DNA of 35,317 nucleotides from Bryobacterales bacterium (GTDB lineage Bacteria > Acidobacteriota > Terriglobia > Bryobacterales > Bryobacteraceae), in assembly GCA_009697505.1 (NCBI GenBank), contig SHUD01000025.1, positions 1-35,317 on the forward strand, given 5' to 3'. The notes below the pieces were generated by a model, which saw nothing but the letters and a program-made list of their open reading frames with translations, was not told the origin of the DNA and did not search any database. A program made the position numbers and the translations under genes. Positions 1 to 35,317 of the stretch are shown here, one piece after another (position 1 is the first letter of the stretch; each line of letters opens with the position of its first letter).

Positions 1-117
1 CTACCGGGCCTACAGGAAGATGCGGCAAGGAAGCTCAACTTCGCGATGGAGACGGCCATCGAGAATCAGAGACAGAAGTCCCTGGCGGCCGGGATTAGCA
101 AGGGATTAGCAAACTGA
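1..117 (+). CDS. Partial tyrosine recombinase/integrase, C-terminal end
   Basis: Frame 1 is open from the left edge to a TGA at 115-117 and encodes 38 residues beginning LPGLQEDAARKLNFAMETAI. In tyrosine recombinases the catalytic Tyr is followed by a stretch such as YSHVLP-x-Q-x-x-AA-x-x-L, and this fragment matches the part just after that Tyr. All catalytic residues lie outside the window, so the call rests on the tail motif and on position: the stop codon is 53 bp from the 3' end of a tRNA gene, the classic integration target. The gene reads toward the tRNA. The family assignment is inference and the fragment cannot show whether the enzyme is intact. Confidence 0.55.
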   Translation, partial: LPGLQEDAARKLNFAMETAIENQRQKSLAAGISKGLAN

Positions 118-170
118 GTTTTTACAGCTTTTCCCGAAGCGGTAAAAAATCCTGTAAGTCCATGATTATC

Positions 171-260
171 TGGCGGTGAGGGTGGGATTCGAACCCACGG
201 AACCCGCAAAGGTTCAACGGTTTTCGAGACCGCCCGATTCAACCGCTCTCGCACCTCACC
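171..260 (-). tRNA. tRNA-Ser (anticodon CGA)
   Basis: Read on the minus strand this 90-nt gene folds as a class II tRNA. The 7-bp acceptor stem is GGTGAGG/CCTCACC with discriminator G, and the 3' CCA is encoded (171-173). The T arm is GTGGG-TTCGAAT-CCCAC. The anticodon loop CTCGAAA gives anticodon CGA, reading UCG serine codons, and the long variable arm expected of tRNA-Ser is present. Its 3' end faces the integrase fragment at 1-117, which suggests it serves, or served, as an attachment site. Confidence 0.95.
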
Positions 261-363
261 GTACTCCTAATTTACCATTTCCGGAGCGGGGGGCAGTTGT
301 GACCGCGGGACCCGGGCCGGTATCATGGCTCTTGCTTCCCAAGGCCGCTTTCGCGAGGTGATT

Positions 364-1728
364 ATGCGCTGTTCCGTGTCCATCACTATTCTCTGTATTT
401 CCGCTGCTGCACTGTGCGCGCAAGCACCGGTGCCGGGGGCGACCTTGTACGAGGGTGCGCGCCTCATCACTGGGGAGGGCGCGGCTCCCATTGAGAACTC
501 GGCGTTCCTGGTGGAAGGCAGCCGCTTCACGCGCGTGGGGCGCAAGGGAGAAGTACCAGCCCCGGTGGGCGCGGCGCGCGTCGATTTGACCGGCAAGACA
601 GTGATCCCGGCCCTGATCGACGGCCACTCGCACATCGGCTACATGCGCAACATGACCAGCGGCGCGCAGAATTACACGCGCGACAACATCCTGGACCACA
701 TGCGCCGCTTCGCCTACTTCGGGGTCGCGGCCAGCCAGGCCATGGGCACCGACTTCGGCGAGCTCCCCTACCAGATTCGCGAAGAAACCATGACCGGCAA
801 GCATCCCAATGCCGCGCGGTTTCTGACCGCCGGCCGCGGCCTGGCGCCGCTGATCGAGATCACGCCGGACAACATGCGGCACGACGCCCTGGTGGTCACC
901 ACCGAGGCGGGCGCTCGCGCGAACGTGCAGGAACTGGCCACGCGGAAACTGCGTTTCATCAAGACCTGGGTGGATACGCGCGGCGGGGCCATCAAGCCTC
1001 TGAGTCCGGAATTGTACCGGGCCATCATCGATGAAGCGCATAGGAACAACTTGCGCGTGGCGGTGCATGCCACTGATCCTCCGGAGGCCAAGGGACTGCT
1101 GCGCGCGGGCATCGACGTTTTCGCGCACATGATCAGCGATGTCGACGACGAAATGATCGAGTTGTTCAAGCAGCATCCCAATACGGTCGTGCTGTCCGTG
1201 CTCGGCACGCCGCGGCGGCCCATCTACATTCCGTGGATCAATCCGCCGCATCCGCTGATCGCGGAGACTGTGCTGCCGGAGCAGATCGCGCGCTTGCAGC
1301 GCCGCTTCCATGGCAAAGACCCCAAGGAAATCGCGAAGGTCACCGAGGATTGGGAGAAGCTGAAGCGCGGCGTGGCGAAGTTGCGCGCGGCGGGCGTCAA
1401 GATCGGCCTGGGAACCGATGGCGGCGGACAATCGGGCGACCAGTTCCTGGGATGGACGGCACATACCGAACTCGAGCACATGGTCGCGGCGGGATTCACG
1501 CCGGCCGAGGCGCTGGTCGCGGCGACCCGCACGACGGCGGAGATCATGGGCCTGGATGACCTGGGCATGGTGGCGGCGGGCAAGAGCGCCGATTTCGTGG
1601 TGCTTGACGCCAATCCCCTGGATGACATCACCAACACACGGAAGATTTCGCAAGTTTACCTGCGCGGCTTCAGGATTGAGCGGGCTAGGCTCCGCACTGT
1701 ATTCATGAATGGTGCAGCATACCGGTAG
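364..1728 (+). CDS. Exported amidohydrolase family protein (imidazolonepropionase/prolidase-like)
   Basis: A 454-residue metal-dependent hydrolase of the amidohydrolase superfamily (TIM barrel). The ATG at 364 is preferred because GAGGTG lies just upstream and the resulting N-terminus (MRCSVSITILCISAAALCA) is a Sec signal peptide; an in-frame ATG at 325 would bury it. Visible ligands are the strand-1 HSH at residues 88-90, the probable carboxylated Lys200 in RFIKTW, His235 in VHATD, His255 in FAHM, and Asp352 in GLGTDGG. The N- and C-terminal parts form the usual small beta-sandwich, with FVVLDANPL near the end. The substrate cannot be read from sequence; relatives act on cyclic amides or X-Pro dipeptides. 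It ends 6 bp from the convergent permease gene. Family confident, substrate unknown. Confidence 0.9.
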   Translation: MRCSVSITILCISAAALCAQAPVPGATLYEGARLITGEGAAPIENSAFLVEGSRFTRVGRKGEVPAPVGAARVDLTGKTVIPALIDGHSHIGYMRNMTSGAQNYTRDNILDHMRRFAYFGVAASQAMGTDFGELPYQIREETMTGKHPNAARFLTAGRGLAPLIEITPDNMRHDALVVTTEAGARANVQELATRKLRFIKTWVDTRGGAIKPLSPELYRAIIDEAHRNNLRVAVHATDPPEAKGLLRAGIDVFAHMISDVDDEMIELFKQHPNTVVLSVLGTPRRPIYIPWINPPHPLIAETVLPEQIARLQRRFHGKDPKEIAKVTEDWEKLKRGVAKLRAAGVKIGLGTDGGGQSGDQFLGWTAHTELEHMVAAGFTPAEALVAATRTTAEIMGLDDLGMVAAGKSADFVVLDANPLDDITNTRKISQVYLRGFRIERARLRTVFMNGAAYR

Positions 1729-1734
1729 CGGGCG

Positions 1735-4077
1735 TCACGTTCTCATGCGGGCGAAGAAGTATAGGCCTGCGAGCGAGAAGATCGCGTTGGGCGACCACGC
1801 GGCAATTTGCACGGGCAACTGGCTCAGGTTGCCGAATTGTTCAAATACCTGACCCACCGACCAGTACACGATGGCGATACCCAGGCTGATGCCCACGCCG
1901 GCCATGGCGCCGCGATTGCCCGCCAGAAACCCGAAGGGGATCGAAACCATGGCCATGATGAGCGCAAACAGAGGCACGGAAAATTTCTTCTGCAATTGCA
2001 CCTGTAGCGGGATGGTATCGAAGCCGCTCTGCTGCAGCTCGCCGATATAGGCGCCGAGCTCGTGGAAATTCATCTGCCGGGACTGCTTCACTTCCTTGAT
2101 GAAGTAATCCGGCGGCTCATCGATCTCCGGGAAAGTGCGGGCGCCGCCGGCAAAGTCATCGAAATGCGTGACGTTGTTGCCGTTCATGTCGCGGCTCCAG
2201 CCGTTCTGAAAGACCCATTCGTTCAGGCTCGGCTCCCAGCGGGCCCGCTCGGCGGAGATGTGGCGCTTCAGACGAAAACGCGCGGGATCGATCTCATAGA
2301 CGTTGACGCCCAGCATCACGCGCTCGCTTTGATCGAAGTATTTGTAATAGAACATGCGGTCGTGAAGACCCGAGATCCAGCGCCGGTCGGGCCGCAGGAA
2401 AGTCTGCGCGGGGCGGCCTTTGATCTCCGCGCGAATGGCGTCCTGGCGTCGGTCGGCTTCCGGCACCCAGTAGTGGTCAAAGGCGAACAGCGCGCCGCTC
2501 AGGAACACGCCGGCCATCAGCACGGGTGCGGCGAGCCGGTACACGCTCACGCCACAGGCTTTGAGCGCGGTCACTTCGTTGTGTTTGGAGAGAACGCCGA
2601 AGGCCACCAGTACCGCTGTAAGAACTCCGAACGGCGCCAGTTCGTAGATCAGTCTGGGGGTCAGGAACAGGTGATAGGTCAAGACGCGATCCATCGGGAT
2701 GCGGTTGCGTATGATGTCGCTTAGCAACTCAAAGAACGTGAACACCTGGAACATCAGCACGAAGCTGGCCAGCAGCAGGGCGAAGTAAAACAGGAAGCCC
2801 GAAAGCACGTAGGTATCCGTCAGGCGCGGCAGGAGTGAAAAACGGCCGAGCCACATTTTCGGCTCCAGCCGCTCGAGTGGCTTTCGCGCGGGCGGCCGGA
2901 AAGCGCCTAACCGCGCGCTGAGAGCTCCGATCAAATCGATATCGCCCGGTCTTTCCAGACGCGCGAGCATGATGATGCCGCCGGCCGCGAACAGGAGATT
3001 TGGAAGCCACACAGCGGTTTCCGGAGACAGCGTTCCCTGGCGGGCCAGGCTGATGAAGCTGATGAGCCCCATGTAGTAGAGAAACGCAAGAGCCACGGTC
3101 AACACCACGGCGGCGGACTTGCCCGCGCGCCGGCGCGTGATTCCGAGCGGAATTCCGACCAAGGCCATGAGCAGGCAAGCCAGCGGCAAGGCCAGGCGTT
3201 CCTGAAATTCGATCCGTGCATCGAGCCTGCCGGTTGGGCTCAGCGTGCTGTCGTGATATGCCTGCCGGTACAACGCCGGTGTGTCCATCTCAATCGAGGG
3301 CCGGGAGGCGCGCGCCGCCGAAGGTTTACGGGCTTGCAGGGCCTGATCACCCACCGGGAAGGCGGTGATGCGGTAATCGGCAAGTTCCTTGCCGGCTTCG
3401 TAGGTGCTGCCATTGCGCAGAGAAAGCTGCAGCCGGCTCAAGGACGGGTCGGCGACGACAATGGCTTCGGACGCCAGCGTGATTCGCGGCCCGTCGCCCC
3501 GCTCCGGCGCTCCGCCAGGACGGTTATCTTCCGGAGTCACGTCGGCCAAAAAGATTCTTCTCCAGTGTCCGGTGATACCCGTGGTGACGTCGGTCACATA
3601 CAGAATCGAATTCGGAAATTGCTCTTCGAAAACGCGCGGCTGAATGTCGGACGTGAGACCGCCGGCAATTAACTGGTTCTCGATGCGATAGCGTTCGCGA
3701 ATGGCCCACGGGGTCAGCCAGCAGGAGGAAGCGGCCGCCACCAGCATCGCCGCGCATCCGAATAAGAGGATGGGAGGCGCCACGCGCCGTCCCGGAATGC
3801 CGGCCGCGCGCATGGCTGTGATTTCGCCATCGGTCGACATCCGCGAGAGGGTGATCAGCGTGGCCACCAGGACGCCCAAGGGAACCGTAAAGGGCAGGGC
3901 TTGCGGCAACACCAGCAAAAACAGGTAGGCGACTGTTGAATGCGGGCCGGTGCTGCGCACCAGAAACTCGAACAAGGGGCGCGCGCGCAACAGAAAGATC
4001 AAGAACGTGAACAACACGGCGCCCAGCAGCGCGGTTACCACTAATTCGCGGAGGATGGTGCGGCCGAGCAAACGCAT
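1735..4077 (-). CDS. Fused LptF-LptG-type LPS export permease
   Basis: A 780-residue inner-membrane protein made of two YjgP/YjgQ units in one chain. The first unit (about 1-375) starts MRLLGRTILRELVVTALLG with TM helices, the conserved EITAMRAAGIP coupling region, a periplasmic beta-jellyroll domain and closing TM helices. The second (about 415-780) repeats the plan: YVLSGFLFYFALLLASF, then NEVTALKACGVSVYRL, then a periplasmic domain and terminal helices. In E. coli LptF and LptG are separate proteins that pair with the LptB ATPase to extract lipopolysaccharide. A single chain would supply both transmembrane halves; that is inference from the duplicated architecture. No lptB, lptC or lptA is nearby. 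It is the last gene of a minus-strand group, 9 bp after the TldE-like gene. Confidence 0.88.
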   Translation of the reverse strand: MRLLGRTILRELVVTALLGAVLFTFLIFLLRARPLFEFLVRSTGPHSTVAYLFLLVLPQALPFTVPLGVLVATLITLSRMSTDGEITAMRAAGIPGRRVAPPILLFGCAAMLVAAASSCWLTPWAIRERYRIENQLIAGGLTSDIQPRVFEEQFPNSILYVTDVTTGITGHWRRIFLADVTPEDNRPGGAPERGDGPRITLASEAIVVADPSLSRLQLSLRNGSTYEAGKELADYRITAFPVGDQALQARKPSAARASRPSIEMDTPALYRQAYHDSTLSPTGRLDARIEFQERLALPLACLLMALVGIPLGITRRRAGKSAAVVLTVALAFLYYMGLISFISLARQGTLSPETAVWLPNLLFAAGGIIMLARLERPGDIDLIGALSARLGAFRPPARKPLERLEPKMWLGRFSLLPRLTDTYVLSGFLFYFALLLASFVLMFQVFTFFELLSDIIRNRIPMDRVLTYHLFLTPRLIYELAPFGVLTAVLVAFGVLSKHNEVTALKACGVSVYRLAAPVLMAGVFLSGALFAFDHYWVPEADRRQDAIRAEIKGRPAQTFLRPDRRWISGLHDRMFYYKYFDQSERVMLGVNVYEIDPARFRLKRHISAERARWEPSLNEWVFQNGWSRDMNGNNVTHFDDFAGGARTFPEIDEPPDYFIKEVKQSRQMNFHELGAYIGELQQSGFDTIPLQVQLQKKFSVPLFALIMAMVSIPFGFLAGNRGAMAGVGISLGIAIVYWSVGQVFEQFGNLSQLPVQIAAWSPNAIFSLAGLYFFARMRT

Positions 4078-4086
4078 GGCGGCGGC

Positions 4087-5883
4087 TTAAGGCGTGGTCC
4101 GGGCCGGGGGCGGAACCAGCGGCGGTTTTTCCAGAGGCTCCTGGAGACGGTCGACTTCCAGTTCGTCGAACAGCAGGCCCGGAGCGATCACGGAAGTGCC
4201 GGCGATGTATCCGGCCACGCCCGTGCGTGCCAGAGGCGCGCCGTTGTTGATGTAGTGGAAGATCGCGGTCTCCGCCGACGCCGCCAAAATATCGCGCAGG
4301 GAACGGGTGGAGAGTCCCTTGAAACGCAGCCCGCGGACCAATTCCTCACGGCCGTCCGGATACACGCGATAGATCAATATAGGCGGGCTCACGGGCCGCA
4401 CCGACCCACCGGACTGCGCCGACACGGTCTGCAACGCCTGCAGCTCCGTGTTATTGCCGGAATAAGGAAAGTCCAGCTTGCGCAGCAGCAGGCCGTAGGG
4501 CTTGTCGCGTTCCTTGCACAGCTCCATCAAGCGCGTCTTCAACTCGGCCAGCGGCGCGGTCTGCGTCGCGTTCACGAACAGATTACCGATGGCGGCGGCG
4601 CGCGCGCCGAATCCGGCGGGGAAACGCGCGTGGCCGTTGGAGGCGGGCAGATTTCGCGCCGGTTGGCGCGTGGTCAGAAACCTTCGCAGAAAGCCTTTGT
4701 CGATCGCGGTGACGGCCTGTGGGGGCACGCCTTCGAAATCGAACGGATAGTAACCCAGCAACGGCTTGCCTTGCCAAGTGGTCTGCGTGGGATCGTCGAT
4801 TACGGTGATCCACTCCGGCACAACGCGCGATCCCATGCGTCCCTCAAACTCGCTGGCGATCAGATTCAAAGGCCGGTTCGGATCGGTAACGGGTTTCCGC
4901 TGAATGCGCAGGTTGTCGCCTAAGAGCTGGGCCAACAGTTGCGCGGCGGCCTCCGGCTCAAACAGCGTCGGACCCAGGAAGGATTCCCCCACCGGGGCTT
5001 TCACCAGGTCCCGGATGTGAATGGCGACCGCAGTCACGGCTTTCTGCAGGTCCGCTTCAGAGGGAAGCTGCTGCACGTCCAGAGCATTGATTTGCAGAGT
5101 CTCGCGCAGGATCATGCCGTCCGCGGCTTGCCCTTCACCGCGTGCCTGCAGCCAGCCGATATCTCCCGGATAGCGCAGTTGGGCGCCCTCGGTGCTTACG
5201 TAGTAGGTGGTATCCAAATGGAAACGGAACTCGACGCCAGAGGCCAGCACCGCAGGGTAGGCATTGAAGATTGCCGACAGCTTCGTGACCCGAGCCGTCC
5301 AAGGGTCCAAGTCGATCTTAGGCCGGGTGATCTTAGCCAGGGATTGCACGGCCGGCGCCTTCGAAAAATCGGGCAACTTTTCGGCGGGTGCGGCGGCATT
5401 GGTGAGCGAGGCGCGTTTGCGCGCGATGGACTCCACGGCGGCCTTGAAAGCGAAGTCCGTTCCCAGCCACAGGCCTTCCCGCAGAGACAGATAGTCGTCG
5501 TCGATTGGCAGCGGCTCGGTATCATAGCGCGATCCGCTGTAATAGCCACTGAAAATGTGGCCCGAGTTGTCGAAATCGTAGCTGCCGACGCGGACCTCGA
5601 TACCTGGGTACCGGAAACGCCGGTGGGAATTGGAAGTGATCGCTCCGAAACTCGCGCCAACGTTGAAGATCTCGTTGTCGTCGATGGTGTAGCTGAGGAA
5701 GTAGGGCGCATCGTCGCCGCCGCCGCCCACTACGCGCAATTGCTGGAAGCGCCCGATTTCATCGAGCATGGCTTTGAGGATGACGTCATCGGGAGCGCCC
5801 TGGGCAAGCAGCCGCGTCAGGCTCGAAGAGAGTGCCGCCGCCATGCCGCCGGCCAGCAGAAATTGACGCCGCGAAGCAGCCAT
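4087..5883 (-). CDS. Exported TldE/PmbA-like protein lacking the zinc motif
   Basis: A 598-residue member of the TldD/PmbA (modulator of DNA gyrase) family. The N-terminus contains SRRQFLLAGG followed by a hydrophobic stretch, a good twin-arginine signal, so export in folded form is predicted. At the position of the TldD HExxxH motif it reads AQLLGD, so both histidines and the glutamate are gone; this is the pattern of the non-catalytic TldE/PmbA partner. The late TldD-family segments remain (SNGHARF, PYGLLLRKL, YRVYPDGREELVRG). Its ATG overlaps the stop codon of the upstream TldD-like gene by one base (TAATG), implying translational coupling and a heterodimer. Cytoplasmic TldD/E process peptides in E. 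coli; an exported pair would act outside the cytoplasm. Substrate unknown. Confidence 0.85.
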   Translation of the reverse strand: MAASRRQFLLAGGMAAALSSSLTRLLAQGAPDDVILKAMLDEIGRFQQLRVVGGGGDDAPYFLSYTIDDNEIFNVGASFGAITSNSHRRFRYPGIEVRVGSYDFDNSGHIFSGYYSGSRYDTEPLPIDDDYLSLREGLWLGTDFAFKAAVESIARKRASLTNAAAPAEKLPDFSKAPAVQSLAKITRPKIDLDPWTARVTKLSAIFNAYPAVLASGVEFRFHLDTTYYVSTEGAQLRYPGDIGWLQARGEGQAADGMILRETLQINALDVQQLPSEADLQKAVTAVAIHIRDLVKAPVGESFLGPTLFEPEAAAQLLAQLLGDNLRIQRKPVTDPNRPLNLIASEFEGRMGSRVVPEWITVIDDPTQTTWQGKPLLGYYPFDFEGVPPQAVTAIDKGFLRRFLTTRQPARNLPASNGHARFPAGFGARAAAIGNLFVNATQTAPLAELKTRLMELCKERDKPYGLLLRKLDFPYSGNNTELQALQTVSAQSGGSVRPVSPPILIYRVYPDGREELVRGLRFKGLSTRSLRDILAASAETAIFHYINNGAPLARTGVAGYIAGTSVIAPGLLFDELEVDRLQEPLEKPPLVPPPARTTP

Positions 5884-7538
5884 TACGGTATGGCCTCGGG
5901 ACGCGGCAGATAGGGGGGTTGATCCTGCGACCGCTCTTTCCTCTGAATTTCAATGCTCGAGACCAGCAGGGCCGGAGCGATGGCCGCCACCGGTACGTTG
6001 CCGGATTCCGCGCCGCAGATCCCGTTGAAGACCTCGCTTCTGTCCGAGGTGGCCATGATGTTGGCGAAGCTGGCGAGCGGCGTGCCGACGATGCTGACGC
6101 CCCGGATGAGCTCATCCGGGCGGCCGTCCGGATAAACGCGGTACACCACCAGAGGCACCACCGTAAAGGCCTGCAGGCCGCGCCGCGCGGTAGTGGTGTA
6201 GCCGCTGGTGACTTGATCGAAGTACAGGCCGTAGGGCTTGTTCTGCCTCTTCACTTCCTCGATCAGCATCTGGCGCAGTTGCTGGTCGCTCACCCGCTTG
6301 GACGATTCGACGAATAGATTGGATTGCCGCGACACGATCTCCGCGCCCGGCTGGCGGCGGCCATGGCCGTTGGAGGTGGGAAATCCGTCGATCGGAGCGC
6401 GCGACATGAGAAACGTCTTGAGTACGCCGTTTTCCACTACGGGGACACGCCGCGCCTTGACTCCTTCGTCATCGTAAAGATAGGAACCATTGAGCATCGT
6501 GCCCTGAAAATCCCGCAGCGTGGGATCGAAGACCACCGAAAGAAACGGCGGCAAGATGGCGTGGCCCACGCTCTTGGTGAAGGTCTGCCCTTCGGTTTCG
6601 TCCTTCTGGCGGTGCCCTTCGATGCGGTGGCCGAAAATTTCGTGAAAGAACACACCCGCGGCGCGGCCCGAAAGGATGGCGGGCCCGACAATAGGGTCGG
6701 CGGGCGAGGCGCGCAGCAGATCCTGCAAATTCCGGCCGGCCTTTTCCACCGCCGCCAGAACGGTGGCGTCATTGGGGAGGCGCGCGGGATCCTCGGTTTC
6801 AAAACTCTCCATGGTTTGGAGGTCCATTCCGTCCGCGGCCTTGCCGGCCGTAGTGATAATGATCCGGCTAAACAGGCGGCCATGCTCCAGACGCGTTCCT
6901 TCGCTGGTGACCAGTGTCTCGACGACGCGCTGGACCTGCACGCTCACGCTGGAATTGAGCGCCCCCGGATACTTGGTGAATTCCCTGGAAAGTCTACGCA
7001 GGCGCGCCGTCCATTCGTCCGCGTTGAACTGCAACGGTGGCGGTTGAGAAAAAGCGACCTGCGGATCTTCCTTGGAAAAATCGTCGGAGCCATCGGTGGC
7101 GGCCGCGCGTAGCTTTTCGTCCGCTTTGATCTGGATCAGCCGCTGCGATACGTTACGGTAGACGCGGTCGGTGGCCAGCCAAACCGCCTGCCGGATCGAG
7201 GCCGGGTTGTCGTCGAGAGCAATCTGCGTGGTCGCCGTAAAGCGCGGGATCTGACCGTTGATGCGCCGGTAGTTATCGAACTTGGGAGTGCCGACGCGCA
7301 CGGTGATGTCGAGAAGCCGTGAATGACTCTGATTCTGGGAGGAGACGGCTCCGTCGGCCGCGCTGATGGCAAACGATTGGTTGTTGCTTACGGAATAGCC
7401 GATGAAGTATGGCGGCGGGTCGCCTTTTTCCTTTAGAACATTGAAGTTCCGGTCCAGTTCACTGCTGAGGATTACGCTCAACGGCGACTGCGCGGCGGCG
7501 CAACTGGCCAGGGCCATCAGAACGGCAAATTTTCGCAC
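5883..7538 (-). CDS. Exported TldD-like metalloprotease
   Basis: A 551-residue TldD-family zinc protease. The N-terminus MRKFAVLMALASCAAAQ is a Sec signal peptide. The zinc motif is intact: FFHEIFGHRIEGH gives His299, Glu300 and His304, and a C-terminal GICGAESG segment matches the region holding the conserved cysteine of TldD. Other family marks are SNGHGRRQPG and YRVYPDGRPDELIRG. It is the first gene of a group running to the TldE-like protein (one-base overlap) and the LptF-LptG fusion. By analogy with TldD/TldE, this chain is catalytic and its neighbour is the structural partner. The Sec versus Tat signals on two presumed partners are odd, since Sec substrates fold after export. Substrate unknown. 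Confidence 0.87.
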   Translation of the reverse strand: MRKFAVLMALASCAAAQSPLSVILSSELDRNFNVLKEKGDPPPYFIGYSVSNNQSFAISAADGAVSSQNQSHSRLLDITVRVGTPKFDNYRRINGQIPRFTATTQIALDDNPASIRQAVWLATDRVYRNVSQRLIQIKADEKLRAAATDGSDDFSKEDPQVAFSQPPPLQFNADEWTARLRRLSREFTKYPGALNSSVSVQVQRVVETLVTSEGTRLEHGRLFSRIIITTAGKAADGMDLQTMESFETEDPARLPNDATVLAAVEKAGRNLQDLLRASPADPIVGPAILSGRAAGVFFHEIFGHRIEGHRQKDETEGQTFTKSVGHAILPPFLSVVFDPTLRDFQGTMLNGSYLYDDEGVKARRVPVVENGVLKTFLMSRAPIDGFPTSNGHGRRQPGAEIVSRQSNLFVESSKRVSDQQLRQMLIEEVKRQNKPYGLYFDQVTSGYTTTARRGLQAFTVVPLVVYRVYPDGRPDELIRGVSIVGTPLASFANIMATSDRSEVFNGICGAESGNVPVAAIAPALLVSSIEIQRKERSQDQPPYLPRPEAIP

Positions 7539-7636
7539 GTTCTAAGCATATCAATATAAAAATGCCTGCGCGGGACAAAAACGCTGGCGGCGGACGTGTA
7601 TACTTGCGCCGGGTGACCGGCATGCACGCGCCCTCT

Positions 7637-8350
7637 TCACCCCTGTACTGTTGCCAGGCTCCGCTCCCGTAGGACGTTGAGTGCGAGACCATAGCGGCCC
7701 CGAACTCCTGTCTTTTCGAAAATGTGCTTCAAGTGGATCTTGACCGTACCCGGGCGGATACCAAACTCGTAGGCAATCTCTTTGTTCCGGCACCCTTGCT
7801 CGACTAAGCCGAGGACCTGCTGTTCGCGCGCGGTCAACTCACTGCGGGGATAGCGCTCTAAACGCCCGGAATCCCGGAAAACAGAGTCTTCCATCCAGGT
7901 TCTTCCCGCCGCTACCGTGCGCAAGCATGCGACCAGAGACGGAATGCCCGCGGTTTTACGCAAGATTCCGCGCGCACCCGCTTGCAGCAGCCGCAGCGCC
8001 TCGGCTTCGGTGACCGAAGCGCCCCAGATCACGATTGCCGTTTGCGCGGTCAAGTCGAGCGGAGTCGCGCTCCGTAGTCCGCTCAACCATTCCAGGATGA
8101 CCTGTATGCCAAACGCTTTGTCCAATAGCAGAACCGACGGCGGGGAGAATTGAAGCAAATTCGTGGCCTGGCTCAGAGAATCCAAGCCCTGGCCAAAAGC
8201 GAGATCCGGATGGGCCGCCAACAGCGTCCGGATTCCTTCCGCCGTGACCGGTTGCGTGTCGCACACGCTGACCGTCCTCCTCTGTGTATCGGCCCCACTG
8301 CGGGGAACCCATGTTTCTGGAGTGGCTACTGAGCTAGCTGTAAGATTCAT
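7637..8350 (-). CDS. NarL/LuxR-type response regulator
   Basis: A 237-residue two-domain regulator. The receiver domain (about 25-145) has Asp31 in SVCDTQ, the probable phospho-acceptor Asp77 in VLLLDKAF and the conserved Lys132 in ILRKTAG. The output domain (about 168-232) is a LuxR helix-turn-helix: ELTAREQQVLGLVEQG, NKEIAYEFGI, GTVKIHLKHIFEKTG. Only one acidic residue is visible in the usual N-terminal acidic pair (CD rather than DD), so metal binding may be weakened. No histidine kinase is adjacent. It is divergent from the CpaE-like gene; the 269-bp gap holds a 15-bp-period repeat that could be its operator. Targets unknown. Confidence 0.88.
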   Translation of the reverse strand: MNLTASSVATPETWVPRSGADTQRRTVSVCDTQPVTAEGIRTLLAAHPDLAFGQGLDSLSQATNLLQFSPPSVLLLDKAFGIQVILEWLSGLRSATPLDLTAQTAIVIWGASVTEAEALRLLQAGARGILRKTAGIPSLVACLRTVAAGRTWMEDSVFRDSGRLERYPRSELTAREQQVLGLVEQGCRNKEIAYEFGIRPGTVKIHLKHIFEKTGVRGRYGLALNVLRERSLATVQG

Positions 8351-8619
8351 AGTGATCCTAATCCGCCGTACCGTTTTTGTGTCTTTCCTTGTCTCATCTT
8401 TTCTTGTCGCGCCGATTCTTGTCGCGTCTTTTCCGTGTTCTGCACCATACGCCTTCTGTCCCTATGCGGATAGGCCGTGATAGATTAGTACGGTCATGCA
8501 AGACTTATCGTTCCGGGATATCACTCTTTTAGTATGTATATTCAGAGGAGTCTCTCATGTTATGATCAGGTCTAGCCGATTTACTGCTTTGAAACCTTTC
8601 CCGATCTGGTCCTGTCTTC
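8351..8619. promoter_or_regulatory. Divergent intergenic region of regulator and CpaE-like gene
   Basis: A 269-bp gap between two divergently transcribed genes, so it should carry both promoters. The left part holds the 15-bp tandem repeat described separately. The right part (8461-8580) is locally AT-richer than its surroundings, with TATATT-like blocks around 8537, but no convincing paired -35/-10 could be assigned. No RNA gene is recognised. Confidence 0.4.
8371..8430. repeat. 15-bp tandem repeat with CTTGTC core
   Basis: The hexamer CTTGTC occurs at 8388-8393, 8403-8408 and 8418-8423, each exactly 15 bp apart. In 15-base register, the units starting at 8401 and 8416 share their first 11 bases (TTCTTGTCGCG), the one at 8386 shares TCCTTGTCTC, and the one at 8371 keeps only TTTTTGTGTCTT. 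It lies 20-80 bp upstream of the response regulator start, where an operator would be. Regulatory function is inference. Confidence 0.55.
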
Positions 8620-9468
8620 ATGGCGACATCTGACACGCCAACTTCCCGACGAGCTGTGATCATTAGTCCAAACTCACCCCTGGTGAGTGAGTTGGAGCCG
8701 CTGCTTGCCGTTCCGTTGGCCGGCACGCCGCTGAGCCGCCTGCAGTCCTACCCTTCCCCCAGGGACCTCCCCAGCCTGGTGGGTGGCGGCATTCTCAATA
8801 TCGTTTTTCTGGATACCAGCTCCGATCCGGAACAGGCGCTGCAACTTCTCGGCGAAATGAGCCGCATGGGCGCGCAGGTGCAGGTGGTGGCGCTGCTGGG
8901 CGGCAACGACCCGGACTTTATTCTGCGGTGCCTGCGTGCCGGGGCTTCCGATTTTCTCATCCAGCCGTTTACGCCCGAAGAGGTTAAGGCAGCCCTCGGC
9001 AAGTTGGCCCGCGTGCAGCCGGTGCCGGAGGCGATCGGCAAGGATTCCGCGAAAGTCATCTCCGTTATGCCCGCCAAGGGCGCTTGTGGGGCGACCACGT
9101 TGGCATCCAATCTGGCGTTCCAGTGGAAGCGCGTGGGAGGGAAGCGGGTTCTGCTGGTGGATCTGGATACCAATCGGGTCGGGCGCTGGAAGGTGCGGCT
9201 GGTGGTCAACCGCTACCTGCGCGATGTCGGGTTGAGCCGCGAAGTGATCGGCACGGCGCTCCATACCGAGGTCTTCGAGACGCTCCCCAGCGACTACGAA
9301 GGGGTGCAGAAAGCCCTGATGGACGGCAAACCCATTCCGGCCAGCAGTACCTTTGGCAAGGGCATCGTCCAGTTGGTGGACCGCCTGGGCGGTAAGGCGC
9401 AGCCCACCACGAAGAAGGCGTCCTCTTTGTCGGGATTGCTGGGACTGTTTTCGAAGACCTCCAAGTAG
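8620..9468 (+). CDS. CpaE/TadZ-like protein with shortened ATPase domain
   Basis: A 282-residue protein. Residues about 10-125 are a receiver-like domain (VFLDTSSDP with Asp65; GASDFLIQPFTPEEV). Residues about 145 to the end resemble the MinD/ParA-like ATPase of CpaE/TadZ, which positions Tad pili. The P-loop reads PAKGACGATTLASNLA (151-166), where Ala158 replaces the usual Lys of GKT. The strand with LLVDLDT (179-184) is followed almost at once by KVRLVVNRYLRDVGLSREVI, which belongs near the end of the fold, then LPSDYEGVQKALMDGKPI. The central ATPase segment normally between these blocks is missing without loss of frame; family members are usually about 100 or more residues longer. No other Tad genes are nearby. 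It may be an inactive scaffold or a decaying gene. Confidence 0.75.
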   Translation: MATSDTPTSRRAVIISPNSPLVSELEPLLAVPLAGTPLSRLQSYPSPRDLPSLVGGGILNIVFLDTSSDPEQALQLLGEMSRMGAQVQVVALLGGNDPDFILRCLRAGASDFLIQPFTPEEVKAALGKLARVQPVPEAIGKDSAKVISVMPAKGACGATTLASNLAFQWKRVGGKRVLLVDLDTNRVGRWKVRLVVNRYLRDVGLSREVIGTALHTEVFETLPSDYEGVQKALMDGKPIPASSTFGKGIVQLVDRLGGKAQPTTKKASSLSGLLGLFSKTSK

Positions 9469-9473
9469 ACCGC

Positions 9474-10427
9474 ATGCTCTCCCGCCTGGCGGCGACCCTT
9501 CAGCAGCACGGCGGACTTTCCGTTTTTGAGCACGTTCCGCTGGCCCGTTATACCCGCTTTGAACTCGGCGGCCCCGCGGAAATCGTGATCGATGCTTCGA
9601 CTGAGGCGGCGCTTGCCGAAGCCGTTCGCGCGGTCGCGGAAACGCGCAGGTCCAGCGCGGTGATCGGCGGTGGAACCAATCTGATTGCCGCCGACGAAGG
9701 TTTTCCCGGTGCTGTGCTGCGCTACACGAATCCTCAGATAGAAATCGCGGGCGCAAGAGTGCACGCCGCCGCCGGAGTTGTGTTGCAGGATCTGGTCGAC
9801 GCAACGATTTCCCATGGTCTGCGGGGGCTGGAGACGATGACGGGAATCCCCGGCTGGGTGGGCGGAGCGGTCTATGGCAATGCCGGGGCCTACGGGCGGT
9901 CGCTGCAGGAGAGTGTGGAAAGCGTCCGCTTCCATGATGGCGCGCGGGTTCACGAAATCGGCAACCAAGCTTGCCAATTCCGCTACCGGGAAAGTGTCTT
10001 CAAACGCCACAAGGACTGGATCATTCTGTCCGCTACCTTGAAGCTGGATGCAGCCGATCCCCAGGAACTCGGCGCCACCGCGGACGGAATCTTGAAAATC
10101 CGCAACGCCAAGTATCCGCCGTCCATGCGCTGCGCGGGCAGCATCTTCAAGAATCTGTTGTGGGACCAGCTTCCTGAATCCGTGCGTTCCCGGGTTCCCG
10201 AAAATGTAGTTCGCGAAGGCAAAGTCCCTTCCGCTTATTTTCTGGAGCAGGCCGGAGCCAAGGGCATGCAGCGCGGCGGCATCCGCGTTGCCGATTACCA
10301 CGCCAACCTCCTTTACAACGCAGGAGGCGGCACGGCACTGCAAGCCCGCGAGCTGATCGCGGAACTGAAACGCCGCGTGTCGGGGCAGTTCGGCGTACAA
10401 CTCGAAGAAGAAGTGCAATATCTTTAA
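9474..10427 (+). CDS. murB: UDP-N-acetylmuramate dehydrogenase (MurB)
   Basis: A 317-residue FAD enzyme that reduces UDP-GlcNAc-enolpyruvate to UDP-MurNAc with NADPH in cytoplasmic peptidoglycan precursor synthesis. FAD-domain marks are YTRFELGGPAE (about 26-36), IGGGTNLI (64-71) and the GLETMTGIPGWVGGAVYGNAGAYG block (118-141). The C-terminal domain has YRESVFK (Tyr171, Arg172), the catalytic proton donor Ser223 in AGSIFKN, and the closing EEEVQYL with the conserved glutamate. It begins 5 bp after the CpaE-like stop, so it is probably co-transcribed with that gene. No mur/fts cluster is nearby. Confident identification. Confidence 0.96.
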   Translation: MLSRLAATLQQHGGLSVFEHVPLARYTRFELGGPAEIVIDASTEAALAEAVRAVAETRRSSAVIGGGTNLIAADEGFPGAVLRYTNPQIEIAGARVHAAAGVVLQDLVDATISHGLRGLETMTGIPGWVGGAVYGNAGAYGRSLQESVESVRFHDGARVHEIGNQACQFRYRESVFKRHKDWIILSATLKLDAADPQELGATADGILKIRNAKYPPSMRCAGSIFKNLLWDQLPESVRSRVPENVVREGKVPSAYFLEQAGAKGMQRGGIRVADYHANLLYNAGGGTALQARELIAELKRRVSGQFGVQLEEEVQYL

Positions 10428-10502
10428 GCAAATTCCTAGGCCCCCGGGACTAGGCAAAAAACCATCGCATTAATTCTCTCGCCTGGCCGATCAGAGAATC
10501 AT

Positions 10503-12824
10503 ATGCGCTGTGCTCTCCGGTTGTGTGTCTGCCTCCTCCTGCTGATTCCCGCCCCGCTGCCGGCGCAATCCGTCTTGCATTTCAAAACCAGGGACATCGA
10601 GACCGATCCGGCGCAGAGGATTGCCGCGATTGCGGGCGCCTCGGCCGATGGGCGCGGGCATCTCATCTTGCAATTTCGCAGCCGTCCAGCGGCTGCTCTC
10701 ATCGGAGCCCTGGAGTGGCGCGGGATCAAGGTTCTGGGCGACGTTCCGGAAAATGGCCTTCTGGTAGCGATCGACCGGCCCGTGAGCCTCCGCCGGCTCG
10801 GCGCGCACTACGCCGGGCCGCTTCGCGCCGAGGACAAGATCAGTCCGCTCATCAGTGACGCCGGTGCCTACTTCCTGGTGGCCTTTCATCGCGATGCCGA
10901 CATGGATCAGGCGAGAGCGGCACTACTCAACTTGGGCTTAGTACCTATCGCCAACCCCGATCTGCATCCGCGGCAGTTGATGCTTCATCTCGCTCCCGAG
11001 CAGGTTCCGGATGCGCTGGCAGCTTTGAGCGCGCTCGATGACGTGGCCTACATTTTTCCCGCGTCGAGCGAGCTAGCGCGCGGTATCCCCGTGCGGCCGT
11101 GTACCGGAGCGCTCACCGTGAACGGAGCGGTGACGCAATCCATTCCGGTGTATGGCGACGGTTGGGATGGGCCGGGCCTGAACGCGGCGGCACTGAGCTA
11201 TGTGTTCAGCCAGATGACGGCGCAACTCGATCCGACGGCGGCGCAAGGGGAGATCTTGCGCGCGATGCAGGAGTGGTCGAAGGTTGTGAAAGTGGCCTGG
11301 AGTCCCGGGGCCAGCGCGGCGGGAGCACGAACCGTAAACATATTCTTTGCCAGCGGCGCCCACGGGGACGGCTATCCATTCGATGGGCGCGGCAATGTGC
11401 TGGCGCACACTTTCTATCCCGCGCCACCCAACCCGGAACCGATTGCCGGCGACATGCACCTGGACGAGGCCGAGGCTTGGCGCATGGGTGCCAACACCGA
11501 CTTGTTTAGCGTGGCCTTGCACGAACTGGGGCACGCGCTCGGGCTCGGCCACGCCGACGATCCGAATGCAGTGATGTATCCGTACTACCGCATGGCTTCG
11601 GCGCTGGCGGAGACGGACAAGGCCGCTATCCGCACGTTATATGCGGCCCAGGATGGAACGCCCACGGACCCTCCTCCACCGGCTGCCTTGACGCTTACCG
11701 TGAATACGCCCCCATTTTCGACCACAGCCAGCACGCTTAATTTAACGGGCTCGGCGACGGGTGGCTCGGGTACGATCTCCGTCACTTGGTCGGCGAATGG
11801 GACCGTGGGAACGGCCATGGGAGCGCCGTCGGCGTGGAGCATTTTGAACATCCCCTTGAAACCGGGGTCCAATTCGATCACGATCACAGCCGCCGCGGGC
11901 GCCGTTCAGGTTTCAAAAACAGTCACGGTGACCTGGCTGTCTTCCACCGACACCACTCCGCCCGCGCTCACCATAACCTCGCCATCCACGGCAACCATGT
12001 CCACCTCGGCGTTCTCCGTGCTGCTGAAAGGCACCGCCAGCGACAACGTAGGAGTGACGCAGGTTAACTGGAGCAATAATTTCGGAGCGGCCGGCATGGC
12101 CAGCGGCACCGCCGTCTGGTCGGCCACCGTTCCCCTGCTCATAGGGAACAACACGGTGACCATCCGGGCTGGCGATGCCGCTGGGAACGTGGCTTGGCGT
12201 ACGGTCGTGATTACCCGCCGCTATGGTTTCCGGCAACTACTTGCCAGCCGGACGGCCCAGCTTCGCACGCCAGAACTCTTCGGTCCGGGTATCGGCGGGC
12301 GGGGCCGATTGTACGGCTTCTTCGCGATATGCGGTCACCCCTTGCTCGGCGCGCAACCGCGCTTCTTCCATGGGGGAACTACGCCCATACTTCATGCGCC
12401 AGAAGTCCTCAAAGTTGGTGGCCGGCTTGGCGGCCGCCGCAACTTCACCACGGTACGCCACAGCCGCCTGCTCGGCGCGCAACCGGGCTTCTTCCATCGG
12501 GGTAGCGCGTCCGTACTTCGCTTTGTACCACTGATCCATCCAGTCAGTACCGGTTTGCGGGTTCATTGCCGCAAGACCGCTTGCGCCCATCAGGAGCGCT
12601 CCCGTAACCAGGACACTTGGTTTGAGGGTTTTCATACTGTTTCTCCCTTCTGCTTATCCAATCCCGTAAAGAGCAATTTTGCTTCCGCCGGGGATTCGGG
12701 GCCTGGGAAGATCTTTGAGAGAACCATACAAGCGACTTATTTTCATGTGGATAAATCGAGAAATATGGCTTATGGACCGCATCAAATCTTTCTTTTCCAA
12801 AGCGTGCTTGGGGATCCATACTGA
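10503..12824 (+). CDS. Secreted matrixin-type zinc metalloprotease with Ig-like repeats; aberrant C-terminal tail
   Basis: A 773-codon ORF. It starts with a Sec signal (MRCALRLCVCLLLLIPAPLPAQ). Residues about 24-190 are a conserved-looking pro-region. The catalytic domain (about 195-385) has the metzincin motif VALHELGHALGLGH (His340, Glu341, His344, His350) and a Met-turn AVMYPYY (Met358). Two Ig-like/bacterial adhesin-type repeats follow (about 393-478 and 484-577; the second ends DAAGNVAWRTVVITRR). From about residue 578 (nt 12234) the chain becomes Arg/His/Cys-rich and unlike secreted protein; this stretch is antisense to the well-formed small gene at 12237-12635. The natural C-terminus was therefore probably near 12234 and the stop was lost or frame-shifted. 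Substrate unknown; extracellular protein degradation is likely. Confidence 0.85.
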   Translation: MRCALRLCVCLLLLIPAPLPAQSVLHFKTRDIETDPAQRIAAIAGASADGRGHLILQFRSRPAAALIGALEWRGIKVLGDVPENGLLVAIDRPVSLRRLGAHYAGPLRAEDKISPLISDAGAYFLVAFHRDADMDQARAALLNLGLVPIANPDLHPRQLMLHLAPEQVPDALAALSALDDVAYIFPASSELARGIPVRPCTGALTVNGAVTQSIPVYGDGWDGPGLNAAALSYVFSQMTAQLDPTAAQGEILRAMQEWSKVVKVAWSPGASAAGARTVNIFFASGAHGDGYPFDGRGNVLAHTFYPAPPNPEPIAGDMHLDEAEAWRMGANTDLFSVALHELGHALGLGHADDPNAVMYPYYRMASALAETDKAAIRTLYAAQDGTPTDPPPPAALTLTVNTPPFSTTASTLNLTGSATGGSGTISVTWSANGTVGTAMGAPSAWSILNIPLKPGSNSITITAAAGAVQVSKTVTVTWLSSTDTTPPALTITSPSTATMSTSAFSVLLKGTASDNVGVTQVNWSNNFGAAGMASGTAVWSATVPLLIGNNTVTIRAGDAAGNVAWRTVVITRRYGFRQLLASRTAQLRTPELFGPGIGGRGRLYGFFAICGHPLLGAQPRFFHGGTTPILHAPEVLKVGGRLGGRRNFTTVRHSRLLGAQPGFFHRGSASVLRFVPLIHPVSTGLRVHCRKTACAHQERSRNQDTWFEGFHTVSPFCLSNPVKSNFASAGDSGPGKIFERTIQATYFHVDKSRNMAYGPHQIFLFQSVLGDPY
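12237..12635 (-). CDS. Small secreted protein with two internal KYGR-SPMEEARLRAEQ repeats
   Basis: A 132-residue protein with a signal peptide (MKTLKPSVLVTGALLMGASGLAA). The start at 12633-12635 is supported by AAGGGAGA about 6 bases upstream on the minus strand. The mature part contains two near-identical units of about 28 residues (36-63 and 79-106) built as W-x-x-KYGR-(A/S)-(T/S)-PMEEARLRAEQ-x5-YR-(G/E)-E, then a truncated third unit WRAKLGRPAGK at the end. The units are helix-prone and charged. I do not recognise a named family. It lies wholly antisense to the 3' part of the metalloprotease ORF. The coherent repeats, signal and ribosome site make this strand the more credible coding strand here. 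Confidence 0.75.
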   Translation of the reverse strand: MKTLKPSVLVTGALLMGASGLAAMNPQTGTDWMDQWYKAKYGRATPMEEARLRAEQAAVAYRGEVAAAAKPATNFEDFWRMKYGRSSPMEEARLRAEQGVTAYREEAVQSAPPADTRTEEFWRAKLGRPAGK

Positions 12825-12829
12825 GGGCT

Positions 12830-13302
12830 ATGGAGCTGCCGGTCCCCAAGCGGCGTGTTTTGGCGCAGCACAAGGCAACCATCTCGAGTTGCCTGTTCAC
12901 ACTGTTTGCCGTCGGCTTCTTATTCGGGCAGGAGCCCTCGCAAAGTCAAATAGCTGAACGATTTGTGACAGAAAAGCTGGCGGTTTGGCAGCAGCGCCTC
13001 CATTTGGAGGACTGGCACATTTCCGTGGTGGTCGCGCGCAAGACCGAGCTAAAACCAAAACGCTCGGAGGGACGCGCTGGGACAAGCGCAAGAAGAGCGC
13101 TACCATATGGGTCCTGGATCCGGCCGACTACACGCTGCCGTTCGCGGAGGTTCTCAACGATCTGGAACTGACGCTGGTGCATGAGCTGGTGCATCTGGAA
13201 CTGGCCTCCCTGCCGCGCAGCGAAGCCAGCCGGTCGACGGAAGAACACGCCGTCAACCGGCTTTCGGAAGCCCTTCTGGCCCTCGACAAGCACAAGAAAT
13301 AG
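12830..13302 (+). pseudogene. Frameshifted small HExxH protein (two-frame gene)
   Basis: Two ORFs join into one sensible protein. Frame 2 from ATG 12830 gives an N-terminal hydrophobic segment (CLFTLFAVGFLFGQ), then ERFVTEKLAVWQQRLHLEDW and ISVVVARKTELKPK. After CCA-AAA at 13055-13060 the homologous-looking continuation is in frame 1: TLGGTRWDKRKKSATIWVLD, then LELTLVHELVHLELASLP and the end KHKK at 13302. The joined product would be about 157 residues with an HELVH zinc-protease motif. One extra A in the run at 13057-13060, or a -1 slip there, restores the frame. It could be a sequencing error, a recent mutation or recoding; sequence alone does not decide. Family not recognised. Confidence 0.7.
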
Positions 13303-13330
13303 GGGTGGAATTCAACGCCCCAATAGTGAT

Positions 13331-13359
13331 CTGCAATCGTTCTGTAATATTGTTGTAAC
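13331..13359 (+). promoter_or_regulatory. Pho-box-like triple repeat upstream of PhoB-type regulator
   Basis: Three 7-mers at exact 11-bp spacing: CTGCAAT (13331-13337), CTGTAAT (13342-13348) and TTGTAAC (13353-13359), separated by 4-bp linkers CGTT and ATTG. This is the architecture of the Pho box (7-bp CTGTCAT-like half-sites plus 4 bp). It ends 33 bp before the regulator ATG, which fits autoregulation by a PhoB-like protein. Assignment by pattern only. Confidence 0.65.
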
Positions 13360-13392
13360 AGCAGGACGGTTACTGTAGTGAGTAGGAATTCT

Positions 13393-14091
13393 ATGAAGAA
13401 AATCGTGCTCATCGAGGACGACGCCGACCTCTACTCGCTGATCCAGTACAACTTAGAGAAGGAAAGCTTTCAGGTGGCCGGTTTACAGACGGGCAAGGGC
13501 GCCTTGGAGTTGTGCCGCCGCGAACATCCTGACCTGGTCATCCTGGACGTGATGTTGCCGGAAATGGATGGTCTGGAAATCTGCAAAGCCATCCGCGCCA
13601 ATACAGAACTGGCGGCCACGCCGGTGATTTTCCTGACCGCGCGGGCTTCCGAGACCGATCGCATCGTGGGATTGGAGCTGGGCGCCAACGATTACATCGT
13701 CAAGCCGTTTTTTGTGCGCGAGTTGATCGCTCGCGTGAAAGTCCACTTCCGCGGTGACAAGCCAGTGAACAAGATTCTGCGCGCGGGCGACCTGGAACTG
13801 GACCGCACGCGCTGCGTCGCGCGCCTGGGCGTCCAAGAGCTTGCGCTTACGGCAACCGAATTCAAGCTGCTCGAATTCCTGATGAGCCGGCCGGGCAAGG
13901 TCTTTAGCCGCGAGCAGCTTCTGGACGCCGTCTGGGGGCACGACCGCGCGGTGACGGATCGCACCGTGGACGTGTACGTGCTGCGGCTCCGGCAGAAGAT
14001 CGAGCGCGACGGTAGCCCGGCATTCATCCGCAGCGTACGCGGTTTCGGTTACAGCTTCAACCTGGAAGTTCCACAAGAGCAATTACAATAG
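13393..14091 (+). CDS. OmpR/PhoB-family response regulator
   Basis: A 232-residue regulator from ATG 13393; AGGA six bases upstream favours this over a GTG at 13378. The receiver domain (about 1-120) has the acidic cluster IEDDADL, phospho-acceptor Asp in VILDVMLPEMDG, the switch Thr in FLTARAS and Lys in YIVKPF. The C-terminal winged helix (about 130-225) shows LTATEFKLLEFLMSRPGKVFSREQLLDAVWG, TVDVYVLRLRQKIE and IRSVRGFGYSF. The full pattern, including RTVDVYVLRLRQKIE, is closest to PhoB, which controls phosphate starvation genes. The upstream 11-bp-period repeats support that reading. No histidine kinase (PhoR) or phoU/pst gene is adjacent. The peroxiredoxin gene starts 33 bp downstream. 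Confidence 0.9.
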   Translation: MKKIVLIEDDADLYSLIQYNLEKESFQVAGLQTGKGALELCRREHPDLVILDVMLPEMDGLEICKAIRANTELAATPVIFLTARASETDRIVGLELGANDYIVKPFFVRELIARVKVHFRGDKPVNKILRAGDLELDRTRCVARLGVQELALTATEFKLLEFLMSRPGKVFSREQLLDAVWGHDRAVTDRTVDVYVLRLRQKIERDGSPAFIRSVRGFGYSFNLEVPQEQLQ

Positions 14092-14099
14092 AGCATTAC

Positions 14100-14116
14100 G
14101 GGAACGCCGCGTTCCC
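14100..14116 (+). other. Intercistronic hairpin before peroxiredoxin gene
   Basis: GGGAACG (14100-14106) and CGTTCCC (14110-14116) form a perfect 7-bp stem with a 3-nt loop. It has no T-tract, so it is not an intrinsic terminator. It sits 8 bases before the peroxiredoxin ATG, where a ribosome site would be, and no clear Shine-Dalgarno is visible. It could limit translation or mark RNA processing; function unproven. Confidence 0.4.
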
Positions 14117-14124
14117 GGCTCAAC

Positions 14125-14568
14125 ATGCTCAAGTGGCTATTCCCCGACCCTCTTCCCGTGGGCTCATCCGCGCCGGATTTCTCGCTGCCGGATCAGGACG
14201 GGAAAACGGTATCGCTCCAAGACCTGCGCGGCCGCAACGTGGTTTTGGTTTTCTATCCGGGTGATGACACCACGGTCTGCCGGCGGCAGTTGTGCGAGTT
14301 CCGCGACCGCTGGGCGGATGCCCAACAAAAGAACACGCTGGTTTTTGGAGTGAATCCGCAGAACGCCGTCAGCCATGCGAAGTTTATCGGCAAGAGCCGG
14401 TTGCCGTTCCCCCTCTTGGTTGATCAGGGTCAACTGATGGGCGCGCTGTACAGGACCAAGGGCCTCATTGTAAGGCGCACGGTTTACTTAATCGGCCCTG
14501 ACGGCGTCATCCGTTACGTAAAACGGGGAACCCCCGGCGCAGACTTGGTACTCTCTCATGCCGTTTGA
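14125..14568 (+). CDS. Peroxiredoxin, AhpC/TSA (BCP-like)
   Basis: A 147-residue thiol peroxidase of the bacterioferritin-comigratory-protein type. The fold begins with [19 protein letters not shown]. The active site [18 protein letters not shown] supplies the conserved Thr49, peroxidatic Cys52 and a second Cys57 at the C-x4-C spacing typical of atypical two-cysteine BCP enzymes. The chain ends with [18 protein letters not shown]. It should reduce hydroperoxides in the cytoplasm using thioredoxin. Its end overlaps the thiE start by 11 bp, so both are probably translated from one mRNA, possibly with the PhoB-type gene. Confident family call. Confidence 0.92.
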
Positions 14569-15205
14569 CCTGCCTGCCTTTTATCCCATACTGGATACCG
14601 AAATCGCCGCGCGCTACGGCGTAGACGTTACTTTTGCCGCGCGCGAAATCCTGGCCGGTGGCGCCAGGATTCTACAGTTCCGCCACAAAGGGTTTTTCTC
14701 CCGCGATGTCTTCGCGGCGATGGAACGCGTGGCCGCAGTGTGCCGCGATGCCGGAGTGCCGTTTGTCGTCAACGACCGCGCGGATCTGGCGGTGCTCACC
14801 AACGCGGTGCTGCACTTGGGCCAGGAGGATCTGCCACCGGCAGCCGCGCGCAAGATCACGGGCCCCGATACCATCATTGGCTACTCCACGCACAACGAAA
14901 CCCAACTCCGCGCGGCTGTGGCTGAGGGAGTGGCGGATTATCTGGCGCTCGGTCCGATCTTCGGCACGGCATCCAAGGAGAATCCAGACCCAACGGTGGG
15001 GTTGGCGGAATTGAAACGTCTTCGGCCTCTGGCGAACCGGCCTCTGGTGGCCATCGGAGGAATTACCCGCCAGAATGCTCGGGCGGTTCTTGCCGCCGGT
15101 GCGGACTCGGTCGCCGTGATCGGGGATTTGTTTGCGGATCCCGGCAATTTGCGGGGCTGCGTGGAGGATTGGATCGCGGTCACGCGGGACGCAAAAAATG
15201 TTTGA
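14558..15205 (+). CDS. thiE: Thiamine-phosphate synthase (ThiE)
   Basis: A 215-residue TIM-barrel enzyme that joins HMP-pyrophosphate and thiazole phosphate to give thiamine monophosphate. Visible family motifs in order: ILQFRHKG (cf. Q-L-R-x-K), [51 protein letters not shown] and [10 protein letters not shown], ending with VAVIGDLF. TenI-type relatives share this fold but usually lack some of these, so ThiE is preferred. Other thi genes are absent and no TPP riboswitch precedes it. It overlaps the peroxiredoxin gene by 11 bp. Its TGA stop (15203-15205) lies inside the -35 box of the downstream promoter. Confidence 0.92.
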
Positions 15206-15230
15206 CAGGACCGCAAAGCCGCCGTAATAT
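15202..15230 (+). promoter_or_regulatory. Near-consensus sigma70-type promoter
   Basis: TTGACA at 15202-15207 and TAATAT at 15225-15230 are separated by exactly 17 bp. The -35 box is a perfect consensus and the -10 differs at one position. A start near 15237 is expected. The -35 overlaps the thiE stop codon. This is the clearest promoter in the window and implies strong, probably constitutive transcription of the short unit that follows. Confidence 0.8.
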
Positions 15231-15266
15231 GGGGCTATCACTGAAGAAGGAGGTGGTCCAGTCAAC

Positions 15267-15329
15267 ATGTTATCTGGAAGTTGTAATCACTATTTAGCTC
15301 TTACCACGCGCGAGGTGGCTGACTCTTAA
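15267..15329 (+). CDS. 20-residue putative leader peptide or microprotein
   Basis: ATG at 15267 to TAA at 15327-15329 encodes MLSGSCNHYLALTTREVADS. Upstream, AAGGAGGTG at 15247-15255 is a 9-base match to the 3' end of 16S rRNA, among the strongest ribosome sites possible, although the 11-base spacing to ATG is on the long side. A consensus promoter drives it and a terminator closes the unit about 95 nt after the stop. The peptide has no signal sequence and no stalling motif I recognise. An ORF this short can arise by chance; the ribosome site and isolated transcription unit argue for translation. I do not recognise a family. Confidence 0.6.
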   Translation: MLSGSCNHYLALTTREVADS

Positions 15330-15422
15330 TCCTGAACCTCTGACCTTCAGGTTTCGTTTCAGTGACGAAGCCGCTCCTCATCCGGACCGGCTACTTCACG
15401 CGAAATTCGAGTCTCGAATAGG

Positions 15423-15460
15423 AAGCCCCGCATGGGCCCCGGGCCTGTGCGGGGCTTTTA
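15423..15460 (+). terminator. Strong intrinsic terminator
   Basis: AAGCCCCGCA (15423-15432) pairs with TGCGGGGCTT (15448-15457), a perfect 10-bp stem capped by an inner GGCCC/GGGCC stem and followed by TTTTAT. It closes the short unit begun by the promoter at 15202, or could act as an attenuator for rpmE. Confidence 0.85.
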
Positions 15461-15541
15461 TGTTTCCGTGCGGGGTTTTTGCATTTTGGGCGGCGGGGTT
15501 ATGGTAAGCTGGTGGTTTAGAGAAAGTCTGAGTTATCCCCA

Positions 15542-15778
15542 ATGAAACCTGGAATTCACCCTGCCTACGAAGAAGTCAACGTGACTTGCGCCTGTGGACA
15601 CAAGTTCCAAACCCGTTCCGCGCACAAGGGCGACATCCGCGTGGAAATCTGCTCCAGTTGCCACCCGTTCTTTACCGGCAAGCAGAAGCTGATTGACACG
15701 GAAGGCCGCGTGGACCGCTTTCAGAAGAAGTATCAGAAGGCCCGCGACGCCGCCGCCGCCAGCGCCAAGAAGAACTAG
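15542..15778 (+). CDS. rpmE: 50S ribosomal protein L31
   Basis: A 78-residue ribosomal protein. It starts [20 protein letters not shown], typical of L31. Cys16, Cys18, Cys37 and Cys40 (CACG and [13 protein letters not shown]) make it the zinc-binding C+ form; zinc-independent paralogues lack these. The C-terminal Lys/Ala-rich tail is a common extension. No clear Shine-Dalgarno precedes the ATG. The gene stands alone downstream of the leader/terminator unit at 15202-15460, and the next gene is convergent. Confidence 0.97.
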
Positions 15779-15802
15779 CCTCAGCGGCCGGCCGCGGGGG
15801 AG

Positions 15803-16195
15803 TCAGCGCCGTTTGTTTTCGCGCTCTCTGTCCCGTTCCTCAGCGATTTTCACCCACTCCTGACGCTGTTCGGGATTGAGGATTTCCGAAATCTGCTGGC
15901 GCTGTTCTTCCCGGATCTTTTTAATATCGGGCGCGATCGTGCCGCGGGCCGCGCGAAACCGGCGCCGGGTTTCTTCCATGATCTCGGTCATCTTACCCAT
16001 CTGGTCTTCGGAGAGACCCAGCCGTACTTTCATTTCGGCCAGGAATCGTTTGCGAAAGATCTCGGGATTACGCCGGGAAACGTTCGCGCTCACCGCCGAA
16101 ACCGTATACAGGCGGAAAGCAAAGGCACCGGCCACGCCGCCACACAAAAACACGAGGCCCATGTAAAGCGCCACGGTCCACCGAGTCAACTTCAT
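15803..16195 (-). CDS. CpxP/Spy/CnrX-like periplasmic sensor or chaperone
   Basis: A 130-residue protein from ATG 16193-16195; that ATG overlaps the stop of the upstream gene (ATGA), and longer in-frame starts read into unrelated sequence. An N-terminal hydrophobic segment (MKLTRWTVALYMGLVFLCGGVAGAFAF) anchors or exports it. The rest is helical and charged: FLAEMKVRLGLSEDQMGKMTEIMEETRRRFRAARG, then IKKIREEQRQQISEILNPEQRQEWVKI. The L-x-L-x-x-x-Q and (L/I)-x-P-E-Q-R pattern is typical of LTXXQ-type and heavy-metal-resistor proteins that sense envelope or metal stress. It is the third gene of an operon with an ECF sigma factor and a membrane anti-sigma-like protein, so a sensor role is inferred. 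Confidence 0.75.
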   Translation of the reverse strand: MKLTRWTVALYMGLVFLCGGVAGAFAFRLYTVSAVSANVSRRNPEIFRKRFLAEMKVRLGLSEDQMGKMTEIMEETRRRFRAARGTIAPDIKKIREEQRQQISEILNPEQRQEWVKIAEERDRERENKRR

Positions 16196-16512
16196 TCCAC
16201 TTCTCCCCGCAGCAAGACGGCAAGGTCGCCCGCCGAATCCGCCGCCGACAGCACATCCACGTAGCTGGCCTCTAAAGCCGGCGGTTCCTGGAAGTAGGGA
16301 ATCAGAAACACACTGATCACCACGGCGAGCACGATCGTGGCTACCAGCCAGGCTTCCGTCCATCTTTTCAGCAACAGCGGAATCGCGTTGTTCCGGCGCG
16401 CCTCGATTTTGGACCACAACTCAGGCATGAAATTCGCGCTGGACTCGGGACCAGGGCACGCATCCCGATACTGGGACAGCAGCGAACTTAGCTTGTCGTC
16501 CATGCGATCCAT
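16192..16512 (-). CDS. Membrane anti-sigma-factor-like protein
   Basis: A 106-residue protein. The start at 16510-16512 is supported by AGGAG seven bases upstream, lying within the end of the sigma gene; a second ATG is at 16503. The N-terminal half (MDRMDDKLSSLLSQYRDACP, then ANFMPELWSKIEARR) is soluble and helical. One TM helix follows (AWLVATIVLAVVISVFLIPYF, about 53-73), with a short external tail. Size, topology and position directly after an ECF sigma gene fit an anti-sigma factor. The classic zinc HxxxCxxC motif is absent, so this is a positional call. It overlaps the downstream sensor gene by 4 bp. Confidence 0.65.
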   Translation of the reverse strand: MDRMDDKLSSLLSQYRDACPGPESSANFMPELWSKIEARRNNAIPLLLKRWTEAWLVATIVLAVVISVFLIPYFQEPPALEASYVDVLSAADSAGDLAVLLRGEVE

Positions 16513-16513
16513 T

Positions 16514-17176
16514 TTATACTCCTTTGGGGCTCTCTTCTTCCTGCCGCGCCGCGAACGCCTTCAGCACCCGTTGCCGGGCGCGAAACAGGCGGACTTTGAG
16601 AGCGGTTTCGCTGATCTTGTACACCTGCTCCAATTCCTTGAGCGACAACCCCTCGACTTCTTTAATCAAGAGAAGAATCCGGTCTTCTTCGGAAACCTCT
16701 TCCAACAACGACTGCACCATCTCGCGAAGCTTGGTCCGCCGGACTTCCTCGGCGCGGTTCTTTCCCCCCGCCATGGCATCGGCCAGCATCACCTGCTGCT
16801 CGCTCAGATCCGACATCCGGCTTTCCGGCCGGCGTTTTTGGCGGCGCATGTAATCGTAAGCCGCATTGACGGTCAGCCGGTACAGCCAAGGCTCAAAAAC
16901 TTCCGGAGCACGCAACTGATCCAGGGAAAAATACAAGCGCAGGAAAACTTCCTGGCCCACGTCCTCCACGTCTTCCGGCTTTCCGATCAGGCGCGCGATG
17001 GTTCCCAAAATGCGTTTGCGGTACGCCTGAACCACCTGGCTGAAGGCGCCATCGTCGCCGTTTTTCGCTCTTTCAATGATCGCGAACTCAATCAGCATCG
17101 TGAGCCGCCCGCTCGCGCGATACCCTGCCTGTCGGTTTCCGAAACTGGGTTTATCCGCAAGGAAAGGCGTGCTCAT
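16514..17176 (-). CDS. ECF-type RNA polymerase sigma factor
   Basis: A 220-residue sigma70-family factor. Region 2 (about 30-115) shows FSQVVQAYRKRILGTIARLI, DVEDVGQEVFLRLYFSLDQL and FEPWLYRLTVNAAYDYMRRQKRR, covering core binding and -10 recognition. Region 4 (about 150-210) shows LLEEVSEEDRILLLIKEVEGLSLKEL, then a helix-turn-helix ISETALKVRLFRARQRVLKAF. ATG 17176 is preceded by AAGGA; an in-frame ATG at residue 27 is an alternative. It is followed after one base by the anti-sigma-like gene, then by the CpxP/Spy-like gene, a typical envelope-stress module. It is divergent from pcrA. The inducing stress is not evident. Confidence 0.92.
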   Translation of the reverse strand: MSTPFLADKPSFGNRQAGYRASGRLTMLIEFAIIERAKNGDDGAFSQVVQAYRKRILGTIARLIGKPEDVEDVGQEVFLRLYFSLDQLRAPEVFEPWLYRLTVNAAYDYMRRQKRRPESRMSDLSEQQVMLADAMAGGKNRAEEVRRTKLREMVQSLLEEVSEEDRILLLIKEVEGLSLKELEQVYKISETALKVRLFRARQRVLKAFAARQEEESPKGV

Positions 17177-17284
17177 GCATCCTTAGATTACAATACGCCT
17201 TGTCGCGCCACGCCCAAATTGATGCTTTGTTTTGTGTCATTTCACGCGCCCTGAGGGGATACCCATGCTAAAATTGGGTTTCCC

Positions 17285-19602
<2,318 letters not shown>

Positions 19603-19606
<4 letters not shown>

Positions 19607-19761
19607 ATACTAAAAAAGTTACCGACAAAGATGAACGTAAGAAGCTGAAGCGCACTGCCCGCAAGAAAGCCACTCCCAAGGCCAAGCGCGCCAGCGACGT
19701 GGCCCGCGGCTCGCAGAAGCGCAAAGTGAAGAAGATGGTTAAGGGCCAGCGCAAGCGCTAG
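19603..19761 (+). CDS. Highly basic 52-residue protein coupled to pcrA
   Basis: ATG at 19603 overlaps the pcrA stop as ATGA, and the ORF runs to TAG at 19759-19761. Its 52 residues are dominated by Lys and Arg, with almost no aromatic residues: MNTKKVTDKDERKKLKRTAR at the start and KRKVKKMVKGQRKR at the end. Such composition suggests nucleic-acid or ribosome binding. It resembles histone-like tails more than any named family, and I do not recognise it. The 4-bp overlap and lack of an independent ribosome site imply that it is translated by re-initiation after the helicase. Weak alternative: chance ORF; the preserved frame and biased composition argue otherwise. Confidence 0.65.
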
Positions 19762-19786
19762 CTTCATCAATAGGAGATTCGCGGTT

Positions 19787-21487
19787 ATGGGTACGGCTGC
19801 CCGTCGAGTTTGGGTTTTCTGGCTCGCGCTCGCTGTTACCCATATCCCGGCGGCAGCCCAGGGCCGCAACTACGGACGCTCCCAGGTCATCACGCAGCAG
19901 GGGATTGCCGCCACCAGCCAGGTGCTGGCTTCGCAGGCTGCCGTGCAGATTCTGGCGCGCGGCGGCAGTGCGGTAGACGCTGCCATCACCGCCAACGCCG
20001 TGCTATCGGTGGTGGAACCGATGAAAGACGGCCTGGGCGGCGACATGTTCGCCATGTACTGGGACGCCAAGACCGGCAAGCTCCAGGGTCTGAACGCATC
20101 CGGTTCCGCGCCGCGCGCGTTGACTCCGGAATTTCTGGCGAGCAAGGGCGTGAAGAAGATGCCGGACTCCGGCATCCACAGTTTCACGGCCCCCGGCGCG
20201 GTGCGCGGCTGGGCGGCGATGCACCAGCGCTACGGAAAGCTTCCCTGGAAGGATCTGTTCCAGGCCGCCATCGCGTATGCCGAAAGCGGATTCCCGGTTT
20301 CCGAAGCGGTGCAGGAGTCCTGGGCCGCTCCCGTTAATCTGCCACGCGTCAGAGCCAATCCGGAATCCGTGCGTGTGTTTCTTCCGGGTGGCAAGCCTCC
20401 GCTCGAAGGAGACCTGTTCCGCAATCCGGGTATGGCGCGGGCATTTCGCTTAGTCGCGGAAAAGGGGCCCGACGTATTCTACAAAGGCGAAATCGCCGAT
20501 GCCATTCTCAAGACCTCGCAGCACTTGGGCGGCACCATGACCGCCACGGACCTGGCGGCCTTCGAGCCGGAGTGGGTGACGCCGATTTCGATCGACTATC
20601 GTGGCTGGCGCGTTTATGAGATGCCTCCCAACGGGCAGGGCATGGCCGCGCTCGAGATGCTGAACATCATGGAGACGTCTCCGGCCGCGACTCCAATCAC
20701 GGCGTTGGGCGCGGCGCTGAGTCCGGCGGAGATGCACAAGCGCATCGAGGCGATGAAGCTGGCTTACGCCGACATCCGCCGCTACGTTGCCGATCCGCGC
20801 ACCTACGACGTTCCGGTGGCGCAATTGCTTTCCAAAGAATACGCGCAGAAGCGGGCGAAACTGATCGATCCCGGCCGAGCTCATTGCGAGGTGCCGGCCG
20901 GCCAGCCCGTGCAGGGTGACACGACGTATCTGACCGTCGTCGATAAAGACGGCAACATGGCCAGTTGGATTCAGAGCGTGTATGCGGAGTTCGGCTCCGG
21001 CGTGACGGTGGAGGGCATGGGCTTTCTGCTACAGAATCGAGGGGCGGGGTTCACGCTCGACCCCAAGCATCCGAACGTGCTCGCGGGCGGCAAGCGGCCG
21101 TTCCACACCATCATTCCGGCGTTCATGGAGCGCGGCGATATCCACATCGGCTTCGGCATCATGGGCGGCGCCAATCAGCCGCTGGCGCACGCGCAGTTTG
21201 TGTCCAACGTCGTCGATTACGGCATGAACGTGCAGGCGGCCATGGAAGCGCCGCGTTTCACCAAGAGGAACTCGACCGGGTGCGATGTGTCGATTGAAGT
21301 GCGCGTGCCGTCGCTGACGCTACAGCAGCTTTCCGAACGTGGCCATCAGATCGCGATTCGTAGAGAATATACCCAGGAAATGGGGCGCGGCCAGGCGATT
21401 CTGCACAACTCGAAAACCGGCACCAACTACGCGGCCTCGGACCCGCGTGCCGATGGCGCCGCGATGCCGGAACCGATCCGGCCGTAG
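19787..21487 (+). CDS. ggt: Gamma-glutamyltransferase, secreted
   Basis: A 566-residue Ntn-hydrolase precursor. It has an N-terminal signal peptide (ARRVWVFWLALAVTHIPAAAQG). The large-subunit region has ILARGGSAVDAAITANAVLSVVEP and DGLGGDMFAMYWD. Autocleavage is expected before Thr379 in QGDTTYLTVVDKDGNMAS, exposing the catalytic N-terminal Thr of the small subunit. Later marks are GSGVTVEGMGFLLQNRGAGF, GGKRPFHTIIPAF and GIMGGANQPLAHAQ. The enzyme hydrolyses or transfers the gamma-glutamyl group of glutathione and related peptides in the periplasm. AGGAG at 19771-19775 precedes the ATG. It begins 25 bp after the basic ORF and may be read through from pcrA. Confident. Confidence 0.95.
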   Translation: MGTAARRVWVFWLALAVTHIPAAAQGRNYGRSQVITQQGIAATSQVLASQAAVQILARGGSAVDAAITANAVLSVVEPMKDGLGGDMFAMYWDAKTGKLQGLNASGSAPRALTPEFLASKGVKKMPDSGIHSFTAPGAVRGWAAMHQRYGKLPWKDLFQAAIAYAESGFPVSEAVQESWAAPVNLPRVRANPESVRVFLPGGKPPLEGDLFRNPGMARAFRLVAEKGPDVFYKGEIADAILKTSQHLGGTMTATDLAAFEPEWVTPISIDYRGWRVYEMPPNGQGMAALEMLNIMETSPAATPITALGAALSPAEMHKRIEAMKLAYADIRRYVADPRTYDVPVAQLLSKEYAQKRAKLIDPGRAHCEVPAGQPVQGDTTYLTVVDKDGNMASWIQSVYAEFGSGVTVEGMGFLLQNRGAGFTLDPKHPNVLAGGKRPFHTIIPAFMERGDIHIGFGIMGGANQPLAHAQFVSNVVDYGMNVQAAMEAPRFTKRNSTGCDVSIEVRVPSLTLQQLSERGHQIAIRREYTQEMGRGQAILHNSKTGTNYAASDPRADGAAMPEPIRP

Positions 21488-21506
21488 GCTATCCTCCACC
21501 GCTCCC

Positions 21507-21720
21507 TAACCTGCATTTCGCACAACGTCCCAAGGTAGATCAGAAAGAGCCATACCGGGGCCCAGCGTGGAGCGGGCTTTAGCCTGCAACGGAGGCTTCA
21601 GCCTCCGCGGCGGTATAACCACACTTCGAACCGGGGACTCAGTCCCCGTCGCAGGCTAAAGCCCGCTCCACGTTGGGATCTGCTCCTCCGTAAGCAATCT
21701 CGTGTGAGAAATGCAGGTTA
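21507..21720. repeat. Nested palindromic repeat element
   Basis: Most of the 295-bp gap between the transferase and methyltransferase genes is one structured element. Outer arms TAACCTGCATTTC (21507-21519) and GAAATGCAGGTTA (21708-21720) are perfect inverted repeats. Inside, a 22-bp perfect inverted repeat (21566-21587 with 21651-21672, core GCGGGCTTTAGCC) extends to 27 bp with one mismatch. Within that are two more hairpins: CGGAGGCT/AGCCTCCG (21590-21607) and CGGGGACT/AGTCCCCG (21632-21648). ACCGCT flanks the element at 21498-21503 and 21721-21726. No ORF is inside. It looks like a REP/MITE-type non-autonomous element. Confidence 0.75.
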
Positions 21721-21782
21721 ACCGCTGCGGTTCGGTGTCAGTGGTAATCACACACGGAGTCGCGAAGTGATCGAGCGGCGGA

Positions 21783-22235
21783 TTACAGCCAGCGCCGCAC
21801 GCGTGATTTGTAATCCGCGAATTCCTTGCCAAACAGAGAGGCGAGCACTTTCTCCTCCGGCGCGATTTGGAAGCGGTTGATGTACGCGACGAATGCGGGA
21901 AGAAATAGGAAGGCCACGGCGTTCGACAAATAGATGGACCATCCGGTGAGGCCAATGAGCAGGCCGAGGTACATCGGGTTCCGGGTATGCGCGAACACGC
22001 CCGATGTCACCAGGGACGTGGCCTTGTCCGGCTTCATGGGATTGACGGTAGTGCCTGCGCGCCGGAAAGTGAGGGCGCCGGACACAGCGATCAGCACGCC
22101 AACGGCGGCACAGACGATCGCAATAACAGTTCGCGCGGGAAATTCAAATCCGGCGGCTGGTGCGAGCCGTGAGAGCCACCGCATCAGTGCCGCCGTGATC
22201 AACGCGACCAACGGAGGCGGGACCTTAAGCTCCAC
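21783..22235 (-). CDS. Isoprenylcysteine carboxyl methyltransferase-like membrane protein
   Basis: A 150-residue integral membrane methyltransferase of the ICMT/PEMT superfamily. It has hydrophobic helices at about 5-20, 36-56 and 95-120. The family core is complete: LVTSGVFAHTRNPMYLGLLIG for SAM binding, then IAPEEKVLASLFGKEFADYKSRVRRWL at the C-terminus. Bacterial members methylate small lipids or isoprenoid-like acceptors; the substrate is unknown. The start is a GTG at 22233-22235 directly after the TAG of the NHL-protein gene, indicating coupling to that gene. No strong ribosome site is seen; an ATG at residue 18 is an alternative. Confidence 0.85.
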   Translation of the reverse strand: MELKVPPPLVALITAALMRWLSRLAPAAGFEFPARTVIAIVCAAVGVLIAVSGALTFRRAGTTVNPMKPDKATSLVTSGVFAHTRNPMYLGLLIGLTGWSIYLSNAVAFLFLPAFVAYINRFQIAPEEKVLASLFGKEFADYKSRVRRWL

Positions 22236-23345
22236 CTACTTGTTGCCTTTGTACACCCAACGGAGCGCTCGCATTCCATTGTTCACTTCACCCATGTAGG
22301 CGTTACCCTTGGAGTCCATCGCGATGCTGTGCAGGTGGGAGAAACCGAACGTGTTGTGTCCGCCATGTCCGCCAAAGAAGCCCACCTCTTCGAGCGACTC
22401 ACGGTTGAGAATGTGAACCTTCTTGTTGCTGCCGTCCGGAACGAAGACGAATTGCTGCTGCTTATCCGGCGAGAACGCCACATCGAAGGCGGTCCCTTCG
22501 TTGGCGTGACTGGGACGGCTGATGTAGGTTTCCTTGACAAACGTGCCGTCGAGCTTAAACACCTGCAGGCGATTGTTGGAGCGGTCGCCGACGTAGACCA
22601 GGCCGTCATTGGAAATGCGCAGGCCATGCACCAGGTTGAACTGCGGCGAGCCCTCGCCTTCATACACCAGCGTGCGCGGAGCCGCGTCGTCAGGCTTCTT
22701 GCCGTAGGCGCCCCAATGGCGCTTGTAAGCGCCGGTTTCGGCGTCGTAGACCACCACGCGGCGGTTGCGATACCCATCCGCCACGAAAACTTCGTTGGTC
22801 TTGGGAAAGACCACCGCTCCGGCGGGCCGCCCCATGTTGTCCGGTTCATTGCTGCCCATGGTCTTGCCGTTGTGGCCGATCTGCAGCAGGAATTTCCCGG
22901 CCTTGGTGAACTTTAGAATCTGGCCATCTTTATCGCCGTTGCCCGTAATCCAGACATTGTCCTTGTAGTCGACGGAGATTCCGTGTTCGTTGTCGGGCCA
23001 CTGGTAGGATTCGCCCGCCTTCGGAGGTCCACCCCAGGTCTGCACCACGTTGCCGGCCTGGTCGAACTCGATGACGGGAGGCGCGGGCACGCAGCAGTCG
23101 GCCCGTTTCGCCTGGCCATAGCGGTCGTTCTCGTCCAGCGTTCGCGGGCGATGGAGGACCCAGATGTGATCGTGTGAATCGACGGCGGTGCCGGAGACCT
23201 GTCCCAGCATCCAGTTGTTGGGCAGCGGCTTGGGCCAGAACGGATCCGGTTCGTACTTGGGCACGGCGGGTCCAGTGACGGCCAACGCTCCCACCGTCAG
23301 AATCAGCGCCGTGGCCACGGCAATCACCAATAGTATCCGTTGCAT
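22236..23345 (-). CDS. NHL-repeat beta-propeller protein, exported
   Basis: A 369-residue secreted or anchored propeller. ATG 23343-23345 is chosen because AGGAGG lies a few bases upstream and the N-terminus becomes MQRILLVIAVATALILTVGALA, a signal or anchor; an in-frame ATG seven codons earlier lacks this support. Repeating NHL-like blades include GTAVDSHDHIWVLHRP, GISVDYKDNVWITGNGDKDG, EVFVADGYRNRRVVVYD, VYVGDRSNNRLQVFKLDG and SIAMDSKGNAYMGEV. Relatives are annotated as 6-bladed propeller or peptidyl-amidating-lyase-like; no catalytic claim can be made here. It sits between the DUF885 lipoprotein gene and the coupled ICMT-like gene on the same strand. Confidence 0.85.
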   Translation of the reverse strand: MQRILLVIAVATALILTVGALAVTGPAVPKYEPDPFWPKPLPNNWMLGQVSGTAVDSHDHIWVLHRPRTLDENDRYGQAKRADCCVPAPPVIEFDQAGNVVQTWGGPPKAGESYQWPDNEHGISVDYKDNVWITGNGDKDGQILKFTKAGKFLLQIGHNGKTMGSNEPDNMGRPAGAVVFPKTNEVFVADGYRNRRVVVYDAETGAYKRHWGAYGKKPDDAAPRTLVYEGEGSPQFNLVHGLRISNDGLVYVGDRSNNRLQVFKLDGTFVKETYISRPSHANEGTAFDVAFSPDKQQQFVFVPDGSNKKVHILNRESLEEVGFFGGHGGHNTFGFSHLHSIAMDSKGNAYMGEVNNGMRALRWVYKGNK

Positions 23346-23374
23346 AAAGCCTCCTCGATGGAACATCCCGTATT

Positions 23375-25075
23375 CTACTCCAGTAATTTGTTGAGCACCG
23401 GCAAGGGCACGGCGCTCTCCTTCAACGCCCGCTCGTGGAAGTCGCGCAGCGAGAACCCGGAGCCTTGCTTCTTCTGAATCCGCCCGCGCGCTTCGAGCCA
23501 GCCTTTCCAGCCGGCAAAGTACATCGGCAACTGGCAGGAGGAAAGCTGAGCGCGTTGCAGCTTCGCGGTGGCTTCTTCCTTTTCTTGATACGTGTCTTTG
23601 ATCATCAGGTCCAGCGCCTGTTGCTCGGTCATGTTCATGGTCTGCAACCGGATATCGAGGATGGTGTTGGCCAGCACGCGCAGAAGTTGCTTATAGAAAG
23701 TCAGCTTGAACCCAGGCTGGTCGGCCATGTAGCCTTGCTCCGACATCACTTGCTGCGTGTACACCGCCCAGCCCTCTACATAGGGGCCGTTCCCGAAGAT
23801 GGCGCGTAGCGCCGCCCGCGAACGCGGCTGGACGTCGTTGGCGTACTCCAGCTGCACATAGTGGCCGGGCATGGCTTCGTGAACGGTCAGATGTTCCATG
23901 CCGAAGCGGTTGTATTCGCGGAGCTTGGATTCGATGCGCTCCCTGGTCCAAGTCTTGGGGATCGGCGTGACCCAGTAAAACGCGCCGAGCCGCGGTTCGA
24001 GCGCGGGAGCCGGATTGAATCCGCCCACGGCGTAGATGCCGCGGATGAACTCGGGCGTTTCGGTTACCTTCAAGTTTCCCCGCGTGGGCAGCGTGAGCAA
24101 GCCCTTTTCGCGCACAAATGCGGTGGCTTGTTCCAGCGTCCGGTTGGCTTCCGCCAGATACGTGTCCGGGGTGGCGTGCTGCCTGGCGATCTCATCCAGG
24201 GCCTGCGGTACGGTCTTGGGAGCCGCCAGCTTGGCCATGGCATCCCGCGTGGTCTTCAGCTCGCCTTCGGCTTCGGCAAGAAGTTGCTCCGGCGTCTTGC
24301 CGGTGGTGAGTACGTATTGGAATTTTTTCGCGTACTTTTCCTGGCCCAGGCGCCAGTCGCTGGTTTTCTTGGAGAGCGTTTCTTTGAGGAAGGTGTTGAA
24401 GTCGCGCAGAGCGGCGATGGCCGATTCCGCGGCGCGCGCATAATCTTCTTTGAGCGCGGCGGGCGCCGCTTGGCGCAGAGTCTTGTCGATCAGGCCGATG
24501 TTGCCCTGATTTTCCTCCCGTGCCACGCGATTCCACACTTCCGGAGCGTCCACCAGGTTCGCCTTGGCCTGCGCCAACAGCATCGGCAGCCGCTCCATGC
24601 GCTTGATGATGTGGCCGAAGCGCTTTTCGATGGGCGCGTAGTCCAGCATGTAGCATTCAAACAGCGCGTTGCCCGCCAGCTCCACATAAACAGTTGGATT
24701 GTGCTTGTAGTTCTGGATGGACTCGAGCTCCAGTTGACTGACGCCGATACTGTTGCGGATGATTTCCAGATCCGCGGCCTCCTCTTTAGAGAGCGCGGCT
24801 TCGTCCAGCAACGCAATGCGGGATTGTATCCCCGATAAGAATTGCCGGGACGCGGCGATTCCGGCCGGTCCGTAATCATCCAGCAGTTCTTCCAAGGCTA
24901 TGCTGTTGTGAGTGTGATAGCCGGCCTGCGTAGCGCTGGCCGGCGATAGCGCCAGGTTGCCGTAGACAAAATCCTCTGTCAATTTATTGAACTCACGGGA
25001 AGCGGACTTGGTCCCGCATCCGGCCAGCAGCAGGAGCGTCGTGGCGCAACTCAACAATATTTTCTTGGAAGGCAT
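23375..25075 (-). CDS. DUF885-family lipoprotein, putative metallopeptidase
   Basis: A 566-residue lipoprotein. The N-terminus MPSKKILLSCATTLLLLAGC ends in a lipobox (LLAGC, Cys20), so the protein is membrane-tethered outside the cytoplasm. The DUF885 core shows SIGVSQLELESIQNYKHNP and, near residue 398, LTVHEAMPGHYVQLEYA, an HExxxGH motif. Downstream blocks GNGPYVEGWAVYTQQVM and DIRLQTMNMTEQQALDLM are standard for the family. Members are thought to be zinc peptidases, but the substrate is unknown. It lies 12 bp downstream of the FAH-family gene and probably belongs to one transcript with it. Confidence 0.88.
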   Translation of the reverse strand: MPSKKILLSCATTLLLLAGCGTKSASREFNKLTEDFVYGNLALSPASATQAGYHTHNSIALEELLDDYGPAGIAASRQFLSGIQSRIALLDEAALSKEEAADLEIIRNSIGVSQLELESIQNYKHNPTVYVELAGNALFECYMLDYAPIEKRFGHIIKRMERLPMLLAQAKANLVDAPEVWNRVAREENQGNIGLIDKTLRQAAPAALKEDYARAAESAIAALRDFNTFLKETLSKKTSDWRLGQEKYAKKFQYVLTTGKTPEQLLAEAEGELKTTRDAMAKLAAPKTVPQALDEIARQHATPDTYLAEANRTLEQATAFVREKGLLTLPTRGNLKVTETPEFIRGIYAVGGFNPAPALEPRLGAFYWVTPIPKTWTRERIESKLREYNRFGMEHLTVHEAMPGHYVQLEYANDVQPRSRAALRAIFGNGPYVEGWAVYTQQVMSEQGYMADQPGFKLTFYKQLLRVLANTILDIRLQTMNMTEQQALDLMIKDTYQEKEEATAKLQRAQLSSCQLPMYFAGWKGWLEARGRIQKKQGSGFSLRDFHERALKESAVPLPVLNKLLE

Positions 25076-25087
25076 ACGATGCTCTCG

Positions 25088-25771
25088 TTAAGCGATGTGT
25101 ATGGTCAACTCTCCGAGCTTGGCGATATGGCCCACGATCGTGTCGCCGGAAACCACCGGACCGACGCCCTCGGGCGTGCCCGTGTAAATTAAATCGCCGG
25201 TAGCGAGCGTGACTTGTTGCGACAGGTGGTGGATGATGTGCGCGACGTCCCAGATTAACAGGTTGACATCGGACTGCTGCCGCACCTGGCCGTTGACCGT
25301 GAGCTTGATTTCGCCTTCCGTGAAGTGCCCCACCTGCGCGACCGGATAGATGGCGCCGCAGGGCGCCGCATGATCGAACGACTTGCCGATGTCCCACGGG
25401 CGGCCGCTCTTGGCGGCAATCTGCTGGAGGTCGCGGCGCGTCATGTCAAAGCCGATCGCGTAGCCGTAAACATAGTCCAGGGCCTTTTCGGCCGGGATGT
25501 TGGCGCCCGTCTTGCCGATCGCCGCGACCAGTTCCACCTCGTGCTGAAAGTTCTGGGTCAGGGGCGGGTACGGTACGGTAGTGCCACTCTCGACGATCAT
25601 GTCCGGAGCTTTCGCGAAGAAGAACGGCAAGGCCTTCTCGTCGTTGCCGAATTCGCGAATATGCGCCAGGTAGTTGCGTCCCACGCAATACACGCGGCGT
25701 ACTGGATAGCGGGCTTGCGTACCAGCTACCGGGAGCGAGGGTTGCGGCGCCGCCGCCACGACATATTCCAT
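25088..25771 (-). CDS. Fumarylacetoacetate hydrolase family protein
   Basis: A 227-residue FAH-superfamily enzyme, the size of fumarylpyruvate or acylpyruvate hydrolases. It starts with RVYCVGRNYLAHIREFG. The metal-binding set is visible: HEVELVAAIGK (first Glu pair), GFDMTRRDLQ (Asp) and GKSFDHAAPCG. The closing motif GDLIYTGTPEGVGPVVSGD is diagnostic. Such enzymes hydrolyse C-C bonds of beta-diketo acids from aromatic or tyrosine breakdown using Mg2+ or Mn2+. No other catabolic genes of these routes are adjacent, so the substrate is open. It is divergent from the PilZ gene. Confidence 0.9.
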   Translation of the reverse strand: MEYVVAAAPQPSLPVAGTQARYPVRRVYCVGRNYLAHIREFGNDEKALPFFFAKAPDMIVESGTTVPYPPLTQNFQHEVELVAAIGKTGANIPAEKALDYVYGYAIGFDMTRRDLQQIAAKSGRPWDIGKSFDHAAPCGAIYPVAQVGHFTEGEIKLTVNGQVRQQSDVNLLIWDVAHIIHHLSQQVTLATGDLIYTGTPEGVGPVVSGDTIVGHIAKLGELTIHIA

Positions 25772-25862
25772 AGTCTAAAAAGTACCATTACATTCGCGAT
25801 TGGAATGGGACTCCAATGCATTGACCTTCCAGACTTCCGCCGATACACTCAATAACATCGCG

Positions 25863-26171
25863 ATGGAACCCACGATGGAACAACGAAAGAATCAACGCTT
25901 TGACTTGCGATTGCCCTTCGAGCTTGTCGGCGGCGCTGATCCCGTGTCGATGGGCGAGACCAAGAACGTCAGTTCTTGCGGAGTGTTGTTCGCCGCCAGC
26001 ACCTCGGTTGCGGTCGGCGATCCGATCGAATATTTGATCACCCTGCCGAAGGCCAATGGCGCGCGGATCAACGTCCGCCTGCGTTGCATCGGAAAGGTTG
26101 TGCGCGGCGAAGAAGGGACGGCGTTTGCGGCGACCCTGGAACGTTATGAATTTGTGCGGGAGCGCGGTTGA
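25863..26171 (+). CDS. PilZ-domain protein
   Basis: About 102 residues from ATG 25863; a second ATG at 25875 has GGAA a few bases upstream and is equally possible, and a longer start at 25800 adds non-homologous sequence. The single PilZ domain contains RKNQRFDLRLPFEL, a variant of the RxxxR c-di-GMP arginine motif, and TKNVSSCGVLFAA, matching the (D/N)xSxxG motif. Later strands INVRLRCIGKVVRGEEG and FAATLERYEFV complete the barrel. It may bind c-di-GMP, although this depends on the arginine arrangement. It is followed 73 bp later by the anchored proline-rich protein. Target unknown. Confidence 0.85.
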   Translation: MEPTMEQRKNQRFDLRLPFELVGGADPVSMGETKNVSSCGVLFAASTSVAVGDPIEYLITLPKANGARINVRLRCIGKVVRGEEGTAFAATLERYEFVRERG

Positions 26172-26244
26172 CGTTGCCGCGCTCCAGTTGGCAGAAGCTA
26201 GACTCACTTGTGATTTAGTGTTCGCAGATTTGGAGGTCCGCGTT

Positions 26245-26760
26245 ATGAAAGACGGACTGGCATTGTTTGTTCTTGGCCTAATCGGCATCGGCGGATTTTT
26301 GCTGTGGCAGGCGCATACGGATGCCGTCCAGCCGGTATCCTCGGTAACCGTACCGGTGGATTGGACCGTCCCGCCGCCAAGCCCCCCGGCTCCCAAAGCG
26401 GTTCCGCTCGTGAAGCCGCCGGCACCCGTGGTGGAGGCTTCGCCCGTTGCGGTGGTTGTGCCAGCGCCGGAACCGCCGCCAACCGTGGTGCAACCTGATC
26501 CTCCGCCATTTCCGGCAGTCGAGGAGATTTCCAGCGGAGCCCCCGCGGAAGTAGTGACAACTAAGTTCGGAGATCCCGCGCTTTCCATGTTGACGTCCAA
26601 TCGCAGGCGCATGGTGGGGACTTACGTTTATGCCCGCGACAAGGGCCGTGAAGCTACGGTGATCCGGCTGGAAGACGGCAAGGTGACTTCAGCGTATTCC
26701 AAAGGCGTACGGGCACAGGCCGTTGGCCTTTCCATTCCGCGGCAGAAGCGTACCGAATAG
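26245..26760 (+). CDS. Membrane-anchored proline-rich protein, unknown function
   Basis: A 171-residue protein from ATG 26245, supported by GGAGG eight bases upstream; longer in-frame starts overlap the PilZ gene in another frame and are unlikely. One N-terminal TM segment (LALFVLGLIGIGGFLLW, about 5-21) is followed by a long Pro/Val/Ala-rich stretch (about 32-100, e.g. PPPSPPAPKAVPLVKPPAPV) that could span the periplasm. A small C-terminal domain follows (MVGTYVYARDKGREATVIRLEDGKV). The topology resembles energy transducers or envelope spanners such as TonB-type proteins, but no TonB C-terminal motif is seen. I do not recognise a family. Confidence 0.7.
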   Translation: MKDGLALFVLGLIGIGGFLLWQAHTDAVQPVSSVTVPVDWTVPPPSPPAPKAVPLVKPPAPVVEASPVAVVVPAPEPPPTVVQPDPPPFPAVEEISSGAPAEVVTTKFGDPALSMLTSNRRRMVGTYVYARDKGREATVIRLEDGKVTSAYSKGVRAQAVGLSIPRQKRTE

Positions 26761-26819
26761 CCCTTCCCCATCCTCAGTGCGCCTACCTTCCGCCGGATAG
26801 TCTAATATAAGGCGAAGGA

Positions 26820-29198
26820 ATGGCGAATATGCAGCAGCTCAGTTTGGAAGCAGCCCGCGCTCAGGGCAATGATCTGGCGGAGAAGAGTGATCGCACCCTT
26901 GCGCGGCGGACCGGGCTTGCCGGCGCGATCGCACGGTTTGAGGAGTGGATGGCGGACCCGGAGTCCCCTGTGCGGGCCATTCGCCGGCAGCCGGCCAAGC
27001 CGGGTGTGTTTGCCGAATTTCCGGAAACGCTGACTGCCCAACTGAAGAAATCACTGGTGTCGCGCGGCGTCCAGCAGTTGTATTCGCACCAGGCTGAAGC
27101 TTTCGGGCATGCGGCGGCGGGACGCAACGTGGTGGTGGTGACGCCGACCGCGAGCGGCAAGACCCTGTGCTACAACTTGCCGGTACTCGAGCGTCTGATC
27201 GCCGATCCCGGCGCGCGGGCGATGTACCTATTCCCAACGAAAGCCCTCGCCGAAGATCAACTCGCCGAATTCCAGGCTGCGGTGGACGCAATGGGTGGGG
27301 ATGCGATGGGTGCGGACGCAACGGGTTCCGGCCTGCGCGCGTTCACTTATGACGGAGACACACCGCAGGACGCACGGCGCGCCATTCGCGAGCGGGCCAA
27401 CGTGGTGCTGACCAATCCGGACATGCTGCACGCCGGGATTCTGCCGCATCACACCAAGTGGGCCAAGGCGTTTGAGAATCTGCGCTACATCGTGATCGAT
27501 GAGCTGCATTCCTACCGCGGCGTGTACGGGAGCCATCTGGCGAACGTGTTGCGGCGGCTGAAGCGGGTGTGCGAATTCTATGGATCCTCGCCGCAATTCA
27601 TCTGCTGTTCGGCGACCATCGCAAACCCGCAAGAGTTGGCGGAGGCGCTGACCGGGCTGCCCTTCGAGCTGATCGCGGAAAACGGCGCGCCGTCCGGGGA
27701 AAAGTACGTGGTGTTTTACAACCCTCCGGTGGTGAACAAAGCGCTGGGCATCCGGCGCGGCTACTTGAACGAGACGCGGCGCATCGTGCGCGAACTGTTG
27801 GACCGCAACCAGCAGACGCTGGTGTTCGCCAATTCCCGGCTGGCGACGGAAATCCTGCTGACGTATTTGAAAAACGATCACTCCGGCGTCCGCGGGTATC
27901 GCGGCGGCTACCTTCCCAAGGAACGGCGCGAGATCGAGCACAAATTGCGCGAGGGCGACATTCGCGCCGTGGTGGCGACCAACGCGCTGGAATTGGGAAT
28001 CGACATCGGTTCACTCGACGCTGTCGTGATGGCCGGGTATCCGGGGACCATCGCCTCCACGTGGCAGCGCGCGGGCCGCGCCGGGCGCAGGCAGACCACG
28101 GCGCTGGCGGTGCTGGTGGCGTCGAGCGCGCCGCTCGACCAATACATCATTGAACATCCGGAGTATTTCTTTGAACGTCCGCCGGAGCATGCCTTCATCA
28201 ATCCGGACAATCTCGACATCCTGCTCAATCACATGAAATGCGCGGCGTTTGAGCTGCCGGTGCGCGATGGCGAGAAGTTCGGCGCCCACGACACAAGTGA
28301 AATGTGCCAGTTCCTGGCCGATTTGAAACTTCTGCATCACTCGAGCGGCTCCTGGCACTGGACCTCGGATTCCTATCCGGCCGATGCCGTGAGCCTGCGC
28401 AGTATTTCGAGTGACAACTTCGTGGTGGTGGATATCACGGGCGATCATCGCATCATCGGGGAAGTCGCGTTCACCGCCGCGCTGACCACGCTGCACGAGA
28501 AAGCCATCTATCTGCACGACGCGCGGCAATTCCAGGTGGAGCGCTTCGACTACGACGGCCGCAAGGCCTATGTGCGGCAGGTGGATTCCGATTATTTCAC
28601 CGACGCCATCGACTACACCCAGGTGAAAGAGTTGGAAGCGTTCGAGTCGGTTGACATCGGTGGGGCTGGCGCGGCACATGGTGAGGTCCGTTTGAACCGG
28701 CAGATCGTGGGCTTCAAGAAGGTGAAGTTCTACACCATGGAGAACGTGGGTTCGGGACATTTGTCCATGCCGGAGCAGGAAATGCATACCACCGCATTCT
28801 GGCTGCACTTTCCGGAGGCGTTCCTGGCGAAATTCCCAGATCTGACGCCCACCGAAAAGCAGAGCGGGTTGGTTGCCCTGGGGGCGCTGCTGCGCACCAT
28901 CGGAGCGCTGCGCGTCATGTGCGACCCGCGCGATCTGGGCGTGTCGATTACCGAAGCCATCGTGGGTGGACTGAAAACGTTCGAGCCGAACTTGTATCTC
29001 TACGACAACTATCCCGGGGGCATCGGGCAAAGCGCGCCGTTGTTCAAGATGCGGCGGAAGCTGCTGGAGGGTGCGTTGGAACTGCTGCGCGGCTGCGCGT
29101 GCGAAACCGGCTGCCCGGGCTGCGTCGGCCCCATCGGTGAAGTGGGCGAGCGGGGCAAAGAGACGGCGGGGCGGTTGCTCGCGGAGCTACTGGCATAA
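26820..29198 (+). CDS. DEAD/DEAH-box helicase of the MrfA/YprA type (DUF1998)
   Basis: A 792-residue superfamily 2 helicase. N-terminal core: YSHQAEAFGHAAAGRNVVVV, then Walker A TPTASGKT; Walker B is VIDELHSYRGVYGSH (DELH); CCSATIANPQEL is motif III. The second RecA domain has VVATNALELGIDIGSLDAVV and QRAGRAGRRQ. The C-terminal DUF1998 region ends with a four-cysteine cluster (Cys759, 761, 765, 768; CACETGCPGC). In Bacillus MrfA this architecture serves repair of mitomycin-type damage. A 15-nt repeat inserts about 15 residues between early motifs. GAAGGA at 26814-26819 touches the first ATG, so ATG 26829 (residue 4) may be the true start. It probably acts alone here; an MrfB exonuclease gene is not adjacent. 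Confidence 0.88.
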   Translation: MANMQQLSLEAARAQGNDLAEKSDRTLARRTGLAGAIARFEEWMADPESPVRAIRRQPAKPGVFAEFPETLTAQLKKSLVSRGVQQLYSHQAEAFGHAAAGRNVVVVTPTASGKTLCYNLPVLERLIADPGARAMYLFPTKALAEDQLAEFQAAVDAMGGDAMGADATGSGLRAFTYDGDTPQDARRAIRERANVVLTNPDMLHAGILPHHTKWAKAFENLRYIVIDELHSYRGVYGSHLANVLRRLKRVCEFYGSSPQFICCSATIANPQELAEALTGLPFELIAENGAPSGEKYVVFYNPPVVNKALGIRRGYLNETRRIVRELLDRNQQTLVFANSRLATEILLTYLKNDHSGVRGYRGGYLPKERREIEHKLREGDIRAVVATNALELGIDIGSLDAVVMAGYPGTIASTWQRAGRAGRRQTTALAVLVASSAPLDQYIIEHPEYFFERPPEHAFINPDNLDILLNHMKCAAFELPVRDGEKFGAHDTSEMCQFLADLKLLHHSSGSWHWTSDSYPADAVSLRSISSDNFVVVDITGDHRIIGEVAFTAALTTLHEKAIYLHDARQFQVERFDYDGRKAYVRQVDSDYFTDAIDYTQVKELEAFESVDIGGAGAAHGEVRLNRQIVGFKKVKFYTMENVGSGHLSMPEQEMHTTAFWLHFPEAFLAKFPDLTPTEKQSGLVALGALLRTIGALRVMCDPRDLGVSITEAIVGGLKTFEPNLYLYDNYPGGIGQSAPLFKMRRKLLEGALELLRGCACETGCPGCVGPIGEVGERGKETAGRLLAELLA
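27285..27329 (+). repeat. In-frame 15-nt tandem repeat within helicase gene
   Basis: Three 15-nt units encode DAMGG, DAMGA and DATGS. Bases differ mainly at wobble or single sites. The insertion lies between the FPTKALAEDQ and YDGDTPQD motifs, probably a surface loop of the first RecA domain. Copy number could vary among strains. Confidence 0.6.
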
Positions 29199-29200
29199 CT

Positions 29201-29215
29201 TAGCTATAATAGCTA
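29201..29215 (+). promoter_or_regulatory. Toxin-antitoxin promoter and operator candidate
   Basis: TAGCTA occurs at 29201-29206 and 29210-29215 (9-bp period), and each copy is itself palindromic. TATAAT at 29205-29210, a perfect -10, overlaps both. The antitoxin ATG is only 8 bases beyond it. The repeats fit an autoregulatory operator. No good -35 is seen at 16-18 bp. Confidence 0.55.
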
Positions 29216-29218
29216 TAT

Positions 29219-29587
29219 ATGCGCCCAGTCCAGATCGCCGAACTCAAGAACAAGCTCAGCGCATACTTGAACGTGGTGCGCGCGGGCGAGGAAATTATCA
29301 TTAACGACCGGAAAATGCCCATCGCGAAGATCGTGCCGCTAGGGCCTGGCGATCTCGATCTTGAGGAGCAGACTCTGGTCGCGGAAGGCGTCCTCCTTCC
29401 ACCGCAGCGGCGCTTCGACGCGGATGCGTTTTTCGAGATCGGAAAAGGGTTACGGAGCCCTCGCGTAGCGGAGGCAGCCATTCGCAAAGCTGTCGAGTTT
29501 GCGAGAGAGGATCGCGATGCCGGCCTTTTGGGACACAAGCGCGCTGGTGCGCGTGTGCATTCGCGGACAAAACAGCGCACGCGCTAG
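29219..29587 (+). CDS. Phd/YefM-type antitoxin
   Basis: A 122-residue protein. The N-terminal half is a typical Phd/YefM DNA-binding domain: QIAELKNKLSAYLNVVRAGEEIIINDRKMPIAKIVPL. The C-terminal half (about 45 to the end) should be the disordered toxin-neutralising part. No Shine-Dalgarno precedes the ATG and TATAAT ends 8 bases upstream, so the mRNA may be leaderless. The ORF runs 71 bp into the toxin gene in another frame, far more than the usual few bases. Its last 20 or so residues (GHKRAGARVHSRTKQRTR) are Arg-rich and may be a read-through extension. It starts 20 bp after the helicase stop. Confidence 0.85.
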   Translation: MRPVQIAELKNKLSAYLNVVRAGEEIIINDRKMPIAKIVPLGPGDLDLEEQTLVAEGVLLPPQRRFDADAFFEIGKGLRSPRVAEAAIRKAVEFAREDRDAGLLGHKRAGARVHSRTKQRTR

Positions 29588-29942
29588 GCAACTGTTGCGG
29601 GCGGATACGCCGGTCGCGTGGTGGCTCACGCCGGTGGAAGTGCGTAGCGCGTTGAGCCGCCTGCAAAGAGAGGGCGCGATTTCCGCGGCAGCTTCGCGGG
29701 TGGCCTGGGAGAGATCGTCCGCTTTGCTGGCTGGCGCGGCCGTTGTCCAGCCGACGGATGCGTTGAAAGACACCGCGCTCGCTGTGTTGGACCGGTTCCC
29801 TCTCAAGACCGGCGATGCACTCCAGCTTGCCGCCGCCCTCGTATGGTGCAGGCGAAAACCCCGCGGCCGCTGGTTCGTTTGCAACGATCGCCAGCTGGCT
29901 GCATCAGCCGAGGCGGCTGGATTTACCGTCGAGAGCGTGTAA
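29517..29942 (+). CDS. vapC: PIN-domain toxin (VapC-like ribonuclease)
   Basis: A 141-residue PIN-domain endoribonuclease. ATG 29517 is preferred: GAGAGAGG lies six bases upstream and the protein then begins MPAFWDTSALV, the standard VapC start; an in-frame ATG at 29499 adds six residues. The four acidic metal ligands are visible as Asp6 (FWDTSAL), Glu41 (TPVEVRSAL), Asp100 (KTGDALQLAAAL) and Asp124 (VCNDRQLA). Free toxin would cleave RNA and stop growth; the paired antitoxin blocks it. All catalytic residues are intact, so the toxin is probably active. Antitoxin and toxin overlap by 71 bp. Confidence 0.88.
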   Translation: MPAFWDTSALVRVCIRGQNSARARQLLRADTPVAWWLTPVEVRSALSRLQREGAISAAASRVAWERSSALLAGAAVVQPTDALKDTALAVLDRFPLKTGDALQLAAALVWCRRKPRGRWFVCNDRQLAASAEAAGFTVESV

Positions 29943-29947
29943 TCACC

Positions 29948-30982
29948 TCAGCCTTTAACCCCTGGCAGCAGCCGCAGCGCATTACCGCGCTCGATGGCGG
30001 CCAGATCAGCGGCGGGGAAGTGGTAGCCGCTCAGGCCTTCGTTCTCGTCGTTTCCCGGCGAGAATGGGTAATCGGTCCCGTAGAGCACCTGGGACACGGG
30101 CGCGAACTTCAGCAGCGCGGCCAGCGCACCGGGATGAACGGCTTGCGCGGTGTCGTAGTAGAACTTGTTCAACTCATGCATCAGGCCGTTGGGCAGGCGC
30201 TGCGCTTTCTCCTTCATCTCCCGTTCCTGGCGGAGGAAACGGCCCAACAGAAAAGGTAGAGTCCCGCCGCCGTGGGAGAAAATCCAGCGAATTTCCGGGT
30301 AGCGCGCCGCCGCCCCGCTGAACACGAGGCTGGCAATCGTGCGCGTGGTATCGGTGGGCCACTCGATGCTGCCGACGGGAACTTCATCCTTGATCGCCTT
30401 GCAGCAGTTGGCGGTCACCGGGTGCGAATACACCACGGCCTTGCGGCGGTTGAGTTCCTCCCAGACCGGAGCGAAAGAGGCGTCGCCCAGCCAGCGGTCC
30501 CCATAGTTGGTCATCACCGCGATGCCGTCGGCCTTGAGCGTGTCGTAGCCGTACTCGATTTCGCGCAGGCTGCCTTCCACGTCGGGCAGCGGAATCACCG
30601 TGAACTGGCCGTAGCGGCCCGCGTGGTCGCCGCGCATCTTGGCGGCGAATTCGTTGACGCCGCGCGCCAGGCGCCTGGATTGCTGCAAGTCTCCGAGCCA
30701 GATCCCCGGCGGGTTGATCGACAGCAGCGCGGTCTGGATGCCGTTGCGGTCCATTTCCGCGAGCGATTGCTCCACTGTCCACGGCGGCGTGTTGCCGCCC
30801 ACCGCGGCGGACGCGGCGCGGAACTCAGGCGTAAACAGATGATGATGGACGTCGATGCGATGCGGCCGGGTCTGCGCGTGGAGGCGCGGGCCAGCCAGTG
30901 CGCCTAAGCCGAGGCCGGCAATTCCTAAACCTGCGGCGCCGCCCAAAAACGTGCGCCGTGAATAACCGTGTAGCGAGTCCAT
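29948..30982 (-). CDS. Tat-exported amidohydrolase (ACMSD-like)
   Basis: A 344-residue amidohydrolase-2 family enzyme. The N-terminus MDSLHGYSRRTFLGGAAGLG is a strong twin-arginine signal ahead of a Gly/Ala/Leu core ending near GPRLHAQ. The metal site begins with IDVHHHLF, as in 2-amino-3-carboxymuconate semialdehyde decarboxylase and related (de)carboxylases. Later family marks are ALLSINPPG, SHPVTANCC, WIFSHGGGTLPFLLGRF and LYGTDYPFSPG. The reaction is probably hydrolysis or non-oxidative decarboxylation; the substrate is unknown. It shares its strand with the aldo/keto reductase 62 bp upstream. Confidence 0.88.
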   Translation of the reverse strand: MDSLHGYSRRTFLGGAAGLGIAGLGLGALAGPRLHAQTRPHRIDVHHHLFTPEFRAASAAVGGNTPPWTVEQSLAEMDRNGIQTALLSINPPGIWLGDLQQSRRLARGVNEFAAKMRGDHAGRYGQFTVIPLPDVEGSLREIEYGYDTLKADGIAVMTNYGDRWLGDASFAPVWEELNRRKAVVYSHPVTANCCKAIKDEVPVGSIEWPTDTTRTIASLVFSGAAARYPEIRWIFSHGGGTLPFLLGRFLRQEREMKEKAQRLPNGLMHELNKFYYDTAQAVHPGALAALLKFAPVSQVLYGTDYPFSPGNDENEGLSGYHFPAADLAAIERGNALRLLPGVKG

Positions 30983-31044
30983 ATCAAAAGCTCCTTGCTC
31001 TCATCAGGTCTGGACTATCAGTCTACTCCAGAGAGCGACGAGCC

Positions 31045-31896
31045 CTACAGCATGGGCAATCCGCGGCGGCGCGGGCCGCGGGGGAGCGCCGCGTCAATGC
31101 GCGCGATCTCAGCGTCGCTCAACGGCAACGCACTCGCGCCGGCATTTTCGGAGACATGCTCGGGAGTGGCAGCCTTGGGGATCGTGAAGGTCATTGCGTT
31201 GCGAAGGAGGAACCGCAGCGCGACCTGACGCGGCGTGGCTCCGTGCACCGCGCCGATTTCTTCGAGCACGCGCCAACCGGCGCTCTTTGGCGCGGGGAAG
31301 TCGCCCTGCCCGAAGGGGCTGTAGGCCACCACGGCGACTCCGTGTCTCTGGCACCAGGGAATGACGGCGTGCTCGATGGCGCGTTCTTTGACGTGGTACA
31401 GGACCTGGTTGCAGGCCATGTCTTCACTGATGGCCGCGATTTCTTCGAGATCGCTCACGTCGAAGTTGCTCACACCCCAGGAGAGGATCTTGCCGTCGCT
31501 GTGCAACTGTTCGAAGGCAGCAATGGTGTCTTCCAGGCGGTACTGTCCGCGCCAATGCAGCAGGTAGCAATCCAGGTGATCGGTGCGCAGCCGTTTCAGC
31601 GACTTTTCGCAGGCGGAAATCGTTCCGGTGCGCGAAGCGTTATGCGGAAGAACTTTGGAAACCAGGAACACTTCACCGCGCCGTCCGGCGATGGCTTCGC
31701 CCACCAGTTGCTCGGCGGCGCCGCTGCCGTACATCTCCGCGGTGTCGATGTGAGTCATGCCCAGGTCGAGTCCGCGGCGCAGCGTTGCGATTGCACTTGG
31801 GCGATCGCCTGCCTCCAAGTTCCACGTTCCTTGTCCCACGACAGAGACTTCGCGATTCGTGCAGCCGAAGGGACGCGATGGGGAGAATGTTTGCAC
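31045..31896 (-). CDS. Aldo/keto reductase
   Basis: A 283-residue NADPH-dependent oxidoreductase with a TIM barrel. The catalytic tetrad is Asp51 and Tyr56 (HIDTAEMYG), Lys81 (VSKVLP) and His114 (YLLHWRG). Cofactor-side motifs are GVSNFDVSDLEE, CNQVLYHVKERAIE, VVAYSPFGQG and FTIPKAATPEHVSENAGA. The form without a long insertion is typical of AKR5-like bacterial enzymes. The substrate is unknown. The gene reads toward the exported amidohydrolase and is divergent from the secreted protein at 31968. Confidence 0.92.
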   Translation of the reverse strand: MQTFSPSRPFGCTNREVSVVGQGTWNLEAGDRPSAIATLRRGLDLGMTHIDTAEMYGSGAAEQLVGEAIAGRRGEVFLVSKVLPHNASRTGTISACEKSLKRLRTDHLDCYLLHWRGQYRLEDTIAAFEQLHSDGKILSWGVSNFDVSDLEEIAAISEDMACNQVLYHVKERAIEHAVIPWCQRHGVAVVAYSPFGQGDFPAPKSAGWRVLEEIGAVHGATPRQVALRFLLRNAMTFTIPKAATPEHVSENAGASALPLSDAEIARIDAALPRGPRRRGLPML

Positions 31897-31967
31897 AGTA
31901 ACCTAACTGGTCTGGTAAGCGTATTATTTAATGTAGCTTTTCGGGGCCCGGGGGAGGTAATTCCGCA

Positions 31968-33011
31968 GTGCGAAATGCCGTAGCTCTACTCTTTGCATTG
32001 GTCTTTCTGACTAGTACCGCGTTGTATGGTCAGCCGACTAACGGGCCAGTCTACTGGTCCACCGTTCAGCCGGATTGCTCGGCGCTCAACCAGACGGCTG
32101 TCCTGATTAGAAATGACGCCGGTACTCCTGTCGGATATTCCTGCTACATCACAGGCACGTTCATTTGGTTTGCCGCCGGTGGCGATTGGAACAGTTACAT
32201 TCGCGTGGCGGCTCCGGGTTTTGGCGCCATTGGCGCCGATTACACCTTTTACGACAACAACGGTAACAACCTGTCGCTGGACACCACCAGGGGAGCGGCA
32301 TCGGCGCGTTCCTCCGGCAGGCAGGTGAAATTTGCTCTGGCCGCGCATCAGCCTTCCGAACTCCGTCTGCTGGGGACAACCAGTGCAGCGCCCAACTATG
32401 CTTCGACGGCCACCGGCACAGTGTATGCGGTGTTTTACTGTCCGAACTCCGTTACTTGCGAGACACTCAAGCCGCAATTGTTCTATTCGGCGCTGCCGCG
32501 GTTTTCCTGGACCATGGCGGCTCCCATCGCTTGGGACAAAGATTCTTGGACTCAGTGGTCTGGCGCGGGAGTTGACGACGGCGGCAGTCAAAGAGTCTCC
32601 TTCGTGGTCTACAACCAAGGATCGGTTGCCACCAGCTACCGGATTCGGGTTTTCGACAGAAATGGGAGCTTGGCCGGGAGCGGAGTAACGCCGCAAATTC
32701 CCGGGTTTCAAGTATTGCCGGACGGCTCTGCCGGCGAAGCAGGCACATACGGAGCGCTGCTGTCGCAAGTCATCACCACGCCGCTGCCGGCGGGCATTTT
32801 TAAGATCCTGATTGACGGCGGCGCAGAGCCTTCTTCAGTCGAGATCCTGCAATTCACGGGCGCATCGGCCACGACGCTGGAGGCCGGCTACGACACCGCC
32901 ATCGGTTTGCCCGCGATTGCCGCTGTCACACAACAGACGTCAGGCGGAGCCCAGCCCGTGCGCCGTGTGCCAACACCAAAGGGAATTTTCCAGCCCCTCC
33001 CTCAAGATTAG
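31968..33011 (+). CDS. Secreted protein of unknown function
   Basis: A 347-residue protein starting with GTG 31968; GGGGGAGG nine bases upstream supports this and the N-terminus MRNAVALLFALVFLTSTALYGQ is a signal peptide. The mature part is rich in Ser, Thr, Gly, Tyr and Trp, with segments typical of beta-sandwich extracellular proteins, such as VSFVVYNQGSVATSYRIRVFDRNGSLA. Cysteines appear as possible pairs (CSALNQ with YSCYI; FYCPNSVTCE). I do not recognise a domain. It converges with the DUF481 gene; the two stop codons share two bases. Confidence 0.8.
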   Translation: MRNAVALLFALVFLTSTALYGQPTNGPVYWSTVQPDCSALNQTAVLIRNDAGTPVGYSCYITGTFIWFAAGGDWNSYIRVAAPGFGAIGADYTFYDNNGNNLSLDTTRGAASARSSGRQVKFALAAHQPSELRLLGTTSAAPNYASTATGTVYAVFYCPNSVTCETLKPQLFYSALPRFSWTMAAPIAWDKDSWTQWSGAGVDDGGSQRVSFVVYNQGSVATSYRIRVFDRNGSLAGSGVTPQIPGFQVLPDGSAGEAGTYGALLSQVITTPLPAGIFKILIDGGAEPSSVEILQFTGASATTLEAGYDTAIGLPAIAAVTQQTSGGAQPVRRVPTPKGIFQPLPQD

Positions 33012-34051
33012 CGGTTCCACACGAATCCGACGCCGGTGCTGTAGAGAAAATCGTTGTTCTTGCGTCCGAAGACAGGTGCGCTCAGATAGCGGTCGCTGAA
33101 GGCGATGTTCCAGCTCAGCCACTTGACGATCTGGGTCGACGCGCTCATGTCGAAATTGACGCGGTAATTGCCGCCGCTGGTCAGGCCGTTGAACATGCGG
33201 AAGGTCTGCGCCAGCGTCGTGCGGGTATTGAGCTTATGGTTGAAGTCGGTGCCCCAGTACGCTTCCATCGAATTCCGCGTGAACGCAGCGGCAGCGGCCG
33301 GACTAAACGCTTCCCGGTTCCACGCGATACCGGCAACCGCGCTAAGCCGGTTGGTATCGCGAGTCCAAATCTGGTAGCCCACGCCACCGCCGATAACCAC
33401 GCGCAGGTCCAGGGACTGGAACTTGTCGTATTCAAAATCGTTGAACATGTTGCCGAAAATCTTGGGCCGCACGTTCCGGCTGTATCCCCAGCCGCCGCGG
33501 ACGGCACGCGCGGTCTGGGCGTCGACTCCATCGACTGTGGCGCTCGAGCGGATCGAGTTGAAGTACGCCGTGGTCCGCGTGGTACTCGAGGCGCGCACGA
33601 AATTGAACGGCGTGGTGAGCGTGGAGGTTTCCGCGTTCCCCTTGGTGCCGGCCAGGTTGAGGCTGCCGGTTACGGTCCACAAGTCGAGCAGGCCGGGATT
33701 CAGGAGTCTCTCATACGCCTTCTGCACGTCATCGTTGCGCAAGGTTCCCACATCTTTGGGGGCGAGGGTTTGCGAGCCCACCTGAATCTGGCCATCGCGC
33801 GTCTCCAGATTCTCCTTCACGGTCTTGCCGTCGGGAAGCACCACGTTGACGGGCCGGTCGGTCCGAATCGTCGCGATATCGTCCCAGCGCATGGTGACGG
33901 TGCCGAAGTTTATGGTTTTAACGGTGAGGATGTCACCCTCTTTCTTGACGATCTCCCCGGTGATGCGGTCGCCGTCCTTCATGGTGAATTGGTCTGCGAA
34001 TGAGATTTGCGCGAGCAGAATTAGGGCCAGGCCCCCCGATAGAAGTCGCAT
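33008..34051 (-). CDS. DUF481-family outer-membrane beta-barrel protein
   Basis: A 347-residue protein with a signal peptide (MRLLSGGLALILLAQISFA). Residues about 20-95 form a small beta domain with TMKDGDRITGEIVKKEGD and TMRWDDIATI, common before DUF481. Residues about 125-347 are the barrel: WTVTGSLNLAGTKGNAETST, alternating amphipathic strands, and a terminal strand DFLYSTGVGFVWNR. Outer-membrane barrels usually end in an aromatic residue; here the last residues are WNR. Function within the family is uncertain (YdiY-like, salt- or acid-related in some bacteria). It follows the permease gene by 9 bp on the same strand. Confidence 0.87.
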   Translation of the reverse strand: MRLLSGGLALILLAQISFADQFTMKDGDRITGEIVKKEGDILTVKTINFGTVTMRWDDIATIRTDRPVNVVLPDGKTVKENLETRDGQIQVGSQTLAPKDVGTLRNDDVQKAYERLLNPGLLDLWTVTGSLNLAGTKGNAETSTLTTPFNFVRASSTTRTTAYFNSIRSSATVDGVDAQTARAVRGGWGYSRNVRPKIFGNMFNDFEYDKFQSLDLRVVIGGGVGYQIWTRDTNRLSAVAGIAWNREAFSPAAAAAFTRNSMEAYWGTDFNHKLNTRTTLAQTFRMFNGLTSGGNYRVNFDMSASTQIVKWLSWNIAFSDRYLSAPVFGRKNNDFLYSTGVGFVWNR

Positions 34052-34060
34052 GCTCCTAGG

Positions 34061-35317
34061 TTAGCGCGCCGGACGGCGCAGGGAAAAATATACCGGGACG
34101 CCGGCCATGACGATCACCAGGCCCGGGACCGTGGTCGAAGCGCGGTAGGCGAACAGCAGGACCAGGATTACCGAGGCGCCCACGATATACAGCGCGGGGA
34201 CGAAGGGATAGCCGAACGCTTTGTAGGGACGCTCGTCATTAGGACGGCGCTTGCGCAGCACGAAGACTCCGGCGATGGTCAGGATGTAGAAGATGAGCGC
34301 GGCGGAGATGACGTAATCCAGCAAGTTGCCGTACAGGTTGCCGAATTTGCCGGTCGCCGGATCGAAGGTGCGCGGCAGAACCAGGATCGCGGTCCAGGCC
34401 GCTTGCAGCACTAACGCCACGCCGGGAACCTGGGCTTTGTTGATGCTCTTCGCGGCGGGGAAAAACAGATTGTGCTGAGCCATCGCGTAAAAGGCACGCG
34501 CGCCCGCCAGCACCATTCCGTTGATGCAGCCGAACGTCGAGATCATAATGGCGACGGCCATGATCTCGGCTCCCACGGTGGGGAACACCGCGCCAACCAT
34601 CGCGCTGGCCACGCGGTCCAGCGGCGCCGTCTGGACCTTATCGAACGGCAGCACCACCAGATAGGCGATATTGGCGAGGAAATACAAGCCGATGACAATG
34701 CCGGTTCCGAAGGCCAGCGACAGAGGAACGTTGCGGCGCGGTTCGCGGACTTCGCCCGCGGTGAAGGTGATGTTGTTCCAGGCGTCGGCGGAAAACAGCG
34801 ATCCGGTCTGCGCCACGCAGAGGGCCACGAGCAGGCCGAAAAACGTTTCCGGCGTGAGTCCAGGCGCGCTCGGCGTGAATCCGCGCGGGTTCCACAGGTT
34901 TCCAAAGTTCGCCGCGACCGCTTCCCGGTTCCAGCCGAAGAGAATGCCCAGTCCGATCAACCCCAGCAGCGAACCGATCTTCGCCACCGTAAATAGATTC
35001 TGCACCTGCTTGCCGTAGCGGATGCCCTTCGTGTTGGTCCAGGTGAGAAACAAGACCACGAGAATTCCGACGAACTGTGCGGTCGAAAGAGAGACGGCGT
35101 AGCCGGCTGAAATGAAGACCGGCTCCACGATGTAATGGCTTTCCGAAATCGCCGGCCATAGCACACCGAGGTAGCGCGCAAAGGCCACCGCGACGGCGGC
35201 GATGGTGCCGGTCTGAATCACGCCGAACAGCGTCCACCCGTAGAGGAAACCCCACATCGGGGAAAACGCCTCGCGCAGGTAAATGTACTGGCCGCCTGCT
35301 CTGGGCATCATCGCCGC
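34061..35317 (-). CDS. APC-family amino acid permease, 5' end outside window
   Basis: The reading frame is open to the right edge, so the N-terminus is missing; about 418 residues are visible and roughly 50-60 are probably absent. The first visible residues, AAMMPRAGGQYIYLREAFSP, match the end of TM2 of APC transporters (MPRAGGxYxYLR). About ten hydrophobic helices follow, with SLFSADAWNNITFTAGEVRE (TM6 region) and MISTFGCINGMVLAGARAFYAMA. It should be a secondary amino acid transporter or exchanger (LAT/YhdG-like). ATGs at 35306-35311 are internal. Substrate not predictable. Confidence 0.9.
   Translation of the reverse strand, partial: AAMMPRAGGQYIYLREAFSPMWGFLYGWTLFGVIQTGTIAAVAVAFARYLGVLWPAISESHYIVEPVFISAGYAVSLSTAQFVGILVVLFLTWTNTKGIRYGKQVQNLFTVAKIGSLLGLIGLGILFGWNREAVAANFGNLWNPRGFTPSAPGLTPETFFGLLVALCVAQTGSLFSADAWNNITFTAGEVREPRRNVPLSLAFGTGIVIGLYFLANIAYLVVLPFDKVQTAPLDRVASAMVGAVFPTVGAEIMAVAIMISTFGCINGMVLAGARAFYAMAQHNLFFPAAKSINKAQVPGVALVLQAAWTAILVLPRTFDPATGKFGNLYGNLLDYVISAALIFYILTIAGVFVLRKRRPNDERPYKAFGYPFVPALYIVGASVILVLLFAYRASTTVPGLVIVMAGVPVYFSLRRPAR

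Follow-up and report, generated by a model that had tools for sequence, protein, structure and literature searches.

The window, that is, the whole 35,317-nt stretch of DNA analysed here, carries at 15202-15460 a free-standing transcription unit composed of a promoter, an RNA of about 225 nt and a terminator. Judged from sequence comparison, the RNA appears to be a divergent branch, spread over several phyla, of an orphan family of small RNAs, Ms_IGR-5 (RF02471), and it contains a micro-ORF framed by two Shine-Dalgarno motifs (SD1 and SD2). In our estimation there is an even chance that this conserved gene for a short structured RNA serves to catch a ribosome where translation begins and to re-anchor it at the stop codon by means of SD2.

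The element occupies the gap between thiE (14558-15205, Pfam TMP-TENI) and rpmE (15542-15778, Pfam Ribosomal_L31), and its promoter begins inside the last codons of thiE. The features are listed in Table 1. An earlier note on this DNA had described an isolated transcription unit with a TTGACA-N17-TAATAT promoter, a 20-residue ORF, several small hairpins and a GC terminator with a stem of 10 bp. All of them are present and the unit is conserved, as is the reading frame; two of the hairpins are paired across the aligned relatives, and the terminator stem comprises 18 pairs in the fold. The promoter agrees with the consensus at 10 of 12 positions, with two promoter-like sites per 2 kb against 0.5 in shuffles, and TTGAC and TA...T spaced by 16-19 nt occur at 32 of the 33 loci among L001-L034 that reach far enough. 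Terminator-like sites per se are not rarer than expected by chance (four, shuffles giving 2.7 with sd 1.6). The whole RNA is more stable than its own shuffles (folding z -4.7), and the first 142 nt fold no better than theirs (z -0.74); therefore, the excess of the whole RNA is probably due mostly to the terminator.

Table 1. Features of the element, in positions of the window
Feature	Position	Strand	Remarks
Promoter	15202-15230	+	-35 TTGACA at 15202-15207, -10 TAATAT at 15225-15230
RNA 5' end, AUCACUGA	15237-15244	+	Predicted start
SD1, AAGGAGGTGGTCCAGTC	15247-15263	+	Can pair with 17 nt at the 3' end of 16S rRNA
Micro-ORF, MLSGSCNHYLALTTREVADS	15267-15329	+	20 codons and TAA; frame kept in 71 distinct rows
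SD2, GAGGTG	15312-15317	+	Encodes Glu-Val; starts exactly 15 nt ahead of the stop codon
Possible stop-codon hairpin	15312-15340	+	GAGGU 15312-15316 with ACCUC 15336-15340; weak, 60% of cells paired
Hairpin H1, GGUUUCGU-UUCAGUG-ACGAAGCC	15350-15372	+	Loop CAGUG nearly invariant
Hairpin H2, CCG..UCC-loop-GGA..CGG	15371-15390	+
Intrinsic terminator	15421-15460	+	Folds into a stem of 18 pairs (15421-15459), followed by a T-rich run

The conservation of the element places it beyond chance. As the earlier note had proposed, acidobacterial genomes were searched with BLASTN and the aligned hits were used for covariance modelling. The 236-nt element DNA has a blastn match (E ≤0.001) in 33 of 61 genomes, namely the window's own and its relatives. 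Since RNAalifold gave only 12 pairs for the 32 sequences of the first alignment, A1, a covariance model, R1, was made with a structure set by hand; it was built on the alignment A2, which holds 28 of the 34 loci and leaves out L021, L024, L025, L030, L033 and L034 as short or divergent. R1 matched 228 of the 257 genomes of the order Bryobacterales, including 154 of its 163 better genomes and 77 of 84 genera, and 19 of 297 genomes in a phylum-wide sample. The aligned loci keep GCATCACTGA (the first two bases vary), AAGGAGGTGGTCCAGTC, the ORF and CAGGTTTCG...CAGTGACGAGGCC, while the terminator, where seen, lies at a variable distance. The distant acidobacterial matches of R1 (L065-L080) belong to the families f8, f24, f27 and f45; MSSNHSEVAEA, VDSCLTPREVADA and MKIDSNSCTINTVREVTEA are examples of their peptides. 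All 16 of them have SD1 and the micro-ORF, with GAGGTG placed 15 nt ahead of the stop codon, a count to be read with the facts that the model was trained on GAGGTG-bearing copies and that the layout test itself requires GAGG at this place. A copy from the window's genus (G020:C6) encodes a peptide identical to that of L141, which is labelled Terriglobia; similar copies are labelled Bryobacterales. Two R1 matches each occur in nine of the 228 genomes (G009, G023, G069, G088, G090, G092, G122, G217 and G248); some are at contig ends and others are unequal in score, and possible causes are paralogy, the splitting of contigs and the mixing of bins.

Immediately behind the 5' end lies SD1. The 9-base match to the 16S rRNA 3' end described in the earlier note, AAGGAGGTG at 15247, is real and longer than stated there, for 17 contiguous nucleotides of the window copy can pair with GGCTGGATCACCTCCTT, including two G-U pairs. 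The range across copies is 17-20 nt, the upper value being reached by those that read AGAAAGGAGG. This 16S end was the sole form found, in eight of 41 genomes, where it is followed by TCT in seven and by AAC in one; the pattern is absent from the search results for the other 33 genomes and for the window's own assembly. The predicted hybrid of SD1 and the 16S end has an energy of -34.3 kcal/mol with 18 pairs in the window copy, the best hybrid elsewhere in the window reaching -26.0 kcal/mol among 23,522 stretches sampled from its two strands, and the duplex of copy L008 is predicted at -38.1 kcal/mol with 20 pairs. The word AAGGAGGTGRTCC occurs once in the window's genome, inside the element, and one to three times per genome in the ten tested. 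Among 71 distinct copies, 65 have GGAGGTGGTCC and five have GGAGGTGATCC, and either base pairs with the U of the 16S rRNA.

The micro-ORF was examined in 71 distinct rows, derived from 72 matches of which one was identical to another. Three rows lack the exact GAGGTG. In all of the other 68, the distance from the ATG to GAGGTG is a multiple of three, although it takes ten different lengths between 21 and 48 nt, and the distance from GAGGTG to the stop codon is 15 nt. The distance from the Shine-Dalgarno motif to the ATG serves as an internal control, taking every value from 17 to 23 nt in single-base steps. The stop codon itself is TAA in 31 rows, TGA in 28 and TAG in 12. Glu is written GAG in 70 of the 71 rows and Val is written GTG in 69, while the third base of the preceding codon is free (entropy 1.69 bits); consequently, GAGGTG is selected as a nucleotide word. 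The encoded peptides are 12-21 aa long and their middle is nearly free. From the Cys and His of the window peptide the earlier note had suggested, only weakly, a link to zinc. A role of this kind was rejected, as these residues show no conservation across the 71 peptides, although many relatives nonetheless end in Cys.

For the RNA structure, 72 loci were realigned with R1. Hairpin H1 has its six counted pairs formed in 96-98% of cells, and five of the six are changed on both sides; H2 is paired in about 90% of cells, and four of its five counted pairs have one or more rows in which both partners are changed. Taken as a whole, the structure surpassed all 500 shuffles and all slid versions in each of five measures, although the alignment was fitted to the structure tested and kinship among the sequences also favours such results. 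The 5' end AUCACUGA is complementary both to GUGGU of the Shine-Dalgarno motif (a pairing termed P0) and to the H1 loop CAGUG, with which it may form a pseudoknot. The latter pairing is possible in 99% of cells, and there is no covariation in it within the order, where the 5' end is nearly invariant in the 71 rows; for this reason P0 and the loop pairing are consistent with the alignment and not proven by covariation. A conserved hairpin hiding SD2 was tried as well and rejected. Pairing across the stop codon was seen in 57/65, 11/14 and 65/79 sequences, compared with means of 57.0, 12.2 and 63.5 for shuffled tails, and its mean energies lie below those of each of 40 tail shuffles; such a hairpin is not claimed, because the shuffled tails pair as often. 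In L030 (G011), an insertion of about 38 nt lies directly 3' of the ORF, and the other parts are kept.

Does the element occur outside the Acidobacteriota? A pattern scan of public genomes returned at least 120 stretches, of which 80 listed loci were used. Since the pattern imposed GAGGTG, N9 and TRR, these loci say nothing about the 15-nt spacing and bear only on the in-frame start: ATG, GTG or TTG stands in frame 7-14 nt after GGAGG in 73 of the 80, and the other seven would need CTG or ATC. By label, which can be wrong for metagenome bins, the listed loci are mostly from Acidobacteriota and Actinomycetota (or actinomycete genera), with one contig each labelled Sumerlaeota, Rokuibacteriota, Zixibacteria and Nitrospirae, one unnamed bacterium, and two copies from Deltaproteobacteria with a peptide type of their own (VIEKCRDCEVTET and MIDKCCDCEVAET). 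Each of ten tested genomes, both from Deltaproteobacteria included, has one match. A broader sequence model, R2, trained on 113 copies including the listed scan loci, matched 67 of 297 genomes sampled across the window's phylum and 129 of 296 from that of Mycobacterium colombiense (G555, the genome of L112). In the phylum of a genome labelled Deltaproteobacteria (G556) it matched four of 247, that genome included; this last low count indicates that R2 does not match at random. The ORF is present in 17 of 20 further loci, mostly weaker matches, and an ORF of the expected layout is missing in three of 44 later loci (L257-L300), 13 of which are places already counted. By eye, the part from SD1 through the ORF to SD2 is conserved between classes and the 3' half is not. 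One subtype, made up of L289, L292, L293, L295 and L298, comes from the phylum of the Mycobacterium genome; its peptides end in VTVEVMRR, VTVEVTRR or VTVEVMSR.

The link to a described RNA comes from these distant copies. The window element itself belongs to no credible Rfam family, whether the window was searched at gathering cut-offs or the element up to E 10; at E ≤10, the element gave seven chance-level matches, all below their own cut-offs. RF02471 in particular has no match to the window copy (E up to 10) or in the window's genome, and among 21 genomes it has none above its cut-off. However, the full RF02471 model matches seven of the 16 distant acidobacterial loci at E ≤0.1, and the matches coincide with those of R1 (L067, L068, L069, L072, L073, L075 and L080), as they do at G037:C961, where they start at 2298/2299 on the same strand. 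Against the cut-off of 45 bits, the scores are 47.3 for L073 (44.5 when rescored), 44.8 for L080 and 29.2 for G037. The RF02471 consensus, ACACAaGGAAGGAgGugGuCc...GUGAGGUGgCugCccGCuaG, can be read as SD1 and as a micro-ORF end ...E-V-A-A-R-stop, with GAGGUG 15 nt before UAG. Thus AAGGAGGUGGUCC at the 5' side and GAGGUG 15 nt before the stop codon are common to the consensus and to the window (15247-15259 and 15312-15317). The view of the earlier note that a match to a known Rfam family would refute its proposal applies in part: the window copy has no such match, but its distant homologues match RF02471. Through these intermediates the window family appears homologous to Ms_IGR-5, the relation being remote, and Ms_IGR-5 is the only described relative found. 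It starts with ACAC..GGAAGGAGGUGGUCC, followed by GUGAGGUGGCUGCCCGCUAG, and shares the micro-ORF end of the window family, while its ORF has about 12 codons against 20 in the window copy and its 3' hairpins differ.

Ms_IGR-5 has been met with in several experimental studies. Its expression as a discrete sRNA is reported for M. smegmatis (PMC10454040) and for Streptomyces, where the copies of S. avermitilis and S. lividans are reported as validated by RNA-seq or transcript ends (PMC8079986, PMC8780764). For M. abscessus and M. smegmatis, significant ribosomal reads on MS_IGR-5 are reported in a text that also states that ribosome reads are common to many ncRNAs and that clear evidence of translation is lacking for the non-coding RNAs it finds ribosome-protected (PMC4974804). 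In the accessible portions of the open-access literature, Ms_IGR-5 figures as an sRNA of Actinobacteria, with no mention of an ORF, a second Shine-Dalgarno motif or an occurrence in acidobacteria.

How could the two motifs work together? SD1 would capture a 30S subunit, as suggested by its complementarity to the whole single-stranded tail of the 16S rRNA, and the ribosome would translate 12-21 codons, in agreement with the conserved frame. Once the last sense codon occupies the P site, SD2 would lie 8 nt upstream of it and would hold the terminating or post-termination ribosome. A spacing of 8 nt between GAGG and the P-site codon is that of ordinary initiation, so the fixed 15 nt from GAGGTG to the stop codon fit an anchoring at the stop. 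The RNA would then park or count ribosomes, or deliver its 3' hairpins to the ribosome, and the peptide itself would matter little. Conservation, the strict frame, the spacing of SD2, the complementarity to the 16S rRNA, the covariation of H1 and the ribosome reads on Ms_IGR-5 speak for ribosome anchoring, to which we give equal chances of being right and wrong. Against it count the three rows without the exact GAGGTG, the seven scan loci and three later loci that lack the expected start or ORF, the frequency of ribosome reads on other ncRNAs, the stop-codon pairing no commoner than with shuffled tails, the missing covariation of the pseudoknot and the weak constraint on the amino-acid sequence. 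Among the three directions suggested in the earlier note (an attenuation leader for L31, a free microprotein, and an RNA that competes for ribosomes by its strong Shine-Dalgarno motif), the direction of the last is the best supported and is strengthened by an SD2 at a fixed distance from the stop codon. A wider proposal is more tentative and in our view somewhat doubtful, namely that of a multi-phylum ribosome-parking RNA that docks the 30S subunit on the entire 16S tail, has a throw-away peptide made and locks at the stop codon by SD2, with Ms_IGR-5 as one branch. If it were true, the RNA might be a store, a sensor or a hibernation aid for ribosomes.

The strict frame also agrees with a functional micropeptide gene, in which the RNA would be an efficiently initiated mRNA and its product, ending in REVADS/C (EVAEA or EVAAR elsewhere), would act. 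Besides frame, start and stop, which are strictly kept, this reading is favoured by variation at the third base of the codons for the Arg before EV and for the Gly at codon 4, by a last Ser encoded by both TCN and AGY, and by a slight synonymous excess: 25 independent pairs show 29 synonymous and 54 nonsynonymous single-base codon changes, compared with a null of 21.5 synonymous ones. However, this excess is weak, since 29 was attained in 21 of 500 simulations, and a product of 12-21 aa with a nearly free middle, Glu-Val codons near-frozen at the nucleotide level and conserved 3' hairpins that an mRNA does not need make the micropeptide gene unlikely. Translation is thus well supported by the strict frame, and the precise peptide only weakly; of the free microprotein of the earlier note, the clearly conserved frame stands and the amino-acid sequence is only weakly kept, a constraint which may leave some room for a role of the peptide. 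We would give as small a chance to a dual-function base-pairing sRNA, which would act on target mRNAs through the H1 and H2 loops (CAGUG and UCCU) and whose fold would be switched by translation of the micro-ORF. The covarying H1 stem around its nearly invariant loop and the complementarity of the 5' end to this loop agree with it, as do the complementary runs between the 5' and 3' parts of the same sequence. Runs of at least 6 occur in 25 of 95 sequences, against a mean of 12.5 when the parts are swapped (attained in 1 of 2000 swaps), and runs of at least 5 in 52 of 95 (swapped mean 41.3; 23 of 2000), while at lengths of at least 7 there is no clear excess (6 of 95; swapped mean 3.0; 123 of 2000), and the relatedness of sequences across groups inflates any such excess. 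For the pairing of the 5' end with the loop, another cross-group test gave a small excess, with a mean own run of 5.13 against 4.81 for swapped sequences, the largest of 20 swaps being 5.09. Against this sRNA stands the 3' half, which, judged by eye, is not shared between classes as the SD1-ORF-SD2 part is.

Much less probable are two further readings. An RNA of the 6S/Ms1 type, which would bind RNA polymerase, would likewise be free-standing, structured and mostly single copy, and a search for 6S RNA (RF00013) in the genome of the window, an assembly of only 65% completeness, gave none; yet the covariance model of RF00013 has no match at the element and the most conserved parts of the RNA are directed to the ribosome, so that we regard this type as very improbable. 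Identity with Ms1 was rejected, because IGR-5 and Ms1 are listed as different RNAs of M. smegmatis in the available part of the source (PMC10454040). Hardly to be expected at all is a cis-acting attenuation leader of rpmE, the gene of ribosomal protein L31, as the earlier note had considered. Among 32 loci of the order (L024 and L025 were dropped as too short), tblastn with the window rpmE as query places the start of rpmE 217-382 nt after the RNA 5' end, in the same orientation, in 22, but it was not found in the other ten or in any of the 16 distant acidobacterial loci L065-L080. It lies near the element in only five of the 80 listed scan loci, all labelled acidobacterial, and a strong terminator separates the RNA from it. 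The element does not always precede rpmE, and with a synteny that is not constant the leader is largely refuted; the element stands as an independent unit, whose rpmE neighbourhood is partly shared by descent.

Several known RNAs resemble the present one in part. The ribosome-associated ncRNAs (rancRNAs), such as those of Haloferax volcanii, are likewise described as RNAs that act on the ribosome; compared by their available descriptions only, the present RNA differs in its translated frame and its Shine-Dalgarno complementarity. SgrS/SgrT and SR1/SR1P are likewise sRNAs with a small ORF, according to an excerpt on them (PMC11133741), whereas in the present RNA the geometry of SD1 and SD2 is more conserved than the peptide. 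Ms1 and 6S RNA are also free-standing structured RNAs, but bind RNA polymerase; the present RNA has no 6S match and is set apart from Ms1 by the description available.

A large group of acidobacterial RNAs is now linked to an orphan actinobacterial sRNA, Ms_IGR-5, their common core being a micro-ORF with a ribosome-binding motif on either side of its course, the two set in a fixed geometry. Should a ribosome be held at the stop codon, the anti-Shine-Dalgarno sequence would be used at termination. To our knowledge, no described RNA uses it in this way, and no description of such a use was found in the open-access papers searched. The function of Ms_IGR-5 becomes directly testable with codon-level mutants.

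Elsewhere in the window, two other places on the minus strand were noted. A protein of 780 aa encoded at 1735-4077 has two LptF_LptG stretches (Pfam) and is an apparent fusion of both lipopolysaccharide export permeases, and the adjoining frames of 598 and 551 aa at 4087-7538 look by eye, from their translations, like a pair of the TldD/TldE type.
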